Shown in pieces: positions 1-64,000 of a stretch of 64,000 nt of DNA. This stretch comes from Archaeoglobus profundus DSM 5631 (GTDB taxonomy: Archaea > Halobacteriota > Archaeoglobi > Archaeoglobales > Archaeoglobaceae), in contig NC_013741.1 of the NCBI RefSeq assembly GCF_000025285.1, positions 1,054,001 through 1,118,000 of the forward strand. The letters are read 5' to 3'. Each line of letters begins with the position of its first letter. Within the stretch, counting starts at the first letter, position 1. The position numbers were made by a program, and so were the translations under genes. Under the pieces are notes generated by a model, which had not been told where the DNA came from, ran no database searches, and worked only from the letters and a program-made list of their open reading frames with translations.

Positions 1-459
1 GACTTCGATTTTGTCGGTTTTAGTGATAGAAGACAGGTAAATCTTCAGGGATTCTTGAATCTACCAGCTAAAGATCAGCTCAAAATAAATGTTCCAGTGA
101 AAAACGAGGAGATAGGGCACTTTGGAGTTACGATGAGAGAAAGTAAGCAGGACATGGTTTATGAGACTGCAGAGAAGTTCATAAGGACTTGCGAAAAGGA
201 GTATCCGCCTGGCATAATTGGACTCTTCGGATTGCAAGGTGCAGTTGCCTACTCACCAGAGGACGATACTAAGCTCGAGTTTGTAGTTTTCGACGTGTCT
301 ATGAGAGTTCCCGGAGATCCCTGCATAGGACCAACATCACCAGAAATGAGAAATCTCAGCTTGAAACACGGAGTAAGGATTGAAGATCCGCTGGATCTGA
401 CGATGATGGAGATAAAAAGAGCTTTAACTGACGGAAGATTGCCAGAGATAGTAACTTAG
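1..459 (+). CDS. purP: PurP, FAICAR synthetase (C-terminal part, cut by window edge)
   Basis: The frame is open from base 1 to the TAG at 457-459, so this is the last 152 codons of a gene beginning outside the window. The sequence carries the family's C-terminal features: a DFDFVGFSDRR segment at the edge, LPAKDQL, then FDVSMRVPGDP with PTSPEMRNLS, and an acidic end. In the archaeal PurP family this ATP-grasp enzyme makes 5-formaminoimidazole-4-carboxamide ribonucleotide from AICAR, formate and ATP, a late step of IMP synthesis. A paralogous PurP-like protein cannot be excluded without the N-terminal half. Its stop overlaps the stop of the convergent neighbour by 3 bases. Confidence 0.85.
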   Translation, partial: DFDFVGFSDRRQVNLQGFLNLPAKDQLKINVPVKNEEIGHFGVTMRESKQDMVYETAEKFIRTCEKEYPPGIIGLFGLQGAVAYSPEDDTKLEFVVFDVSMRVPGDPCIGPTSPEMRNLSLKHGVRIEDPLDLTMMEIKRALTDGRLPEIVT

Positions 460-1034
460 AGTGTGAACAGCTTGTACTTCGTATTAGGATTTTGAAGCTC
501 GTAGATTATACGCTGAACAATGCACTTAACAGGATCTATCTTAATTCTTTTTGCAATATCTTCAAAACTCTTGAAAGGTTCTTTCTTCCTTTCCTCAATT
601 ATCGCCCACATAGTCTTCTTCCCTACCCCGGGTAAAAGCTCGAGCTGATGAAGCTTTGTAGTTATGGATTCTGCTTTGTTAAAAAATTCTACAAATCTAT
701 CTTCCTGTTGCTTAACTATTTGCTCGAGAACGTAGGGCAACTCAGATTTTGCCGTAGCGGTTAACTCCTCGTATCTCAATCTTCTCTTTATCTTGTTAAC
801 AACATCCCTCTGCATTAAGTCCTTACCTATATAGACTCTATCTCCGACGAGGGGATTTTTATCTTTCTTAACACTAACTTCCAAGAGCGTAAAGAACTTC
901 TCACCAACAACCTGAGCCAGAGGCTCCCTCTTATGCAAGGGTCTCTTATCATCGGGATGACCGTAGGGCAGGAAGTCCAATACGTAAGCATAATCTTCAA
1001 GCTTCTCCTTATCGATCTTCCTGCCCTTCTTCAT
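456..1034 (-). CDS. DUF655 family putative RNA-binding protein
   Basis: This 192-residue protein belongs to the archaeal DUF655 family, which has an OB-like N-terminal part (YAYVLDFLPYGHP at about residues 17-29) and a helix-hairpin-helix motif (LLPGVGKKTMW at about 134-144) that usually contacts nucleic acid. The ATG at 1034 is chosen over one nine codons upstream because a GGTGAT ribosome site lies just before it. It follows rpoF by 4 bases and rpl21e beyond that, a gene order widely conserved in archaea, which suggests a role in translation or RNA metabolism. The exact function is not known. Confidence 0.85.
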   Translation of the reverse strand: MKKGRKIDKEKLEDYAYVLDFLPYGHPDDKRPLHKREPLAQVVGEKFFTLLEVSVKKDKNPLVGDRVYIGKDLMQRDVVNKIKRRLRYEELTATAKSELPYVLEQIVKQQEDRFVEFFNKAESITTKLHQLELLPGVGKKTMWAIIEERKKEPFKSFEDIAKRIKIDPVKCIVQRIIYELQNPNTKYKLFTL

Positions 1035-1038
1035 TTGA

Positions 1039-1386
1039 TCACCTATATTTATTAATAACATCCAAAATTTGTTCGATCTCTTCAGGAGTTAGCGTAATCT
1101 TCTCCTTAGCGTATATTATCCTAACTTCATCTGGGATTCGAGGCATGATATCGACAAGCTTGACAGCAATCTCCTTGTTGGGGACTTGCGGAAGCTTTAA
1201 CAATTCCTCAACTAACTCTTTAGCTTTATCAGCTGGCAATCTTGCAAATGTCCTGAGATGCTTTAGAGCTCTTCTAGTCTCAAATAAGAGCTCAGCTCTC
1301 TTCTGCCTCTCCTCTGCTATCTTCTCCATTAACTCTTTAGCCTCGGCTATTGTTATGTAATCAAACTCCTTAACTTCTTTGAACAT
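1039..1386 (-). CDS. rpoF: DNA-directed RNA polymerase subunit F (Rpb4-like)
   Basis: This 115-residue protein is the archaeal counterpart of Rpb4, which pairs with RpoE (Rpb7) to form the polymerase stalk. It matches the family in length, in the N-terminal Y-x-T-x-AEAKELM segment, and in the helical HRDC-like C-terminal half (VDIMPRIPDEVR then TPEEIEQILDVI). The start at 1386 has GGAGGTGTT upstream; a start five codons earlier is less likely. It sits between rpl21e and the DUF655 gene and is probably co-transcribed with both. Confidence 0.93.
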   Translation of the reverse strand: MFKEVKEFDYITIAEAKELMEKIAEERQKRAELLFETRRALKHLRTFARLPADKAKELVEELLKLPQVPNKEIAVKLVDIMPRIPDEVRIIYAKEKITLTPEEIEQILDVINKYR

Positions 1387-1407
1387 GAAAAACACCTCCA
1401 AAAAAAG

Positions 1408-1701
1408 TTAAGATTTTTGAGGCTTGAGATGTTCAGGTCTTACAAAGAGTGTCTTGTAGGAGTTGCCATCTCTAACTCTTACTAGGTAAGCCCTTCCCCT
1501 CTGTCCTATCACAACTCCAGTCCTACCCTGAAACCTTGGATGGGGCATTCCCTTGTGAACGGCTGGATCAATATCGATGTGAACTCTGTCTCCAACCTCA
1601 AACGTCTGCAAGGCTCTACTGATCTTTATCCCTTTCTCCCTTATCTTCTTTCTGAGCTTTCTTCCAGATTTGAACCTGAAGCCGTGAGACTTCCAACCCA
1701 T
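1408..1701 (-). CDS. rpl21e: 50S ribosomal protein L21e
   Basis: The 97-residue basic protein has the L21e signature: an N-terminal [15 protein letters not shown] stretch, then [23 protein letters not shown] at about residues 41-63, and a C-terminal VRPEHLKPQ. It is a large-subunit ribosomal protein of archaea and eukaryotes. A strong AAGGGGGGAT ribosome site precedes the ATG. It is the first gene of the rpl21e-rpoF-DUF655 unit, 21 bases ahead of rpoF. Confidence 0.97.
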
Positions 1702-1735
1702 CTACATCCCCCCTTCTCCCTGACCCTACATGTAT

Positions 1736-2452
1736 TTAACCTTTTAGTATCTCCTCGAACAAGTCTAGATACTTCGAAGGTCTGTAGAGGAACTCGAGTT
1801 TACTCAAATCCCTCACAAGCTTGTACATTTCCTCACTTTTTCTTAATCCCAATTCTTTCGGTATTTTAGGCTTGACAAATCTTATATCCGGAACTTCACC
1901 ATAGTTGGGATTCCTTATCCATCCATCTTCGGTGTAGTAGTAGCATGCTCCTCTTAATCGTTCGTAAGGCTCGTAATTGGATTTAAAGTGCCTGTAAACC
2001 CAGTTAGCCATCCTAAGCTCTTTGTTTGAAGGATTTATAGTTACATGACCGTAGTTTGGAGGAATTATGACCTTGTCTCCCTCCCCAGCTTCAATTGCAA
2101 CAACATCAACGACTTTATCACCTTCAACTTTCTGAAGCAAATATATTGCCTCTCCTTTTAGAACCTCATAAATCTCCGTATAGCTCAAGTTGTCTTCAGC
2201 TAAGGGGTGGTAGTGACCGAACGTCTTTATGAATTCCTTACCTATTTTGTTTGGAGGAATCACAGTTATGTCAAACCTCAATCCGTGCTCTTTGATAATT
2301 TCATGATCTTTTTTGCTGTAGTAAACGTCTCTGAACATATGGTAAGCAGGAAAATTCTCTTTAAGTTCCTCCGGATAAGCGAGAACCGGTTTTAGATCGT
2401 AAGCCCACCTAATGTCTGCTTTAAATGTTCTCCCACAAATCTCGATTTCCAT
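1736..2452 (-). CDS. pgiA: Cupin-type glucose-6-phosphate isomerase
   Basis: The 238-residue protein is an archaeal cupin phosphoglucose isomerase, which interconverts glucose 6-phosphate and fructose 6-phosphate and is unrelated to the common PGI family. The metal-binding cupin motifs are visible: TFGHYHP (about residues 95-101), a glutamate in YTEIYEVLKG (about 111-120) and IIPPNYGHVTINP (about 149-161). It is not clearly in an operon with rpl21e, which starts 34 bases downstream. In a sulfate reducer growing on small substrates it would mostly serve gluconeogenesis. Confidence 0.93.
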   Translation of the reverse strand: MEIEICGRTFKADIRWAYDLKPVLAYPEELKENFPAYHMFRDVYYSKKDHEIIKEHGLRFDITVIPPNKIGKEFIKTFGHYHPLAEDNLSYTEIYEVLKGEAIYLLQKVEGDKVVDVVAIEAGEGDKVIIPPNYGHVTINPSNKELRMANWVYRHFKSNYEPYERLRGACYYYTEDGWIRNPNYGEVPDIRFVKPKIPKELGLRKSEEMYKLVRDLSKLEFLYRPSKYLDLFEEILKG

Positions 2453-2533
2453 GGGCTCTTAAGAACTCGTAAGAATATAAAGGTTGTCGATCTAATCAAA
2501 AGAATTTTAAAAGTTCTCAAATGTCCGAGTGGT

Positions 2534-3337
2534 ATGATCGTTGCACACACGCCAGATGCAGATGACGCCTTCATGTTCTACGCCATGATCAGCGGAAAGA
2601 TAAAGACGAGACTGAAGATTGAGCACCTGATAGAGGATATAGAAACTCTGAACAGAATGGCATTCGAAGGAAAGTTGGATGTTACAGCGTTATCAGTTCA
2701 TGCGTACGCTTACCTTGAGGATAAATACAGGATACTTTCAGCCGGAGCCAGTGTTGGGGATGGATACGGACCGATGGTTGTCGCTAAGAGAGATATAGAG
2801 CTCGAAGGTAAGAGGATAGCAATCCCCGGCAAGTACACAACGGCAACACTCCTCCTGAAGCTTGCTTTGGATGAATTTGAAGCTGTGGAGATGAGATTCG
2901 ACAAGATAATAGATGCTGTAAAAAGGGGGGAGGTCGATGCCGGTTTGCTTATACACGAAGGTCAGATTACTTATGAGATGCACAACCTTGTAAAAGTTCT
3001 GGATCTCTGGGAGTTTTGGTATGGAAGAACGGGTTTACCCCTACCTTTAGGTGTAAACGTAATACGTAGAGATATTCCTGAGGAGGATCAAAAGGAATTC
3101 CTGAGGGTTATGAAGGAAAGCATAAAGTACGCATTGGAGAATGTGGATGAAGCTGTCGATTATGCCATGAAGTATTCAAGAGGAATGAGCAGAGATTTGG
3201 TAAAAAAGTTTGCAACCATGTACGTTAATGAGTACACCTACGAGATGCCAGAGAGTGTAGTAAAAGCAATGGAGAGAATGTTCGACATGGCTGAAAAGAA
3301 GGGGATAGTAAAAAAACCAAAGTTAGATATTTTATGA
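2534..3337 (+). CDS. mqnD: MqnD, 1,4-dihydroxy-6-naphthoate synthase
   Basis: The 267-residue protein has the MqnD periplasmic-binding-like fold signatures: HTPDADDAFMFYAM near the N-terminus, LSVHAYAYL (about 55-63), a GPMVVAK segment, and GLLIHEGQITY (about 140-150) followed by TGLPLPLGVN. MqnD converts cyclic dehypoxanthine futalosine to 1,4-dihydroxy-6-naphthoate in the futalosine route to menaquinone. It stands alone here, but mqnP lies 11 kb away and the quinone product would feed the Qmo complex encoded at 19.5-24.2 kb. Confidence 0.92.
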   Translation: MIVAHTPDADDAFMFYAMISGKIKTRLKIEHLIEDIETLNRMAFEGKLDVTALSVHAYAYLEDKYRILSAGASVGDGYGPMVVAKRDIELEGKRIAIPGKYTTATLLLKLALDEFEAVEMRFDKIIDAVKRGEVDAGLLIHEGQITYEMHNLVKVLDLWEFWYGRTGLPLPLGVNVIRRDIPEEDQKEFLRVMKESIKYALENVDEAVDYAMKYSRGMSRDLVKKFATMYVNEYTYEMPESVVKAMERMFDMAEKKGIVKKPKLDIL

Positions 3338-3436
3338 TATTTTATTTTGAGTTCACTACAATATTTTTAGTGGTTCAGGAAGATCAAATGTGAATGTGAA
3401 GAGCTCAAATAGTTACTCTTAAGTTTTGCTCCACCG

Positions 3437-4117
3437 CTAACTTCTTCCCAGTATCATGGTTCTGAATCTATCGGCGGATCTTGCCGCATAGTTAGCTATC
3501 TCACCTAGATGAACTACCCAGAGAACTGCCAACTGAATGTCTACAGGATTCATGTCAGAGTTGAAGAGCATGTTTAGTAAACCTATCTGGATTAAATCGC
3601 ATTCGTGCTCATGTTCCTCAACTCTCTTAACGTGTTCCAGCGCTTCTTCAACCTCCTTTTTCGAGAATGATGATGCTACAAGTCTCGACATATGTTCTAT
3701 GAGTTCTTCATACTCGTTTATCGTTTCCATCAACTTCGAAAGTAAAACACTGAATTCGTCCATTATTCTTTCGGGAGCGTTTATTTTTCTGAACGTTAAC
3801 ATGTGTCCGACATGCTCGCAGTAGTTTATTATCCCATCCTGAACATCTAAGAAGTTGAGCAGATCGTGCCTATCTACTGGCAAAAGTAGTGAGGACTTCA
3901 CCTTACTTCTTATCTCCTCCTTAATTATGTCCGCCTGATGCTCAAGAGAATCTATTTCTTCTCTCAACCTCTCAACTTCATCCACATCGTTCAATCTGTA
4001 AGCTTCAAACTGCTTCTCCAGCAATCCGACTGCCTTTGCTGCTAGCTCCGCATGCTTCTTCAGATCTTCAAATGGTGAGTATCCAAATACGTCCGATATA
4101 CTCCTAACGAACCTCAT
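3437..4117 (-). CDS. DUF47 (PhoU-like) protein paired with phosphate permease
   Basis: The 226-residue all-helical protein belongs to the DUF47/TIGR00153 family, distant relatives of PhoU that usually sit beside Pit-type permeases. Visible features are two PhoU-like helical repeats with E-x3-D acidic metal-binding patches ([11 protein letters not shown] at about 55-65, [14 protein letters not shown] at about 168-181). The ATG at 4117 overlaps the permease TGA as ATGA, which fixes the start and suggests coupled translation. Family knowledge suggests it modulates phosphate uptake; this is inference for this gene. Confidence 0.88.
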
Positions 4118-5118
4118 ATGAAGATCACCAATATGGTGTATATTGCTATTGAGAGCACACAAGCTACTGGGACGGTAAGTACCCAAGATGCTACAATTCT
4201 CTGAACTATCTTTAAGTTTACGCTTGCCAATCCCCCAGCCAAACCGACACCAATCACACTACCCACAAGTGTATGTGTTGTAGATATGGGCATGCCGAGG
4301 TAGGATGCAAGTAGCACAGTTGTTGCCGTGGCAAACTCTGCTGAGAATCCTCTCGTAGGTGTAAGTTCCGTTATTCTCCTTCCAACGGTCTCTATAACCC
4401 TGTAACCCCAAGTCGCAAATCCAATCGATATCCCCAATCCACCTATTAGAAGAACCCAAACTGGTGTTTCCTGTCCCAAATAACCCAAAGCCGCAGCTAT
4501 AGGGCCTGTAGCATTGGCAACATCGTTACTCCCGTGAGCAAACGCAACGTAACAGGCTGTACCAACCTGAAGGTATCTAAACACATTCTCCACAACATCT
4601 ATATCAAATCTATCAAAAAGAGTGAGTCTTATGATCGTAAATATTATGAAAGCAAGAAGAGCTCCGAAAATCGGCGATATCACCCAGCTTAAAACGATTT
4701 TACCCATCACACCCCAGTTTATCTGATCAATATCCAATCTACCTTGAGAAGCCGTAGCCAAACCGAATCCAAGCATAGCAGCAACTATGGAGTGAGATGT
4801 TGAGACAGGAAGTTGGAAATACGTAGCAACTGTGATAAATAAGCTTGCGGAGAGCAAAGCTGATAAGGCTCCCACAACCACGAGATGTTGATCAAGCAAC
4901 TCAATTGGAACTATTCCCTTAGCTATCGTGTGCGTAACTCTGTGACCGAAGAAGAATGCACCACAGAACTCCATGATCGAACCGACCACTATGACTTGCT
5001 TAAGTGTCAGGGCTTTACTGCCATAAGATGTAGCCATGGAATTTGCAGCATCGTTTGCGCCAATGTTCCAAGCCATGTAAAGTCCGGCGAGTAAGGTCAG
5101 TGCGAACAGTAGTTCCAT
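4114..5118 (-). CDS. pit: Pit-family inorganic phosphate permease (first copy)
   Basis: The 334-residue membrane protein has about ten hydrophobic segments and the duplicated Pit/PHO4 signature: [14 protein letters not shown] near residue 18 in the first half and [14 protein letters not shown] near residue 195 in the second, each followed by a serine/threonine motif ([24 protein letters not shown]). The family moves phosphate with a cation. It is the upstream gene of a two-gene unit with the DUF47 protein. A second, shorter paralogue with its own DUF47 partner lies at 34607-36188. Confidence 0.93.
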
Positions 5119-5168
5119 GACGAAAGCTTGAGAAGAGTTGCCATTAATAACCTTTCTATTTTTTAGCG

Positions 5169-5576
5169 TTACTCGTTAATAATGAAACTCTTGTATTTGC
5201 CAGCATTTATGTACTCCTCAACCTTCCGTATGAAACGATCATTAGTTCTAAGAACGGGTATTATAGTCATGTCACCTCGAATATCCTTTATGCGGTCTAC
5301 ATACTCAACAACATCATCATTGCCATAATATAGAACCCAATTTCTAAAGTCTCCAACTTCACAGAACGATGCGTATGTTATCAACTCGACTATCGCAAAT
5401 TTCCCATCGATTATGCCGTGAAGGGTTTCATAGTCTATGAGAAACAGTCTTCCGTTTGAGTAGAACAGCCTTTCTGCCTCCAAAGCGATAGCTTGCCTAA
5501 CAAATTCGTCCAAACTGAACATCTCAGGCTCGTCGAGCATTACTGGGCCTATGTATACTATCTGTTTCTGTTCCAT
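5169..5576 (-). CDS. Conserved hypothetical protein
   Basis: I do not recognise this 135-residue acidic protein. It is soluble, with no signal peptide or membrane segment. It starts [20 protein letters not shown] and alternates short strands and helices, ending with a run ([24 protein letters not shown]) that resembles a small alpha/beta domain. Codon use matches its neighbours. It lies 50 bases after the pit start and 21 bases after the stop of the OB-fold gene on the same strand, so it may be co-transcribed with the OB-fold gene. Confidence 0.7.
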
Positions 5577-5597
5577 GTTCGCAAGTTCATGTAGGTC

Positions 5598-6362
5598 TTA
5601 AAAAACTTTTATCGCCAACCCATCATCACAAACTACCTCTATCTCACCATCGTATCCTATCCTTGCGTAGCAATTGTAGAGCTCGATCCAGTCTCCTACA
5701 TCCAAATACTTGTATAAGCTGGCGTTATCGCCCAACAAAAAGACTCTAATCCTACCACTGTCGTCGGATATATGGATTATCGCCATTTTCTTACCTCTAA
5801 CAATTTTTTCTCCAGAAAGTCCACTCACCCTACCTCTTAAATTCACCAACTTAAGCGGTATTACATTCCTGACCTTGGTCCACATTTCACCCACATCAGC
5901 CTTTCCTAAGTTGCGATAGCCGAGTACGAAGAACTTTTCACCTTGATTGAACCCCTTAACTTCTATCAAATCTCCCCTATCGCATTCAACGTTTCCAACA
6001 CAAATCCAAACAGAATTTCCAACTGCCAAAGCAAACCTTGAGCCGTTTTTTCCTAAGAAGATACCCTGCACAGTCCTACTAACATCACCAACCACCTCAA
6101 AGTCCCTCTCACTCCTAACAACCTTCGACTTAACCCTGACTAGATAACCCAATTCAAACATATCCTTGCAGCATTCTAAAGGGACTTCGTAAACATCATC
6201 GCCCCTTCTAATCTTCAAAACATCGCCAACACCAACAACGACTCCTTCAACCCTAAAGCTCTCTTCGAGATTTACCTTCTCCCCCCTAGCATATCTAACT
6301 AAAAGTTCAAGAGTATCCTCATCCAAAAGATCGCCAAAATGTTCTCTCAGCTCTTCTTCCAT
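5598..6362 (-). CDS. OB-fold nucleic-acid-binding protein (RPA-like)
   Basis: The 254-residue protein appears to contain several OB-fold segments. The clearest is at the C-terminus (about 172-250), where LVNLRGRVSGLSGEKIV, then a basic MAIIHISDDSGRIRVFLLG and LDVGDWIELYNCYARI match the RPA single-strand-binding domain pattern. Two weaker beta-rich segments lie at about 37-90 and 92-150. There is no zinc finger. It could be a single-stranded DNA-binding RPA paralogue or an RNA-binding OB protein. It is divergent from nnr with 46 bases between the two start codons and a shared TATA element. Confidence 0.75.
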   Translation of the reverse strand: MEEELREHFGDLLDEDTLELLVRYARGEKVNLEESFRVEGVVVGVGDVLKIRRGDDVYEVPLECCKDMFELGYLVRVKSKVVRSERDFEVVGDVSRTVQGIFLGKNGSRFALAVGNSVWICVGNVECDRGDLIEVKGFNQGEKFFVLGYRNLGKADVGEMWTKVRNVIPLKLVNLRGRVSGLSGEKIVRGKKMAIIHISDDSGRIRVFLLGDNASLYKYLDVGDWIELYNCYARIGYDGEIEVVCDDGLAIKVF

Positions 6363-6379
6363 GGGGATACATCATCAAC

Positions 6380-6390
6380 ATTTTAAAAAT
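6380..6390. promoter_or_regulatory. Palindromic TATA box shared by divergent genes
   Basis: The stretch reads ATTTTAAAAAT and is nearly self-complementary. Its centre is about 24 bases from the nnr ATG at 6409 and about 23 bases from the OB-fold gene ATG at 6362. Both distances suit archaeal leaderless transcripts, so one TBP site may serve both directions. Confidence 0.6.
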
Positions 6391-6408
6391 GGTTGCTCTA
6401 CGAAGAAC

Positions 6409-7821
6409 ATGGAAACAATAACAAGTGAAGAAATGGCTGTTTTGGATATAAACTGTGAATACTTTGGTCTCTCAAGGCTTCAGCTGATGGAGAACGCTGG
6501 AAGAGGCTTGGCTGAGGAGATTATTAAAAGGTTTAAGCCCTGCAAAGTGGTAATCTTCGCTGGGTTAGGAAACAACGGAGGAGACGCATTTGTCTGTGCA
6601 AGGTTTTTGAGGAACTTCGATGTAGAAGTATTTCTTCTAGGTAGAAGTAAGGATATAAAAACGGAAATAGCTAAGAGAAACTTCGATATTCTCAAAAAAG
6701 CGGGCTATAAGATAACTGAAATTAGAGATAAGATCCCGGAGTTTGAAGCCGACATTGTTATAGATGGAATGCTCGGAACGGGTGTTAGAGGCAAGCTGAG
6801 AGGAATTTACGCTAAATCTGTTGAAGTTATAAATGAATCAAAAGCCTTTAAGATTGCAGTTGACGTCCCAACTGGCTTGAATCCAGATACCGGTGAATTC
6901 GAGCTTTGCGTAAAGGCTGATTTGACTGTGACTTTTCACAAGCCTAAACCGGGACTTTTGAAAGCTAAGGATGTCGTTGGGGAACTTGTTGTAAAGGATA
7001 TAGGAATTCCAAAAAGCTTCGAGAATTTGGCTGGAGTAGGCGATGTTAAGAAAGTTTACAAGAGGTTTGAAAGCGGACACAAAGGTGTTCACGGAAGGAT
7101 TGCAGTTATAGGAGGAATAGGATACACCGGAGCAGTAGCTTTAACGTCTCTGGCATGTTACTATGCTGGAGCGGATTTAGTTACAACACTTGTTCCCAAA
7201 GATATAAAGAATGTCGTTGCAAGCTTCTCACCTAATCTGATTGTCAGGGAACTCGATTTGTGTGACTTAAGCAGCTTAAACGAGCTTATGAAGAAATATC
7301 ACGTTGCGGTTTTGGGAATGGGTGTTGAGAGAAATGACGAGTTTACAGATTTCGTTGAAGAGTTTTTGAAGCTTGAGAATGTCAAGAAGGTTGTTTTGGA
7401 TGCCTCAGCCATAACGAAGGATATTCCTGAAGGTGTCGAATGCATTATGACGCCCCATGCGGGGGAGTTTAGGAAGGTATTTGGAGAACCGACTATTGAA
7501 AACGTCATGAAAGTTGCTAAGGAGACAAATTCCGTGATTCTGCTCAAGGGGAGAGAGGATGTTATAACTGATGGAGAAAGAGTAAGGTTCAACAGAACAG
7601 GGAACGCTGGTATGACTGTTGGGGGGACTGGAGATGTTTTAGCAGGGGTTGCCGGTGCATTTTTTGCTTTGAACGATGCATTTTGGAGTGCTTCGGCCTC
7701 AGCATTTGTAAATGGATTAGCTGGAGACATTTGCTTTGAGGAGAAAGGTTACAACTTCACGGCTGTTGATTTGCTTGAGAAGATACCGATAGCGATTAAA
7801 AGGTGTTTGGAGTTCGTTTAA
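6409..7821 (+). CDS. nnr: Bifunctional NAD(P)H-hydrate epimerase / ADP-dependent dehydratase
   Basis: The 470-residue protein fuses two repair activities for damaged NAD(P)H. The N-terminal YjeF epimerase domain (about 1-200) shows MENAGRGLAEEI, GLGNNGGDAFVCAR and the VDVPTGLNPDTG loop. The C-terminal ribokinase-like dehydratase domain (about 215-470) shows IGGIGYTGAVALTS, MTPHAGEF and GNAGMTVGGTGDVLAGVAG. The start at 6409 is preferred over a frame extension to 6361 because the TATA box lies inside that extension and the METITSEEM beginning matches the family. It is one base from the next gene, so the two are probably co-transcribed. Confidence 0.93.
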   Translation: METITSEEMAVLDINCEYFGLSRLQLMENAGRGLAEEIIKRFKPCKVVIFAGLGNNGGDAFVCARFLRNFDVEVFLLGRSKDIKTEIAKRNFDILKKAGYKITEIRDKIPEFEADIVIDGMLGTGVRGKLRGIYAKSVEVINESKAFKIAVDVPTGLNPDTGEFELCVKADLTVTFHKPKPGLLKAKDVVGELVVKDIGIPKSFENLAGVGDVKKVYKRFESGHKGVHGRIAVIGGIGYTGAVALTSLACYYAGADLVTTLVPKDIKNVVASFSPNLIVRELDLCDLSSLNELMKKYHVAVLGMGVERNDEFTDFVEEFLKLENVKKVVLDASAITKDIPEGVECIMTPHAGEFRKVFGEPTIENVMKVAKETNSVILLKGREDVITDGERVRFNRTGNAGMTVGGTGDVLAGVAGAFFALNDAFWSASASAFVNGLAGDICFEEKGYNFTAVDLLEKIPIAIKRCLEFV

Positions 7822-7822
7822 T

Positions 7823-8767
7823 ATGCCGAACTTTAAACTCGTTGAGGAATCTGCAAAGAAGATAATCAACATGGAGGTCAGAGGTGCGAGCAGGATAGCG
7901 AGGTTTGCGGCCGAGACTCTCAAAGAATTTGCGAAGACTGTTGAGAAAGATTTCGATGAAAATATGAGAAAGGCAAGCGAAATCCTCATGAATACGCGCC
8001 CAACGGCTGTTAGCCTATTCAACGCAATAAACTACGTCATGATGTACAAGGGTGAGAACGATGAAGAGAAGAAGGCTGATGCTATAAGGAGAGCTGAGGA
8101 ATTTATAAGGTGGGTCGATACAGCCAAGCAGAAGATTGGGGAAATAGGAGCTAAGAGGATTAAAGACGGTTGGACCATTTTAACGCACTGTAACTCCTCA
8201 ACTGCTTTAATGGTAATAAAAACGGCCTTCAGACAGGGTAAGAATATAGAGGTAATTGCCACAGAATCCCGACCGCGCTATCAGGGCCATCTGACAGTTA
8301 AGGAGCTTGCGGGAGAGGGTATTCCAACCACACTGATAGTCGATTCAGCAGTTCGTTACTTCATGAAGGATGTAGACTGCGTTATAGTGGGTGCAGACAC
8401 AATTACGGTGAACGGAGCCTTGATAAACAAAATAGGGACTTCTCAGATCGCATTGTGCGCTAGGGAGTCAAGAGTTCCGTTTATGGTTTGTGCTGAAACT
8501 TACAAGTTCAGCCCAGCCACGCTATTCGGTGAACTGGTCGTCATAGAGGAAAGAGATGCTAGAGAGGTTGCTCCCGAAGAAATCTTGAATTTGGGAGTTA
8601 AAGTGAGAAATCCCGCCTTTGATGTTACTCCAAGGGAATATATAGACCTCATCGTAACCGAAATAGGTGCAATTCCTCCGGAGATGGCCTACGTGATAAT
8701 AAGGGAAAGGTTGGGCTACGGCTTGGAGATGGGAGAGCTTAAAGTTTCCGCTAAGCACTTTGATTGA
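7823..8767 (+). CDS. Ribose-1,5-bisphosphate isomerase
   Basis: The 314-residue protein is of the eIF2B-alpha-like family and matches archaeal ribose-1,5-bisphosphate isomerase. Key features are NMEVRGASRIARFAA near residue 17, the HCNSSTAL loop near 132, ATESRPRYQG, and VIVGADTITVNGALINKIGT (about 187-206). The enzyme turns ribose-1,5-bisphosphate into ribulose-1,5-bisphosphate for a type III RuBisCO, after AMP phosphorylase, linking nucleotide breakdown to glycolytic intermediates. Neither partner gene lies in this window. A true translation factor eIF2B subunit is less likely given the strong isomerase-type loop. Confidence 0.88.
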   Translation: MPNFKLVEESAKKIINMEVRGASRIARFAAETLKEFAKTVEKDFDENMRKASEILMNTRPTAVSLFNAINYVMMYKGENDEEKKADAIRRAEEFIRWVDTAKQKIGEIGAKRIKDGWTILTHCNSSTALMVIKTAFRQGKNIEVIATESRPRYQGHLTVKELAGEGIPTTLIVDSAVRYFMKDVDCVIVGADTITVNGALINKIGTSQIALCARESRVPFMVCAETYKFSPATLFGELVVIEERDAREVAPEEILNLGVKVRNPAFDVTPREYIDLIVTEIGAIPPEMAYVIIRERLGYGLEMGELKVSAKHFD

Positions 8768-8776
8768 GGGATTGTT

Positions 8777-9286
8777 ATGAAGAAGGTTTATTTTGCAGTA
8801 GCCGTTGCAGTATGTGTAGTGGCTGGAATTGTTGCTGTATACTTCATGAGTCCCGCTGAACTTACATATAAGATTGAACAGAAGGATCAGAGAAGTGTTC
8901 TGAAATTTTACGATGGAGATAGGGATATGGCACATCTAACTGTCGATACACTCGGAAAAAAGGTTAGGTTCAGTCTCTGGCACAAGGAAGGAACAGTTAT
9001 AAGATCGTTAAGAATTAAAATTACTCCCGACAACCCTTCAGAGGTCTATTTAATGACGCTTCCGTTCGGATGGAAACCTTTCAAATTCCATCAGGGTAGA
9101 GATGGTCTCTCAAGCATTTTCGAATCAGAGGACTTAGGAAGTGAAGAGACTGTTACGCTTGAATTCTTCGTAGTGAGTTCGAACTCCGAAAACGTTACGA
9201 TTTACTATCAAGTGGAATTCGTTATCGAAGAGGGTTTAAAGAAGTTCGTTGGAAAGGGGGAAGGTGTTTTAAAGATTTGCCAGTAA
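8777..9286 (+). CDS. Hypothetical membrane-anchored exported protein
   Basis: This 169-residue protein has one N-terminal hydrophobic segment (about residues 4-24, rich in A and V after MKK), followed by a mostly beta-strand extracellular domain. It may be an uncleaved signal anchor; no lipobox cysteine follows the segment. I recognise no family. It begins 9 bases after the isomerase gene and its last 18 bases overlap the convergent hisC 3' end. Confidence 0.7.
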   Translation: MKKVYFAVAVAVCVVAGIVAVYFMSPAELTYKIEQKDQRSVLKFYDGDRDMAHLTVDTLGKKVRFSLWHKEGTVIRSLRIKITPDNPSEVYLMTLPFGWKPFKFHQGRDGLSSIFESEDLGSEETVTLEFFVVSSNSENVTIYYQVEFVIEEGLKKFVGKGEGVLKICQ

Positions 9287-10366
9287 ATCGTCTAAAGCTC
9301 TCAAGAATGCATCGTTCTCTTCCGGCTTTCCAACACTCACCCTAACACTGAATTCATCGCAACCCAAGAAGTTAGAGCAGTCTCTAACTATAACACCCCT
9401 TTTAATAAGCTCCAAGACGAATTCGCTCGCTTTGATTGGAGATTTCGTGAAAAGAAAGTTTGCTTGGGATGGAAAAGCTTTGATTCCTCTCTTTTTCAGT
9501 TCCCTAAACAACCTCTCCCTTTCAGCTTTAATTTTTTCAACACAATCTCTCATGTATTCTAAATCTCCCAGACACTGCAGAGCACAGAGCTGAGCAATTG
9601 TAGAGACTGGAAAAGGAGGACTTACAGCTTTGTAGTATTTGACGAGTTCTTCATCCATCACAGCGTAGCCTATTCTTAGATTGGCTAATCCGAAGGCTTT
9701 TGAGAATGTCCTCGAAATTATGACGTTCTCGTAATCTGAAAGCTTCAGTAAATTTTCATCGGCAAATTCTGCATAAGCTTCATCGATGAATACAGCACAG
9801 TCCACACTTTCAACAATAGCTTTTACATCCTCAAACCTTTCAGAGTTCCCCGTTGGGTTGTTAGGCGAGCAGATGAATATAAGCTTAGTCTTATTGCTTA
9901 CAGCATTTAGAATCGCATCCACATCTATTCCAAAATCTTCCCTTCTTTCAACGTTAATGACCCTAGCAGAGTAGATGCTTGAGAGAGTGTGGTAGTATGA
10001 GAATGTTGGGATAGGAATTATTACCTCATCACCCTTATCGACAAACATCTTGAAGATTGAATCCATTACTCCGTCGCTACCGGCACCCAAAACTATCCTG
10101 CTCTCTTCAACTCCCAAGTAATCGGCTAAAGCCTGCTTAAGCTCGGGAATCTCTTTGGGGTATACGTTAAAAAAACTGAAGTTCCTCAAAGCATCGTAAA
10201 CCTTAGGAGTTGGACCGTATGGATTCTCGTTCGATGCGAGCTTAATAGCTTTGACTCCGTAGAGTCTCTCAGCTTCTTCAACACTCAAACCCGATTTGTA
10301 CTCGTGGATTTCTATTCCTCTAATTTTTTCGAGGATCTTTCTATTCTTATCTCTATCGCGTTCCAT
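9269..10366 (-). CDS. hisC: Histidinol-phosphate aminotransferase
   Basis: The 365-residue protein is a fold-type I PLP aminotransferase of the HisC group. It shows ASNENPYGPTP near residue 44, GAGSDGVMD near 97, SPNNPTGN near 166 and the PLP-lysine motif ISRTFSKAFGLANLRIGY near 217, plus the C-terminal arginine in FSVRVSVG. It makes histidinol phosphate from imidazole-acetol phosphate. The ATG at 10366 has GGGGGTTGAGG before it and lies inside the preceding 55-codon gene, with a 55-base overlap, which suggests translational coupling. Confidence 0.92.
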   Translation of the reverse strand: MERDRDKNRKILEKIRGIEIHEYKSGLSVEEAERLYGVKAIKLASNENPYGPTPKVYDALRNFSFFNVYPKEIPELKQALADYLGVEESRIVLGAGSDGVMDSIFKMFVDKGDEVIIPIPTFSYYHTLSSIYSARVINVERREDFGIDVDAILNAVSNKTKLIFICSPNNPTGNSERFEDVKAIVESVDCAVFIDEAYAEFADENLLKLSDYENVIISRTFSKAFGLANLRIGYAVMDEELVKYYKAVSPPFPVSTIAQLCALQCLGDLEYMRDCVEKIKAERERLFRELKKRGIKAFPSQANFLFTKSPIKASEFVLELIKRGVIVRDCSNFLGCDEFSVRVSVGKPEENDAFLRALDDLLANL

Positions 10367-10479
10367 TCCTCAACCCCCTTAAGATTGGAAATTATTGCCA
10401 AGTTAACGTCTCTAACTATCGACTGAACGAACTTGTTCATTGGAATTCTCTTCCCGTCGATATGCAGGGTAACATTCAT
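10312..10479 (-). CDS. Small conserved archaeal protein ahead of hisC (55 aa)
   Basis: A 55-codon ORF runs from ATG at 10479 to TAG at 10312. It reads MNVTLHIDGKRIPMNKFVQ, then SIVRDVNLAIISNLKGVEE and WNAIEIRIERSSKKLEE. This resembles a family of very short archaeal proteins I recall from methanogens and Archaeoglobus, with a V-x-L-x-I-x-GKxIPxNxFV start and an LKGVEEW-x-x-IEIxI end; that match is from memory. It overlaps hisC by 55 bases in another frame and holds the hisC ribosome site. Function is unknown. The alternating hydrophobic start suggests a beta-hairpin followed by a helix. Confidence 0.68.
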   Translation of the reverse strand: MNVTLHIDGKRIPMNKFVQSIVRDVNLAIISNLKGVEEWNAIEIRIERSSKKLEE

Positions 10480-10509
10480 GACTTGAAGTCAATTGGTGGG
10501 ATAAAACGT

Positions 10510-11658
10510 TTACCAAAGGGCAATCAAAACTGTGAAGGTCGTTCCTATGAGGTCGGCAAGTGTTGTTATTGTAGGAACTGTTACGTTGTCGGGATCCAAG
10601 CCGAATCTGTAAGATACGAAGGCTAAGAGGTATCCCAAGAACATAACTACAAGTACGACAATTGGATAAAGCAAGAAGAACGCGTAGTTTATGTTCACAG
10701 ACTTTCCCAAGTTGATTGAGATCATGTATCCAAGGGAGTACATTATCACAGAGAGGGGAATAGATGTTGAGAGTAGCGAAACTATATCACTGGCAGATCT
10801 TATGTCAAATAGCTTGTCTATCTCACCTAAGTGAAGCCTAGTTGAGGTTTTCGAACCGATTACACAGCCATAATTCCCCAAGCTATCGAGAACAGCCGGA
10901 TAAAGTATGCTTAGTATAAATGTCTTGTATATGTATTCGCTGTAGCTTTCAAGTATACCACCCGAGATTCCCTCAACAATCGCAAGTATTACCAGAATCG
11001 TTGAGAGTTCAAAGAACGCTCTCTTATCTAACCTAAACTTCAGGAGTAGTACGAGGAACGTGAAAATCAAAGCTACCAAGACTATGTAGAACAAACCTCT
11101 ATCAACTTCAAAGAAAATTATGAAAGCTATTAGCATGGGTATTGTTAGCAGATCGGCTATAGAGGTTACGAGAGGAGAAGCAACGGCATCCGGGTCAACG
11201 CCCTTTCTAAAGGGAATTACTGAAACTACAGCAGTTGCGTAACTTAGCAATATGCTTACAAAGATAGTTGAAGATAGCAGAATTGCTAAAACTTCCAAAG
11301 CATTCCTTCCAACTTTAATAAATCCTACAAACCATAAGAGGATGACTGGTAAAAGAGAGAGAGTTATTCCCAAGATCAAGCCTTCAAAGACTTTTTTATC
11401 TCTTAAACTCGGTTTCATTTCACCCAAGAAGAGAGAAGTAGTAAATCGCGATGCCAATGCTCCGTATATGTTTCCCCTTAAACCCATTATTCCCGGTAGA
11501 ACAACCAGAATTAGTGGATAGCTGACCATCAACTTTTCGAAGTAACCACCCAGAAAAGTTCCTCCTACGAAGTCGAAAATTAAGCAGAGTAAAAGTGCGG
11601 GAAATGTGACCTTCCAAGCATCTTTGAAACCACCAAATTCAACTCTCACCAAGTTCAA
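10510..11658 (-). CDS. mgtE: MgtE/SLC41-type divalent cation transporter with two MgtE domains
   Basis: The 382-residue protein is almost all membrane, with about ten hydrophobic segments in two repeats. Each repeat has the MgtE pore signature: PGIMGLRGNIYGALASR (about 55-71) and DPDAVASPLVTSIADLL (about 154-170) in the first, PAVLDSLGNYGCVIGSK (about 253-269) and DPDNVTVPTITTLADLIG (about 357-374) in the second. No CBS or N-terminal regulatory domain is present, so it resembles the SLC41-like archaeal group, likely moving magnesium. It is divergent from the DUF432 gene, with 33 bases between starts. Confidence 0.88.
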   Translation of the reverse strand: MNLVRVEFGGFKDAWKVTFPALLLCLIFDFVGGTFLGGYFEKLMVSYPLILVVLPGIMGLRGNIYGALASRFTTSLFLGEMKPSLRDKKVFEGLILGITLSLLPVILLWFVGFIKVGRNALEVLAILLSSTIFVSILLSYATAVVSVIPFRKGVDPDAVASPLVTSIADLLTIPMLIAFIIFFEVDRGLFYIVLVALIFTFLVLLLKFRLDKRAFFELSTILVILAIVEGISGGILESYSEYIYKTFILSILYPAVLDSLGNYGCVIGSKTSTRLHLGEIDKLFDIRSASDIVSLLSTSIPLSVIMYSLGYMISINLGKSVNINYAFFLLYPIVVLVVMFLGYLLAFVSYRFGLDPDNVTVPTITTLADLIGTTFTVLIALW

Positions 11659-11691
11659 AACGTTTAAATGTATATGAACTTATCTAAGTGA
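11659..11691. promoter_or_regulatory. Compact divergent promoter of mgtE and DUF432/mscS
   Basis: Only 33 bases separate the two start codons. A TTTAAATG element at 11663-11670 is about 25 bases from the GTG at 11692 and would give a leaderless transcript to the right. A weaker TTAGATAAG element on the minus strand at about 11679-11687 is placed for mgtE. The two promoters must overlap, so transcription of the two genes may be mutually exclusive. Confidence 0.5.
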
Positions 11692-12396
11692 GTGTACGGA
11701 GAATACAACCTAGGAGAGCTAAAGCTTGAGAATGATAACTTCTGCTTATCGATTGAGCGTGATGGTGACTTCTACGTTTACGAGAGGGTATGTAAAGGAG
11801 ATTTGATGACAAAAAGGATTAAGGGCTTTGGCAAGATTATTTTGAATCCAGTTGAGCCAGTAAACTTGCCGAAGAACATTACAAGCTTGATAGAGATTGA
11901 GTTTAAAGAGAAGGTTGTAGTAGGGCCAAGATCGAAATTAACTATCTATGTAACGTTTCCAATTGAAATTGGTGTATTCGTCGTTAGTGATAGTAGCCTG
12001 AATGTACTCGACGTTTTTACACTTAACAGTTTGAAGTATACACTCTACGGAACCCCGGGAAGGGGTGTCATATGCAGATACTGGTTAAGCGACATTTACA
12101 CTTCACCACCAAGGCTCGATTGCCTTAGAGAGGGCATCATAGAACTCGAGATTTCGAATTCGTCAGACAACTGGGTTGAGGTGGGAAAGACGGTTTTGGA
12201 TGTTTACAGCATGAAGATATACTACGACGATTCGAGAGTAGTTTCCAAAGCTGTTATGAATGTAACATCGAGAGGAGTTGCCGAAACACAGTTTTTAGAT
12301 GGCAACTACAACATGAAAAAAGCTATAGAGATTTACGTTGCTAAGAAGTTGCAGGTATTGAAAAGGAGCTTTGTGATGGAGTGGGGGCTATGTTAG
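11692..12396 (+). CDS. DUF432 protein, partner of mechanosensitive channel
   Basis: This 234-residue protein belongs to DUF432, a euryarchaeal family usually encoded just before an MscS-type channel, as here. It is soluble, beta-rich and has no signal peptide. Features include VNLPKNITSLIEIEF and VGPRSKLTIYVTFPIEIGVF in the middle, and a C-terminal helix. The GTG at 11692 is the only good start near the promoter. It overlaps the channel gene by 7 bases. A cytoplasmic regulatory or assembly role for the channel is inferred from the pairing alone. Confidence 0.82.
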   Translation: MYGEYNLGELKLENDNFCLSIERDGDFYVYERVCKGDLMTKRIKGFGKIILNPVEPVNLPKNITSLIEIEFKEKVVVGPRSKLTIYVTFPIEIGVFVVSDSSLNVLDVFTLNSLKYTLYGTPGRGVICRYWLSDIYTSPPRLDCLREGIIELEISNSSDNWVEVGKTVLDVYSMKIYYDDSRVVSKAVMNVTSRGVAETQFLDGNYNMKKAIEIYVAKKLQVLKRSFVMEWGLC

Positions 12397-13208
12397 ACAT
12401 CCTAGGTTACGAGATTTATGAAGGAGTGACTGTCAGAGATGCGCTGACTGTTGTAGTGGTAATGTTGATAGCTGTTTTCATAGCCAGAGTTGTTACGATA
12501 AACGTTAGGCGGGCTTTGGCTGATAAAGTTAGAAGGGATCAGCTTGAAATCGTAGCAAAGGTCATCTATTATGGTATAATCGTAGTTGCCTTTCTCGGTG
12601 TCACACCACTCTTAGGATTGAATCTCTCCGGTCTTTTAGTGGCTGGAGGTATTGCGGGTATAGTCATCGGTTTTGCCAGTCAGAGCGTAGTTTCAAATTT
12701 TGTCTCTGGATTGTTTCTGCTTTGGGAGAGACCAATAAAGATAGGCGATGCAATACAAGTTGAAGGAGTAAGCGGGATAGTTGAAGATATACACGTGATG
12801 TCAACGGTTGTTAGGACTTTTAACGGCCTGTATGTAAGGATTCCAAACGAGAAGATGTTTACATCAAACATCGTCAACTACGTTGCGAATGTTGCGAGGA
12901 GGATTGAGTACATAATTGGAATAAGTTACGATGATGATGCTGACAAAGCTGTGGAGGTTATAAAGGGCGTTATCGAAGAAGAGCCTTTTGCTTTGAAGGA
13001 ACCTAGTCCAGATGTTTTTGTAGATAACTTAGGCGATAGTTCCGTAAACATAGTTGTCAGGTTTTGGGCGCCGGTGAGTGAGTGGTACGATGTTAAAAAG
13101 AGATTGCTATGGAAGATAAAGGTCGAGCTTGAGAAGAATGGAATTACAATTCCATTCCCGCAGAGGGTTCTTTGGTTTGCAAACGAAGTCAGGGTAAAGG
13201 AATCTTAG
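12390..13208 (+). CDS. mscS: MscS-family small-conductance mechanosensitive channel
   Basis: The 272-residue protein has three membrane segments (about residues 15-37, 57-78 and 85-110). The third carries the glycine/alanine-rich pore helix pattern (SGLLVAGGIAGIVIGFASQ), followed by SNFVSGLFLLWERPIKIGD and a cytoplasmic MscS beta/alpha vestibule with PNEKMFTSNIVNY. It releases solutes on hypo-osmotic shock. The ATG at 12390 with a GTGGGGG ribosome site is preferred to a GTG three codons upstream. It overlaps the end of the DUF432 gene. Confidence 0.93.
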   Translation: MLDILGYEIYEGVTVRDALTVVVVMLIAVFIARVVTINVRRALADKVRRDQLEIVAKVIYYGIIVVAFLGVTPLLGLNLSGLLVAGGIAGIVIGFASQSVVSNFVSGLFLLWERPIKIGDAIQVEGVSGIVEDIHVMSTVVRTFNGLYVRIPNEKMFTSNIVNYVANVARRIEYIIGISYDDDADKAVEVIKGVIEEEPFALKEPSPDVFVDNLGDSSVNIVVRFWAPVSEWYDVKKRLLWKIKVELEKNGITIPFPQRVLWFANEVRVKES

Positions 13209-13225
13209 AATCCAATAAAAATGAG

Positions 13226-13298
13226 AGCCACGGCCGGGATTTGAACCCGGGACCTTTGCCTTACCAAGGCAACGCTCTGCCAGCTGAGCTACCGTGGC
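13226..13298 (-). tRNA. tRNA-Thr (GGT anticodon)
   Basis: A full 73-base cloverleaf folds on the minus strand: acceptor GCCACGG/CCGTGGC, D arm GCTC/GAGC, anticodon stem TTGCC/GGCAA with loop TTGGTAA giving anticodon GGT, and T arm CCGGG/CCCGG with TTCAAAT. The discriminator base is T. No intron is present and CCA is not encoded. A TATA-like TTTTAATAA on the same strand lies about 25 bases upstream (13321-13329). Confidence 0.97.
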
Positions 13299-13320
13299 TT
13301 GGGACAATATTTCAACTCTC

Positions 13321-13329
13321 TTATTAAAA
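13321..13329 (-). promoter_or_regulatory. TATA box of tRNA-Thr
   Basis: The minus strand reads TTTTAATAA here, about 25-30 bases upstream of the tRNA 5' end, the usual position for an archaeal TATA box. A separate TTTAAAAC at about 13350-13357 faces the divergent gene at 13379. Confidence 0.5.
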
Positions 13330-13378
13330 CTCTTTCGATACCAAAAGGTTTAAAACGATTGTTCACACCTCCAAGCTT

Positions 13379-13645
13379 ATGGATGATTTCGAAGATATGG
13401 TGATATTAGAGGATGAAGAAGAATTGGATGCTGATGATGAGGTCAAGCTCGCAGAAATATACAAGCTCTCAAACAAGCTTTTCAAGCTCCTCGAAGATTT
13501 GAAGAGTCACGAGCTTAGGGAGGCCACAGCTTTAATGATAATAAGGGAACTCGTAGAAGATGACAAGTTACTGCTGGGATTGGCAAGTAAGATGCTCAGC
13601 GATCTAATCTATGGATTTGAAGATGACGAGAGTTACGTTTCCTAA
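13379..13645 (+). CDS. Small acidic conserved hypothetical protein
   Basis: This 88-residue protein is strongly acidic at both ends (EDEEELDADDE near the start, GFEDDESYVS at the end), with a leucine-rich helical middle (YKLSNKLFKLLEDLKSHELREATALMIIREL). I know no function for it. A TATA-like TTTAAAAC lies about 27 bases upstream. It overlaps the start of the HAD gene by about 23 bases, so the two are probably translated together. Confidence 0.72.
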   Translation: MDDFEDMVILEDEEELDADDEVKLAEIYKLSNKLFKLLEDLKSHELREATALMIIRELVEDDKLLLGLASKMLSDLIYGFEDDESYVS

Positions 13646-14183
13646 GCTCGTATTTTTCGACTTGGACGGAACTCTTATAGAGCCGATGGATTTTGAAAGG
13701 ATTAAGTTTGTTTTAGGCGTCGAAAGTCCAGTACTCGAAAATATTTTACACGACTCAGCAAAGATGGAAATCCTGAAGAGGTTTGAAATAGAACATGCGA
13801 TGAAAGCAAATTTGATGCCCCATACAATTACCGTATTAAAGAAATTCGAAGATCTTGGGATAGTAAGGGCATTAATAACCAGAAACTGCTTAGAGTCTGT
13901 CAAGATAGTTTGCAGGAGATTTGGATTGAAATTTGACGAAGTAATAACTAGAGAAATGGGGCATTTCAAACCCTCACCATACCACGTGATCAGACTGATC
14001 GAAAAATACGGTTTCAGAAAGGAAGATTGTCTAATAGTCGGAGATCACGAGTTCGACGTACTTACCGGGAAAAAAGCAGGAATTAGAACCGCAATAGTCC
14101 GAAAAAACAGTATGAATGCCGATTTCATCCTGAGAAGTTTAAAAGACCTTTTAGATATCGTGGAGTATGATGGGAAAGCTTAG
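13623..14183 (+). CDS. HAD-superfamily hydrolase
   Basis: The 186-residue protein has the HAD motifs in order: FFDLDGTL near residue 9 (nucleophile aspartate), a threonine in ALITRN near 79, a lysine in GHFKPSPYHV near 110, and VGDHEFDVLTGKKAG near 130. The spacing and small helical cap suggest a phosphoglycolate-phosphatase-like enzyme acting on a small phosphate ester; the substrate is unknown. The start could also be an ATG four codons upstream at 13611. It overlaps mqnP by 17 bases. Confidence 0.85.
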   Translation: MTRVTFPKLVFFDLDGTLIEPMDFERIKFVLGVESPVLENILHDSAKMEILKRFEIEHAMKANLMPHTITVLKKFEDLGIVRALITRNCLESVKIVCRRFGLKFDEVITREMGHFKPSPYHVIRLIEKYGFRKEDCLIVGDHEFDVLTGKKAGIRTAIVRKNSMNADFILRSLKDLLDIVEYDGKA

Positions 14184-15003
14184 AGATTACGCGGATTTTG
14201 TAAAGATAGAACACACCCTATTTGCACTACCGTTCGCATACTTGGGAGCTTTCATTGCTCAGAGGGGCTGGTTTGGACTAAAGCTGTTCGTACTGATAGC
14301 ACTGGCTTTTACCGGAATGAGAACGTTGGCCATGACTCTAAACAGAATTATCGATAGAGAAATAGATGCTTTGAATCCGAGAACAGCCAGCAGACATCTA
14401 CCATCTGGAAGGATGAGTTTGAAAGAAGCTTACGCAATCCTGTTGATTGCTTTGATAGTTTACGAGGTTTCAGCATACCTCATAAACGAAACGGCATTCA
14501 AGCTTTCACCCATTCCAGTGATAGTCGCCTACATCTATCCGTACCTCAAGAGGTTTACATGCCTATGTCACTATGTTCTCGGTTTAAACTTGGCTTTAGC
14601 TCCCTTAGGCGGGTGGGTTGCTGTCACAGATTCCGTGTTTTTCGATAAAACAATCTTGCTTTTAAGCCTAGCCGTGATATTCTGGGTAGCTGGATTCGAT
14701 ATTATCTACGCACTCCAAGACTTGGAGTTCGATAGGAGGTATGGATTGCATTCGATAGGTGCACATTTTGGTAAGAAATTCGCTTTAAGGCTGTCAGCCT
14801 TAAACCATTTTATCTTCTTTGTGCTGGTATTCTTATCCGCTACGATGTGGAGCAAGCTTGCAGTCATTGGTGCTGTTGTTATTGGTTTACTGCTAATATA
14901 TGAGCACCTAGCAGTTAGGAGGGGGGAGATAGAGACTGCCTTCTTCAAAGTCAATGCAACTATAAGCTCGATTTTGCTTTTGACATTCCTTTTGACTACG
15001 TGA
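14167..15003 (+). CDS. mqnP: UbiA-family prenyltransferase MqnP (menaquinone synthesis)
   Basis: The 278-residue integral membrane protein has about eight hydrophobic helices and the two aspartate motifs of UbiA prenyltransferases: LNRIIDREIDALNPRTASR (about 58-76) and IIYALQDLEFDRRYGLHS (about 178-195). The form of these motifs matches the MqnP group, which prenylates 1,4-dihydroxy-6-naphthoate in the futalosine route. mqnD at 2.5 kb supplies that substrate. An ATG one codon downstream is an equally possible start. It overlaps the HAD gene. Confidence 0.85.
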   Translation: MMGKLRDYADFVKIEHTLFALPFAYLGAFIAQRGWFGLKLFVLIALAFTGMRTLAMTLNRIIDREIDALNPRTASRHLPSGRMSLKEAYAILLIALIVYEVSAYLINETAFKLSPIPVIVAYIYPYLKRFTCLCHYVLGLNLALAPLGGWVAVTDSVFFDKTILLLSLAVIFWVAGFDIIYALQDLEFDRRYGLHSIGAHFGKKFALRLSALNHFIFFVLVFLSATMWSKLAVIGAVVIGLLLIYEHLAVRRGEIETAFFKVNATISSILLLTFLLTT

Positions 15004-15065
15004 TCAATAGCCTATTTGATGACGTTATCGAAACTCTTTTATTTTACAGTCTATAACTTCAGAAC

Positions 15066-15260
15066 ATGGAAGACTTGGAGTCAAAGATTTTGAAAGTTTT
15101 GAAAAGTGAAGGAGTACCTCTCGTAACTTCTGAAATCGCTGAGAAGATCGGTGTTGATAGGAGGGTTGTCTTAAGGAGACTTCAAAAGCTGGCTATAGAA
15201 GGGAAGATAAAGGGAAGGAAGATAGAGGCTGCCAACGGAATTTGGATTTGGTGGATTTAA
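15066..15260 (+). CDS. Small winged-helix DNA-binding protein
   Basis: The 64-residue protein is essentially one winged helix-turn-helix: LESKILKVLKSEGVPLVTSEIAEKIG, then VDRRVVLRRLQKLAIEGKIKGRK, with a short tryptophan-rich end (GIWIWWI). This looks like a minimal MarR- or LexA-N-like DNA-binding unit with no effector domain. It lies between mqnP and the PCNA gene with its own TATA-like stretch upstream (CTTTTATTTTAC). Targets are unknown; the adjacent replication genes are a possibility only by position. Confidence 0.75.
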   Translation: MEDLESKILKVLKSEGVPLVTSEIAEKIGVDRRVVLRRLQKLAIEGKIKGRKIEAANGIWIWWI

Positions 15261-15295
15261 GAAAGATTTAAATTTGTCCGATAAAACTTGAAACC

Positions 15296-16033
15296 ATGAT
15301 CAACGCTATAATAAACGGTGAGGTTATAAAGACCGCTGTAAAGGCCATAGTCTCCTTGGTTAGTGAGGCTAGATTCCATTTTAAAGAGGAAGGCTTGCAC
15401 TCAAGAGCTGTTGATCCCGCAAATGTTGCAATGGTAATTGTCGATATTCCGAGAGAGTCGTTTGACGTTTACACAATAGATGAGGAGAAGACGATAGGTG
15501 TTGACGTAAACAGGGTGAACGACATTCTGAAAACTGTAAAGAAGAAGGAACTTGTAGAGCTTAAGGTAGAAGATGAGAGCATTTTAAAGATAAAGTTTGG
15601 AAGCGTAGAATACAGCGTTGCCTTGATAGATCCCTCAGCAATAAGGAAGGAACCAAAGATTCCTGAATTGGAGCTTCCGGCTAAGGTCGTACTCGATGCC
15701 GGAGAATTTAAGAAGGCCATACAGGCAGCAGACAAAATTGCGGACCATGTAGTCTTTAGAACGGACGAAACGGGCTTCTACATCGAGGCCAAAGGAGACA
15801 TAGACAAGATAGTATTCCACATGGGCGAGATGGAGTTAATAGAGTTTAACAAGGAGAAGGCAAGGTCGATGTTCAGCGTAGAGTACCTGAAAGAGTTTGT
15901 TAAGATTGCAGGGAGCGGAGATATACTTACGATCTACTTGGGAGACGATTATCCAGTAAGGTTGATATTTGACGTCGCAGATGGAAAGTTGAAGGTCGAG
16001 TACATACTGGCACCGCGTATCGAAGCAGAATGA
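15296..16033 (+). CDS. pcn: DNA polymerase sliding clamp PCNA
   Basis: The 245-residue protein has the length and two-domain repeat of archaeal PCNA: SEARFHFKEEGLHSRAVDPANVAMV near residue 22 (domain 1), an interdomain region around IRKEPKIPELELPAKV (about 117-132), and a C-terminal YLAPRIE-like end (YILAPRIEAE). It forms the trimeric ring that tethers polymerase, Fen1 and ligase. Its TGA overlaps the priL ATG as ATGA. Confidence 0.96.
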   Translation: MINAIINGEVIKTAVKAIVSLVSEARFHFKEEGLHSRAVDPANVAMVIVDIPRESFDVYTIDEEKTIGVDVNRVNDILKTVKKKELVELKVEDESILKIKFGSVEYSVALIDPSAIRKEPKIPELELPAKVVLDAGEFKKAIQAADKIADHVVFRTDETGFYIEAKGDIDKIVFHMGEMELIEFNKEKARSMFSVEYLKEFVKIAGSGDILTIYLGDDYPVRLIFDVADGKLKVEYILAPRIEAE

Positions 16034-17145
16034 AGAGACCTTTTCTACCAATTTTACCATTTCTAGCTCGATACCCCTTCTTGAGCTATTCGAAGATTTT
16101 TGAATTTACACAGGAGGAAATCTTATCCGACCTTGAAGATGCTAAAGAGTTCGTTAAGACCGTACTTGAAAGTGATGTAGAAAATGTTACAAAGCCCTTG
16201 AAGCTTCTGTGCTCTGACTGTGGTGTCAGAGAGGAATGTGAGGGTTTTGAATGTTGTACTTATCCAGCCAAAGATTATAGTGTAATGTTGAACCGTGCTG
16301 AGAAGGCTGTCCTGAAGTGGCTTAGGATAATTACCATCGTTTCAAATCTAGACGATTTCCTGAGGAGGAGGTTCGCTGTCAGGATGTCAAGAGTATACAG
16401 AGAGATGCTAAAGGCAGAGATGGACGATTTTTTGATAGTCGTTGCGTGGGATTTGGGCTTAAGGCTCGACAAATCCACAGATTTGTTCGGTTATTTGAAG
16501 AGCTACTACGTGATGCCAAAGCCGTTTGCGGTCGATCTTGTAGATTATCTTAAGCTCGCTGTAAGAATTAAGGATGAAAGCTGGAAACTCGTAAACAGGA
16601 AGGTCGTTAAAGGATACGTGTATCTGAGCAGAGATGAGTTTGTCAGGTTGATAGAAGAACTTATGAAGGACAAATTCATGGAAAGGTTGCCGATCAAGGT
16701 CGATGTCGATCTTGGAGTGAAGGTTAAGAGAGAATACAAATTCGAAAGCTTACCGATCGAATTTGAATGCTTTCCAGAATGTATGAAGAAGATAATAGCC
16801 GATTTAAATGAGGGTAAGAACGTTCCTCACACCGGCAGATTTGCAATTGCATCTTTTCTGATAAACTTGGGTTGCAGTGTCGATAAGGTAGTCGAGATTT
16901 TCAGAAACGCCCCAGATTTTGATGAGGACAAGACGAGGTATCAGGTTGAGCACATAGCAGGCATGAGGGGAAAGGGAGAGAAGTACATAGCTCCAAGTTG
17001 CGAAACTATGAAGAGCTGGGGGCTCTGCATTTGGAACTGTGAAATCGATCATCCCATAAAATACTACAGGAGGTGTTTGAGTGAAAGAAGAGGTGGTGGC
17101 AAGAGGGCATCCAAACGTAAGAGCAACACATCGAACGACACTTGA
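16030..17145 (+). CDS. priL: DNA primase large subunit PriL
   Basis: The 371-residue protein matches archaeal PriL, the regulatory subunit paired with PriS. Four C-terminal cysteines that would bind the 4Fe-4S cluster are present: in PECMKK (near 255), APSCETMKSWGLC (two, near 323-332) and YRRCLSE (near 350), around the HTGRFAIASFL segment. Unusually, a second cysteine group lies at C61, C64, C70, C75 and C76. It is coupled to pcn by an ATGA overlap and overlaps the DUF371 gene by 65 bases. Confidence 0.92.
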   Translation: MKRPFLPILPFLARYPFLSYSKIFEFTQEEILSDLEDAKEFVKTVLESDVENVTKPLKLLCSDCGVREECEGFECCTYPAKDYSVMLNRAEKAVLKWLRIITIVSNLDDFLRRRFAVRMSRVYREMLKAEMDDFLIVVAWDLGLRLDKSTDLFGYLKSYYVMPKPFAVDLVDYLKLAVRIKDESWKLVNRKVVKGYVYLSRDEFVRLIEELMKDKFMERLPIKVDVDLGVKVKREYKFESLPIEFECFPECMKKIIADLNEGKNVPHTGRFAIASFLINLGCSVDKVVEIFRNAPDFDEDKTRYQVEHIAGMRGKGEKYIAPSCETMKSWGLCIWNCEIDHPIKYYRRCLSERRGGGKRASKRKSNTSNDT

Positions 17146-17506
17146 AGTTACGAAGGAAAAGGATCTAACACCTAGGGGAGACTGTATAATAGGTGTAAGG
17201 GCGGATAAGTCTTTGAAGGATTTTAACGATGAGATTAAAGATTGGTTGAGAAAGGGTATGCCCGTTTTAATAGAGGTATTACTGCCAGACTACGGTTTGA
17301 AGGATTTTCTTAAAGCGTATGGCAGTCCAAAGCTCACGTTTAAGCATGAAACAGACATAGTGATAAGAAAGAGTGAATTCGTTTGCGATAGGACTTTGGC
17401 GATAAAATCGAGTAAATCGGCTAGAGATATTGATAGAGAGATAGTCGAACTGCTGAAAGATCCAAAAACTGAACTCCTGCTTATCGTAAAGCCCTTAAAA
17501 AAATAA
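17081..17506 (+). CDS. DUF371 family protein
   Basis: The 141-residue protein belongs to the archaeal DUF371 family, recognisable by GHPNVRATHRTTLEVTKE near the start, RGDCIIGVRADKSL and the C-terminal RDIDREIVELLKDP. The fold is probably beta-rich and the function is unknown. The GTG at 17081 has a strong AGGAGGTG ribosome site and lies 65 bases inside priL, in another frame, so expression is probably tied to priL. Confidence 0.88.
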   Translation: MKEEVVARGHPNVRATHRTTLEVTKEKDLTPRGDCIIGVRADKSLKDFNDEIKDWLRKGMPVLIEVLLPDYGLKDFLKAYGSPKLTFKHETDIVIRKSEFVCDRTLAIKSSKSARDIDREIVELLKDPKTELLLIVKPLKK

Positions 17507-17513
17507 TTGAAGA

Positions 17514-18629
17514 TTAGATCTTCTCAAACCTCGCTTCAAGCTTCTTGAGGACTTTCGGGAGAGTTGTGTACTCCATTTCCTCATGAGGCAACCTGTGTGG
17601 CTCGAATGGACCGTGCCTTCTTATGTAATCGCAGATCTCCATGGCCTTCTGTCTCGTGTAATCGAATGCAGGATCATCGAACATGTCTACGGGTCCAATC
17701 AACTTACCGTTGCACAACTGAAAGCCTGCAGCTATAACCCTTGGAGGTCCGTCAAATCTTGTACACTTGCTGTATCTGAACGGGACTGGCATGAGTGGTC
17801 CGTTATGGCTACCTCTCATCCAACCACTGACTAGATGCGGGAATGCGAAAGCCTCGAGAACTTCACCAACCGCTGGCAAACCTGATTGAGCTCTGACAAT
17901 TGCAACTGGATCGTCTTTACCTACGTACTCACCCGCTATTTCGAATAGCTTTTCAGTGCTTACTACTGCAACTGGCTCATCTGCTGGCAATTTTCCTCCC
18001 TCTTTGGGATAAACTCTCTTGATCACATATCTACCCTTGCTACCTATCAGAGCTAGCAAGTCGTACATCTCCTCCGGAGTAGACAACATAACCCTCTTGT
18101 GCTCCTTTATATCCCAGACCTCGAATCTGAATCCTTGGTGCATTGAGGGATCGATCACAAGTCCAGCGGTGTTGAAGGGATCAGCAAACATCCTGAATAT
18201 CGGTAAGTTGAAAGCTCCTGGCTCGGTTTTGTCCATCATGAAAACGATTATTGGTTCAGCTGGTCTCTCTGTAAACTCCATCTCAGCAACGCCTGGCCCC
18301 AATCCTCTGACGTTTCCAGAGAATGCCTCCTTAAGCAAATCTTGCCCAGCTGCATAGAGTTTGAGTTCCTTAGCTTTTTCAGCACAAGCTTTGAAGGTCT
18401 CCCAAGCCAGACCGTGTATTTCCTCGCTATCTACACCCTTTCTGTGTGTCATAACCAACTCTAAGTCATCTCCAGCATTGAAGACTCTAAAATCGATTAT
18501 TATCCCCTTCTCCTTTGCCTCGTTCAACTTTTTCTCAGCAAGAGCCTTTATTTCATCTGGAACCGTGCTATGCCCGGCAACGCTGCCTATGTCCGCCTTT
18601 ATAACGCTAACAGTAATTTTTTCGCTCAT
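17514..18629 (-). CDS. Bifunctional fructose-1,6-bisphosphate aldolase/phosphatase
   Basis: The 371-residue protein is the archaeal-type FBP aldolase/phosphatase, which makes fructose 6-phosphate from triose phosphates in one active site that remodels. It carries the family's N-terminal SVIKADIGSVAGHST, VMTHRKGVDSEEIHGLAW near residue 82, and the metal/substrate segments GSHNGPLMPV near 277 and PPRVIAAGFQLCNGKLIGPVD near 297. The ATG at 18629 is preferred over one 15 codons upstream because the protein should begin just before the SVIKADIG strand. It is divergent from the KaiC-like gene. Confidence 0.95.
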   Translation of the reverse strand: MSEKITVSVIKADIGSVAGHSTVPDEIKALAEKKLNEAKEKGIIIDFRVFNAGDDLELVMTHRKGVDSEEIHGLAWETFKACAEKAKELKLYAAGQDLLKEAFSGNVRGLGPGVAEMEFTERPAEPIIVFMMDKTEPGAFNLPIFRMFADPFNTAGLVIDPSMHQGFRFEVWDIKEHKRVMLSTPEEMYDLLALIGSKGRYVIKRVYPKEGGKLPADEPVAVVSTEKLFEIAGEYVGKDDPVAIVRAQSGLPAVGEVLEAFAFPHLVSGWMRGSHNGPLMPVPFRYSKCTRFDGPPRVIAAGFQLCNGKLIGPVDMFDDPAFDYTRQKAMEICDYIRRHGPFEPHRLPHEEMEYTTLPKVLKKLEARFEKI

Positions 18630-18707
18630 ATCATTTTTTAGGTCTAAAGATATTTCAAGTTGTCGATTTAGCAAGGTATATATATTTACGTGATCGTGAT
18701 ATTCATA
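18630..18707. promoter_or_regulatory. Divergent promoter region, FBP aldolase/phosphatase and KaiC-like gene
   Basis: A TATATATAT run at about 18677-18685 lies 25-30 bases before the ATG at 18708, consistent with a leaderless transcript to the right. On the minus strand an AAATATC element at about 18645-18652 is placed for the FBP aldolase/phosphatase gene. A repeated GTGATCGTGAT lies at about 18690-18700, close to the rightward start. Confidence 0.5.
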
Positions 18708-19451
18708 ATGATACTCGAAAGATGCCCTTCGGGAATTCCAGGTTTTGATGAGCTTTGTGAAGGAGGATTTATCAGAGATAGAACGTACCTTGTTTCAGGC
18801 GTATCCGGTTCTGGAAAAACAATCTTCGCTTTGCAGTTCCTCGTAAATGGGGCTAAAGAATACAACGAACCAGGTATATTCATAGCAACTGAGGAACGAC
18901 CTCAGAGTATTAGAGAGTACGCCTCAACGTTTGGATGGGAGTTAGAGAAGCTTGAGGATGAAAACATGTTAGCTATAGTGGATGCTACATCTACCAAAAT
19001 CGGACTACCGAGCGATGAGAAGTATGTAGATATAAGACCCTTTGACACCCGTTCGTTGTTGGATCAGGTTATATCGATTCAGGATGAAATAGGTGCAAGA
19101 AGAGCGGTTGTGGACTCAACAACATCGATAGGATTTATGATCAACGACGTTCCAAAGTTCAGGATTGAGCTTTTGAAAATTTCAACTACATTCGAAATAC
19201 TTGGCTTGACATCCATATTTACGTGTGAGATAGTTGAAGGTTCACAGGCAATATCGAGGTTCGGTGTTGAGAACTTCGTCACCGAGGGAACTGTCGTTTT
19301 GAGGTTTGAAAGGAGTGGTAACGTAAGAATAAGGGCTTTGGAGATTGTTAAGATGAGAGGAACGAAACACAGCTACAAGATGCATCCTTTTGACATAACG
19401 GATAACGGCATAGTAGTTTACTCCGGAGAAGAGGTAATAACCGGCGTCTAA
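18708..19451 (+). CDS. KaiC-like RecA-superfamily ATPase, single domain
   Basis: The 247-residue protein is one KaiC/RadA-like ATPase domain: CPSGIPGFDELCEGGF near residue 6, Walker A GVSGSGKT near 32, the TEERPQSI catalytic glutamates near 62, and Walker B RRAVVDSTTS near 130. KaiC-like archaeal proteins of this kind often act in signalling, but no partner sensor or receptor is next to it. The ATG at 18708, following a TATA box by about 27 bases, is chosen over an upstream start at 18690. Confidence 0.88.
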   Translation: MILERCPSGIPGFDELCEGGFIRDRTYLVSGVSGSGKTIFALQFLVNGAKEYNEPGIFIATEERPQSIREYASTFGWELEKLEDENMLAIVDATSTKIGLPSDEKYVDIRPFDTRSLLDQVISIQDEIGARRAVVDSTTSIGFMINDVPKFRIELLKISTTFEILGLTSIFTCEIVEGSQAISRFGVENFVTEGTVVLRFERSGNVRIRALEIVKMRGTKHSYKMHPFDITDNGIVVYSGEEVITGV

Positions 19452-19473
19452 TAATTTTTAAAAAATATAGAAT

Positions 19474-20739
19474 TTAAATAGCTTCCCAGAAGTATTTGGG
19501 CACATTCTTTGGATATCTATCCCTCGTCCAAGCGTAGATCATCGCTACAGTTCTGTAGAGCATGTGTGCAAACTTTGAGTATGGTGCATAAACCAGGAGC
19601 ATGAAAACGAAGTACAGGTGTATCAAGTAGAGCCAGTATGCTGCTGTGCTTTCAAAGAGTCTTGCAATGGCAACACAGTACCCCGTAATACCGACCAATA
19701 GAACGACGAGCAGGAAGAACCAGTCGTAATAGCTTCCAAGCTCCTTGCTCCTCTTGTTGAACAGTCTGTTCCATATCGCAACCGCGCTACCCACGATCAC
19801 AGCTATTCCACCGAGCAAACCTACAAGCTTGAAGAGAGCCATGATTGCATACGCAGCATCGAACTCTTTCATGGACAGTATCTCCCATGGCCACGGTGGT
19901 GGATACACAAGCTTAACTGGGAGCTCGACACCGACAACTTCTCCAATTCCTATGACGTCACCTGCTGCAGCTAAAGCCAGACCTATGAATCCATAGAATA
20001 TCAGCAGGTGTGCCGGAAAACGGGGCTTGTTTGCATCACAAGCCTTGAACCAGTTGTGGTAGAGAATATCCCTAAGAACGAAGAAGAACGCTTCGAAGAA
20101 GTACAGTCCCATAAATCCACTTTTGCCCTTGATTTCAACTTCGGCGTTCTCAAGCGGTTTCACCGTGTACTCCATTCCTCCCCCATCGGTTATAGCTAGC
20201 CAATATCTCCACATTCCGATGAGGCCTATCAGGAGGGCGAGACCACCGAGAACGAACCCAGCTATTTCTACATTCTCAATTGGCAGGAGCTTGCTCGTCT
20301 CAACTGCTCCACTCGGCAAAGCACCCGTGAATATACCGGGGTTTGCCCAAGCGATCAGAGCACCTAAGATTATCGCTGGGACTATTATCACGAATATCGG
20401 AAATCCCCAAGGCTGGTTAAGTATCTTACCGATGAACTTTGGCCAAGCATATTCGGATATTACCCTAGCTCTAATCGCATTCAAAACCTGTCCGGGTTTA
20501 GCATCTCTGGGACAATATGCAGAACAGTCAGCACAGTTGTAGCAGAGCCATACATTTGGATCCTTCAAGAGCCTCTTCCTGAGCCCCCACTGAGCCCAGA
20601 TCATCTCCTTTCTTGGGAATGGATCGTCTTCGGGGCTTAGAGGACACACGACGCTACAGTTAGCACACTGCATACACTTTTTGAGGTCTTTACCGCCCAG
20701 AGCTATAATTTCACGAGCAAATTTCGGATCGACCTCCAT
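19474..20739 (-). CDS. qmoC: QmoC, membrane subunit of quinone-interacting oxidoreductase
   Basis: The 421-residue protein joins an HdrC-like iron-sulfur domain (C-x2-C-x2-C-x3-CP in KKCMQCANCSVVCP near residue 22, and CYNCADCSAYCP near 66) to an HdrE-like cytochrome b domain with about six membrane helices from residue 115 onward. In the Qmo complex it is the membrane anchor thought to exchange electrons with menaquinone. The start at 20739 has GGGAGGTGGTG upstream; a start six codons earlier is unlikely. It is the last gene of qmoABC. Confidence 0.93.
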   Translation of the reverse strand: MEVDPKFAREIIALGGKDLKKCMQCANCSVVCPLSPEDDPFPRKEMIWAQWGLRKRLLKDPNVWLCYNCADCSAYCPRDAKPGQVLNAIRARVISEYAWPKFIGKILNQPWGFPIFVIIVPAIILGALIAWANPGIFTGALPSGAVETSKLLPIENVEIAGFVLGGLALLIGLIGMWRYWLAITDGGGMEYTVKPLENAEVEIKGKSGFMGLYFFEAFFFVLRDILYHNWFKACDANKPRFPAHLLIFYGFIGLALAAAGDVIGIGEVVGVELPVKLVYPPPWPWEILSMKEFDAAYAIMALFKLVGLLGGIAVIVGSAVAIWNRLFNKRSKELGSYYDWFFLLVVLLVGITGYCVAIARLFESTAAYWLYLIHLYFVFMLLVYAPYSKFAHMLYRTVAMIYAWTRDRYPKNVPKYFWEAI

Positions 20740-20768
20740 AACACCACCTCCCAACAAAAATTAAAGGG

Positions 20769-22991
20769 TTAGAATCCCTTGTATGGGTTGGGGCCAATTT
20801 TCTGAATCTCCTCAACAAAGCTGTTTATGATTTCAGGAATCTTTGGCCAGTCTGATATCTCGACCTGAACGATTTTAACCCTCTCTGGCTCTATGAACAG
20901 TCTGTTCAAAGTTTCTTTCACGTTCTCCATTCTCCTATTAGCCAATTCGGAACCTCTTATAAAGTGACACTGGTAGTCCTCTCCAAACTTACATCCAAGC
21001 ATCAATACTCCATCGATACCCTTTGACATTGCATCCGCTATGAAGACTACGTTCACGGAACCAAGGCATCTTACTGGAATTATTCTTACCAAAGGACTGA
21101 ATTTGAGTCCGTTCTTAGCAGCCATGTCTATCGCTGGATATGCATCGTTCTCACAAGCAAACACGAGTATTCTCAGCTTACCCTCTTCAGATGGTACTGA
21201 GATCGACTTTATCATCGACGAAATCATGTCAACGCTGTACTGCTTGAAGGATATGATCTTCTCAGGACATGCACCGAAGCAGATTCCACATCTCCTACAT
21301 CTGAGCGGGTTCGGCTGTGGTGTTCCCTTCTCGTCCTCATCCAAAGCTCCAAATGGACATTCCTCTGTACACCTCTTACACTGCGTACATCTCTGCAGGA
21401 AGAAGTTCGGATAGTCGATATCTCCAGTCCTTGGGAATATCGTAGCACCCTTCGCAACCAACTCGACAGTTTGGATTGCCTTTAGAGCGGCACCTCTTGC
21501 ATCCAACTCGCAGTCCCTTATAGTCATAGGTGCTCTAACACACCCAGCTGGATAGATACCTGTTCTCCTGCTCTCATACGGGAAGCAGATGTAATGTGAA
21601 TCGGGGAATGCGTATTTGAGAGTTGGTAGCTCTGGACCCTGTCTATACTGCAGGTTCAAAATCCACTCCTTACCTCTGTTCTCAAATGCAACTTCCTTAG
21701 GAACTGCTGGCTTTATGTGAGAATACGGTGGTTCGCCTTCATCTGGATACTCCTCCTTGACTGTGTACAATCCGTACATCGATGAGAGCATTCCAGTTAC
21801 AAGAACAACCATGTCTACATCAACCGTTATATCCTCACCCAACAGCGTGTTTGTAACTTCAACTCTCAGCTTGTCTCCGTTTTGTGTTATGCTCTTCACT
21901 TCACCCTTAGTTAAGAATATCCCCTCATCCTGCTGAGCTTGTTTGTAGAATTCTTCGTAGATTCCGACTGTTCTTAAATCCTTATAGAAGACGAAAACAT
22001 TTGCATCCTTGTTCATCTCTCTAATGCACAAAGCCTGCTTTAGAGAAGTAAGGCAACATACAGTTGAACAGTACGGTATGTGCTCGGGATCTCTCTGACC
22101 AGCACAGAGTATGAACGCAACGTCCTTCACAGCTTTTCCATCAACTTCAAGCTTACCTTCCTTGATCATCTGCTCAAGCTCGATATTTGTAACAACTCCC
22201 GGTAAGCCGTAGCCCAAGTTTGATAGTTTTGTAGGATCGTACGGCTTCCATCCAGTCGCAACGACGATTGCTCCGACCTTAAAGACTTCCTCATTACCCT
22301 CTCTATCTACAACAACATTGAACATTCCCGGCTGTCCTGAGATTGACTTTATCTTGGTTGATGTGTATACAGTTATGTTTTCGTTGTTCATGACCTCGTT
22401 TATCTTTTCGTTGATGTAAGATTCTGCATCGACTGGCTCTCTGTACGGGAACTTACCCGGCAGAATCTTCTTGAATTTCCTGACCCATCCACCCAATTCG
22501 CTTTCTTTCTCGACCAAGTATACCTTGTAACCAGCCTTAGCACACTCCAGTGCAGCCGTTAATCCCGTTACTCCTCCTCCAACCACGAGTATATCCTTTG
22601 AAGTTTCTTCCAAGTAAGGCTCTGGCAACTCTGTCTTCTGAGCTTGGACTATACCCATTCTGACGTAATCCTCAGCCAACTCCTGTGCGTGCTCATCGAT
22701 ATCGTGACTCCAGACAACATCTTCTCTAAGGTTTACTCTGACCGTTATAATGTCCTTACCGAAGTTAAATACATCCTGCTTAACTCTTGGAGAACATCCA
22801 CAGATTACAACAGCGTTAACACCATTCTTTATGTCTTCTTTGATCATTTCAACGCCTTCTCTACTGCAGAGGGCTTTGTGAACCTTAGGGGTGATCTTGA
22901 ACTCGTTTTCGACAACGCCTTTAATTTTCTCTATGTCCAGCTGATCTATACCACAGCCCGTACAAATGTAAACACCAACATTTTTCTCCAT
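20769..22991 (-). CDS. qmoB: QmoB, HdrA/MvhD-like flavin and iron-sulfur subunit
   Basis: The 740-residue protein has an HdrA-like N-terminal part with an FAD-binding ILVVGGGVTGLTAALE near residue 129, an STVCCLTSLKQAL segment near 315, two 4Fe-4S motifs (CTQCKRCTEECP and CRRCGICFGACP near 545-585), and a C-terminal MvhD-like domain (LRILVFACENDAYPA near 618, CLGSVN and GCKFGEDYQCH). It is a soluble subunit of QmoABC, which links quinone oxidation to AprBA. It lies 5 bases after qmoA and 29 bases before qmoC. Confidence 0.95.
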   Translation of the reverse strand: MEKNVGVYICTGCGIDQLDIEKIKGVVENEFKITPKVHKALCSREGVEMIKEDIKNGVNAVVICGCSPRVKQDVFNFGKDIITVRVNLREDVVWSHDIDEHAQELAEDYVRMGIVQAQKTELPEPYLEETSKDILVVGGGVTGLTAALECAKAGYKVYLVEKESELGGWVRKFKKILPGKFPYREPVDAESYINEKINEVMNNENITVYTSTKIKSISGQPGMFNVVVDREGNEEVFKVGAIVVATGWKPYDPTKLSNLGYGLPGVVTNIELEQMIKEGKLEVDGKAVKDVAFILCAGQRDPEHIPYCSTVCCLTSLKQALCIREMNKDANVFVFYKDLRTVGIYEEFYKQAQQDEGIFLTKGEVKSITQNGDKLRVEVTNTLLGEDITVDVDMVVLVTGMLSSMYGLYTVKEEYPDEGEPPYSHIKPAVPKEVAFENRGKEWILNLQYRQGPELPTLKYAFPDSHYICFPYESRRTGIYPAGCVRAPMTIRDCELDARGAALKAIQTVELVAKGATIFPRTGDIDYPNFFLQRCTQCKRCTEECPFGALDEDEKGTPQPNPLRCRRCGICFGACPEKIISFKQYSVDMISSMIKSISVPSEEGKLRILVFACENDAYPAIDMAAKNGLKFSPLVRIIPVRCLGSVNVVFIADAMSKGIDGVLMLGCKFGEDYQCHFIRGSELANRRMENVKETLNRLFIEPERVKIVQVEISDWPKIPEIINSFVEEIQKIGPNPYKGF

Positions 22992-22996
22992 TTAAA

Positions 22997-24223
22997 TCAC
23001 CCCCTAACCACTTGAATAGCTCTTATAACCGCTCCAGTAGCGTCTCTATTGCTTGAGGCTACGTCAGCTGGCATTCTCGCTACACCACAGGGAATTATTC
23101 CCTCCTTCTCTACTACAAATCCGTAATCGTCGTATTCCAGTCCCTCAATCTTCTCAACAGCTGTTGTCGGTTGCATTCCAGTTGCCAATACAAGCAACTC
23201 TACTTCCATCTGAACCTTCTTGCCAGTTTCTGTATCTTCAGCGTGAACTATGACATTCCCATTCTCTCCCTCCTCAACCTTTGCAACCTTACCCCTAATG
23301 AATACGATGTTTTCATCCTGATCAACCTTCTGGAAGAAGTCCTCGTATCTTCCGTAAGCTCTCCTGTCTATGTAGAAGATGTAAACCTTTGAATCTGGGA
23401 TTTGCTCTCTTACATACAGAGCGTGCTTCATCGTTGCCAAACAGCAAACTGCAGAGCAATACGGCAGATGATTCTCATCTCTTGAACCGGCACACTGGGC
23501 GAAAGCTACGATCTTGGGCTCTTTTCCATCGGAAGGTCTAACGATCTTACCCTTTGTTGGCCCACTTGGAGAAGCCAACCTTTCCATCATCATGTTTGTT
23601 ATTACGTTTGGATACTTGCCAAATCCTAACGTTTCAAGCTTGGTGGCATCGTAAGGATTCCAGCCGGTTGCAACGATTATCACCTTGGCGTTTATAGTCA
23701 ATTCCTGAGGTTGTTCATCCAAGTTTATCGCATCGTATTTGCAAACCTTAACGCATTCTCCACACTTGTTGCAAACATCTGGATCAATCACGTAGATTGG
23801 TGGAAAAGCCATGTCATGCGGTAAGTATATCGCCTTTGTCTTGTCCATTCCGAAGTCGAAGTCGTTTGGTCTCTCAACAGGACAAACCTTTTCGCATTCT
23901 CCACAAGCGGTACAGTTCTCGTTTACAAATCTCGGTCTTACCTCAACGAATACGTTGAAGTTCCCTGCAACACCTTCAACTTTCTTTACCTTTGCATTTG
24001 TAATCACTTGTAAGTTCTCGCAGTTCTTTAGCCTCTTGAGGAAAATCTCAAGACCGCAGTAGGGTGGGCACATCTTTGGGAAGTACTTGGTAAGCTGAGT
24101 AACTCTCCCACCCAAGTAGGGGTTTTTCTCAACGAGTGCAACACTGTACCCTGTTTCTGCTGCTTCAACTGCTGCTGTTAAGCCAGAAATACCACCGCCG
24201 ATAACCAAGATATCGACGTTCAT
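22997..24223 (-). CDS. qmoA: QmoA, HdrA-like flavoprotein subunit
   Basis: The 408-residue protein starts with an FAD-binding fold (ILVIGGGISGLTAAVEAAE) and carries two ferredoxin-type cysteine groups (CTACGECEKVCP near 105, CNKCGECVKVC near 150) and the CSAVCCLATMKHAL segment near 255, all typical of QmoA/HdrA. It is thought to contact AprBA and QmoB. The ATG at 24223 with an AGAGGGAT ribosome site begins exactly at the flavin fold; the open frame extends 35 codons further but includes the promoter. Confidence 0.95.
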   Translation of the reverse strand: MNVDILVIGGGISGLTAAVEAAETGYSVALVEKNPYLGGRVTQLTKYFPKMCPPYCGLEIFLKRLKNCENLQVITNAKVKKVEGVAGNFNVFVEVRPRFVNENCTACGECEKVCPVERPNDFDFGMDKTKAIYLPHDMAFPPIYVIDPDVCNKCGECVKVCKYDAINLDEQPQELTINAKVIIVATGWNPYDATKLETLGFGKYPNVITNMMMERLASPSGPTKGKIVRPSDGKEPKIVAFAQCAGSRDENHLPYCSAVCCLATMKHALYVREQIPDSKVYIFYIDRRAYGRYEDFFQKVDQDENIVFIRGKVAKVEEGENGNVIVHAEDTETGKKVQMEVELLVLATGMQPTTAVEKIEGLEYDDYGFVVEKEGIIPCGVARMPADVASSNRDATGAVIRAIQVVRG

Positions 24224-24290
24224 ACTAATCCCTCTTTTAAGCTCTAAGCAGAATAACATACGAAGTTTAAAAGAGTTTCTATTTATTTGT
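24224..24290 (-). promoter_or_regulatory. Probable qmoABC promoter
   Basis: On the minus strand a CTCTTTTAAAC box at about 24265-24275 lies about 45-50 bases before the qmoA ATG, giving a leader of roughly 20 bases that contains the AGAGGGAT ribosome site. A 9-base inverted repeat, CTCTTTTAA at 24232-24240 and TTAAAAGAG at 24267-24275, flanks the predicted start site and includes the TATA box. Confidence 0.45.
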
Positions 24291-24316
24291 TTCTTCTTTT
24301 GCCAAAAGGGGTCGAG

Positions 24317-24345
24317 AAAACAGAGCAAAATAAGAAAAAGAAAAA
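24317..24345 (-). terminator. Poly-T terminator after aprA
   Basis: Directly after the aprA stop the minus strand is T-rich (TTTTTCTTTTTCTTATTTTG and a further TTTTC), the usual form of an archaeal intrinsic terminator without a hairpin. It separates the sat-ORF2-aprBA transcript from qmoABC. Confidence 0.6.
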
Positions 24346-24346
24346 T

Positions 24347-26287
24347 TTAGAGCTGCCAGTCGACTATCTGTATGTATGGTACCTTCTGCATCTCCCACTC
24401 GCCGGTCTCTGGGTTCTTCCTGCCGACAACGAAGACTTTCCAGTTCTCGTCGTCGATGTCTGGGTAGTCCATTCTGTAGTAGTAGCCGGGCCATCTTGTC
24501 TCCTGTCTGAAGAGCATGTGCTGTACGTGTGCCTCTGCAACGATGACTCTGTGCCACATCTCCCAGCACCTCATGAGCTCGTGCAAGTTCCTAGCAGCGA
24601 GCTTCTCCATGTCCTCCTTGAGCATCTGCAATCTCTCGAGAGCAATCTTAAGCATCTTCTCGTTAGTTCTGTACCACATTGAAGCTCCAGCTGCATATTC
24701 GTCCATGATCTTCTGGAGTCTCCAGAGTGCCTGCTTCGGGAACAGGTAGTTCGGGTTAATGTCTTCTCTCGTTGAAGCGTTCTTGAACTGTTCGTATGTA
24801 ACCATCGGCTGGAAGATCTTCTTCTTCAACTCCTGCACCTTAGCCTCGTCGATCTCTGGGTTCGGGTTCTGCTCGACCACGTACCTTACGGCAGCCTTAC
24901 CTGCGATTCTACCCTCGGTGAACGAACCGCTTGAGAACTTGTGCGGGTTAGCACCACTGCAGTCTCCAACTGCGAACAATCCCTTGATTGTTGTCATTCT
25001 GTTGTAGCAGAACGGGAAGAGCTTCTTGTACTCCTCTGGCATTAGGTCCTCTGGACCGCATACCCACAGACCTGCACAACCTGAGTGTGAACCCATCATG
25101 TATGGCTCAGCGGTCATGATCTCTGATGGCACCTTCTCAGGCTCGATGTTCAGAGCAGCCCAGAGCAATGCCTGTGACACTGTCATGTCAAGGAAGTCTT
25201 CCCAAGCCTCCTCGATGAGCTTCTTGAGATCCTTACCCTCTTCCTGCAACTTCTTGATAGCCCACTCCGTTCTCATGAGGATTGGTCCCCTACCGTTGAT
25301 GAGCTCCTCAAGCATCTGGTGGTTTCTTAGTGGTGTCGGGGTTGGGACGGCATCAGCGTATGGCTTGTACTTCTCGATTGTCTCCTTCTTCTCGATGTAT
25401 ACTTCATCGAATGCGTTCGTAGCTACCGACTTGAAGAGCAGGAACCATGCACCGACTGGACCGTAACCGTCCTTGAATCTCGATGGAATGAATCTGTGCT
25501 CCATCTGGCATGTGTGAGCTCCAGCCTCGATAGCCATTGCATAACCGCTTCCAGTGTTGAACACTGCATACCAGATTCTACCCATACCTTCTCCGGTGCT
25601 TCTTGGTCTGAAGAGCAGTGTAGCACCACCAGTCGCGAGGATTACGGCCTTAGCCTTGAAGATGTAGAACTTCGGCTCTCTCACGCTGAAACCGACTGCA
25701 CCAGCAACCCTCTGTGGGTCGTTCTTGTCCATTAGTAAGTGTGTTATGAATACTCTCTCGTAGATGTTCTCCTCACCCAAAGCCATCTTTGCAGCCTCTG
25801 CAATAATCGGCTTGTATGACTCACCGTGGATCATGACTTGCCATCTACCCTCTCTCACATACTTGCCGTTCTCGTCCTTCCAGATCGGCAGTCCCCACTT
25901 CTCGAAGAGGTGTACTGTTCCATCAACATGTCTTGCATAGTCGGCGACCAAGTCCTCTCTTGCGATACCCATCATGTCGAGTGTTACGTATCTTACGTAG
26001 TCCTCAATTGTGTTTGGCTTGTCGCCGACTTGCTGAGCTCTGCCTGACAGACCGAGGTAGGTGTTTATAGCAGATAGACCCTGAGCTACAGCACCACTCC
26101 TCTCAATTGCTGCTTTCTCTACGAGTGTTACTTTCAAGCCAGCCGCTTTAGCCCAGTAGGCTGCTTCGTAGGCTGCACCACAGCCAGAGAAACCACCACC
26201 GATGATCAATATGTCTGTCTCTACAGTCACATCCTGTACATCCTCTGGCTTGTACGTCTCTATATTCTTATATACCTCAACCGCCAT
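24347..26287 (-). CDS. aprA: Adenylylsulfate (APS) reductase alpha subunit
   Basis: The 646-residue flavoprotein is dissimilatory AprA, which reduces adenylylsulfate to sulfite and AMP. It shows the FAD-binding DILIIGGGFSGCGAAYEAA near residue 25, RSGAVAQGLSAIN near 63, VILATGGATLLFRPRSTGEGMG near 215, and the RWPGYYYR-type C-terminal segment near 606. Its length agrees with the A. fulgidus enzyme (slightly over 640). Codon choice is strongly biased (TAC, TTC, GAG, CTC preferred), as expected for a highly expressed gene. It follows aprB by 26 bases. Confidence 0.97.
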   Translation of the reverse strand: MAVEVYKNIETYKPEDVQDVTVETDILIIGGGFSGCGAAYEAAYWAKAAGLKVTLVEKAAIERSGAVAQGLSAINTYLGLSGRAQQVGDKPNTIEDYVRYVTLDMMGIAREDLVADYARHVDGTVHLFEKWGLPIWKDENGKYVREGRWQVMIHGESYKPIIAEAAKMALGEENIYERVFITHLLMDKNDPQRVAGAVGFSVREPKFYIFKAKAVILATGGATLLFRPRSTGEGMGRIWYAVFNTGSGYAMAIEAGAHTCQMEHRFIPSRFKDGYGPVGAWFLLFKSVATNAFDEVYIEKKETIEKYKPYADAVPTPTPLRNHQMLEELINGRGPILMRTEWAIKKLQEEGKDLKKLIEEAWEDFLDMTVSQALLWAALNIEPEKVPSEIMTAEPYMMGSHSGCAGLWVCGPEDLMPEEYKKLFPFCYNRMTTIKGLFAVGDCSGANPHKFSSGSFTEGRIAGKAAVRYVVEQNPNPEIDEAKVQELKKKIFQPMVTYEQFKNASTREDINPNYLFPKQALWRLQKIMDEYAAGASMWYRTNEKMLKIALERLQMLKEDMEKLAARNLHELMRCWEMWHRVIVAEAHVQHMLFRQETRWPGYYYRMDYPDIDDENWKVFVVGRKNPETGEWEMQKVPYIQIVDWQL

Positions 26288-26313
26288 TTAAACCACCTCA
26301 CAAAAACATTAAG

Positions 26314-26766
26314 TTATGCCTTCTTCTTAACCTCAGGCAACTTGTCCAAGTCCAAAATCTGAGGCTCTCCCGCAAGAAGCTCGTTCTTCAAGTTGTCCAA
26401 GCTTGGCTCTGGGAAACCCTCGAATGGCTGAATTGAGCCCCATGGGGTCGTTCTTATCGGGAACTTGAATCTCAAAATCTTACCGTTTCTGAACTTGATT
26501 GTCCACATGATTGCATCGGTACCTCTCATTGGTACACACTGTGCCCCGAGGGGCACGAAGTCTACGTAACCTCTCATGTCAATAGCACCCTGTGGGCAGA
26601 TCTTCACACAGCTGTAGCACTCCCAGCACATGTCTGGCTCCTGGTTGTACGCTTTCATCTTCTCCTTGTCCAAAACCATCAAGTCGTTGGGGCAGATGTA
26701 CTGGCATGCTGTTCTCTCTAAAGCCTTACATCCGTCACACTTGTCTGGATTTACGTAACTTGGCAT
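26314..26766 (-). CDS. aprB: APS reductase beta subunit, ferredoxin-like
   Basis: The 150-residue protein carries two 4Fe-4S motifs: an unusual first group (CDGCKALERTACQYICP, residues 9-25) with the long AprB spacing, and a regular CWECYSCVKICP (47-58). A C-terminal tail after residue 105 wraps around AprA in known structures. It passes electrons to the AprA flavin. A GGAGGTGGGTT ribosome site precedes the ATG. It lies between ORF2 and aprA, in the sat operon. Confidence 0.97.
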   Translation of the reverse strand: MPSYVNPDKCDGCKALERTACQYICPNDLMVLDKEKMKAYNQEPDMCWECYSCVKICPQGAIDMRGYVDFVPLGAQCVPMRGTDAIMWTIKFRNGKILRFKFPIRTTPWGSIQPFEGFPEPSLDNLKNELLAGEPQILDLDKLPEVKKKA

Positions 26767-26843
26767 TCAACCCACCTCCAAAACTTTCAAATTTCAAATT
26801 CTTCGACCCTCCCTAACGGAAAAAATTTAAAAGCTTTACTATT

Positions 26844-27191
26844 TTATTCAATCTCCGGTGGCGGTATGTATTCCTCTTCCTTCTTCGCAAGCTCCTGAAT
26901 CTCTGGTAATCTCTCAAGAACCTTGTCTATGACGTCCAACGATTTGGCTTTTGCGATCTCTTCGAACAAAGCTCTCTTGAAAGCCACTGGTAGGTCTTCG
27001 ATGAACCCTCTCGAGTCGATTCTTGCTCTGTCGAAGGCTTTGAGTATTTGCTGTGACTTATCCTCAGGTACTTCGACCACTAGCATTTTCAGAGCTCCGC
27101 CGAAGATGTACTGGATTTTCTCCTCAAGCGGTGTTCCCTTTATCTGCTCGTACCTCTTATCGTCCAGAATAATACCTATGTAGTGAACCAT
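26844..27191 (-). CDS. ORF2 of the sat-apr operon, function unknown
   Basis: A 115-residue soluble protein lies between sat and aprB; a gene in this position is known from the A. fulgidus sat-apr operon. The ATG at 27191 has a GAGGTGGTTGGA ribosome site and lies 10 bases after the sat stop; a longer frame to 27242 would run back into sat. The N-terminal half looks alpha/beta (MVHYIGIILDDKRYEQ, then MLVVEVPEDKSQQILKAFDRA), the rest helical with an acidic proline end. It has no cysteines and no known catalytic motif. A role in Sat or Apr assembly or control is inference from position. Confidence 0.85.
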   Translation of the reverse strand: MVHYIGIILDDKRYEQIKGTPLEEKIQYIFGGALKMLVVEVPEDKSQQILKAFDRARIDSRGFIEDLPVAFKRALFEEIAKAKSLDVIDKVLERLPEIQELAKKEEEYIPPPEIE

Positions 27192-27201
27192 TCCAACCAC
27201 C

Positions 27202-28572
27202 TCACGCCTTAGGAATCTCCATCGGCTCCAAATCAATCTCAAGCTCCTTGTTTATGTACTCCAAGTACTTGTTGTTCACGAACGGATAGTTGAAGACCTT
27301 CCACCACTTGACTATCGCCTTGTAAACCTCTGGTCTCATCACGACCTTTGGAGGCATGACACCCTCGGCAACCATACCTCTTAAGAATGATCCGCTGAAC
27401 TTCTGCTTTGCATCCGTGTGTCCACAGTTCTCGCTGTAGGCTATTTCTCCACAGATCGGACAGTACCAGAATTCGGCCATGTTCTGTGGAATGATCTTCA
27501 AACCGTAGTCAACCTCGTTTGGTGGAGCCTCAAAGCCAAAGCTTGGAATACCCTCACTCCACAGTATTTGGGTGGCGAACTTATCGTAGTATTCACCCAC
27601 TGCTGCGTGGTCTCTACCGAACATGTGGTGCGTACAACCCATGTTTTGCCTTATTATACCGTGCAGTAGCGATTCGATTGGGTTACCGTATCTCATATCC
27701 CAAAGCGTGAATGTTACCATGTGCCTCGACGGCTTGATGTATCCGTACTTGTTAACAGCTTCGTGACCCTCGAGGATTGCCTCGTTCGGGTAGTCTCCCT
27801 TCCTCTTAGCTCCGATGATTGCGTTTACCAATATACCGTGGCATGGCTCGATGTCACCCGTGTAAGCGGCACACTTCATCAGCATCTCGTGGCCGGTGTG
27901 AGGGACGTTTCTCGTCTGGTGGGCGATGACGGTTCTCCACTTCTTCTCATTCTTGATAACTTCCCTACACTTTCTCGGTGGGAACCAGAATCTGTCATAC
28001 GGCTCTCTGAACTTTGGCGGGTTAATTATCGTCCATTTACCAGCGATTACGTTTGGATGCATGCATCTGTATATCATCCAACCCGGATGCTTCTCATCAA
28101 ATGGCTGTCTTACGACCTCTGGGTTATTCTCTGGTGTTCCGAATGTCCTCGTCGCCACATCCTTAGGATCGATCTTGTAGATCTCCTCAACATCCATTAT
28201 GGCAAATGGCTGACCCTTGAGCTTGAGCAAGAGCCTATCTCCTTCGCTAACGTTCAAAGCTTTCAAATCTTCATCGCTTATGTCGAACAGAATTGGGTAC
28301 GGGAACACCCACTCGTTCTCAAGCCTTCTCTCCTTCAAAACCCTTTCCAAGTCACCAGATGTCATCGAACCCTCTACCGGGCTGAAGAAGCCGTAGCAGA
28401 CCGAGATTATCTCTCTGTAGACGTGCCTTATTGGGACACCCTTCGGATCGGTTGTTGGCTTGAGTTCGTATTCAATGGCACCAGCAGCCATTTTCTCAGC
28501 AACATCTCTCTTTTCTACGACTCTTTCTACCAACCTGCCACCGTGCGGTGGAGGCATCTTAAACTTCGGCAT
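27202..28572 (-). CDS. sat: Dissimilatory ATP sulfurylase
   Basis: The 456-residue protein is a homo-oligomeric ATP sulfurylase that makes adenylylsulfate and pyrophosphate from ATP and sulfate, the activation step of sulfate respiration. It shows the QTRNVPHTGHE catalytic motif near residue 222 (Q-x-RN-x-PH-x-GHE), the GAKRKGDYPNEAI segment near 257, MFGRDHAAVGEYYDKFA near 323, and a cysteine pair group CPICGEIAYSENCGH near 374 that may bind zinc. AAAGGAGGTGAAC precedes the ATG. It is the first gene of the sat-ORF2-aprB-aprA transcript. Confidence 0.97.
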   Translation of the reverse strand: MPKFKMPPPHGGRLVERVVEKRDVAEKMAAGAIEYELKPTTDPKGVPIRHVYREIISVCYGFFSPVEGSMTSGDLERVLKERRLENEWVFPYPILFDISDEDLKALNVSEGDRLLLKLKGQPFAIMDVEEIYKIDPKDVATRTFGTPENNPEVVRQPFDEKHPGWMIYRCMHPNVIAGKWTIINPPKFREPYDRFWFPPRKCREVIKNEKKWRTVIAHQTRNVPHTGHEMLMKCAAYTGDIEPCHGILVNAIIGAKRKGDYPNEAILEGHEAVNKYGYIKPSRHMVTFTLWDMRYGNPIESLLHGIIRQNMGCTHHMFGRDHAAVGEYYDKFATQILWSEGIPSFGFEAPPNEVDYGLKIIPQNMAEFWYCPICGEIAYSENCGHTDAKQKFSGSFLRGMVAEGVMPPKVVMRPEVYKAIVKWWKVFNYPFVNNKYLEYINKELEIDLEPMEIPKA

Positions 28573-28593
28573 GTGTTCACCTCCTTTAACTCC

Positions 28594-28637
28594 GTATCCG
28601 ATACCGTTTTCAACGACAACATATATATATTTTTCTA
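28594..28637 (-). promoter_or_regulatory. sat operon promoter with palindrome near start site
   Basis: On the minus strand an AAAAATATATATATG TATA box occupies about 28620-28635, so transcription should begin near 28595-28600, leaving a leader of about 25 bases with a perfect ribosome site. A perfect 11-base palindrome, GTATCCGATAC, lies at 28594-28604 exactly over the predicted start site and could be an operator. Confidence 0.6.
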
Positions 28638-28725
28638 TTTTTTCACTTAGCTCTCTAACAAAGCCTGCGGATACTTCGTTGAGTTAAATATAAGCGTTTC
28701 GAAATTTTTCGATTTGCAACAGTTT

Positions 28726-29124
28726 TTAATGTTCGAATCTGAGCTGCTTTAAGCCTCTAAGCTCGTCAAAATCGAAGCCTTTATAGAATATACTTTCGTC
28801 AATCTTGTAATTGCTCCTACATTCCACAAGCATGTCCAATGTGAAGAACCTCCACCTCATACCCTTAACCTTCAAAGCTATGAGTGGCTTGGCTCCGAAC
28901 TTCTCCGCAAACTCTTTCAAACTGTTAACTTCATCTTTGGAAAGGTATAGAGGTAAGGACGATCTCATCTTTACCTCTATTGCCAAATAAGTCTTCCCAT
29001 TTCCCGCAATTATATCGGGACAGGGATAGCTCATTACACCACTTGCTGGAGTTCTTACAGCGGCGAAACCTATCTCCCAAAGTTTGTGCAGTAGCTCCCT
29101 CTCAAATCTGTATCCTTTCCTCAT
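28726..29124 (-). CDS. hjc: Holliday junction resolvase Hjc
   Basis: The 132-residue protein has the archaeal Hjc nuclease core: an N-terminal RKGYRFERELLHKLWEIGF with the first glutamate, RTPASG near residue 24, PDIIAGNGKTYLAIEVKMRSS (catalytic D and E-x-K, about 35-55) and a helical end. It cleaves four-way DNA junctions as a dimer. Its ATG overlaps the argB TGA as ATGA, so the two genes are coupled. Confidence 0.93.
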   Translation of the reverse strand: MRKGYRFERELLHKLWEIGFAAVRTPASGVMSYPCPDIIAGNGKTYLAIEVKMRSSLPLYLSKDEVNSLKEFAEKFGAKPLIALKVKGMRWRFFTLDMLVECRSNYKIDESIFYKGFDFDELRGLKQLRFEH

Positions 29125-29990
29125 GGCTCTACCATCGTTCCAATACCTTCCCTAGTAAACAGTTCGAGCAGAATCGAATGCTCCCTACCCTCTATTATGT
29201 GCGCCCTCTCCACACCGTTCTTTAGAGCCATAAGCACAGCTTCAACCTTTGGCAGCATCCCGCCACTAAAAACGCCGCTTTCAAGCATTTTCTCAAGGTC
29301 TTTAGCCTTTATTCTCGATATAAGTGAGCTTTTGTCCTTTGGATCTTTCAAGATTCCGGGAACGTCAGTGAGAATTATCAGCTTCTTGGCTTTTAAAGCC
29401 GAGGCTATATGCCCAGCAACTATGTCCGCATTTATGTTGTATATGTTTCCAGCCAAATCTGATGCCACAGGCGAAACTACTGGGATAAAGCCGTGATCTA
29501 TCAGAATCTTCAGTATATCAGGATTGACGTATTCAGTCTCACCGACGAATCCCAAATCTATGATCTCCTCTAAATCTCCTCTCTTCCTCTTTATGAGCTT
29601 CTTCTTAGCAACTATGAGCAACCCATCTTTACCGCTAATCCCTACCGCCTTTCCACCATTCTTTATGAACATTGAAACTATCTTGGAATTTATCTTCCCA
29701 TCTAGCACCATCTCGACAATCTCCATAGTTTCCTCATCCGTAACCCTCAAACCGTCTATAAACTTCGGCTTTATTCCAAACTTCTGCATTTTTTCCGAAA
29801 TTTCTGGCCCACCACCGTGAACGACTATTGGCTTTATACCGACATAGTAAAGCAGTAGGACATCCTTAACAACGCTCTCTAGAACAGCATCACTAACCAT
29901 AGCATGCCCACCAATTTTTATTACCATATACGAGCCGTAGAACTCTCTGATGTAAGGCAAAGCTTCTATGAGCACCTTAACCTTTTCCAT
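29121..29990 (-). CDS. argB: Acetylglutamate kinase
   Basis: The 289-residue protein is N-acetylglutamate kinase, second step of arginine synthesis. It shows the amino-acid-kinase signatures VIKIGGHAM near residue 23, IVVHGGGPEIS near 55, GVFSGGMLPKVEAVLMAL near 245 and the terminal ARG-type RAHIIEGREHSILLELFT. Length is normal for the family. It is coupled to hjc downstream, an unrelated function. argD lies 3.5 kb away on the same strand, argB itself being separated by other genes. Confidence 0.95.
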   Translation of the reverse strand: MEKVKVLIEALPYIREFYGSYMVIKIGGHAMVSDAVLESVVKDVLLLYYVGIKPIVVHGGGPEISEKMQKFGIKPKFIDGLRVTDEETMEIVEMVLDGKINSKIVSMFIKNGGKAVGISGKDGLLIVAKKKLIKRKRGDLEEIIDLGFVGETEYVNPDILKILIDHGFIPVVSPVASDLAGNIYNINADIVAGHIASALKAKKLIILTDVPGILKDPKDKSSLISRIKAKDLEKMLESGVFSGGMLPKVEAVLMALKNGVERAHIIEGREHSILLELFTREGIGTMVEP

Positions 29991-30038
29991 AGAGGTGTGT
30001 TGGGAGAAATGATTTTAAGCTTACTCCCTATTCCTTTC

Positions 30039-30584
30039 ATGGATCGCGGTGAAGCCTTGGAACTTTTGCGGAGCTACATCAAGAATGACAAGCTCATCAA
30101 ACATTGCATAGCCACTTCAGCGATAATGAAGGAGTTGGCTAAAGAGTTGGGTGAAGATGAAAAAAGGTGGGAGCTTTTGGGTTTGTTACACGACATAGAT
30201 TACGAATTGGTTGAAGGAGACATGAATAGACACGGAGTGGTTGGATCAGAAATTTTGAGAAAATACTTTGACGAGAGCTTTTGCGAAACTGTAAAGCACC
30301 ATAACTACTTCATCTTTGAACCGAAAAGCAAGGAGGAAATAGCTTTAATTGCATCTGACAACATTTCTGGGCTAATAATTGCGTGTGCACTTGTTAAAGG
30401 CAGGAAGATTACAGCTGTAACTCCCAAGACTGTTAAGGAAAAGTTCAAGGAAAAGAGCTTTGCTAGAGGTTGCAACAGAGATATGATTGCTAGGATCGAG
30501 GAGCTTGGAATAAGCTTGGAAAGATTTTTTGAAATAGCTATAAAGGCCTTAGAGGGCGTGAAAGATGAACTCGGCCTTGAATGA
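30039..30584 (+). CDS. HD-domain hydrolase
   Basis: The 181-residue protein carries an HD phosphohydrolase domain: a histidine in LIKHCIATSAIM near residue 21, LGLLHDIDYELVEGD (the HD pair near 50), a second histidine in RHGVVGSE near 69, and a later aspartate in LIASDNISG near 107. Such proteins act on nucleotides or signalling phosphates; the substrate is unknown. The ATG at 30039 is preferred because an ATTTTAAGCTTA box lies about 25 bases upstream and the family begins at MDRGEALELL. It overlaps the M50 protease gene by 20 bases. Confidence 0.85.
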   Translation: MDRGEALELLRSYIKNDKLIKHCIATSAIMKELAKELGEDEKRWELLGLLHDIDYELVEGDMNRHGVVGSEILRKYFDESFCETVKHHNYFIFEPKSKEEIALIASDNISGLIIACALVKGRKITAVTPKTVKEKFKEKSFARGCNRDMIARIEELGISLERFFEIAIKALEGVKDELGLE

Positions 30585-32034
30585 ATTTTTAATAGTTCTG
30601 ATAGTTTTCCTTGCGTACTGGACTGCGGTTACTATCTTTAGGAGGAAACTTGAAAAAAGAAACGTATCGGTTATAGGACCTATACTATTAATAAGAACGA
30701 AGAAAGGTTTGAGTCTTCTCGATACCCTAGCTAAGCCAAAAAAATTTTGGAGAGCTTTTGGAGACGTTGGTATAGTTCTAGTTCTTTTTGGAATGGCATA
30801 CATGATATTTTTAGTTCTTGTTATGGACTACATAATGCTCACATCCCCTCCAAAACCCTCTCCAGCAACTAGTCCGAGAAACATACTTCTCATACCCGGC
30901 TTGAATGAGTTTATTCCGCTTGTTTGGGGGCTGATAGGTCTTATAGTCACGCTTGTAGCCCACGAGTTCAGCCATGCAATTCTTGCAAGGGTTGAAAACG
31001 TTAGAGTGAAATCCTTAGGAGTTGTTCTAGCCTTAATACCCATAGGGGGTTTTGCAGAGCCGGATGACAAGGAACTAATGGAAAAAGAAAAGAGAAGTAG
31101 AATGAGAATATATTCTGCTGGAATAACGGCGAATTTCTTTACAGCTCTCGTAGCGTTTGTAATATTTTTTTCTCTCTTGGGATTCCTAAAGCCCCACGTA
31201 GTAGTCTTGAAGAGTTTTGAGAACTTTGATGAGGGTGATGCAATAATAAGCATAAACGGCTACAGTGTTGAAACTCCTCAAGATATTTTGAATGCTGTAG
31301 ATGATCTAAAATCTGTTGTCGTTACAGTTAGAAAGCAGGATGGACGTGTCTTAAGCTTCGAAGTCGAACCAATTATGGGAGTTTACATAGCAGGGATTTT
31401 AAACAATACACCAGCTGAAATGGCTGGTATTAAGGAGAACTCGATAATAATCTCAGTAAATAGAATAAGGACTCCAAACGTTGAAGAATTTAGAAAAATT
31501 ATGCTCAAAACGAAACCAAACGAAACTTTAACGCTTGAGATTCTGGAAGAAGGTAAAATCAAAACATACACAGTAAGGTTGGCCGAGATGGAGGGTCACG
31601 GGTTCTTGGGAGTTCTAATAGGTGGAGATTACTTTTCTGGGGCGGTTGTAGGGTACTCCAAGAATATAATAAACTCTTTGACGAAGATTCCACCAAACAT
31701 TCAGGGCTTACTCTACTTAACTGCAATGCCATTCTACTTCAGAGGGTTTGATGGAATAACAAACTACTTCACACCCGAAGGTATCTTCGCCAACCTTGGA
31801 AACACAATATTTTACCTTCTCAACACATTCTACTGGATTGCTTGGTTGAACTTCTACGTTGGACTCTTTAACTGCTTACCAGCAATTCCTTTGGATGGGG
31901 GTAGGCTTCTAAACGATCTGTTGAGATACTTCATGAGAGAAAATGTGGTGGATACGATAACAAAATCGTTGGCCTTTTTCGTATTCTTTTCAATAATATT
32001 ATCTATATTGATTCCCAACTTGAACTTCACCTGA
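30565..32034 (+). CDS. Membrane site-2-type metalloprotease (M50) with PDZ domains
   Basis: The 489-residue protein is an intramembrane zinc protease. It has an N-terminal helix, a helix with the zinc site VAHEFSHAILARVE (HExxH near residue 133), two PDZ-like domains (about 215-270 and 270-345, with INGYSVETPQDIL and ISVNRIRTPNVEEF), and the C-terminal zinc aspartate motif NCLPAIPLDGGRLLND near 435. It would cut membrane-anchored substrates such as anti-sigma-like or signal-anchor proteins; the archaeal substrate is unknown. It is translated with the HD gene upstream and overlaps the convergent radical SAM gene by 8 bases. Confidence 0.92.
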   Translation: MNSALNEFLIVLIVFLAYWTAVTIFRRKLEKRNVSVIGPILLIRTKKGLSLLDTLAKPKKFWRAFGDVGIVLVLFGMAYMIFLVLVMDYIMLTSPPKPSPATSPRNILLIPGLNEFIPLVWGLIGLIVTLVAHEFSHAILARVENVRVKSLGVVLALIPIGGFAEPDDKELMEKEKRSRMRIYSAGITANFFTALVAFVIFFSLLGFLKPHVVVLKSFENFDEGDAIISINGYSVETPQDILNAVDDLKSVVVTVRKQDGRVLSFEVEPIMGVYIAGILNNTPAEMAGIKENSIIISVNRIRTPNVEEFRKIMLKTKPNETLTLEILEEGKIKTYTVRLAEMEGHGFLGVLIGGDYFSGAVVGYSKNIINSLTKIPPNIQGLLYLTAMPFYFRGFDGITNYFTPEGIFANLGNTIFYLLNTFYWIAWLNFYVGLFNCLPAIPLDGGRLLNDLLRYFMRENVVDTITKSLAFFVFFSIILSILIPNLNFT

Positions 32035-33415
32035 CCTCCTTCTTCAACCTCTTGTATGCAATTATACAACCCGGATCGGGTTTCAGGTAATCTCTGAAGT
32101 AAGCGTAAGCTCTTGCTCTACATCCCCCGCAAACGTATCTGTATCTACACTCGCCACATATTTCTATCTTATCTTTGTTTCTCAGATCTTCTAAAACTCT
32201 GTTGCTCTTCCAGAACTCCAAGAAATCATCTCCACAGCTGAAATCCTTGATGTTTGCCAGAGTTAGAGGGAAAAACACACAAGGCTCTATGTTTCCGTTG
32301 GCTCTCATAGCTAAGTAGAATCTTCCGCATCCACATCCTCCTATGAAGTCAGCCAAAACCTTTAGCTTTCCTTCTAGCTTGGGATTGTAGAAGTGCGTTG
32401 GGACGATTTCGCTCTCTTCCTGAATAGCAACTCTCGCATAATAGGGTGCCGTTGACATGAAGTTTATGCCAGTAGACTTCAGTCTGCTCCAAAGCTCCCT
32501 CAGAAGTCTCTCCTTTTCTTCAGCACTCAGATCCATCTCAAAGTCTCCTCTGCCAACTGGAATGAAGTTGTAGAGCATGAACCACTGAACTCCCAATTCC
32601 TCAGCCAAATCCATGATCTTCGGAATGTCTTGATAGTTCAGCTTTGTTGCAGTTGTGGATATGCACGTAATTAGTCCAGCTTCAACACAGTTCTTTATAC
32701 CTTCCACAACCTTTTCGTAGATACCTCTTATACCTCTGAAAGATTCGTGAGTTTCTTTGGTTCCATCCAAGCTTATCTGCACAAACCAAACACCCAAATC
32801 TTTCAGCTTTTGAACGTTCTCCTTAGTTAGAAGTGTTCCGTTGGTCGCAACGGCAACAAACATCCCGTGATCTCTCACTGCTTTGGCCAACTCGAAGAAG
32901 TCCTTTCTAATTAGGGGTTCACCGCCACTGAAAGCTATTGCTGTTACTCCGGCATCAGCCAAAATCTCCATTGCCCTTAAAGCCTCCTGCGTGTTAAGCT
33001 CATCTTTCCAAGGCTTCCCAGCCGTTGAGTAGCAGTGCTTACACTTCAAATTGCATGCATACGTTACATCCCAAACGATGAGAAATGGAGCTCCGGGGAC
33101 AAAGGGCTTCCTGACACCAAACTCAGCCAAGCCCCTAATAACTGAAATAAAACCTCTACGCCAGTAGGGATCTCTAAGCCTCTCCTTGAGGAGCTTTTCA
33201 GCATTCTCATCTCCGAAAGCTTTCAATCCAGCATCTATTACCTTTCTTATCGCCTTAAACTCAAGGCTCTTTACTTCCTCGTTGTTAGCGTAAGCCAGTA
33301 GATACTTATCGAGCTTAATTATACCATCTTTGTCCCTCTTAAGGGTGTGCTTGATAGCTTTTCTTGTAAGAGGATTACCAACTACATGCCCAAAGAATTC
33401 AACCATTCTATCCAT
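32027..33415 (-). CDS. Radical SAM protein with SPASM-like C-terminal domain
   Basis: The 462-residue protein has a helical N-terminal extension of about 110 residues, then a radical SAM core with TYACNLKCKHCYS (near 119-131), AFSGGEPLIRKDF near 158 and ISLDGTKETHESFRG near 218. The C-terminal cysteines (GGCGCGRFY near 350, EPCVFFP, and CGECRYRYVCGGCRARAY near 429-446) fit SPASM auxiliary clusters. This type includes heme-maturation (AhbC/AhbD) and peptide-modifying enzymes; I cannot choose between them. No obvious peptide substrate gene is next to it. Confidence 0.85.
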   Translation of the reverse strand: MDRMVEFFGHVVGNPLTRKAIKHTLKRDKDGIIKLDKYLLAYANNEEVKSLEFKAIRKVIDAGLKAFGDENAEKLLKERLRDPYWRRGFISVIRGLAEFGVRKPFVPGAPFLIVWDVTYACNLKCKHCYSTAGKPWKDELNTQEALRAMEILADAGVTAIAFSGGEPLIRKDFFELAKAVRDHGMFVAVATNGTLLTKENVQKLKDLGVWFVQISLDGTKETHESFRGIRGIYEKVVEGIKNCVEAGLITCISTTATKLNYQDIPKIMDLAEELGVQWFMLYNFIPVGRGDFEMDLSAEEKERLLRELWSRLKSTGINFMSTAPYYARVAIQEESEIVPTHFYNPKLEGKLKVLADFIGGCGCGRFYLAMRANGNIEPCVFFPLTLANIKDFSCGDDFLEFWKSNRVLEDLRNKDKIEICGECRYRYVCGGCRARAYAYFRDYLKPDPGCIIAYKRLKKEVR

Positions 33416-33441
33416 GCTTAAAAAATTGTTTTCAAAATATT

Positions 33442-34587
33442 TTAAGTTAGCGTTCTCAAGATTGATCCTAACTTTTCAACAGCATAATCAACCTCCTCCT
33501 TACCTATCACCAAAGGCGGAACAAATCTCAGATTATCCTCAGAAGTTGCATTCAACACTAAACCCTCATCAAACCCCCTTCTCACGATTTCAAAAGCATT
33601 TTCAAACTTTGCACCTATCATCAAGCCCAAGCCTCTAACTTCTTCACTCAACTCGCTCAGCCTCTCTCTGAAGTAGCTACCAACCTTTCCGGCATTTTCT
33701 ACGAGTTTTTCCTTTTCGATAATTTCAATTGTTGCTAGAGATGCCGTACAGGCTAAGGGATTTCCTCCAAAAGTCGATGCATGTTCAGTAGCTTCAAGCT
33801 TCTTAGCAACCTCGTTTGTAACCCCAACACCGCCAATGGGAAATCCGGAACCCATTGCTTTAGCCATTGCAATAACATCCGGCTTAACACCGTAGTGATC
33901 TTTGGCAAACCACTTTCCAGTCCTTCCAAATCCTGTTTGAACTTCGTCGAATATTACGATGAAGTGATGCTCGTCTCTCTCTTCAAAAACAGCCTTGATA
34001 AAGCCTTCGTCAAGTGGATAAACTCCAGCCTCACCCTGAATAGGTTCGAGTATAACACAGGCAGTTTCATCATCGACTTTTTTCTCCAAATCGTGAATGT
34101 TGTTAGGTTCAACAAACTCTACAGGCTTAATCAAAGGTTCAAACGGCTTTCTAAACTTCTCCTTCCAAGTTACAGAGAGGGATCCCATCGTCCTCCCGTG
34201 GAAAGCGCCTTTGAGAGCTACAAACTTCTTCCTTCCCGTCACCTTCCTCGAGATCTTCAAGGCACATTCAACAGCCTCAGTTCCGCTATTGCAGAAAAAG
34301 AACTTGTCCATTCCGCTTATTTCTCTCAGCTTCATAGCCAACTCGATTTGGGGAGTTGTGTAGAAGAGATTTGAAACGTGCACCAGTTTTTTCAACTGCT
34401 CCTCAACTCTTTTAATGAAATGCGGATGCGAATGCCCTATAGCAACGCATGCAATCCCCGCAACTAGATCCAAATATTTCTTACCGTTTTCGTCGTACAG
34501 CCAGCAACCCTCGCCCCTGACGAAAACTACTCTCTGTCTTTTGTAAAACGGGATTAAGTACTCCTTTTCAAGCTCGAACCAGTCCAT
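33442..34587 (-). CDS. argD: Acetylornithine aminotransferase
   Basis: The 381-residue protein is a class III PLP aminotransferase. It shows AIGHSHPHFIKRV near residue 51, FCNSGTEAVECALK near 96, the IFDEVQTGFGRTGK motif near 218 and the PLP lysine in AMAKAMGSGFPIGG near 245. The best match is ArgD, which makes acetylornithine; in archaea the enzyme may also serve lysine synthesis. It lies between the radical SAM gene and the second phosphate permease, with 19-26 base gaps on the same strand. Confidence 0.9.
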   Translation of the reverse strand: MDWFELEKEYLIPFYKRQRVVFVRGEGCWLYDENGKKYLDLVAGIACVAIGHSHPHFIKRVEEQLKKLVHVSNLFYTTPQIELAMKLREISGMDKFFFCNSGTEAVECALKISRKVTGRKKFVALKGAFHGRTMGSLSVTWKEKFRKPFEPLIKPVEFVEPNNIHDLEKKVDDETACVILEPIQGEAGVYPLDEGFIKAVFEERDEHHFIVIFDEVQTGFGRTGKWFAKDHYGVKPDVIAMAKAMGSGFPIGGVGVTNEVAKKLEATEHASTFGGNPLACTASLATIEIIEKEKLVENAGKVGSYFRERLSELSEEVRGLGLMIGAKFENAFEIVRRGFDEGLVLNATSEDNLRFVPPLVIGKEEVDYAVEKLGSILRTLT

Positions 34588-34606
34588 GCATAAAGTTTTG
34601 CTTGGA

Positions 34607-35536
34607 TTAAATTACTTTGCCCAAAGCAAAACAAGTTATAAAGCTCAGAGCTGGAGCGGTAACCCAGCTCAAAGCAATCCTTCCCAGAAGACCCAACTTA
34701 ACAGTCCCGATACCTTTCAAAAATCCAACACCAAATATGCCACCTATTATACAATAAGTAGTTGAAACAGGCATTCCCAGAGTTGTGAAAATCCAAACAC
34801 TTAAACCAGCTCCAAACTGTGCTGAAAATCCAGAGATAATATCCAATGCCGTTATACCCTTTCCAACTGTCTCAACGACTCTATGACTTAGTGCCAATGC
34901 ACCGAAGAACAGTGAAAAAGTGCCTATTACACCCGCTTGAGTTGGATCCAATATTCCGTAGTAAACTACCGATCCTACAGCGGTTGCGAGCTCATTGGCA
35001 CCGGTATTGTAAGCTATGAGAATTGCGCTGATCAACAGGAGAATTGAAAGTATTCTCTCCGCAACGAAGACTGAATATCTTACAAGAGTTTTTTCGAGAA
35101 TCTTGTAGATTGCTATAGACAGAAAAAATGATGAGAAAGGGGAGGTAATCCAAGACAGCACTATTTTTAGAAGAGTATAGTAATTTACCGGTAATCCCAA
35201 AGCCAAAGCTGAGCCAGTTAAACTTCCAATTATAACCTGATGACTTGAAAGTGGAAACTTGCGCCAGTTTGAAAGAATTATTATAACCGCTGACATTGTC
35301 AAAGAGAGTGTAAGAGACTTGCCGCTCAATCCCACCAATTCTTTTCCGACAGTTCTCATTACAGCATGTCCCTGTAAGCTCACACCTATAAGGACGAATA
35401 CTAACAATAGTATCAAAGCAGTTCTGAACTTTAGAAGTCCGCAACCTATGCTTATTCCGAATGCGTTTGATGTGTCGTTTGAACCTATGCTGAAAGCTAT
35501 TAGGATGCAAGCGGCGATTATAGCAAACTCGATCAT
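34607..35536 (-). CDS. pit: Pit-family phosphate permease (second copy)
   Basis: The 309-residue membrane protein has the Pit duplication: FSIGSNDTSNAFG near residue 16 and AYNTGANELATAVGS near 173, with SSHQVIIGSLTG near 96 and VSTTYCIIGGIFGVG near 258. It differs from the copy at 4114-5118 in having serine/threonine or glutamate substitutions in the GANDAAN motifs (SNDTSN, ANELAT), so transport kinetics or substrate may differ. It follows its DUF47 partner by 7 bases on the same strand. Confidence 0.9.
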   Translation of the reverse strand: MIEFAIIAACILIAFSIGSNDTSNAFGISIGCGLLKFRTALILLLVFVLIGVSLQGHAVMRTVGKELVGLSGKSLTLSLTMSAVIIILSNWRKFPLSSHQVIIGSLTGSALALGLPVNYYTLLKIVLSWITSPFSSFFLSIAIYKILEKTLVRYSVFVAERILSILLLISAILIAYNTGANELATAVGSVVYYGILDPTQAGVIGTFSLFFGALALSHRVVETVGKGITALDIISGFSAQFGAGLSVWIFTTLGMPVSTTYCIIGGIFGVGFLKGIGTVKLGLLGRIALSWVTAPALSFITCFALGKVI

Positions 35537-35543
35537 AGAGTTA

Positions 35544-36188
35544 TCATCTCAAGCTGACATTGATTATTTGAATAATATCTCCCGCATCTTCTATTAAGTC
35601 AGAGATGCTTACGATGTGCTCTAAGAGTTTTAGGAATGATAGAGCAGACCATACATCGACGTCAACCCCTCTTATCTTCTCTTCAAGCCTGTGCTTAATA
35701 GCATCAACCTCTCTCTCATAGACTCTAATCTTAACAGTTAGCTCGCTTAAGTCTTCTCCTTCAATTAGAGCTTTGTAAGCCTCGAATAATCTCTTACTAG
35801 CTTTAAAGTTAAGTTCGGCAATTCTCAATATATCCTCTCTTGCCATATCCAACAGAGACTTATCCTTACAAGCTTTCAGGTACTGATAGTCGTACACAGT
35901 ATCCTCAATCTTATCGATTGCCTCATCTACAACTTCGGAAAACCTGTATATGTTGGGTCTGAGGTAGGGTAAAAACGCACCCTCATAAATCTTCATTGCA
36001 ATATCTCTCCTTATTCTATCGCCCTCATCCTCGAACTCGCAGATAGACGATAATAATGAGTCGTCATCCGTTTCTAGAGCAAGTTTAAACGTTTCGCATG
36101 CTGTTTGCAGAACCTCAAGGTGTTCTTTTATTAAATCTAGAACTTCCTTTTCCAACTTTCCTCCAAAGAACACCCTCTTGAAAAACAT
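35544..36188 (-). CDS. DUF47 (PhoU-like) protein, second copy
   Basis: The 214-residue helical protein is a DUF47/PhoU-like partner of the permease downstream. It has the two acidic repeat motifs (ICEFEDEGDRIRRDIAMKIYEG near 47, VYEREVDAIKHRLEEKIRG near 170). A GAGGTGA ribosome site precedes the ATG at 36188. Order here is CBS protein, DUF47, permease, the reverse of the first cluster, where the permease comes first. Confidence 0.86.
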   Translation of the reverse strand: MFFKRVFFGGKLEKEVLDLIKEHLEVLQTACETFKLALETDDDSLLSSICEFEDEGDRIRRDIAMKIYEGAFLPYLRPNIYRFSEVVDEAIDKIEDTVYDYQYLKACKDKSLLDMAREDILRIAELNFKASKRLFEAYKALIEGEDLSELTVKIRVYEREVDAIKHRLEEKIRGVDVDVWSALSFLKLLEHIVSISDLIEDAGDIIQIINVSLR

Positions 36189-36191
36189 ACT

Positions 36192-36572
36192 TCACCTCAA
36201 AGCTTTCATTATATCCATGAGCGCAACAACTCCAACTATCCTACCATCATCAAGCACGAAGACTCTCGCTATGTTGAACCTCTTCATGAACCTAATAACG
36301 TCTTTGAGCTCGGTTCCCTTTGGGACGGTGACTATGGGTTTAGATGCTATGTCACCGACTTTAACGTTATTTGGATCGAGATCGTTTGCAAAAACCCCAA
36401 AAACAATATCTCTAGCAGTTACTACTCCATAGCAGTCATTTTCATCACGAGGCTTGACGAGTAATGACCTTATACGCCTCTCAAGCATGAGATCGATCGC
36501 CTCTTTAACGCTAGCATCCGCCTCTATGAATTCCAATCGTCTGTTCATTACGTCTTCAACTCTCAATAACAT
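36192..36572 (-). CDS. CBS-domain pair protein beside phosphate permease
   Basis: The 126-residue protein consists of two CBS motifs only: MNRRLEFIEADASVKEAIDLM to YGVVTARDIVFGVF, and IASKPIVTVPKGTELKDVIRFM to IVGVVALMDIMKAL. CBS pairs bind adenine nucleotides. Its position just before a DUF47-permease pair suggests an energy-state input to phosphate uptake, by inference. The ATG at 36572 follows AAGGGGTG; a GTG one codon upstream is an alternative start. Confidence 0.85.
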   Translation of the reverse strand: MLLRVEDVMNRRLEFIEADASVKEAIDLMLERRIRSLLVKPRDENDCYGVVTARDIVFGVFANDLDPNNVKVGDIASKPIVTVPKGTELKDVIRFMKRFNIARVFVLDDGRIVGVVALMDIMKALR

Positions 36573-36599
36573 CACCCCTTGATTTCGAAGTTTAGTGAA

Positions 36600-37307
36600 T
36601 TATTCGAATATCAGCATCTTCTCCTCTCTAAAGTTCTTGTAAGCTTTAACTATATCTTTACCCTCAACGAAAGGAATACCTCTCTCTTCAGCATACTCTT
36701 TAGCCTTTCTCTTGCTCAAAGCTTTCCCGGTTTCAGCGTCCAGCATCTCGCAAATCGCTACTGCTGGAGCGATTCCAGCCATTTCAGCTAAAGCTACACT
36801 TAGCTCGGTTTGACCAACTCTCTCGTAAACTAAGTTTTCCGAAGCTCTCAAAACGGCAACGTGCCCCGGACTTCTGAACTCACTGCCGAAATCGAACTCC
36901 TTACCGTTGATCATGACGTAGTCTACAACCTCTCCCAATCTCCTTATGGTTAAAGCCCTATCTACATCCGTTATTCCCGTGAAAGTGTCCCTATGATTTA
37001 CCCACAACGCAAACGAGCTTCTCGAATCGTATTTTATGTCGAAATCGGCAACGCTCCTAAGTTCTGGCATTTTTTCGCTTGCCACCCTCAGTACGTCGTG
37101 CATAAAAGGAATCTTAAGCTTTTCACAGGCTTTAGGATGTAAAGCTACACATATAAGCCCTCCACCGTCGATTCTCATCATTGCCACATCTTTCGGAGTT
37201 ACCGCAATCGCCGGAATGGCTATATCAGTCTCACCTTCCCTATCGTCAAAATCGTATATTAGGACTGGCTTTCCAGCCCTGAAATGCCTTAAAGCCTCTT
37301 CTATCAC
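36600..37307 (-). CDS. ribB: 3,4-dihydroxy-2-butanone 4-phosphate synthase
   Basis: The 235-residue protein makes the four-carbon riboflavin precursor from ribulose 5-phosphate. It shows IYDFDDREGETDIAIPA near residue 18 with the acidic metal/substrate loop, a DGGGLICVALHP segment near 48, HRDTFTGITDVDRALTIR near 118, and FRSPGHVAVLRA near 150 with the histidine. The GTG at 37307 overlaps the rbkR TGA as GTGA and has GGAGGTGAT before it, so it is chosen over a longer frame. It is co-transcribed with rbkR. Confidence 0.93.
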   Translation of the reverse strand: MIEEALRHFRAGKPVLIYDFDDREGETDIAIPAIAVTPKDVAMMRIDGGGLICVALHPKACEKLKIPFMHDVLRVASEKMPELRSVADFDIKYDSRSSFALWVNHRDTFTGITDVDRALTIRRLGEVVDYVMINGKEFDFGSEFRSPGHVAVLRASENLVYERVGQTELSVALAEMAGIAPAVAICEMLDAETGKALSKRKAKEYAEERGIPFVEGKDIVKAYKNFREEKMLIFE

Positions 37308-37951
37308 ACTATCACCTCCACTTCTACCCAATCTCCATCTTTCAAACCCAAAACATCCCTAAGTTTGACGGGAGCTATTATCTCGATAACATCCTTAGGG
37401 TAGTGAGTTCTCTGGGGAATTACAATAGCGCCTTCAATTCCATTAACCCTACACCTGAAGGCCTTAACATCGCCAAAAGTCCTCTCCTTCGTCTTAAAAC
37501 CCTCAATTTTTATCCCTTCCATCTCATCAAGCTTAGCCCTAAAGAACATCTGCTCTTTTGGGATTTTCAAGTTGAGCGTGCCCGGATAAGGTGTAAACCC
37601 TAACTTCTCTTCAAACTGCTTCTTATATCCCTCCAATGAAACGTAATACCTCCCCTCACCCAAACCGCTGAAAACTTTCCCTTTTATTACAAACTCACCC
37701 TCACCTTCGAAAATACGCTTGTAGTCGAGATACTCCTTGTAAAGCAACTCCTTCCCCTTATCGGTTATCACAACAAATTGCCCGTCCTTCGTCAACGTTC
37801 TCTCAATCAAACCCTCGTCTTCAAGCTCCTTTAGTTTCCTTGAAGCGGCCTGGATACTCTGCCCTATCTTTTCAGCCAGTTCTTTTGAGCTTATCTTTAA
37901 AACTTTCCTCATTGCATTCATAAGAGCCAAAGCCTTCAGTACCTGCAACAT
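37304..37951 (-). CDS. rbkR: RbkR, riboflavin kinase fused to winged-helix regulator
   Basis: The 215-residue protein joins an N-terminal winged-helix domain (about 1-80, with SKELAEKIGQSIQAASRKLKELEDEGLIER) to a CTP-dependent archaeal riboflavin kinase domain (about 85-215, with GKVFSGLGEGRYYVSLEGY, TPYPGTLNLKI and the VIEIIAPVKLRDVLGLKDGD end). Proteins of this build are known as RbkR, which make FMN and also control riboflavin genes. It is the first gene with ribB. Palindromes over its own start codon look like an autoregulatory operator. Confidence 0.92.
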   Translation of the reverse strand: MLQVLKALALMNAMRKVLKISSKELAEKIGQSIQAASRKLKELEDEGLIERTLTKDGQFVVITDKGKELLYKEYLDYKRIFEGEGEFVIKGKVFSGLGEGRYYVSLEGYKKQFEEKLGFTPYPGTLNLKIPKEQMFFRAKLDEMEGIKIEGFKTKERTFGDVKAFRCRVNGIEGAIVIPQRTHYPKDVIEIIAPVKLRDVLGLKDGDWVEVEVIV

Positions 37952-37990
37952 CTCAATCGTGAGATGATTCTCAAGAATGGTATATATTTT
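37949..37990. promoter_or_regulatory. Putative RbkR operator and rbkR promoter
   Basis: A perfect inverted repeat CATCTCA-ATCG-TGAGATG at 37949-37966 covers the rbkR start codon, and a second, ATTCT-CA-AGAAT, follows directly at 37967-37978. The motif TTCTCAA/ATCTCAA occurs in both. A TATA box (AAATATATACC on the minus strand, about 37980-37989) lies about 30 bases before the ATG, so both repeats cover the promoter-proximal region and start site. Confidence 0.6.
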
Positions 37991-38036
37991 TTGTCATTAC
38001 ACCATCGTTTTTAAAACGTGTTGAAAACCTTCAAGC

Positions 38037-39278
38037 ATGAAAACGTCCCGTCTGAGCGGGTTCTACAAGCTCAGCATTGATGAGAGACTGAAAATTGTCA
38101 GAGATTTTGCAGATTTAAGTGATGAGGAAGTAGAGCTTTTAAAGACTTCTAAGATCGGCTTGGATAAGGCTGATGCAATGATAGAAAACGTAATCGGCAC
38201 ATTTGAACTGCCGATAGGCATTGCAACAAATTTCTTGATAGATGGGAAGGACTACTTGGTTCCAATGGTTATAGAGGAGCCAAGTGTTGTTGCTGCCGCA
38301 AGTCACGGAGCTAAAATTGCAAGAGTAAAGGGTGGTTTCTCTACGCTTTACACTGGCTCGATCATGATAGGACAGATTCAGGTTTTGACGGACAACCCTC
38401 ATTCGGCTAAATTTGAGGTGTTAAAGCACAAGGACGAGATAATAGAGAAGGCAAACGAGATAGAATCTTCAATCGTCAAGCTCGGAGGAGGTTGCAAGGA
38501 TTTAACTGTTAGAGTCTTTGATAATATGATCGTCGTGCACCTTTTAATCGATGTGAAGGATGCAATGGGAGCTAACTTCATAAACTCCGTTTGTGAAAGG
38601 ATAGCTCCGTTTATAGAGCGAATTACAGGCGGAAAAGTTTTACTCAGAATTCTCTCAAACCTCTGCCCTCAAAGACTTGCGATAGCCAAAGCTGTATTCG
38701 ATAAGAAGGCTGTTGGGGGAGAAGAGGTTGTTGAAGGGATCATCAAGGCTTACGAGCTTGCTAAGGTCGATATTTACAGATGTGCGACACACAACAAGGG
38801 AATCATGAACGGTGTTTGTGCTGTGCTTATTGCAACTGGCAACGACTTCAGGGCTGTTGAATCCGCTTGCTACGCTTACTCAGCAATGCAAGGATTTAAA
38901 CCCCTAACACACTACGAGATAAATGAGGATGGCGATTTGGTCGGTTACATAGAATTACCAATGTCGGTTGGGGTTGTTGGAGGTGCAAAGGCAAATCCTC
39001 TCGCAAGGATTTGTCTGAAAATTTTGGGTGTTAAAAGTGCTGAAGAACTGGCAAGGGTAATAGCTTCAGTTGGATTAGCTCAGAACTTCGCCGCTTTGAG
39101 AGCTTTAGTGACTGAGGGCATTCAGAGGGGTCATATGGAGCTGCATGCGAGAGGTCTAGCCCTGTCTGTGGGGGCTAAGGGTGATGAGGTCGAAAAGGTG
39201 GTTGAGAGAATGCTCAAGGAGGGAAAGATTAGCATGAGTAAAGCTAAGGAGATTTTGGAGAGACTTAGACAAAAATAA
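38037..39278 (+). CDS. hmgA: Class II hydroxymethylglutaryl-CoA reductase
   Basis: The 413-residue protein makes mevalonate for the isoprenoid lipids. Features match the class II (bacterial-type) enzyme rather than the usual archaeal class I: MIENVIGTFELPIGIATNFLIDG near residue 48, EEPSVVAAASHGAKIAR near 82, the catalytic lysine region CPQRLAIAKAVFDKKAVGGEEVVEG near 215, and AFYAYSAMQ-like nucleotide segment. A TATA-like TTTTTAAAAC lies about 25 bases before the ATG. Class II reductases in Archaeoglobales are a textbook case of ancient gene transfer. Confidence 0.93.
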   Translation: MKTSRLSGFYKLSIDERLKIVRDFADLSDEEVELLKTSKIGLDKADAMIENVIGTFELPIGIATNFLIDGKDYLVPMVIEEPSVVAAASHGAKIARVKGGFSTLYTGSIMIGQIQVLTDNPHSAKFEVLKHKDEIIEKANEIESSIVKLGGGCKDLTVRVFDNMIVVHLLIDVKDAMGANFINSVCERIAPFIERITGGKVLLRILSNLCPQRLAIAKAVFDKKAVGGEEVVEGIIKAYELAKVDIYRCATHNKGIMNGVCAVLIATGNDFRAVESACYAYSAMQGFKPLTHYEINEDGDLVGYIELPMSVGVVGGAKANPLARICLKILGVKSAEELARVIASVGLAQNFAALRALVTEGIQRGHMELHARGLALSVGAKGDEVEKVVERMLKEGKISMSKAKEILERLRQK

Positions 39279-39303
39279 ATTAATTTTAAATTTATTTTAT
39301 TAA

Positions 39304-40402
39304 TTAAATTTCATAAATCTCTCTTATATTTAATTCATTCTTATTTTGCTCTAAGTTTGAGACATAACTTTCTACAGCTCTATAAATTAATTCAGCTCTA
39401 CGTTCTAAGAATTTTTCGTATTTAGATAATCTGTATAAGCTCTCATCAAGCGGGATTAAGTGTGCCATCAATTCATATTTAGTTATACCAAACTCGTTAA
39501 TGTACTCATATGGTTCTTTTGATCCTATTTTTTTATTGGTCATTGATGTTATGTATACGCAATTAGGTAACAAATCCGCTCTTTCGGGATAATGTTTATA
39601 TACTAACTTTCTTGGGAAGAAATGATGTTTTTCTATATTATTACTTAGAATATTTTCATTTTTCTCAATGAAATCGCAGGCATTTGTCTTATAACATAAG
39701 ATTTTCAGTAGTGTAGCCAATCTACTCCTCATAGAATTTCCTTTTATCTCGTCTGTTGTTGGCAACGATAAACCCCTACATAAGTCCTCAATAGCCTCTG
39801 AAATCGTTTTTGCACGCTCTATTCCAGATATTTTTTATTTCACTCGTTTTTTTGCGTAAGAGTGATTCTAATCTGGGGTCTTTTGGTTCAGCTATAGAAG
39901 AAAATATTTGCAATACACCAGACCTATATTTTTCTGCTTCAGTTATATATCCTTCCTCAATTAATTTTGAAATAAATTGATCAAAATTATTCTTAAATTC
40001 TCTCCAAGCACAGCCAACCAGTCTTGTTACGACAACATCAGATATTTTTACTTCAACTCCACCTCTATTTATCCTTTCGAATATTTCAGTTACATGCGCA
40101 AAATCACTAAATCCTTCAGGAATTATATAGCAATGTATCTCGTAGTCTGATATAGTATTTCTTAATTTATAGAATTTGTCGGCTAACTTACTTTCGCTAA
40201 TGTTCCATTTAATTGAGTATTCATTAGCCAACTCAATTAAGTTTTCTTCTGTCATAATGTTTGTTATTGGACAAAGTATATCCTCATTTTTCGAAGTGAT
40301 CTGATCAAATACAAATTCGTTTCCCTCCAAATAGACTCCAACTCTGCATTTCTTTTTAATCTCCTCCCAAGTATCCTTACCTCTGCGATTTCTATTATAC
40401 AA
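39304..40402 (-). pseudogene. Degraded DUF262/DUF1524 (GmrSD-like) restriction-type gene
   Basis: Two same-strand fragments form one broken gene. Fragment 1 (40402-39788) has the middle of DUF262, with FERINRGGVEVKISDVVVTRLV. Fragment 2 (frame open from about 39830 to 39304) has a DUF1524-like HNH part with IEKHHFFPRKLV and PNCVYITSMTNKKIG. Reading across, fragment 1 IKNIWNRA joins fragment 2 AKTISEAIEDLCRGLSLP near the AAAAA run at about 39809-39813, so a one-base shift splits the gene. The N-terminal DGQQR part of DUF262 is missing. The region is much richer in A+T than its neighbours, suggesting transfer. No partner genes remain. Confidence 0.7.
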
Positions 40403-40482
40403 TAATTCTTAAGTTTATTCAAGATAATTTTTAAATTCAGTTACTCTCACCAAGGAATAGCAATTCTCGGAGGTGATTACGA

Positions 40483-41826
40483 ATGGCTATAGAGATTAAA
40501 GAGATTCAAAAGTTTGAGAGGATTGGAGCGCATTCGCACATTAAGGGGTTAGGATTGGACGAAAATCTGAGAGCTTTGGATGTAGCTGACGGTTTGGTCG
40601 GGCAGAAGAAGGCAAGAGAGGCTGCTGGGGTTATTGTTAGAATGATAAAATCCGGAAAGATGGCTGGGAAGGGAATACTGATAGCAGGACCACCGGGAAC
40701 GGGTAAAACCGCGATAGCGGTAGCTATAAGCAAGGAACTCGGTAAGGACATACCTTTCGTTCAAGTGTCAGCGAGTGAGTTCTACAGTGCAGAAATGAAG
40801 AAGACAGAAGCTCTGATTCAGGCGATGAGAAAGGCAATAGGTGTTAGGATTAAGGAAAGGAGATTTGTCTTGGAGGGAGAGGTTGTCGGCTTGGATTACA
40901 ACATGGTTCCTAACCCCTACAATCCAACGCAAAAGATTCCAGAATCTGCAACTTTAACACTGGCAACGAAGGATGAAAAGAGGACTTTTACTGTAAGTGG
41001 TAGGTTGGCCCTACAGTTCCTATATCAGGGTATAGAGGTTGGAGACGTCATAATGATCGACAAGGAGACTGGAAGAATCGTTAAGCTTGGAAAGAGCGAG
41101 AGAGCTAAGAAGTACGATATAGGAGAAGAGACCGTAGAGGTTCCTTCTGGCAGAATTGAAAAGGAGAAGGAATTTACGTATGTTGTAACACTACACGATC
41201 TGGATGAGGCTAATGCGAGGAGAAGAGGGGGACTTTTCAGCCTGTTTGAGCCAGTTAGCAAGGAGATCGACAGTGAGGTGAGAGAGGCGGTAGATGAACA
41301 GGTTAAGAGGTGGGTTGAAGAGGGAAGAGCCGAGCTTATACCTGGTGTTCTCTTCATAGATGAAACACATCTGATGGACATCGAGCTATTCGCCTTCATG
41401 AATCGTGCAATGGAGTCGGAGATGGCACCGATAATAATTCTGGCATCAAACAGGGGATTTGCAAAAATCAGAGGAACCGACATAGTCTCTCCACATGGAA
41501 TTCCGCTTGATCTCCTCGACAGACTTCTGATAATCACAACTGAGCCTTATTCTAGGGAAGAGATAAAGAAGATAATAGAGATTAGGGCTGACGAATCTAA
41601 GATCAAGTTGAGTGAGGAAGCTCTGGAGATGCTTACAGATCTGGGAGAGAAGAACAGTCTTAGATATGCTGTCCAACTGCTTGCACCAGCCTATGAACTC
41701 GCAAAGCTCAGAAATTCAGATAAGATAGAGGTTGAGGATGTGAAAAAAGCATCAGAACTATTCGTGGATGTTAGTCAGAGTTCAAGTTATCTAAAGAAAT
41801 GGGAAGAAAAAATGTTAGCTCAATAA
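40483..41826 (+). CDS. RuvB-like AAA+ ATPase (TIP49/RuvBL family)
   Basis: The 447-residue protein is an archaeal homologue of eukaryotic Pontin/Reptin. It has ERIGAHSHIKGLGLDE near the start, Walker A GPPGTGKTAIA near residue 69, an inserted OB-type domain II (about 125-230), Walker B FIDETHLMDIELFAFMNRA near 290 (DETH in place of DEVH), sensor I ILASNRG near 323, and the arginine-containing DLLDRLLII. In eukaryotes these act in chromatin remodelling and RNP assembly; the archaeal role is unknown. A GGAGGTGATTACG ribosome site lies before the ATG. Confidence 0.93.
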   Translation: MAIEIKEIQKFERIGAHSHIKGLGLDENLRALDVADGLVGQKKAREAAGVIVRMIKSGKMAGKGILIAGPPGTGKTAIAVAISKELGKDIPFVQVSASEFYSAEMKKTEALIQAMRKAIGVRIKERRFVLEGEVVGLDYNMVPNPYNPTQKIPESATLTLATKDEKRTFTVSGRLALQFLYQGIEVGDVIMIDKETGRIVKLGKSERAKKYDIGEETVEVPSGRIEKEKEFTYVVTLHDLDEANARRRGGLFSLFEPVSKEIDSEVREAVDEQVKRWVEEGRAELIPGVLFIDETHLMDIELFAFMNRAMESEMAPIIILASNRGFAKIRGTDIVSPHGIPLDLLDRLLIITTEPYSREEIKKIIEIRADESKIKLSEEALEMLTDLGEKNSLRYAVQLLAPAYELAKLRNSDKIEVEDVKKASELFVDVSQSSSYLKKWEEKMLAQ

Positions 41827-41832
41827 AAATTT

Positions 41833-41934
41833 TTATTCTAAAGCTTCCACATCAGTTGACTTGCACTTGGGACATCTCGGCGCTTTCTTCTGCGCTTTGG
41901 AGATCCACTCGTATCCGCAGTTCTTGCACTTCAC
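41833..41934 (-). CDS. Tiny zinc-ribbon protein (33 aa)
   Basis: A 33-codon ORF on the minus strand starts at GTG 41934 after an AAGGGTAAGAGA ribosome-like site and ends TAA at 41833. It reads VKCKNCGYEWISKAQKKAP and RCPKCKSTDVEALE, with two CxxC pairs spaced 16 residues apart, a full zinc ribbon. Small archaeal proteins of this kind are common and of unknown function. The frame stays open upstream of the GTG without an ATG, so a non-standard longer start cannot be ruled out. It converges with the TIP49 gene, with stops 7 bases apart. Confidence 0.7.
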   Translation of the reverse strand: MKCKNCGYEWISKAQKKAPRCPKCKSTDVEALE

Positions 41935-42077
41935 TCTCTTACCCTTAGCCGTATTCAGTTGTATTATAGCAAAACATTTAAGTTTTGCGCAAATAAAATA
42001 GGTTTTTACATTTTAATAGCTTGTTTTAACCGTGGAATTCTCGAATACGCTTAGAGGAGTAGAGAAAAATGCAGAAA

Positions 42078-42150
<73 letters not shown>

Positions 42151-42221
42151 TTAATTCAATGTTGATTGAGAACATAAAAGGATTGCGATACTGTTATTTA
42201 ACAACGCTAAAAATTCGGGCG

Positions 42222-43358
42222 ATGAAGTATCTCCTGCTCATCCCAGACGGAATGGCAGATTACAGAATTGAAGAACTCGGTAACAGAACACCCTTAGAAG
42301 TTGCGGACAAGCCAAACATGGATTTCTTGGCTAAGGAGGGGTGTTGCGGTATTGCAAAGACAATTCCTGACGGTTTTGAGCCGGGAAGCGATATAGCGAA
42401 TCTGACAATTTTGGGAATAGATGTCAGGAAATACTACACGGGTAGAGGACCAATCGAAGCTCTGGCTAAAGGGATTAGGGGAAAAATAATTTTCAGATGC
42501 AACCTCGTCAGGGTTGAGAATGGCATTATGAAAGATTACAGCGCTGGTAGAATAAGCGATGATGAGGCTAGAGAAGCTTTTAAGGCTTTGAACGAGGAAA
42601 ATCCGTATAGCTTCGTTAAATTTTACAGTGGAAAGAGTTACAGAGGTTTACTCGTGATAGACAGAGATTACGACTGCGAGGTTAAAACTACCCCACCCCA
42701 CGATATAACGGGAAAGAGGATAGATGATTTCCTTCCAAAGGGATGCGAATTGGCCAAATTGTTGATAGATCTCATGGAAAGCTCGAAGGAAATTCTACCA
42801 AAAGTTACAAAGAAGGCGAACATGATCTGGCCTTGGAGCGGAGGTAAGATGCCCAACTTTCCAAAGTTCAAGGAGCTCTACGGAGTTAAGGGGGCTCTGA
42901 TATCTGAAGTTGATTTGATCCTGGGAATAGGGAGAGGTTTGGGGATGAATGTGATTGAGGTTGAGGGAGCTACGGGTTATATAGACACAAATTACAAGGG
43001 ATTGGCAAAGGCAACGCTTAAAGCTTTGAGGGATCACGATTTCGTCATGCTCCACATTGAAGGTATAGATGAGGTAAGTCACGAAGGTGATTTGGAGAAG
43101 AAGATTGAGGGAATTGAACTCTACGATGAGAAAATTGTAGGATACATAATAGACAGGATTGATTTGGATGAGACGAAGATAATGCTTCTCCCCGACCACC
43201 CGACACCCGTAAAACTGGGAACTCACACGAGCGATCCGGTTCCTGTGCTTATATACGGTTGGAAGAGGGATGATGTCAAGAAGTTCGACGAATTCAATTG
43301 CAGGAAGGGAAAGCTTGGGTTTGTTGAGGGAATAAAGCTCATGAGATTGCTGATATGA
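42222..43358 (+). CDS. apgM: Cofactor-independent phosphoglycerate mutase, archaeal type
   Basis: The 378-residue protein is an ApgM of the alkaline phosphatase superfamily. It shows [23 protein letters not shown] near the start (metal aspartate), the [11 protein letters not shown] serine segment near 66 with S-D in [17 protein letters not shown] near 152, and metal ligands in [16 protein letters not shown] near 285 and [15 protein letters not shown] near 326. It interconverts 2- and 3-phosphoglycerate. The start at 42222 is chosen since the longer frame runs back through the tRNA-Val gene. It overlaps the DUF2070 gene as ATGA. Confidence 0.93.
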
Positions 43359-44851
43359 ACACCGAAGCTCTTGAAAGACTTCACAGGATAGCCTTTTCCA
43401 CTCCAAGCTTACTTACTATAGCAATCATCTTAATCTTTTCCTTCCTGATAATATACAAGTTCAATCTTGGAGTTCTCAACTTTCTGACCTTTTCAATCGC
43501 CCTAGCCTTATTTGCTCCTATACTAGACATCAAATTTAATTTTAGAAGATACTCATTCTTCATAGCCTTCATATCCATTTCAACAATCCTGATAAACGCA
43601 CTTTCAAAGTACATCAACACAAATCCTGTCGGTATATTCGTTGCGTTTGTGACAACGACCGTTCTATACTTTATATCGGAAGCGGAGACACTCAAAGTTT
43701 CAATAGCATCTCTTGTAGAATCTCTTTTACTCTACCCGAATGCCGCGACAGTTCTTGGCGTAGTACTTGGTATAATTTTCATAAAGTTCATGGATAAAGA
43801 GATAAACGGGTACAACGTTCGTCTTTACTTCAAGAGGTTTCTGCTTTCTTGGCTAACGGGAGATCCATCATACTTTGAAGAGGTTCTGAAAAGGAAAGCT
43901 ACGAGTTTCAGAGGCTGGATAAAGTGTTTGAGGATTGGTAAGGCCAAACTCGTAACGACATCCTTCCATCCCGGCCCCGTAAGGAACATCGGAGGAGCAA
44001 GACTTGTAGAAAGGATAAATTCTATGGAGAATGCAGTATACCTCCACAGTCCAACCGATCACTCTCTAAATCCCGTGAGTGCGAATGATGTGGAAAGATT
44101 GATTGCATCGATTGAATGCGATGATGTCAAACTCAAACCCATGAAACCCTTCGATTTGGAAAGCGATAACTATATTCTCAGAGTTTTTCCATTCGATAAG
44201 ACTAGGCTAATGTTCATAATCGGTAAAAAGTGCATAGACGATCTACCTTACGATTTAAACGTTGATAACGCTATGGTTGTGGATGCACACAATGCCCACT
44301 GCGAAGTATTCAAGCCAAACATCGAAGAACTGAAAGAGCTCGTAAACAGGGGGCTTGAGTTTGAAAGCGAGCCCTGTGAGATGAAGTATGTCTTTAAGAA
44401 GTTCAGAGTTGAAACGAACAGTATATGTGGAAGCGTTGCAGTTCTATTGCTTGATTACGGTTCTGAGAAGCATGCAATTGTAATTGTAGATGGAAACAAC
44501 GTGAAGCTCGAATTCAGAAAGGAGATTGAAGATTTCTGTGCAAAGAGGGGTTTTAAGGCCATAGTTGCCTCAACTGACAACCATTCGAAGACGGGAATCA
44601 GCACAAAATTCACATATCTCCCCGTAGGTTCCGATGAAAGAGATAGGATAATTTTCAAAATACTCGAAGAAAGCTTCAAGTTGAACTTTGAAGATTGCGA
44701 TGTCTTCTTTTCCAAAAGGGATGTTGTGATTGATGTCGTAGGTAAAGATTTCTGCAGATTTATAGATGAAGTCGGCAGATTTGGTCTTAGCGTTACAAAA
44801 CTGTACTTTGCATTACTTACAGTATCTTTCGCACTTTCGATAATCCTTTAA
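43355..44851 (+). CDS. DUF2070 family membrane protein
   Basis: The 498-residue protein belongs to the euryarchaeal DUF2070 family. About five to six membrane helices fill residues 18-150, followed by a large soluble domain with conserved [19 protein letters not shown] near residue 206, [17 protein letters not shown] near 232, [10 protein letters not shown] near 308, [20 protein letters not shown] near 364 and [12 protein letters not shown] near 408, then a final hydrophobic helix. The histidine/aspartate motifs look like a metal hydrolase site, but function is unknown. It is coupled to apgM by an ATGA overlap. Confidence 0.86.
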
Positions 44852-44873
44852 ATTTGTTTGACAAGCAAGATGT

Positions 44874-45107
44874 ATGGTAATTGCTGTAACTATGGTAAAC
44901 GTTCAGCCGGGTAAGGAGAGAGATTTTTACAATGCTGTAAAGAATCTTGAAAATGTGAGGGACGTAATTCACGTTTTCGGAGAGTTCGATTTCGTAGTTA
45001 TAGTTGAAGCTAAGGATTTGGCTGAATTGAATCAGACAGTCGATAAAATAAGGGGACTTGACGGAGTTACAAAAACTCAAACCGTAATAGGGGCTGAACT
45101 GGAATGA
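44874..45107 (+). CDS. Stand-alone Lrp/AsnC-type RAM ligand-binding domain
   Basis: The 77-residue protein is only the C-terminal RAM (SAM) domain of Lrp/AsnC regulators, without a DNA-binding part: [19 protein letters not shown], then [17 protein letters not shown]-like strands ([19 protein letters not shown]) and VTKTQTVI. Such proteins bind amino acids or related ligands and oligomerise. It overlaps top6B as ATGA, and this coupling is the main clue to its partner. Confidence 0.88.
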
Positions 45108-46828
45108 TCGAGAGGCCTAAGGAGATTAGTGTTGCGGAGTTCTTTGAGAAAAATAAGCACATACTAGGATACTCAAATCCAGCTAAAGCTTTGGTTACAT
45201 GCGTTAAAGAAGCTGTGGACAACAGCTTGGATGCATGCGAAGAGGCAGGAATCCTTCCAGATATCCTCGTTCGAATAAACAGGGTTGATAAACACTACAG
45301 AATAACAGTCGAGGATAACGGACCCGGTATTGAGAAGGATGAGATCCCAAGAATTTTCGGGAAGCTTCTATACGGTTCACGTTTTCACACTTTAAAGCAG
45401 AGCAGGGGTCAGCAAGGAATAGGTATAAGCTCTGCCGTTCTTTACGCTCAGCTAACAACTGGAAAACCAACAAGAGTAATCTCAAAGAGGAGGGGAGAAA
45501 GCGCTTGGCTATATGAAATTTTGATCGACACAAAGAGAAACGAGCCTGAAGTAGTTAGAGAGGAAAAGATTGATTGGCACAGACCTCACGGGATAAGGAT
45601 AGAGCTTGAAGTTGAAGGAAGCTACGTAAAGGGGAGAAGACAGAGCGTTTATGAGTATCTAAGGCAAACTTCGATAATAAATCCTCATACAAGGATAACA
45701 TTCATAGAGCCCGATGGGGAGATTCACGAGTTTGAAAGAGTGAGTTACGAATTACCAAAAATTCCCAAAGCTATAAAACCACATCCGCATGGAATAGAAC
45801 TTGGAAATCTCATTAAGATGTTAAAGGATTCCAGAGCTAGGAATTTGAAGGAGTTTCTGATAAAAGAATTTTCAAGGGTTGGGGATAAGACTGCTGAGGA
45901 GATTTTGAGGAAATCAGGCCTACAAAATAAGCATCCAAGAGCAGTTACGAGAGAGGAGGCAATAAAGCTGTTGGAGGCTTTCAAGGAAACGCAGTTGTTA
46001 CCTCCTCCTACTGACTGTCTTTCACCGATTGGCGGAGACTTAATAATCAAGAGCTTGGTTTCGGAGTTCAAGCCTGAGTTTGTGTGTGCAGTATCGAGGA
46101 AGCCAAAAGTTTACTCAGGGAACCCATTTTTGGTAGAAGTTGGCTTAGCTTACGGTGTTAATACAGACAGAACTGTACTCCTAAGATTTGCAAACAGAAT
46201 CCCCTTGCTTTACCAGCAAGGTGGCTGTGCTCTAACAAAGGCTGTGGAGAGCGTAAACTGGAAATCCTACGGTGTTCAGCAGAACAAGAACGAATTACCA
46301 AACGCACCGATGGTCATTCTTATTCACATCGCATCTACTAACATACCCTACACCTCAGAATCCAAAGAAGCGATTGCTGGGATACCGGAGATAGTTGAAG
46401 AGGTAAGGCTTGCTCTGCAGGAGGTTGGACGAAAGTTAAAAGCCTACATCGATAAAAAGAGAGCAATTCAGGAGAAGAGAAAGAAAGAAGGAGCCTTACT
46501 GAAGATCATACCGATCATTGCTAAGAAGTGCGCAGAGATACTTGAGAGAGATGAGATAGATGTAAGCAAGGTTTTAGCAAGAATAACGGGCAAAGTTCAC
46601 ATCGAGAAAGTTGTTGACAGTAAGATTGTTAAGATAACTGTCTCGAACTTCAGCAGATCCAAACGTAAGTTCAAGCTGTATGACTCGGGAAAGGTTTGGG
46701 ATCTGGAGTTGAAGCCGTTTGAAGAGATTGTTATCAGCTACGAATGCGAAAAACCTTCAACAGCAAAGCCCCTTGTAGATGGATTGGATCCAGATTTGAT
46801 CAGTGGCGCTGAGATATTGACCTTTTAA
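45104..46828 (+). CDS. top6B: DNA topoisomerase VI subunit B
   Basis: The 574-residue protein is the GHKL ATPase subunit of the type IIB topoisomerase. ATP-site motifs are [15 protein letters not shown] near residue 37, [24 protein letters not shown] near 72 and [17 protein letters not shown] near 103. The H2tH region ([14 protein letters not shown], about 261-274) and a transducer end follow, with [18 protein letters not shown] near 372. Subunit A is not next to it; it must be elsewhere. It is translated with the RAM-domain gene. Confidence 0.95.
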
Positions 46829-46869
46829 TTTTTGATAACTCTTTTTAACAAACCCACAAAAGCCAAGAC

Positions 46870-47118
46870 ATGAAACTGATAGTATTCACAAAGAAGGATT
46901 GTCCGAACTGCCCCTATGCAAAAAAGATTGCTAAAGAAGTTGCTGAAGAGCTCGGCTTGGAATTCGAGGAGATAGATATTGAAAAAGACTTGATAACCGC
47001 TCTGCAGTACAACGTTGCCTCAACACCTTCGATAGCTTTGGATGAAGAAGTGCTATTTAGGGGAGAGGTTCCTACAAAGGAGGAACTAAAGAGGGAGATC
47101 GAGAAGTACTTAAGGTGA
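46870..47118 (+). CDS. Glutaredoxin-like small redox protein
   Basis: The 82-residue protein has a thioredoxin fold with the active site FTKKDCPNCPYAKKIAKE near residue 7 (CPNC), the cis-proline segment NVASTPSIALDEEVLFRGE near 54, and a final helix. It resembles archaeal redoxins found near anaerobic ribonucleotide reductase activases. It lies 4 bases before the NrdG-like gene, so it could reduce a disulfide in the reductase system; that is inference. Confidence 0.88.
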   Translation: MKLIVFTKKDCPNCPYAKKIAKEVAEELGLEFEEIDIEKDLITALQYNVASTPSIALDEEVLFRGEVPTKEELKREIEKYLR

Positions 47119-47122
47119 TCTG

Positions 47123-47827
47123 ATGCGTTATGGCGGCATTTTGGACTTATCCACAGTAGATTTTCCGAAGAAATTGTGTGCTGTAGTTTTCTTTGTTGGA
47201 TGTCCTTTCAGATGCCCTTATTGCCAGAATTACAGGTTGTTCGAGGGAGGAGTTGAGGTTACGCCAGAGGAGATTGCAAAAAAGATTAGAGAAAACTACC
47301 TGATAGAGGGTGTTTGCTTAACAGGTGGAGAACCCCTAGTCCAAAATCTAGATGAACTCACAAAACTAATAGAATTGCTGAAGGAGTACGGATTGGCTGT
47401 AAAGCTCGATACGAACGGTTATTATCCAGAGAAGCTGAGAAATCTCGTAGATCGTTTGGATTATGTTGCAATGGATTTTAAGACTGTTCCAGAAAAGTAC
47501 GCTGAGGTAACTGGAAAGAAGGATTCCTTTGAGAAGTTTCTGGAGAGTTTGAAAATTCTTGTTGATTCTGGTATAGACTTCGAGATAAGAACTACCGTTG
47601 TCCCAACGATAACGGATGAAGACGATCTGATCAGAATGGGTGAAATTTTGGCAAGTTACGGTGTTGAAAAATTCGTTTTACAGCAGTTCAGAAACGAAGA
47701 TGTTTACGATCCGAAGTTCAGAGAAATAACACCATATTCGAAAAAATTTTACTTTAAGGTGGGAAGAAAGTTGAAGGAGATTTTGAAAGAGGTGATTGTT
47801 AGGTTTGAAGGTGAGCATGTGTTATGA
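47123..47827 (+). CDS. nrdG: Anaerobic ribonucleotide reductase activase-like radical SAM protein
   Basis: The 234-residue protein has the radical SAM motif GCPFRCPYCQNYRLF (C-x3-C-x2-C near residues 27-34), CLTGGEPLVQ near 65, and LDTNGYYPEKL near 91. It is of the NrdG-like group that generates the glycyl radical of an activated enzyme, most likely the anaerobic ribonucleotide reductase. The reductase itself is not in the window. It overlaps the next gene by 11 bases. Confidence 0.85.
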   Translation: MRYGGILDLSTVDFPKKLCAVVFFVGCPFRCPYCQNYRLFEGGVEVTPEEIAKKIRENYLIEGVCLTGGEPLVQNLDELTKLIELLKEYGLAVKLDTNGYYPEKLRNLVDRLDYVAMDFKTVPEKYAEVTGKKDSFEKFLESLKILVDSGIDFEIRTTVVPTITDEDDLIRMGEILASYGVEKFVLQQFRNEDVYDPKFREITPYSKKFYFKVGRKLKEILKEVIVRFEGEHVL

Positions 47828-48527
47828 GCTTTTAACAGAGAATTTTAAGATCGTGGATTTCTCTTTCGCCCTACCTTATACGTACGTGCTTATAGAAGGT
47901 AAAAGGGGCAAATCCTTAGGAGTTGCCATGAGCTTGGTCGAAGATGTGGTAGATTACGATGTGAGCTTTAAAGAGGTAAGCGTTGAAGAGTTTTTGAAGG
48001 GTTTGGAGAGCTTTAACATCGTTGAAAGGTGCTTGGGTTTCGCTACTCTCAACGCAATATCCCAGTACCACATGAGGGAAGTTGAGAACGTCAATGTCTT
48101 TGAGGAGATGGCAGTTGAAGGTGTAGAGAGAGTAGCGGTAGTCGGAAACATAAAGCCTCTCGTTGCTAAGCTTAGAGAAAACTTTGATGTCGTTGTTTTT
48201 GAGAGAAATCCAAAGCTTAGATGTCAAGCTCTAAGCGATTGCTTTGAATACGAGTTGCTACCAAAGTTCGATGCTGTTTTCGTGAGCGGAACCGCTTTGA
48301 TAAACGGAACCTTAAGATTAATCATCGATAGAGCTGAAAATGCGATGTTTAAGGTTTTGATTGGACCAACAGCTCAAATACATCCGAAGCTTGCCGAAGG
48401 TTTAACTCACTTGGCTTCGATGAGGGTTGTAGATATAGATAAGGCTTTAACGGGTTTGAAACTTGGCTCTTGGAGAATCTTTGAAAGTGCCTGTGAGAAG
48501 TACACGATTAAAGTAAACTATTTTTGA
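47817..48527 (+). CDS. DUF364/DUF4213 heavy-metal-chelatase-like protein
   Basis: The 236-residue protein matches the DUF4213 plus DUF364 family: an N-terminal part with YTYVLIEGKRGKSLGVAM near residue 20, GFATLNAISQYHM near 73, and a Rossmann-like DUF364 domain with RVAVVGNIKPLVAKL near 103, VVVFERNP and VFVSGTALINGTL near 155. Family members often sit with molybdenum or iron transport genes, but none is adjacent. The ATG at 47817 lies after AAGGTGAG inside the end of the previous gene. Its TGA overlaps the leuS ATG. Confidence 0.82.
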   Translation: MCYELLTENFKIVDFSFALPYTYVLIEGKRGKSLGVAMSLVEDVVDYDVSFKEVSVEEFLKGLESFNIVERCLGFATLNAISQYHMREVENVNVFEEMAVEGVERVAVVGNIKPLVAKLRENFDVVVFERNPKLRCQALSDCFEYELLPKFDAVFVSGTALINGTLRLIIDRAENAMFKVLIGPTAQIHPKLAEGLTHLASMRVVDIDKALTGLKLGSWRIFESACEKYTIKVNYF

Positions 48528-51358
48528 TGAGCGTTTACTCTGCATTCATGTTCAGGGAAATTGAAGAGAAGTGGCAGAGAGCTTGGGAAGAAGCTGGTAT
48601 TTTTCAGGCTGATCCCGATGATAGACCAAAGTTCTTCATAACTATTCCCTATCCGTATCTCAACGGTAACCTGCACGTGGGACACTGCAGAACCTTTACG
48701 ATAGGCGATGCTATTGCAAGATACAAGAGAATGTGCGGTTTTAATGTACTCTTTCCCATGGGTTTCCATGTAACTGGAACTCCGATAATAGGTCTGGCTG
48801 AGCTTATAAAGAAGAGAGACCCAAGAACGATTGAAGTTTACACGAAGTATCACGATGTGCCTAAGGATATTCTCCTAACTCTCACTACTCCTGAAAGAAT
48901 TGTCGAGTATTTCGCTAAGGAGGCTGAGAAGGCACTCAAGGACATAGGATATTCAATAGACTGGAGGAGAAAGTTCACAACAACAGATGAACCTTATCAG
49001 AAGTTCATAGAGTGGCAGTTCTGGAAGCTCAAGGAGAAGGGTTTGATAGTGAAAGGTTCCCATCCTGTAAGATTCTGTCCGAACTGCAACAACCCCGTTG
49101 AAGATCACGACCTTTTAATGGGTGAAGAAGCAACAATTGTCGATTACACGGTCATAAAGTTCTACATGCCAGACGATGAATTTGGAAAGATAATATTTCC
49201 GTGTGCAACGCTCAGACCTGAAACGGTTTTTGGTGTCACTAACATTTGGGTAAAACCAACAACTTACGTTTTGGCTAAGGTGGACGGTGAGCTCTGGTTT
49301 ATCAGCAAGGAGTGTGCTGAAAAGCTGAGGTATCAGGAGAGAAATATCGAAATTTTGAGAGAAGTCAACGCTGAGGAGTTTATCGGTAAGTTTGTCGTCA
49401 ATCCAGTAACTGGAAAAGAAGTTCCCATTTTGCCAGCCGAATTTGTCGATACTGACAACGCAACCGGTGTTGTGATGAGCGTTCCTGCTCACGCACCTTA
49501 CGATTACGTTGCTATAGAGGATTTAAAGAGGAACGAGGAAATTCTGAGAAAGTACGGCATTGAAGATGTAGTCAAATCGATTGAACCGATAGTACTCATA
49601 AGAATCGAGGACGAGGATTACGATATCCCCGCTAAGGATGTTGTTGAGAAGTTAGGTATTAAGAATCAAAGTGATCCGAATTTGGAGAAAGCTACAAAGA
49701 TAGTCTATAAAAAGGAATACCATAAGGGAGTCCTCTTAGATGTAACTGGTAAATACGCTGGAATGAAAGTTTCTGAAGTTAAGGAGGTAATTCAGAGGGA
49801 TTTAATTCAGCAGGGGATTGGAGATGTTTTTTACGAGTTCAGCGAGAAGCCTGTTGTTTGCAGGTGCGGAACGAAGTGTGTGGTAAAGGTAGTAAGAGAT
49901 CAGTGGTTCATAAGGTATTCGGATGAAGAGTGGAAGAGGAAAGTTTTAGACTGGCTTGAGAAGATGACGATAATTCCAGATTACTACAAGGAGGAGTTTA
50001 GGAATAAGATTGAGTGGCTGAAGGACAAAGCCTGTGCAAGAAGGAGGGGGCTGGGAACGAGGATTCCTTGGGATAAGGAATGGCTGATCGAAAGCTTGTC
50101 CGACTCAACGATCTACATGGCTTACTACATCTTAGCAAAGTTCATAAATGAAGGTAAGCTTAAAGCCGAGAACATAACTCAGGAATTCTTGGATTACGTT
50201 CTCTTGGGCATTGGAAAGGCTGAAGATGCTGCGAAGTCATCTGGCTTAGACGTTAAGACAGTTGAAGACGTTAGAAAAGACTTCAAATACTGGTATCCCG
50301 TAGATCTGAGGAGCAGTGGAAAGGATTTGGTGGCAAATCATCTGCTCTTCTTCCTCTTCCACCATGTGGCAATTTTCCCACCGAAACACTGGCCGAGGGC
50401 AATAGCTGTAAACGGATACGTTAGCTTGGAAGGAAAGAAAATGAGCAAGAGCAAAGGACCCCTCTTAACCATGAAGAGGGCCGTTGCAGAGAATGGAGCA
50501 GATGTTACTAGACTTTACATACTCTACGCCTCAGAATACGACAGCGATGCCGATTGGAGAAGCAAGGAAGTTGAGGCAATGAAGAGGCATTTGGAGAGAT
50601 TTTTCGAACTCGTTAAAGAGCACTACACCAAAGAGATCAAGGAGATTGATCACCTAGACAGATGGCTGATAAGCAGATTCCAGAAAGCTGTGAAGGAGAC
50701 AAGAGACGCTATGGAAAAGTTGCAGACAAGAAGGGCCGTTAACTCCGCATTCTTCGAAGTGTTGAACGACATTAGATGGTATCTAAAGAGGGGTGGAGAC
50801 AACTTGGCCATAATCCTAGATGACTGGATAAAGCTTCTTGCTCCGTTCATCCCGCACATTTGCGAGGAACTTTGGCATCTCAAACACGACAGCTTTGTAA
50901 GCCTCGAAAGTTATCCTGAATACGATGAAAGCAAGATCGATGAAAAGGCTGAAGCTATAGAAAACTACCTCAAGAACTTCATCGAGGACGTTAAGGAGGT
51001 CATGAAGTTTTTCAAGGGTGAAAGAGTTTACGTTGCATTCGCTGAAGATTGGAAAGTTGAAGCGTTGAAGGTTGCTTTGGATTCAGATAGCATGAAATCA
51101 GCAATGGCTGAGCTTATGAAGTATGATAAGTTCAAGAAGATGGCTAAGGAGGTATCTGCATTCCTAAAGAGGGTGTTCAGAGATAAGGATACTTTCAAGG
51201 AGATCGTGGGAATAGATGAAAGAAAAATTATCGAAGAAAACAAGGAGTTTATTGAGGGTGAGCTTGGCGTTAAAATTGTTTTGGATGAGTCGGCTGTGCC
51301 AGAGGATAGAAGAAAGCAGGCGATGCCAGGCAAACCTGCCATATACGTTGAAGGATGA
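48527..51358 (+). CDS. leuS: Leucyl-tRNA synthetase
   Basis: The 943-residue class I synthetase is of the archaeal type. The HIGH-like motif is LNGNLHVGHCRTF near residue 42, the CP1 editing domain follows (about 170-440, with LRPETVFGVTNIWV near 226), the KMSKS signature GKKMSKSKGP lies near 645, and the anticodon-binding domain has LLAPFIPHICEELWHL near 772. The start ATG at 48527 overlaps the previous stop as TGATG. Its own stop overlaps the ABC transporter start as ATGA. Confidence 0.96.
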   Translation: MSVYSAFMFREIEEKWQRAWEEAGIFQADPDDRPKFFITIPYPYLNGNLHVGHCRTFTIGDAIARYKRMCGFNVLFPMGFHVTGTPIIGLAELIKKRDPRTIEVYTKYHDVPKDILLTLTTPERIVEYFAKEAEKALKDIGYSIDWRRKFTTTDEPYQKFIEWQFWKLKEKGLIVKGSHPVRFCPNCNNPVEDHDLLMGEEATIVDYTVIKFYMPDDEFGKIIFPCATLRPETVFGVTNIWVKPTTYVLAKVDGELWFISKECAEKLRYQERNIEILREVNAEEFIGKFVVNPVTGKEVPILPAEFVDTDNATGVVMSVPAHAPYDYVAIEDLKRNEEILRKYGIEDVVKSIEPIVLIRIEDEDYDIPAKDVVEKLGIKNQSDPNLEKATKIVYKKEYHKGVLLDVTGKYAGMKVSEVKEVIQRDLIQQGIGDVFYEFSEKPVVCRCGTKCVVKVVRDQWFIRYSDEEWKRKVLDWLEKMTIIPDYYKEEFRNKIEWLKDKACARRRGLGTRIPWDKEWLIESLSDSTIYMAYYILAKFINEGKLKAENITQEFLDYVLLGIGKAEDAAKSSGLDVKTVEDVRKDFKYWYPVDLRSSGKDLVANHLLFFLFHHVAIFPPKHWPRAIAVNGYVSLEGKKMSKSKGPLLTMKRAVAENGADVTRLYILYASEYDSDADWRSKEVEAMKRHLERFFELVKEHYTKEIKEIDHLDRWLISRFQKAVKETRDAMEKLQTRRAVNSAFFEVLNDIRWYLKRGGDNLAIILDDWIKLLAPFIPHICEELWHLKHDSFVSLESYPEYDESKIDEKAEAIENYLKNFIEDVKEVMKFFKGERVYVAFAEDWKVEALKVALDSDSMKSAMAELMKYDKFKKMAKEVSAFLKRVFRDKDTFKEIVGIDERKIIEENKEFIEGELGVKIVLDESAVPEDRRKQAMPGKPAIYVEG

Positions 51359-52254
51359 CACCGATAATCAGAGTTACAAACGTAACGAAAGTTTACGATG
51401 GCCTGAAAGCCCTTGACTCGGTTAGCTTCGAAGTTGAGAGAGGCGAGATTTTTGGGCTTTTAGGTCCAAACGGTGCTGGAAAGACTTCCTTGATAAAGAT
51501 TCTTACAACTGTAATAAAGCCGACGAGCGGAAAGGCTGAAATTGACGGTCACGATGTCGTTAAATCGGCTGGAGAGGTTAGGAAGAGAATAGGAGTTGTT
51601 TTTCAGGAAACTACTCTCGACAACGATCTGACAGTCTACGAAAATTTGGACTTTCATGCAAGACTTTACGGAATGAACAAAAAAGATAGATTGAAGAGAA
51701 TTGGAGAAGTTTTAAGCTTGGTAGAGCTTGAGGATTACGCCAATACTCTTGTCAGAAAGTTGAGTGGAGGTATGAAGAGGAAGCTTGAGATTGCGAGAGG
51801 TATCCTCCACAAACCAAAAGTTCTCTTTTTAGATGAACCTACTCTCGGTTTAGACGTTCACACGAGAAGAAAGATCTGGAAACACATCGAGGAACTTAGA
51901 AAAGAAGGTGTTACCGTTTTCATAACAACCCATTATATGGAAGAGGCAGATAGGCTGTGTGATAGGGTTGCTATCATCGACAGGGGTAGGATTGTCGCAA
52001 TAGATACTCCTTCAAATCTTAAGAGAATGGTCGGTGGAGATGTTGTCAGAATAGAGTTCGAAGGTGAATTCGATCTTCGGATCAAAGCAAAGAAAATCGT
52101 AAAAGGCGAAAATTTTGTTGAGATAACTGTTGAAGATTGTGAGAGAGTTTTGCCAGAGATTCTGCGAGCTTTTAAGGTCGTTAAATCAATAAGCATAAGA
52201 AGGCCGACACTTGAAGATGCTTTCGTTACCCTAACTGGGAGGGAGTTGAAATGA
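51355..52254 (+). CDS. ABC-2 type exporter, ATP-binding subunit
   Basis: The 299-residue protein has Walker A GPNGAGKTSL near residue 38, the Q-loop VFQETTLDNDL, the signature LSGGMKRKLEIARG near 138, Walker B VLFLDEPTLGLD near 157 and the switch histidine ITTHYMEEADRLCDRV near 190. It belongs to the daunorubicin-resistance/DrrA-like group that works with an ABC-2 permease, encoded next. The C-terminal domain (about 225-299) is the usual DrrA extension. The cargo is unknown. Confidence 0.93.
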   Translation: MTPIIRVTNVTKVYDGLKALDSVSFEVERGEIFGLLGPNGAGKTSLIKILTTVIKPTSGKAEIDGHDVVKSAGEVRKRIGVVFQETTLDNDLTVYENLDFHARLYGMNKKDRLKRIGEVLSLVELEDYANTLVRKLSGGMKRKLEIARGILHKPKVLFLDEPTLGLDVHTRRKIWKHIEELRKEGVTVFITTHYMEEADRLCDRVAIIDRGRIVAIDTPSNLKRMVGGDVVRIEFEGEFDLRIKAKKIVKGENFVEITVEDCERVLPEILRAFKVVKSISIRRPTLEDAFVTLTGRELK

Positions 52255-53009
52255 CTTTTGTGCAAAATATCAATGCCGTCTATGTCCTTTGGCTTAGAGA
52301 TGTTAAGAGGTTTGTTAGGGCAAGGAGTAGATTTCTCGGTTCGCTTGGAATGCCTTTCTTCTTCCTAATCTTCTTCAGCTTGGGATTCAGGAGAGCAACA
52401 ATCCCAACTTTAAGCATACCTTACATCGATTTCGTAACGCCGGGCATTGTGTCGATGATAATCCTTTTTGGAGGAACTTTTTCTGGCGTTTCAGTAGTTT
52501 GGGATAGACAGTTTGGATTTTTGAGAGAAATACTAGTCTCTCCAGCAAGCGGGACATCGATAGCCTTCGGTAGAATTTTAGGAGGAACTACGATTGCAAT
52601 GCTTCAGGCTGTGATTATGATGTTCGTAAGTCTCTTTGTCGGTTTTAGGCCAAACCCTATAGGAATTCCGATGGCTTTAATCTTTATGTTCCTTACCGGA
52701 ATCACGTTTACGGGGATTGGGATAATTTTCTCTACACAGATGAGGGATATGCATGGTTTTCAGCTGGTTGTAAACTTCTTTGTCTTCCCATTATTCCTGC
52801 TTTCAGGAGCTCTATTTCCAATAGACGAGCTTGGCAGATTGAAGTGGCTAGCTTTGCTTAATCCGATGAGCTACGGAGTTGACGGAGTTAGGTGGTGCTT
52901 GACTGGATACACCGAAATAGATCCGACAATAGATTTTGCAGTTCTGCTGTTGGTTGGAGCAGTTTCAACAATTTTGGCAGGATTTTTATTCAGCAGGATG
53001 GAGGAATAA
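52251..53009 (+). CDS. ABC-2 type exporter, permease subunit
   Basis: The 252-residue membrane protein has six hydrophobic segments and the ABC-2 pattern: FVTPGIVSMIILFGGTFSG near residue 64, FLREILVSPASGTSIAFGRILGG near 90, and LFPIDELGRLKWLALLNPMSYGVDGVRW near 188. It begins with the ATGA overlap of the ATPase gene, so the two form one exporter. Confidence 0.92.
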   Translation: MTFVQNINAVYVLWLRDVKRFVRARSRFLGSLGMPFFFLIFFSLGFRRATIPTLSIPYIDFVTPGIVSMIILFGGTFSGVSVVWDRQFGFLREILVSPASGTSIAFGRILGGTTIAMLQAVIMMFVSLFVGFRPNPIGIPMALIFMFLTGITFTGIGIIFSTQMRDMHGFQLVVNFFVFPLFLLSGALFPIDELGRLKWLALLNPMSYGVDGVRWCLTGYTEIDPTIDFAVLLLVGAVSTILAGFLFSRMEE

Positions 53010-53057
53010 CTTTGACAAACCTTCACAATGTTTTTATCCCAGTGTTGATCTTAAGGC

Positions 53058-54032
53058 ATGGAAATTGTGACATTCTCAAAAAACGTCTTTATTCCCTTAA
53101 CGAGAACATGTAGAAACTCGTGTGCTTACTGCGGTTTTAGAAAGAACGATTACAAGCTCATGAAACCAGAGGATATCAAATCTCTTTTATTGAAAGCTAA
53201 AAGTGCTCTCGAAGCTCTGTTCACATTCGGTGAGAAACCAGATGTTTATGCGAAATTTAGAGAAAACATCAAAAGATTAGGCTACAACACATTCATCGAA
53301 TACGTCAGGGATATGAACAAGTTAGCTGTTGATATGGGTTTCTTGCCTCACACTAACGCTGGAGTTTTGAGTTACAACGAATTAAAGACTCTCAAGCCTT
53401 TTAATGCAAGTATGGGTTTGATGCTTGAGCAAGCTGTGGAATTGGAGTGTCATGCCGAAAGTCCCGGAAAAAAGCCTGAAGTCAGGATTAAGACAATAAA
53501 AAATGCTGGAAAGCTAAAGATACCTTTCACTACCGGAATTCTCGTCGGGATTGGGGAAAGCGAATACGATAGGGCTTACTCGCTTGAAGTAATTGCCGAT
53601 ATCCATGCCAACTACGGACACATTCAGGAGGTGATAATTCAGAACTTCTCACCTAAACCTAACACACCTATGGCAAACTGGAAACCTCCAAGCTTGGAAG
53701 ATATGCTGAAAACTGTTAAAATTGCTAGAGAGATCTTACCGAGTGATGTAACCATTCAGATACCCCCAAACTTGGTTGAGGATGTTACACCATTCTTGAA
53801 AGCTGGTGCGAGGGATTTGGGTGGTATTTCAGAAGTTACACCAGATTACATAAATCCAGAGCATCCTTGGCCATCAATTAACAGTTTGAAGAAAGTTTTA
53901 GAGAAAAATGGCTTCATCTTGAGGGAGAGGTTGCCGATATATCCGAAATTCGTAAAGTTGGGGTGGTTTAGTGATGAAATTGCAGAGCTTATTAAGCTCA
54001 ACTCGGATAGAGAGGGCTTTAGAAAGGCTTAG
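53058..54032 (+). CDS. cofG: CofG, FO synthase subunit 1 (F420 synthesis)
   Basis: The 324-residue radical SAM protein has TRTCRNSCAYCGFRK (C-x3-C-x2-C near residues 17-24), a GEKPDVYAKF segment near 56, PHTNAGVLSYNEL near 94, and TGILVGIGESEYDR near 156. With CofH it makes the deazaflavin FO, the light-harvesting core of coenzyme F420, from tyrosine and a ribitylaminouracil. It overlaps cofH by 59 bases. Confidence 0.94.
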   Translation: MEIVTFSKNVFIPLTRTCRNSCAYCGFRKNDYKLMKPEDIKSLLLKAKSALEALFTFGEKPDVYAKFRENIKRLGYNTFIEYVRDMNKLAVDMGFLPHTNAGVLSYNELKTLKPFNASMGLMLEQAVELECHAESPGKKPEVRIKTIKNAGKLKIPFTTGILVGIGESEYDRAYSLEVIADIHANYGHIQEVIIQNFSPKPNTPMANWKPPSLEDMLKTVKIAREILPSDVTIQIPPNLVEDVTPFLKAGARDLGGISEVTPDYINPEHPWPSINSLKKVLEKNGFILRERLPIYPKFVKLGWFSDEIAELIKLNSDREGFRKA

Positions 54033-55023
54033 GGATTTGATAGAAAATCCGTTCGAAACATTTGCAAAAGCCGATGAGCTTAGAAGGAAAGTTGTCGGAG
54101 ATGTTGTTACTTTTGTAGTCAACAGAAACATAAACTTCACAGACATCTGCGTTGGAAACTGCAAGTTCTGTAGTTTTAGAAATAGGAGGCGTTACCTTCT
54201 TACGCTTGAGGAGATCAAGGAGAAGGTTAGAGAGGCTGTCGAATACGGTTGCACTGAAGTCTGTATTCAGGGCGGATTGTACCCCAACGCGGATTTAAAC
54301 TTTTACAAGTCGATAATTGAGGCTGTTAGAGAAGTTAGCGAAGATATACATATTCACGCGTTTTCACCAATGGAAATTCATCATATGGCCATAAACACTG
54401 GTTTGGATGTTAAAGAAGTCTTGAAAGAGCTGAAATCATCTGGATTGGATTCTATTCCGGGAACATCTGCAGAAATTTTGGATGACGAAATAAGGAAGGT
54501 GATCTGTCCAAAGAAGATAAGCACGGATCGCTGGATCGAGATTGTAACTACAGCCCATCGTTTGGGAATTCCTTCAACTGCTACGATGATGTTCGGGCAT
54601 ACAGAAGGTTGGGAACATAGACTCAAGCATCTGTTGATAATTAAGGAGATTCAGAGAAGAACTGGTGGATTCACGGAATTCATACCTCTTCCGTTCATGC
54701 ACAAGAATAACGAGCTTGGAAAGATTGTAAGACCTCCGTCTGGCTTTGAAGATTTGCTTGTGATTGCAGTTTCAAGAATTACGCTTCATCCAGAGATCAA
54801 GAACATCCAAGCTTCTTGGGTTAAGTTGGGAGTAAAGTTGGCTCAAGTTGCCCTGTGTGTAGGTGCAAACGACTTAGGTGGAACTTTGATAGAGGAGAAC
54901 ATCTCAAGGTTAGCCGGTGCAGAAAGCGGTGAGTTCCTGCCTAAAGAGAAAATAATCGAGCTGATAGAAAGTGTTGGAAGGATTCCAAAGCAGAGAGATA
55001 CGTTGTACAGGATTTTGGATTAG
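53974..55023 (+). CDS. cofH: CofH, FO synthase subunit 2 (F420 synthesis)
   Basis: The 349-residue radical SAM protein has the CVGNCKFCSF cluster motif near residue 60, EVCIQGGLYPNADLNFY near 94, HAFSPMEIHHMA near 129, and GEIIPLPF-like FIPLPFMHKNNELGK near 245 with a final GANDLGGTLIEENISR near 303. It makes the first FO intermediate from tyrosine for CofG. The ATG at 53974 follows a GTG one codon upstream. It overlaps cofG in another frame, so both are translated together. Confidence 0.93.
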   Translation: MKLQSLLSSTRIERALERLRDLIENPFETFAKADELRRKVVGDVVTFVVNRNINFTDICVGNCKFCSFRNRRRYLLTLEEIKEKVREAVEYGCTEVCIQGGLYPNADLNFYKSIIEAVREVSEDIHIHAFSPMEIHHMAINTGLDVKEVLKELKSSGLDSIPGTSAEILDDEIRKVICPKKISTDRWIEIVTTAHRLGIPSTATMMFGHTEGWEHRLKHLLIIKEIQRRTGGFTEFIPLPFMHKNNELGKIVRPPSGFEDLLVIAVSRITLHPEIKNIQASWVKLGVKLAQVALCVGANDLGGTLIEENISRLAGAESGEFLPKEKIIELIESVGRIPKQRDTLYRILD

Positions 55024-55033
55024 CCAACTCAAA

Positions 55034-56380
55034 TTATAAACCAACGACACTCTTAACCCATTCAACAACCCTGTCAACTCTCTCCTTAGCCGTGCCAAGG
55101 TAATTTTCGGGCTTTAGCAACTCTTCAAGCTCTTCCTTTGTGAAATATCTCATAATTCTATCGTCCTTCAGCAACTCCTCAAGCAGGCTTGTGTTGTTCG
55201 CATAGGCTCTCATGGCAATCTCCCTAACTAACTCGTGAGCTTCCTGCCTACCCATGCCCTTTTTAGTCAAAGCTAACATCACAGCCTCGCTCAGATTCAA
55301 GCCCCTAACTCTCTCCAAATTCTCTCTAATCCTATCTAAATCCAAGCTTAATCTCTCAACAACCCTGATCATCTTGGTAAGAATGTGATCAGCCAAAACA
55401 GTTGATTCAACGAGAATTATCCTCTCGGCAGAAGAGTTTGTCAAATCCCTCTCCTCCCAGAGAATAGCACTCTGATGCATCGGCTCGACGAAACCTCTTA
55501 CCACTCTTGCAATCCCGCAGATATTTTCACAGTCAATCGGATTCCTCTTGTGAGGCATAGTAGATGATCCAACCTGCTTTTTGCCAAATTCCTCCATAAC
55601 CTCTCCAACTTCCCCTCTCTGAAGTATTCTGAAGTTCGTTGCCATCTTCTCAAGCGTTGTGGCTAAATTGGCTAAGAATTCGATGTATTCGCAGTAATGA
55701 TCTCTCGGGATTATCTGAGTTGATATTATCGCCGGTTTTAATCCTAAGAGCTTCATTACTTCCTCTTCAATTTCAAAACCGTCTTTTCCAAATCCAGCCT
55801 GAGTTCCAACAGCACCACTCATCTTTCCAACTAAAAGGCGATCTTTGATCTGTTGAAGCCTTACATAGTGCCTTGCAAGCTCTGAAGCCCAGACTGCAAA
55901 CCTGAAGCCGTATGTCGTTGGTAGAGCAGGTTGGCCGTGAGTCCTGCCCAAGCAAACAACATCTTTGTACTCTAAAGCCTTCTCACAAACGAGTCTTATC
56001 AACTTTTTCAGCTTGAATTCGAGAATTTTTATCGAATCCCTCAGCTGAGTCGCTACGGCTGTATCGGTTATGTCGTTCGAAGTTGCACCAAAATGCACCC
56101 ACCTTGCAACCTCTTCATCCACAACCTCACTTATAGCCTTAACAAGAGCCATCACATCGTGCCTGATTTCCCTCTCTATCTCCTTTACCCTTTCAGGTGT
56201 AACATTTAAAGCTTGTTTTTGAGCCTTTTTAACCTTCTCCTCATCGATGTAGCCCTTCTTAGCTAAAGCCCTCAGCAAAGCAATCTCAACCCAGATCATT
56301 CTCTTAATCTTGCTCTCTTCACTCCAAATCCTCTTCATCTCTGGAGTACCATAACGGTAGTCTATGGGGTGAACGATCAT
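55034..56380 (-). CDS. purB: Adenylosuccinate lyase
   Basis: The 448-residue protein belongs to the fumarase/aspartase superfamily. It has the signature VGSSTMPHKRNPIDCEN near residue 275, HFGATSNDITDTA near 92 and GRTHGQPALPT near 146. It acts twice: in AMP synthesis and at SAICAR in IMP synthesis, the pathway to which purP at the left edge belongs. It is convergent with cofH, with an 11-base gap. Confidence 0.95.
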   Translation of the reverse strand: MIVHPIDYRYGTPEMKRIWSEESKIKRMIWVEIALLRALAKKGYIDEEKVKKAQKQALNVTPERVKEIEREIRHDVMALVKAISEVVDEEVARWVHFGATSNDITDTAVATQLRDSIKILEFKLKKLIRLVCEKALEYKDVVCLGRTHGQPALPTTYGFRFAVWASELARHYVRLQQIKDRLLVGKMSGAVGTQAGFGKDGFEIEEEVMKLLGLKPAIISTQIIPRDHYCEYIEFLANLATTLEKMATNFRILQRGEVGEVMEEFGKKQVGSSTMPHKRNPIDCENICGIARVVRGFVEPMHQSAILWEERDLTNSSAERIILVESTVLADHILTKMIRVVERLSLDLDRIRENLERVRGLNLSEAVMLALTKKGMGRQEAHELVREIAMRAYANNTSLLEELLKDDRIMRYFTKEELEELLKPENYLGTAKERVDRVVEWVKSVVGL

Positions 56381-56432
56381 AGTTGAAGCTTAGGCAGACT
56401 AAATTTAAAAATATGTTTAAAAAGAATTTAAA

Positions 56433-56624
56433 CTAACGCCTTTTTCTCAAAGCCTTGAATATTATTCTTCTGTCTTCCTTTGCCACTTCTCTGACGCAGA
56501 ACCTCTTTCCCTTAACTTTGATCAAGTAAGGGCATCTACCCTCGTAACCCAAGATGCAAAGCTGACAATCCTCAGGATAAACTCGTTTTATATTATATTT
56601 TTCAGCCAACAATTCGATGAACAT
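56433..56624 (-). CDS. Small cysteine-containing hypothetical protein (63 aa)
   Basis: This 63-residue basic protein has four cysteines: QLCILGYEGRCPYL with one before (DCQLC, near residue 20), and RFCVREVAKED near 42. The spacing C-x2-C-x7-C-x10-C could hold a zinc or iron-sulfur site. It ends in KALRKRR. I know no family name. It is divergent from rnp4, 47 bases away, so both promoters are in the gap. Confidence 0.7.
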   Translation of the reverse strand: MFIELLAEKYNIKRVYPEDCQLCILGYEGRCPYLIKVKGKRFCVREVAKEDRRIIFKALRKRR

Positions 56625-56671
56625 TTACACCACAAGAAGCTTTATCAAAACTGCTTTTAAGCTTTGTCAAT

Positions 56672-57049
56672 ATGCTCAAAAGGGAGAAGAGGCTAGAAAG
56701 AAAGATTGCGAGGGAGAGGATTGACAAACTCTTTCAAATGATGGAAGAAATGAAGAACAAAGATTACGAACTTGCAAGGAGGTATGTAGAGCTTGCTAGA
56801 AGGATTGCGATGAAGTACAGAATAAAGTTGCCAAAGGAGTATAAACTAAAGTTCTGTAAGAAGTGTCTGTACCCTTATAAGGAGGGTAAGTTCAGAGTTA
56901 GGATAGCCAAGTCGAGAGTCATAATAACATGTTTAAATTGTGGATACACTAAGAGAGTACCAATTAGACCGATCAGAAAAAAGATAGATGAAAGAGATAA
57001 AAAGAGAAAGGTTAAAATACTACCTCAGAGAGTCTCGCAAAGGTGTTAG
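56672..57049 (+). CDS. rnp4: RNase P protein subunit 4 (Rpp21/Rpr2)
   Basis: The 125-residue basic protein has the Rpr2 build: a helical N-terminal half (LERKIARERIDKLFQMM, then ELARRYVELARRIAMKYRIKLP) and a zinc ribbon with FCKKCLYPY near residue 62 and ITCLNCGYTKR near 90. It binds the RNase P RNA with Rnp1. The next gene's ATG begins one base after its stop. Confidence 0.93.
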   Translation: MLKREKRLERKIARERIDKLFQMMEEMKNKDYELARRYVELARRIAMKYRIKLPKEYKLKFCKKCLYPYKEGKFRVRIAKSRVIITCLNCGYTKRVPIRPIRKKIDERDKKRKVKILPQRVSQRC

Positions 57050-57050
57050 A

Positions 57051-57404
57051 ATGTTGGATGTGTTGAGAGAAAAGGCGATAGCTCTGGCAGACGAGATAAC
57101 AAAGCTCGAGGAGTATGTCGAGTTTCTGGAGTGCGAGAAGGCTTTGAAAGAAGATGAAGTCGCTCAGCAGTTGTTGATGGACTTCCAGCAGAAACAGCAG
57201 GAGTTTGTAGCAAAACAGATGAGTGGCGAATTTGATCAAGACTTGATGAATGAGCTGTCAGAGATTCAATCAAAGCTCAGTGCAAGGGAAAGCGTCATAA
57301 ACTTCATAGAGGCTTACAACAAGTTGTTGACGACTTTAGCAGAAGTGCTTGATTTGATAAGTGAGAGAATAAACGTCAATCTAGCCGAAGTATACAGGAG
57401 GTAA
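57051..57404 (+). CDS. YlbF/YmcA-family helical protein
   Basis: The 117-residue helical protein matches the YlbF/DUF964 family: VLREKAIALADEITKLEEYVEFLECEKAL at the start, a glutamine-rich DFQQKQQEFVAKQM near 43, then SARESVINFIEAYNKLL near 81. In Bacillus, YlbF relatives form a complex with RNase Y that affects mRNA processing. Here it lies directly after rnp4, an RNase P subunit, so a role in RNA processing is suggested by context. The start at 57051, with AAAGGTGTTAG upstream, is preferred to a longer frame overlapping rnp4. Confidence 0.82.
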   Translation: MLDVLREKAIALADEITKLEEYVEFLECEKALKEDEVAQQLLMDFQQKQQEFVAKQMSGEFDQDLMNELSEIQSKLSARESVINFIEAYNKLLTTLAEVLDLISERINVNLAEVYRR

Positions 57405-57470
57405 CGATTTTTTCCATCAAAAATTTTTCCATACAAAATTTTAATACACCTCAAATTTTATTCTATTCCA

Positions 57471-58250
57471 ATGGCCAAGCTCAGAGTTAAGGACTACATG
57501 ACAAAAAATGTAGTTACACTATCACCTGAGAATACAGTTGAAGATGCGATAAGGCTGATTGAAGAAACTGGACACGATGGATTCCCAGTTGTCGATGAAG
57601 ATGGTATGCTCGTTGGATACGTATCATCAATAGATCTCTTAAAAAAAGATCCGACAATGAAGATAAAGGACATAATGAAGAAGGAGGTACATGTTGCGAA
57701 AGAGTACATGCCGCTGAAAGATGTTGCAAGAGTTATGTTTAGAACTGGACATTCGAAGCTACCAGTTGTAGATGACAGGGGCAGGTTGGTAGGAATAATA
57801 TCGAATACGGACGTTATCAGAAGTCAAATCGAGAGAGCCACACCTGAAAAGGTAGAAAAACTCAAGAAAACCCTTGAGAAGATACACAACACCAACATCA
57901 CGATCGAGAGAGGAAAAGTGGAGGTTAGCAAGTTAATACCAACACAAACAAAGGTATATGCGGATGAATTGAGGGGAAGAATTCACGAACTTAGAAAAGG
58001 TTTGGCTGAGCCTATAGTCGTTATAAGGAAAGATAACCGATATTACTTAGTCGATGGACATCACAGAGCCATAGCATCACTAAAGATCGGCCAAAAATTG
58101 CTTGACGCTTACATACTGAACGTTCCTGAGAATGTGGAGCTTGGAATCGAAAAGCTCGTAAGGAGAAAGGGTATAAAGTCGTTAAAAGACGTAGAAGTTG
58201 TTGATGAAGGTCATCCGCTTGTTGAGATAACACTCAAAAGGGTTGAGTGA
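57471..58250 (+). CDS. CBS pair fused to ParB/SerK-like domain
   Basis: The 259-residue protein has two CBS motifs (about 5-60 and 62-118: VKDYMTKNVVTLSPENTVEDAI, then IKDIMKKEVHVAKEYMPLKDVA) joined to a ParB/Srx-like domain (about 148-255) with a VDGHHRAIASLKIG motif near 195. This domain occurs in nuclease-like ParB relatives and in the ADP-dependent free-serine kinase SerK of Thermococcus. It could be a serine kinase with nucleotide control, or a regulator. TATA-like AAATTTTAATAC lies about 30 bases upstream. It is followed 6 bases later by hisE. Confidence 0.85.
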   Translation: MAKLRVKDYMTKNVVTLSPENTVEDAIRLIEETGHDGFPVVDEDGMLVGYVSSIDLLKKDPTMKIKDIMKKEVHVAKEYMPLKDVARVMFRTGHSKLPVVDDRGRLVGIISNTDVIRSQIERATPEKVEKLKKTLEKIHNTNITIERGKVEVSKLIPTQTKVYADELRGRIHELRKGLAEPIVVIRKDNRYYLVDGHHRAIASLKIGQKLLDAYILNVPENVELGIEKLVRRKGIKSLKDVEVVDEGHPLVEITLKRVE

Positions 58251-58256
58251 TCAAAA

Positions 58257-58538
58257 ATGATACTTGACGAACTTTACGATGTCTTAATGGACAGAAAGAT
58301 CAATCCAAAGGAAGGATCATACACGTCAAAACTACTCTATCATCAAAAGGGAGTCAACAAAATACTTGAAAAGTTAGGTGAGGAATGCGTTGAGCTAATA
58401 CTGGCCGTGAAGGACGGCAAGAGGGAAGAAATAGTCTATGAGACGGCTGACCTTGTTTATCATCTGCTCGTACTCCTAGTTAAGCTTGATATAAAGCTTG
58501 AAGAGATTTGGAAAGAGTTGGAGAGGAGGAGAAAATGA
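58257..58538 (+). CDS. hisE: Phosphoribosyl-ATP pyrophosphohydrolase
   Basis: The 93-residue protein is HisE, second step of histidine synthesis. It shows EGSYTSKLLYHQKGVNKILEKLGEECVELILAVKDG (about 20-55) with the conserved EECxE metal site and YETADLVYHLLVLL near 64. The TGA overlaps the SRP19 ATG as ATGA. hisC lies 48 kb away. Confidence 0.94.
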   Translation: MILDELYDVLMDRKINPKEGSYTSKLLYHQKGVNKILEKLGEECVELILAVKDGKREEIVYETADLVYHLLVLLVKLDIKLEEIWKELERRRK

Positions 58539-58831
58539 AGGAGTGTGTAATCTGGACGGTAAATATAGACAGCAGAAAGAAGAGAAGTGAAGGCAGAAAG
58601 ATAGCTTTAAAATACGCCGTTCCAAATGTAAAGCTCGAAGAAATAGTTAAAGCTTGCAAAGAGCTAGGAATTCCATGTAAGGCTGAAGAAAAGAAGTATC
58701 CAAAGTTCTGGTGGGAAGAAGGAGGAAGGGTTGTTGTTCCAAAGACCGAATCAAAGATAAGACTGATGGAGAAGATTGTCTCAAAAATAAAGGAAATTAG
58801 GGAAAGAGAAAAGACCAAGAAGAAAAAATGA
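58535..58831 (+). CDS. srp19: Signal recognition particle subunit SRP19
   Basis: The 98-residue basic protein is SRP19: VIWTVNIDSRKKRSEGRKI at the start (RNA contact), then EELGIPCKAEEKKYPKFWWEEGGRVVV-like middle (KELGIPCKAEEKKYPKFWW) and a lysine-rich end. It binds the 7S RNA and helps SRP54 load. The start at 58535 is fixed by the ATGA overlap with hisE and an AGGAGGAG ribosome site. Confidence 0.93.
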   Translation: MKECVIWTVNIDSRKKRSEGRKIALKYAVPNVKLEEIVKACKELGIPCKAEEKKYPKFWWEEGGRVVVPKTESKIRLMEKIVSKIKEIREREKTKKKK

Positions 58832-59781
58832 AGGGGATTTTTTACCTCTCTGGAGAAAACACTTGCTTAGCAAGTTTTGAAGTCCTAAATCTTCTCGAAG
58901 CTGAAGAAATAAGTAGGGATGTACAAATCTTAATAGCAGAGTTCAAAAGGAACTGTTTTGATAGATTGGCCCTAACACATGAGGTTTCTGAATACTATAC
59001 AACTTGCGATCTTGAGGAGCTGGAAGAAGTTCTAAGTGAGATACCTATAAGGGGTAGCTGTTGTGTAAGGGTTGTAAAGATAAGGAGACCCGATCTCAAC
59101 AGCTTGATGATTGAGAAGAGGCTTGGAGCGGTTCTTTGGAAGAGAGGTTGCAAGATAAATTTAACGAATCCGGACACACACATAAGAGTGTATATCTCCA
59201 AAAGATGTCATGTCGGTTACCTAATTCACAAGACTGACAAAAAGCAATTTCTCGAAAGACATCCTAACAAGAGGCCCTTCAGTATGCCATGCGTAATCCC
59301 TCCAAAGATAGGAAGGGCTATGGTAAACATAACCGCTGGAAAATACATACTGGATCCCATGTGCGGAACGGGAACTTTTCTGATAGAAGCTGGTTTGATG
59401 GGGCTAGATTTCGTTGGAGTTGAAGCTTACGATAGGATAGTGAGAGGATGTGCTGAGAATCTGAAATTCTTCAAGCTCCCCGTGAATGTGATTAGGGGAG
59501 ACGCTAGAAATCTACCGTTTAAAGATGAGGTTTTTGATGGAATTGTTACAGATTTTCCCTACAAAAGATCGACGAGGTTATTTGGTGAGAATCTAGTTGA
59601 GAGGGCTGTAGAGGAGATACACAGAGTTTTAAAGCCAGATGGAAGGGCAGTACTCGTAATAAACGTGGACATAGACGACTTGGTAAACGATTACTTTGAA
59701 ATAGAGGGCAAGTGCTATCAGCGAGTTCACAAGAGCTTAGAGAGAAGATTTTACATCTGCAGGAAAGTTAAAAAACTTTAA
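58828..59781 (+). CDS. trmG10: tRNA (guanine-10-N2) methyltransferase
   Basis: The 317-residue protein has an N-terminal THUMP-like part (about 1-140) and a Rossmann methyltransferase domain with ILDPMCGTGTFLIEA near residue 172, the SAM-binding FVGVEAYDR near 192 and a motif IV that reads TDFPYKRST near 236. Archaeal Trm-G10 enzymes carry DPPY here, so the phenylalanine is a deviation. ATGA overlaps the end of srp19, a short operon hisE-srp19-trmG10. Confidence 0.87.
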   Translation: MKGIFYLSGENTCLASFEVLNLLEAEEISRDVQILIAEFKRNCFDRLALTHEVSEYYTTCDLEELEEVLSEIPIRGSCCVRVVKIRRPDLNSLMIEKRLGAVLWKRGCKINLTNPDTHIRVYISKRCHVGYLIHKTDKKQFLERHPNKRPFSMPCVIPPKIGRAMVNITAGKYILDPMCGTGTFLIEAGLMGLDFVGVEAYDRIVRGCAENLKFFKLPVNVIRGDARNLPFKDEVFDGIVTDFPYKRSTRLFGENLVERAVEEIHRVLKPDGRAVLVINVDIDDLVNDYFEIEGKCYQRVHKSLERRFYICRKVKKL

Positions 59782-59795
59782 AAGAACTATTCTTG

Positions 59796-60755
59796 ATGCC
59801 AAGAAGAAAGCTTGATTTAGAAAGTGTTCTACCTGAACTTGAGAAAAGAAACGCTAAGAAAATAGGAATCCAGCTTCCAGACGGTCTGAAATATAAAAGC
59901 GAACAGATCGCAGAGTTTTTTGAAAGTAAGGGTTACGAGGTTATAATTTCAGGTTCTCACTGTTATGGCGCTTGCGATTTGGATTTAGAGCTACTTAAGG
60001 AAGTTGACGTCCTCTTACATTTGGCTCACACACCCATATTTGAGCTTGAAAGAGTGATATACGTCCCATACTATGTAGACTATGATGTCGAGGATTTTGA
60101 AGATATAGAGATTGAAGAGAGAAGTATTGCCCTAATCGCTTCAGCCCAGTACGCTTGGAAACTGCCAGAAGTTAAGAGTGTTTTAGAAAAGAGGGGTTAC
60201 GAGGTTGAGTTGAAAAGGGGAAGCAACAGGGTAAAGATGCTGGGGCAGGTTTTGGGATGCAACTACACCGTTTTAAGAAATTCTAAGGCTGAAGCTGTTT
60301 TGTTCGTTGGTGACGGTCTGTTTCATCCAATAGGAGCGAAAATATACACTAAAAAGAAGGTTTACCGCTTCTGTCCGCTCGATAAAGAGTTTGAAGAGGT
60401 TAAAGTGGATGACTTTCTGAAGAGAAGGTATCTGAGTATATCGAAGGCTATGGCTGCTGAAAGAGGAGCGATAATAGTTAGTAAGAAAATTGGTCAGAAG
60501 AGGTTGAGCTTGGCTCTGGATTTAAAGAGAAAAGCTAAAGAGAGGAGTAAAGAAGTTGAACTCATATATTTGGATGACATATCTCCTCAAGTTCTCGAAA
60601 ACTTCCTTTACGGGTACTTCGTTAATACTGCCTGTCCCCGCATAAGCTACGATGACATTGAACTCTACAGTGTGCCGATTCTAACTCCACAGGAATTTGA
60701 GATGCTACTAGGCTTAAGAAGTTGGGAAGATTATGAAGTTGATGAAATTCTCTAA
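59796..60755 (+). CDS. dph2: Diphthamide synthase subunit Dph2
   Basis: The 319-residue protein is archaeal Dph2, a non-classical radical SAM enzyme that puts a 3-amino-3-carboxypropyl group on a histidine of elongation factor 2. Its three cluster cysteines are present: [12 protein letters not shown] near residue 59 (first cysteine used), QVLGCNYTV near 154 and [11 protein letters not shown] near 274. An ACTTTAAAAG box lies about 20-25 bases before the ATG at 59796. Its stop overlaps the convergent leuD stop. Confidence 0.94.
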
Positions 60756-61240
60756 AGATCTCCATAAGTTTTGACGTACTCGACAAGCCCTCCAGCTTTG
60801 AGAATTCTCAGCATGAATTCTGGAAGAGGTTTAGCCTTCAACTCTATGCCCTTGGTAACATCCCTGACTATACCCTTGCTTAAATCAACTTCGAGAATAT
60901 CTCCAGACTCTATTGGATCTGTATCAACTATCAGGACTGGCAATCCAACATTTATGGCATTTCTGTAAAATATCCTCGCAAAGGACTTTGCTAAGACGGC
61001 TGAAACTCCAGCTACTTTCAATGCCAAAGGTGCATGTTCCCTACTACTTCCCATTCCGAAGTTCTTTCCAGCCACTACAAAATCGCCGGGCTTGAACTTT
61101 TTCATGAAATCCGGATCGGCATCCTCCATAACGTGTTTAGCCAACTCCTCAATTTTGCTTCTCAAATGAAAGTACCGTCCGGGGGTTATGTGGTCCGTAG
61201 AAATGTTATCTCCGAACTTCCAAGCCCTACCTCTGAGCAT
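60752..61240 (-). CDS. leuD: 3-isopropylmalate/homoaconitate dehydratase small subunit
   Basis: The 162-residue protein is the small swivel subunit of an aconitase-type enzyme: [16 protein letters not shown] near residue 9, [18 protein letters not shown] near 57 and LPVLIVDTD near 100. The substrate loop after GRY reads FHLRS, which differs from the YLRT and YLVV-type loops usually quoted for homoaconitate and isopropylmalate specificity. Either leucine synthesis (LeuD) or a related step is possible. The large subunit is not nearby. Confidence 0.88.
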
Positions 61241-61643
61241 GGATCAAGCTCTCCAATCATTAAAAAAGGGTTACGATGTTAAAAAAATTGGCTTACATCC
61301 CGTATAATCGATTATTATCGATCATGATAAAATGTTTCTGAATTATACGGCCTCCTTTCGCCCAAAGAAGGTAGAAAATTGCCACTTCTTTTTACGCCAT
61401 TTCAAATATATATGTAATAAATAATCAATAAATTCAGCCTAAATTCAAAAATGAATGATATTTCCCAGATTGGCCAGAAACAATCAGCAATTTTCAATTT
61501 TGTCCTAAAATGAACTGTGGTTTCCGATACGTTTCAAAAACGGACTTTGCAAAACTTTTTAATCCCTGCGAAAACTTTAAAAATCAGATATATTCACTTT
61601 CATCTTAGCTCTCCGATGTTTAAACAAAAAGGAGGTGGTGAAA
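61241..61643. other. Noncoding region upstream of speD, with inverted repeat
   Basis: About 400 bases between leuD and speD hold no credible gene on either strand; the longest frames are about 20 codons. The stretch is A+T rich. It contains a perfect inverted repeat described separately (61300-61350), a TATA-like AAATATATATGTAATAAATAA near 61403-61423, and an ACTTTAAAAATC near 61573-61585 that could be the speD promoter. The length is unusual for this gene-dense window. Confidence 0.6.
61300..61350. repeat. 9-base perfect inverted repeat
   Basis: CCGTATAAT at 61300-61308 is matched by ATTATACGG at 61342-61350, with a 33-base spacer that itself has a shorter repeat (TCGATTATTATCGA near 61307-61320). 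It could be a binding site or part of an RNA hairpin. Confidence 0.6.
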
Positions 61644-61739
61644 ATGGGAGGTGATGGAGATGATCATCGGCAGGCACATAATAGCGGAGTTGTACGGTGT
61701 ATCGAAGGATTTGATATCAAAAGAGGAAAAAGTCCGTGA
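61644..61739 (+). CDS. Out-of-frame small ORF overlapping speD start
   Basis: A 31-codon ORF starts at ATG 61644, 3 bases after a strong GGAGGTGGTG ribosome site, and ends TGA at 61739, running over the first 80 bases of speD in another frame. It reads MGGDGDDHRQAHNSG and continues to IKRGKSP. The speD start at 61660 has its own GGAGGTGAT site, inside this ORF. It may be a leader peptide that competes with or couples to speD translation; it may also be chance, as the composition gives no family match. Confidence 0.35.
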   Translation: MGGDGDDHRQAHNSGVVRCIEGFDIKRGKSP

Positions 61740-61998
61740 GATAATGGAGGAAGTAGTTAAGGAGGCTGAGCTAACAAAAGTTGGCAGTGTATACAAGCAG
61801 TTTAACCCGCATGGTGTAACTGGAATAATTCTGATAGCGGAAAGCCACATATCAATACATACGTGGCCGGAGTACGAACTCGTAAACCTTGACGTTTTCA
61901 CATGCGGCGATGCCGAGAAGGCTGAAAAGGCCTTCAAGCTGTTTTTGGAGAAGTTTAAGCCGAAGTGGTACAGACATTTCGTCTTAGATAGGGGCTAA
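61660..61998 (+). CDS. speD: S-adenosylmethionine decarboxylase proenzyme, or related SpeD enzyme
   Basis: The 112-residue protein has the SpeD self-cleavage segment ESHISIHTWPEYELVNLDVFTCG (about 64-86), where cleavage before the serine in SHIS makes the pyruvoyl cofactor. It would supply decarboxylated AdoMet for polyamines; some relatives decarboxylate arginine or ornithine instead. The ATG at 61660 has GGAGGTGAT upstream with 4-base spacing; ATG 61654 and GTG 61651 are in frame but sit inside that site. Confidence 0.88.
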   Translation: MIIGRHIIAELYGVSKDLISKEEKVREIMEEVVKEAELTKVGSVYKQFNPHGVTGIILIAESHISIHTWPEYELVNLDVFTCGDAEKAEKAFKLFLEKFKPKWYRHFVLDRG

Positions 61999-62067
61999 CT
62001 CTTCTAAATTTAATTGCAACTGTTTTGCAAAAAGGCTTTAAATCAACTCCCCTACTTTCGCTCAGTG

Positions 62068-62607
62068 ATGGTTATGCAGTCCGACATACCAGTGAAGGAA
62101 ATAATGACCAGAGAAGTTTGCACTGCTAGGAAGGACGATACATTACTCACAGCTTCGAAGAAGATGATAAAGTTCGGAGTAGGTAGCGTAGTCGTAATTG
62201 AAGACGGAAGACCGATAGGAATTGTAACTGAGAAGGATATCCTCTACAAAGTCGTTTCCAAGAATAAGCTACCTTCAAAGGTTAAGCTCAAGGACATCAT
62301 GAGCACACCGCTAATTACGATAAAGCCAACCACCAGTCTCAGAGAGGCTGCGGATATAATGAGAAAGAGAGGAATCAGAAGATTACCAGTTGTAGATGAT
62401 AACGGCAACCTTATAGGGATTGTGACTGACAACGACATATTGAGTGTAGTAATAGATCTAGGTGAATTTGCAGAGCTCCTCAAAAATGAGTACTATGAAG
62501 TTGAGGAAATGAGTGGCAAGTGCGAGAAGTGTGGAAGAATTTCCGATCGTCTCTATGATATAGAAGGTTTAAAGGTTTGTGAAGATTGTTATGAGGTGTT
62601 GAGATGA
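62068..62607 (+). CDS. Two-CBS protein with C-terminal zinc ribbon
   Basis: The 179-residue protein has two CBS motifs (VKEIMTREVCTARKDDTLLTASK, about 8-70, and LKDIMSTPLITIKPTTSLREAA, about 73-130) and a short zinc ribbon (CEKCGRISDRLYDIEGLKVCEDCYEVL, about 152-178). CBS pairs bind AMP or ATP; the ribbon may contact RNA or protein. A GGCTTTAAATC box lies about 25-30 bases upstream. It is coupled to the next gene by an ATGA overlap. Confidence 0.88.
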   Translation: MVMQSDIPVKEIMTREVCTARKDDTLLTASKKMIKFGVGSVVVIEDGRPIGIVTEKDILYKVVSKNKLPSKVKLKDIMSTPLITIKPTTSLREAADIMRKRGIRRLPVVDDNGNLIGIVTDNDILSVVIDLGEFAELLKNEYYEVEEMSGKCEKCGRISDRLYDIEGLKVCEDCYEVLR

Positions 62608-63470
62608 AGCTTGGAAGTGTCATGAATTTGGCAACCAGAGACGTCAAGACTATTCCTCCCCGTTCGACAATAATGAATGCCCTCAAAACGATGGTTAACG
62701 CCGGGTTCAGAAGAATGCCAGTTGCAGATGCTGGAACAAAGAAGCTTATGGGTATAGTCTCTGCTACGGACATAATAAATTTCCTCGGTGGTGGAGAAAA
62801 GCATAAGATCGTAGAAAACAGGTACGAGGGTAATCTGGCAAAGGCTATAAATGAGAGCATAGACGAGATCATGACTAGAGATGTTGTCTCCGTTAGATAC
62901 ACGGATTCTTGGGAGGATGCAGTTGAACTGATGATAGAGAAAAACGTGGGCGGATGTCCAATAGTTGATAACGATGGCAAAGTCTTCGGGATTGTTACTG
63001 AGAGGGACATAGTGAAGTTTCTAGCCAGTCAGAGAAGGCTTGATGGAGTTGTAAGAGATTACATGACTCCTAGAGTTGTAACTGTAACTCCGAACACGAC
63101 CGTTAGAGAGGCTATGGAGATAATGATATCCAAGAGGATAAGGAGATTGCCAATAGTCAAGGACGGCATACTTTACGGAATTCTTGTATCAACAGATTTC
63201 CTTAGGTACTTCGCCAAAGATGCCTTCAAGATGCTCGAAACTGGAAATATAAAGGATGTGCTGAACAAGAGCATACATGAGATTGCCTCAAATTCAAACG
63301 TACTCAAGTATCGAGAACCCCTCGTTTTCGAAAGCAGGGACAAAATATCAGATGTTGTAAGAAGTATGGTTGAGAAGGGTGTTGGATGCGCTTTGATAGT
63401 TGAGAACGGCAAGTTGGAAGGAATAATAACTGAGAGAGACTTGATGAAATTCCTATACTCTAACATATGA
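62604..63470 (+). CDS. Four-CBS-domain protein
   Basis: The 288-residue protein is made of four CBS motifs and nothing else: about 1-60 (MNLATRDVKTIPPRSTIMNALK), 90-140 (IDEIMTRDVVSVRYTDSWEDAVE), 148-205 (VRDYMTPRVVTVTPNTTVREAME) and 220-285 (ending LEGIITERDLMKFLYSN). Two tandem pairs form a likely nucleotide-sensing disc. It overlaps both neighbours as ATGA, so three genes (zinc-ribbon CBS, this one and the RNA ligase) form one unit. Confidence 0.9.
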   Translation: MKLGSVMNLATRDVKTIPPRSTIMNALKTMVNAGFRRMPVADAGTKKLMGIVSATDIINFLGGGEKHKIVENRYEGNLAKAINESIDEIMTRDVVSVRYTDSWEDAVELMIEKNVGGCPIVDNDGKVFGIVTERDIVKFLASQRRLDGVVRDYMTPRVVTVTPNTTVREAMEIMISKRIRRLPIVKDGILYGILVSTDFLRYFAKDAFKMLETGNIKDVLNKSIHEIASNSNVLKYREPLVFESRDKISDVVRSMVEKGVGCALIVENGKLEGIITERDLMKFLYSNI

Positions 63471-64000
63471 AGGATATTGCTAGTGCCATTGGCGTTTCCG
63501 CTCCAGCTTTAAGGGAGCTCTTCAGAAGGGACATCTTGAGAAAAGCTTTCATAAGTCATCCCTTTTTTTCAGACGTTTTGGAGGCTTACAAGCTCGACAG
63601 AAAGTTTGGTGGTTTTGAAGAGGGAACGTTGATAGCTAAGACAGTTGAAGGTGTTGAGATCGTAAGGGGGTTTCCCAAGATAAAGAGGGCCTTAACGCTG
63701 TATCCAACCATTAAAAAGCACTTCAAAGGCGATGTTGCGATAGAGGAGAAGATGAACGGGTACAACGTAAGGATTGTCAAATTCGGAGAGAAACTTTATG
63801 CAATAACCAGAGGAGGCTTCATATGCCCCTACACTACCGAGAAAGTTAGGTTAATTTTTGATAAGTCCTTTTTTAAAGATCATCCGAATTTGATGCTCTG
63901 CTGTGAAGCTGTGGGGGAGGAATCACCGTACGTTCCAAGCTCAATTTACGGCGAAAGACTTGACTTTTACGTTTTCGATATAAGAGATAAGAGTACGAAC
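63467..64000 (+). CDS. ATP-dependent RNA ligase, archaeal Rnl3 type (cut by window edge)
   Basis: The frame runs from ATG 63467, overlapping the CBS gene stop as ATGA, to the window end with no stop (178 codons). It carries nucleotidyltransferase motif I in AIEEKMNGYNVRIV, with the adenylated lysine at residue 95, followed by AITRGGFICPYTTEKV, and further motifs in EAVGEESPYVPSS and RLDFYVFDIRDKST. This matches archaeal homodimeric RNA ligases that circularise RNA. The C-terminal part lies outside the window. The natural RNA substrate is not well established. Confidence 0.87.
   Translation, partial: MKDIASAIGVSAPALRELFRRDILRKAFISHPFFSDVLEAYKLDRKFGGFEEGTLIAKTVEGVEIVRGFPKIKRALTLYPTIKKHFKGDVAIEEKMNGYNVRIVKFGEKLYAITRGGFICPYTTEKVRLIFDKSFFKDHPNLMLCCEAVGEESPYVPSSIYGERLDFYVFDIRDKSTN

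Follow-up and report, generated by a model that had tools for sequence, protein, structure and literature searches.

Gene organization in the window

The window, a stretch of 64,000 nucleotides of the Archaeoglobus profundus DSM 5631 genome, carries on its minus strand the gene order sat, ORF2, aprB, and aprA, followed by qmoA-, qmoB-, and qmoC-like genes. ATP sulfurylase (Sat; 456 aa) is encoded at positions 27202..28572 (PF01747, E = 9e-67; NF003166, E = 3.7e-149) and is placed by a tree in the Sat clade that carries DUF6955. The codons of its last 27 residues (27205..27285) specify a C-terminal extension (PFVNNKYLEYINKELEIDLEPMEIPKA) of the kind found in linked Sats and absent from unlinked Sats. 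The beta and alpha subunits of adenylylsulfate (APS) reductase are encoded by aprB (26314..26766; TIGR02060, E = 7.9e-74) and aprA (24347..26287; TIGR02061, E = 0), respectively. The qmo-like genes 3' of aprA (19474..24223) were named by resemblance, with order and domains in agreement.

ORF2 (26844..27191, minus strand) starts with ATG and encodes a protein of 115 aa ending in the tail EYIPPPEIE. The gap between sat, which ends at 27202, and ORF2 is 10 bases long (27192..27201), and a Shine-Dalgarno-like, ribosome-binding-like GAGGTGGTT overlaps the sat stop codon. An initial sequence-only reading had taken ORF2 for a real gene, with a ribosome site and a 10-base gap, that encodes no cysteine; both points were confirmed, there being no cysteine in the translated frame. 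The gap between ORF2 and aprB is 77 bases (26767..26843) and includes an A/T-rich TTTTAAATTTTTT element immediately 3' of ORF2. This element recurs among Archaeoglobaceae relatives and could be either aprBA's own promoter or a terminator.

ORF2 matches DUF6955 (PF22271), a Pfam entry carrying no function, over positions 1 to 91 of the 91 in the profile (E = 2.3e-33; 114.7 bits, cutoff 27). Given this match and relatives in 32 of 55 Archaeoglobaceae genomes and several bacterial phyla, ORF2 is not a chance open reading frame. It is a type I (long subtype) member, present as a single copy in the source genome (1,563,423 bases, two contigs). An NCBIfam search with ORF2 gave zero matches, and a PDB sequence search gave no credible relative. 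HflX_C (13.6 bits, cutoff 26.4) and DbpA RNA-binding (13.5 bits, cutoff 25.6) domains were dropped, and a weak centrin match (below the cutoff or with E of >0.1) was discarded.

The similar gene noted between sat and aprB in A. fulgidus is supported: the accessible text of PMC3949148 names a “Sat-ORF2-AprAB operon” in this species and describes sat and apr genes as highly expressed. A function for ORF2 was not found in the accessible parts of PMC2211403, PMC10504309, PMC10322725, PMC3779200, PMC8359953, PMC8551704, and PMC4911364. A literature search on DUF6955, PF22271, and sat-ORF2, with subscription journals mostly outside its scope, returned no reported function.

Structure and conserved residues

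ORF2 was modeled by AlphaFold2 with a mean pLDDT of 92.2 and a pTM of 0.83, the final dozen or so residues being less certain. Fold searches of the PDB with this model gave nothing clear (best E of 1.2 with Foldseek; best Z of 2.6 with VIA-align), and no function is therefore drawn from the fold; such weak matches do not prove a new fold. Near-invariant residues in types I and II are R13, G32, A56, R/K57, D59, and P68, yet the alignment of these types contains no invariant Cys or His, a pattern more in line with a binding protein than with an enzyme. Type III proteins do not retain R13 and R/K57.

Distribution of DUF6955

Within the Archaeoglobaceae, where the 32 DUF6955-bearing genomes were identified by profile search, aprA was above the cutoff in 29 of 55 genomes and sat in 44 of 55. 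All 29 aprA genomes carry DUF6955, the remaining three DUF6955 genomes have aprA fragments, and sat was found in all 32. An aprA fragment without DUF6955 occurs in one genome (G201, 72% complete), and 12 genomes have sat without either DUF6955 or aprA above the cutoff. Because of this codistribution, the Archaeoglobaceae alone do not show whether DUF6955 is partnered with Sat or with Apr.

A scan of species genomes identified 26 loci in Thermoplasmata, Bacillota, Nitrospirota, Chloroflexota, Mycobacterium, relatives of Desulfobacterota, and others, with sat directly upstream in 26 of 26 and aprB in the locus in 13. Profile searches detected DUF6955 in 67 of 345 genomes of the Desulfobacterota (phylum of G239), 24 of 295 and 2 of 191 genomes of the phyla of G223 and G233, 23 of 113 genomes of the class of G221, and 2 of 251 genomes of the family of G225. 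Sulfolobus acidocaldarius, a named control genome, was also matched. At least 197 of the 345 Desulfobacterota genomes have a Sat match, so that most Sat enzymes occur without DUF6955.

Gene neighborhood

Pooling of all loci gave 167 distinct DUF6955 places, 151 of types I and II and 16 of type III, with one match under the cutoff (G986, 22.9 bits) left out. Type I proteins are long with a proline-rich tail and type II proteins are short; the two types were counted jointly because their separation by regular expression assigns some rows wrongly (L303 and L311 in the census and L001 in the tree). A same-strand sat ends directly upstream in 148 of the 151 type I/II places, and the other three (L099, L127, and L176) lie ≤68 bases before a contig end. 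On the other side, aprB is found within 1.2 kb downstream in 92 of the 148 places and is missing in 51 of the 142 places with ≥700 bases downstream. DUF6955 follows sat at a median distance of 15 nt (n = 148), and aprB follows DUF6955 at a median distance of 102 nt (n = 92). A 558-codon open frame in L125 was rejected as a Sat-DUF6955 fusion, since sat is read in a different frame and the start codon of DUF6955 is an internal ATG.

The APS kinase gene (cysC) precedes sat in six loci (L058 to L061, L063, and L068). True AprA was not found in the genomes of five of these (L058, L060, L061, L063, and L068, from Mycobacterium and Chloroflexota), whose best aprA matches, at about 2e-7 to 2e-8, are far under the cutoff. 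Thus, the APS consumer beside the pair varies and Sat is constant, as cysC takes the place of aprBA in some loci and sat is retained. The Chloroflexota clusters L063 and L068 contain APS kinase, sat, and DUF6955, with an adjoining sulfotransferase gene in L068 (order: sulfotransferase, APS kinase, sat, DUF6955), and point to production of a sulfated product.

The description of ORF2 as locked between sat and aprB therefore holds within the Archaeoglobaceae, but family-wide the sat side alone is fixed. The suggested survey of co-occurrence recovered homologues without apr, in the 51 places and five genomes above, and the gene is not restricted to an association with AprBA; type I/II genes without an adjacent sat were seen only at contig ends.

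Type III genes behave differently. The 16 places (L156 to L166 and L168 to L172), all in Desulfobacterota, include none with an adjacent sat, and the five type III genomes inspected encode Sats of the unlinked clade, from which it follows that the family has some use beyond Sat pairing. Genes for dsrA-like and TPR proteins lie downstream of type III in L156, L160, and L165, and a YcaO gene lies beside that of L169, with L171 similar by eye.

Phylogeny of the linked Sat clade

For the Sat tree, 152 linked Sats and 109 unlinked Sats among the matches listed (261 in total) were thinned to 53 and 76 representatives (129); the unlinked Sats came from Desulfobacterota and Archaeoglobaceae only, and G834, G897, G990, and G1012 were left out. 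The Sat profile was built from linked Sat only and its scores are therefore biased, but the tree is independent of those scores. One branch (support of 100, length of 1.21) parts the 53 linked from the 76 unlinked representatives. Six genomes (G909, G942, G967, G991, G1096, and G1114) contain two Sat types each, and DUF6955 adjoins only the Sat of the linked clade; three others (G238, G855, and G916) contain two pairs each, with every sat accompanied by its own DUF6955.

The motif PF[VC]xxxY[LV] is present near the C terminus of 117 of 129 linked Sats, with PFNxxxYL in the other 12, and of none of the 109 unlinked Sats among the matches listed; having been picked after the linked Sats were read, it describes the clade and does not test it. 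The Sat of the window was modeled well, and its C-terminal extension was predicted to be ordered, as helix and strand, even with no partner present, which counts against the reading of ORF2 as a Sat partner.

The Mycobacterium pairs (L058 to L061, L100, and L101) group in the Sat tree with that of a Thermoplasmata archaeon (L052), next to Archaeoglobaceae type II pairs, and this grouping suggests that they were transferred from archaea.

Parallel divergence and pair replacement

Pairwise distances were compared over 52 loci with all four genes, those of AprA being taken from partial stretches of ≥120 residues. The correlation coefficients of DUF6955 distances are 0.964 with Sat distances, 0.495 with AprB distances, and 0.449 with AprA distances. 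The partial correlation between DUF6955 and Sat is 0.952 with AprB fixed, and that between DUF6955 and AprB is 0.057 with Sat fixed.

Two genomes of one Archaeoglobaceae genus, G069 and G203, share 95% identity in AprB and 88% in AprA, compared with 44% in Sat and 28% in DUF6955. In G069, G204, and G205, type II sat and DUF6955 lie upstream of Archaeoglobaceae-like aprBA. Judged by these identities, sat and DUF6955 have been swapped as a pair upstream of nearly unchanged aprBA. The genome of G069 (L019/L022) is closed, at 1,901,943 bases; a type II pair took over the place of sat and DUF6955 there, and aprBA stayed. Joint transfer of neighbors could explain some of the parallel divergence and of the pair replacement, but aprB is also close by and did not follow sat and DUF6955.

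Proposed role of ORF2

ORF2 is best read as a dedicated auxiliary subunit, or else a regulator, of the enzymes of one Sat clade, and is probably an overlooked partner of the sulfate-activating enzyme. Comparison of the genomes demonstrates gene pairing, clade restriction, parallel divergence, and pair replacement for DUF6955 and Sat, and we infer from the sequences that ORF2 binds Sat physically; its binding site on Sat and a regulatory or stabilizing effect are conjecture. ORF2 and Sat would probably be translated from one message, and ORF2 would most likely be bound to Sat as a small, noncatalytic subunit, with contact perhaps made via the C-terminal extension of the partner Sat clade. Bound ORF2 might then stabilize the Sat oligomer or tune the release of APS and pyrophosphate. 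The data indicate that ORF2 most likely serves Sat, and its role may lie in Sat assembly, stability, or regulation. We hold it reasonably probable that the enzyme to which ORF2 is dedicated as an accessory protein is Sat and not APS reductase.

The specific role that had been expected of a gene conserved in this operon has good support with respect to sulfate activation, but not for its aprBA half. Sat-Apr channeling of adenylylsulfate, which had been put forward as such a role, is unlikely as a general function. A protein that hands APS from Sat to AprBA, or that assembles AprBA, would fit the Archaeoglobaceae, where aprBA follows and aprA matches occur in all 32 DUF6955 genomes (29 plus 3 fragmentary), as well as the 92 of 148 places with aprB downstream; we nevertheless consider it very improbable, as aprB is missing from 51 of 142 places, true AprA was not found in five pair-bearing genomes, the partial correlation with AprB is only 0.06 with Sat fixed, and the pair was swapped upstream of retained aprBA.

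The main rival to a lasting Sat subunit is a chaperone that helps Sat to fold or assemble and is absent from the finished enzyme. The same pairing data, the small size, and a gene right after sat would suit a chaperone, but A. fulgidus Sat produced alone in Escherichia coli is reportedly active (in which case DUF6955 would be dispensable for catalysis), and the strongly conserved tail and few charged residues would also suit lasting contact, so that a chaperone appears rather unlikely. ORF2 could instead have a separate job in sulfur metabolism, e.g., metabolite sensing, and merely share the sat message. Type III genes, which lack sat and in some genomes lie near a dsrA or YcaO gene, are in keeping with such a job, to which we assign a low probability: linkage is confined to one Sat clade and retained where cysC replaces aprBA, and two pairs stay distinct within one genome. 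An accessory role for Sat remains the preferred reading. A broader proposal, which we advance tentatively and regard as doubtful in its full extent, is that DUF6955 is the missing regulatory subunit of ATP sulfurylase in archaeal and bacterial sulfate reducers and in mycobacteria and Chloroflexota that pair it with APS kinase, defining a two-component Sat class, with the type III paralogue perhaps having taken on a different step of sulfur metabolism.

Biological sulfate reduction, which accounts for a major step of the global sulfur cycle, starts with Sat. The enzyme is usually regarded as a self-sufficient homo-oligomer. If ORF2 is a Sat partner, the way in which sulfate activation is regulated or stabilized has been overlooked in one of the main Sat clades, and an uncharacterized Pfam family gains a concrete and easily tested partner.

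Comparison with known systems

The gene order of the A. fulgidus Sat-ORF2-AprAB operon is the same as that of the window, and the accessible text of PMC3949148 gives ORF2 no role or partner. The PF22271 entry matches ORF2 from end to end, with no function attached. The C-terminal allosteric domain of fungal ATP sulfurylase is fused to the enzyme and APS kinase-like. If the proposal holds, this domain and DUF6955 would both be regulators on the C-terminal side of Sat, although DUF6955 is a separate protein with no clear structural match. CysD and CysN, the latter a GTPase, are not known to be related in sequence to Sat or DUF6955. The proposed Sat-DUF6955 arrangement would nonetheless resemble the CysDN ATP sulfurylase, in which the enzyme works with a second protein, CysN, described as regulatory in the accessible text of PMC10322725.
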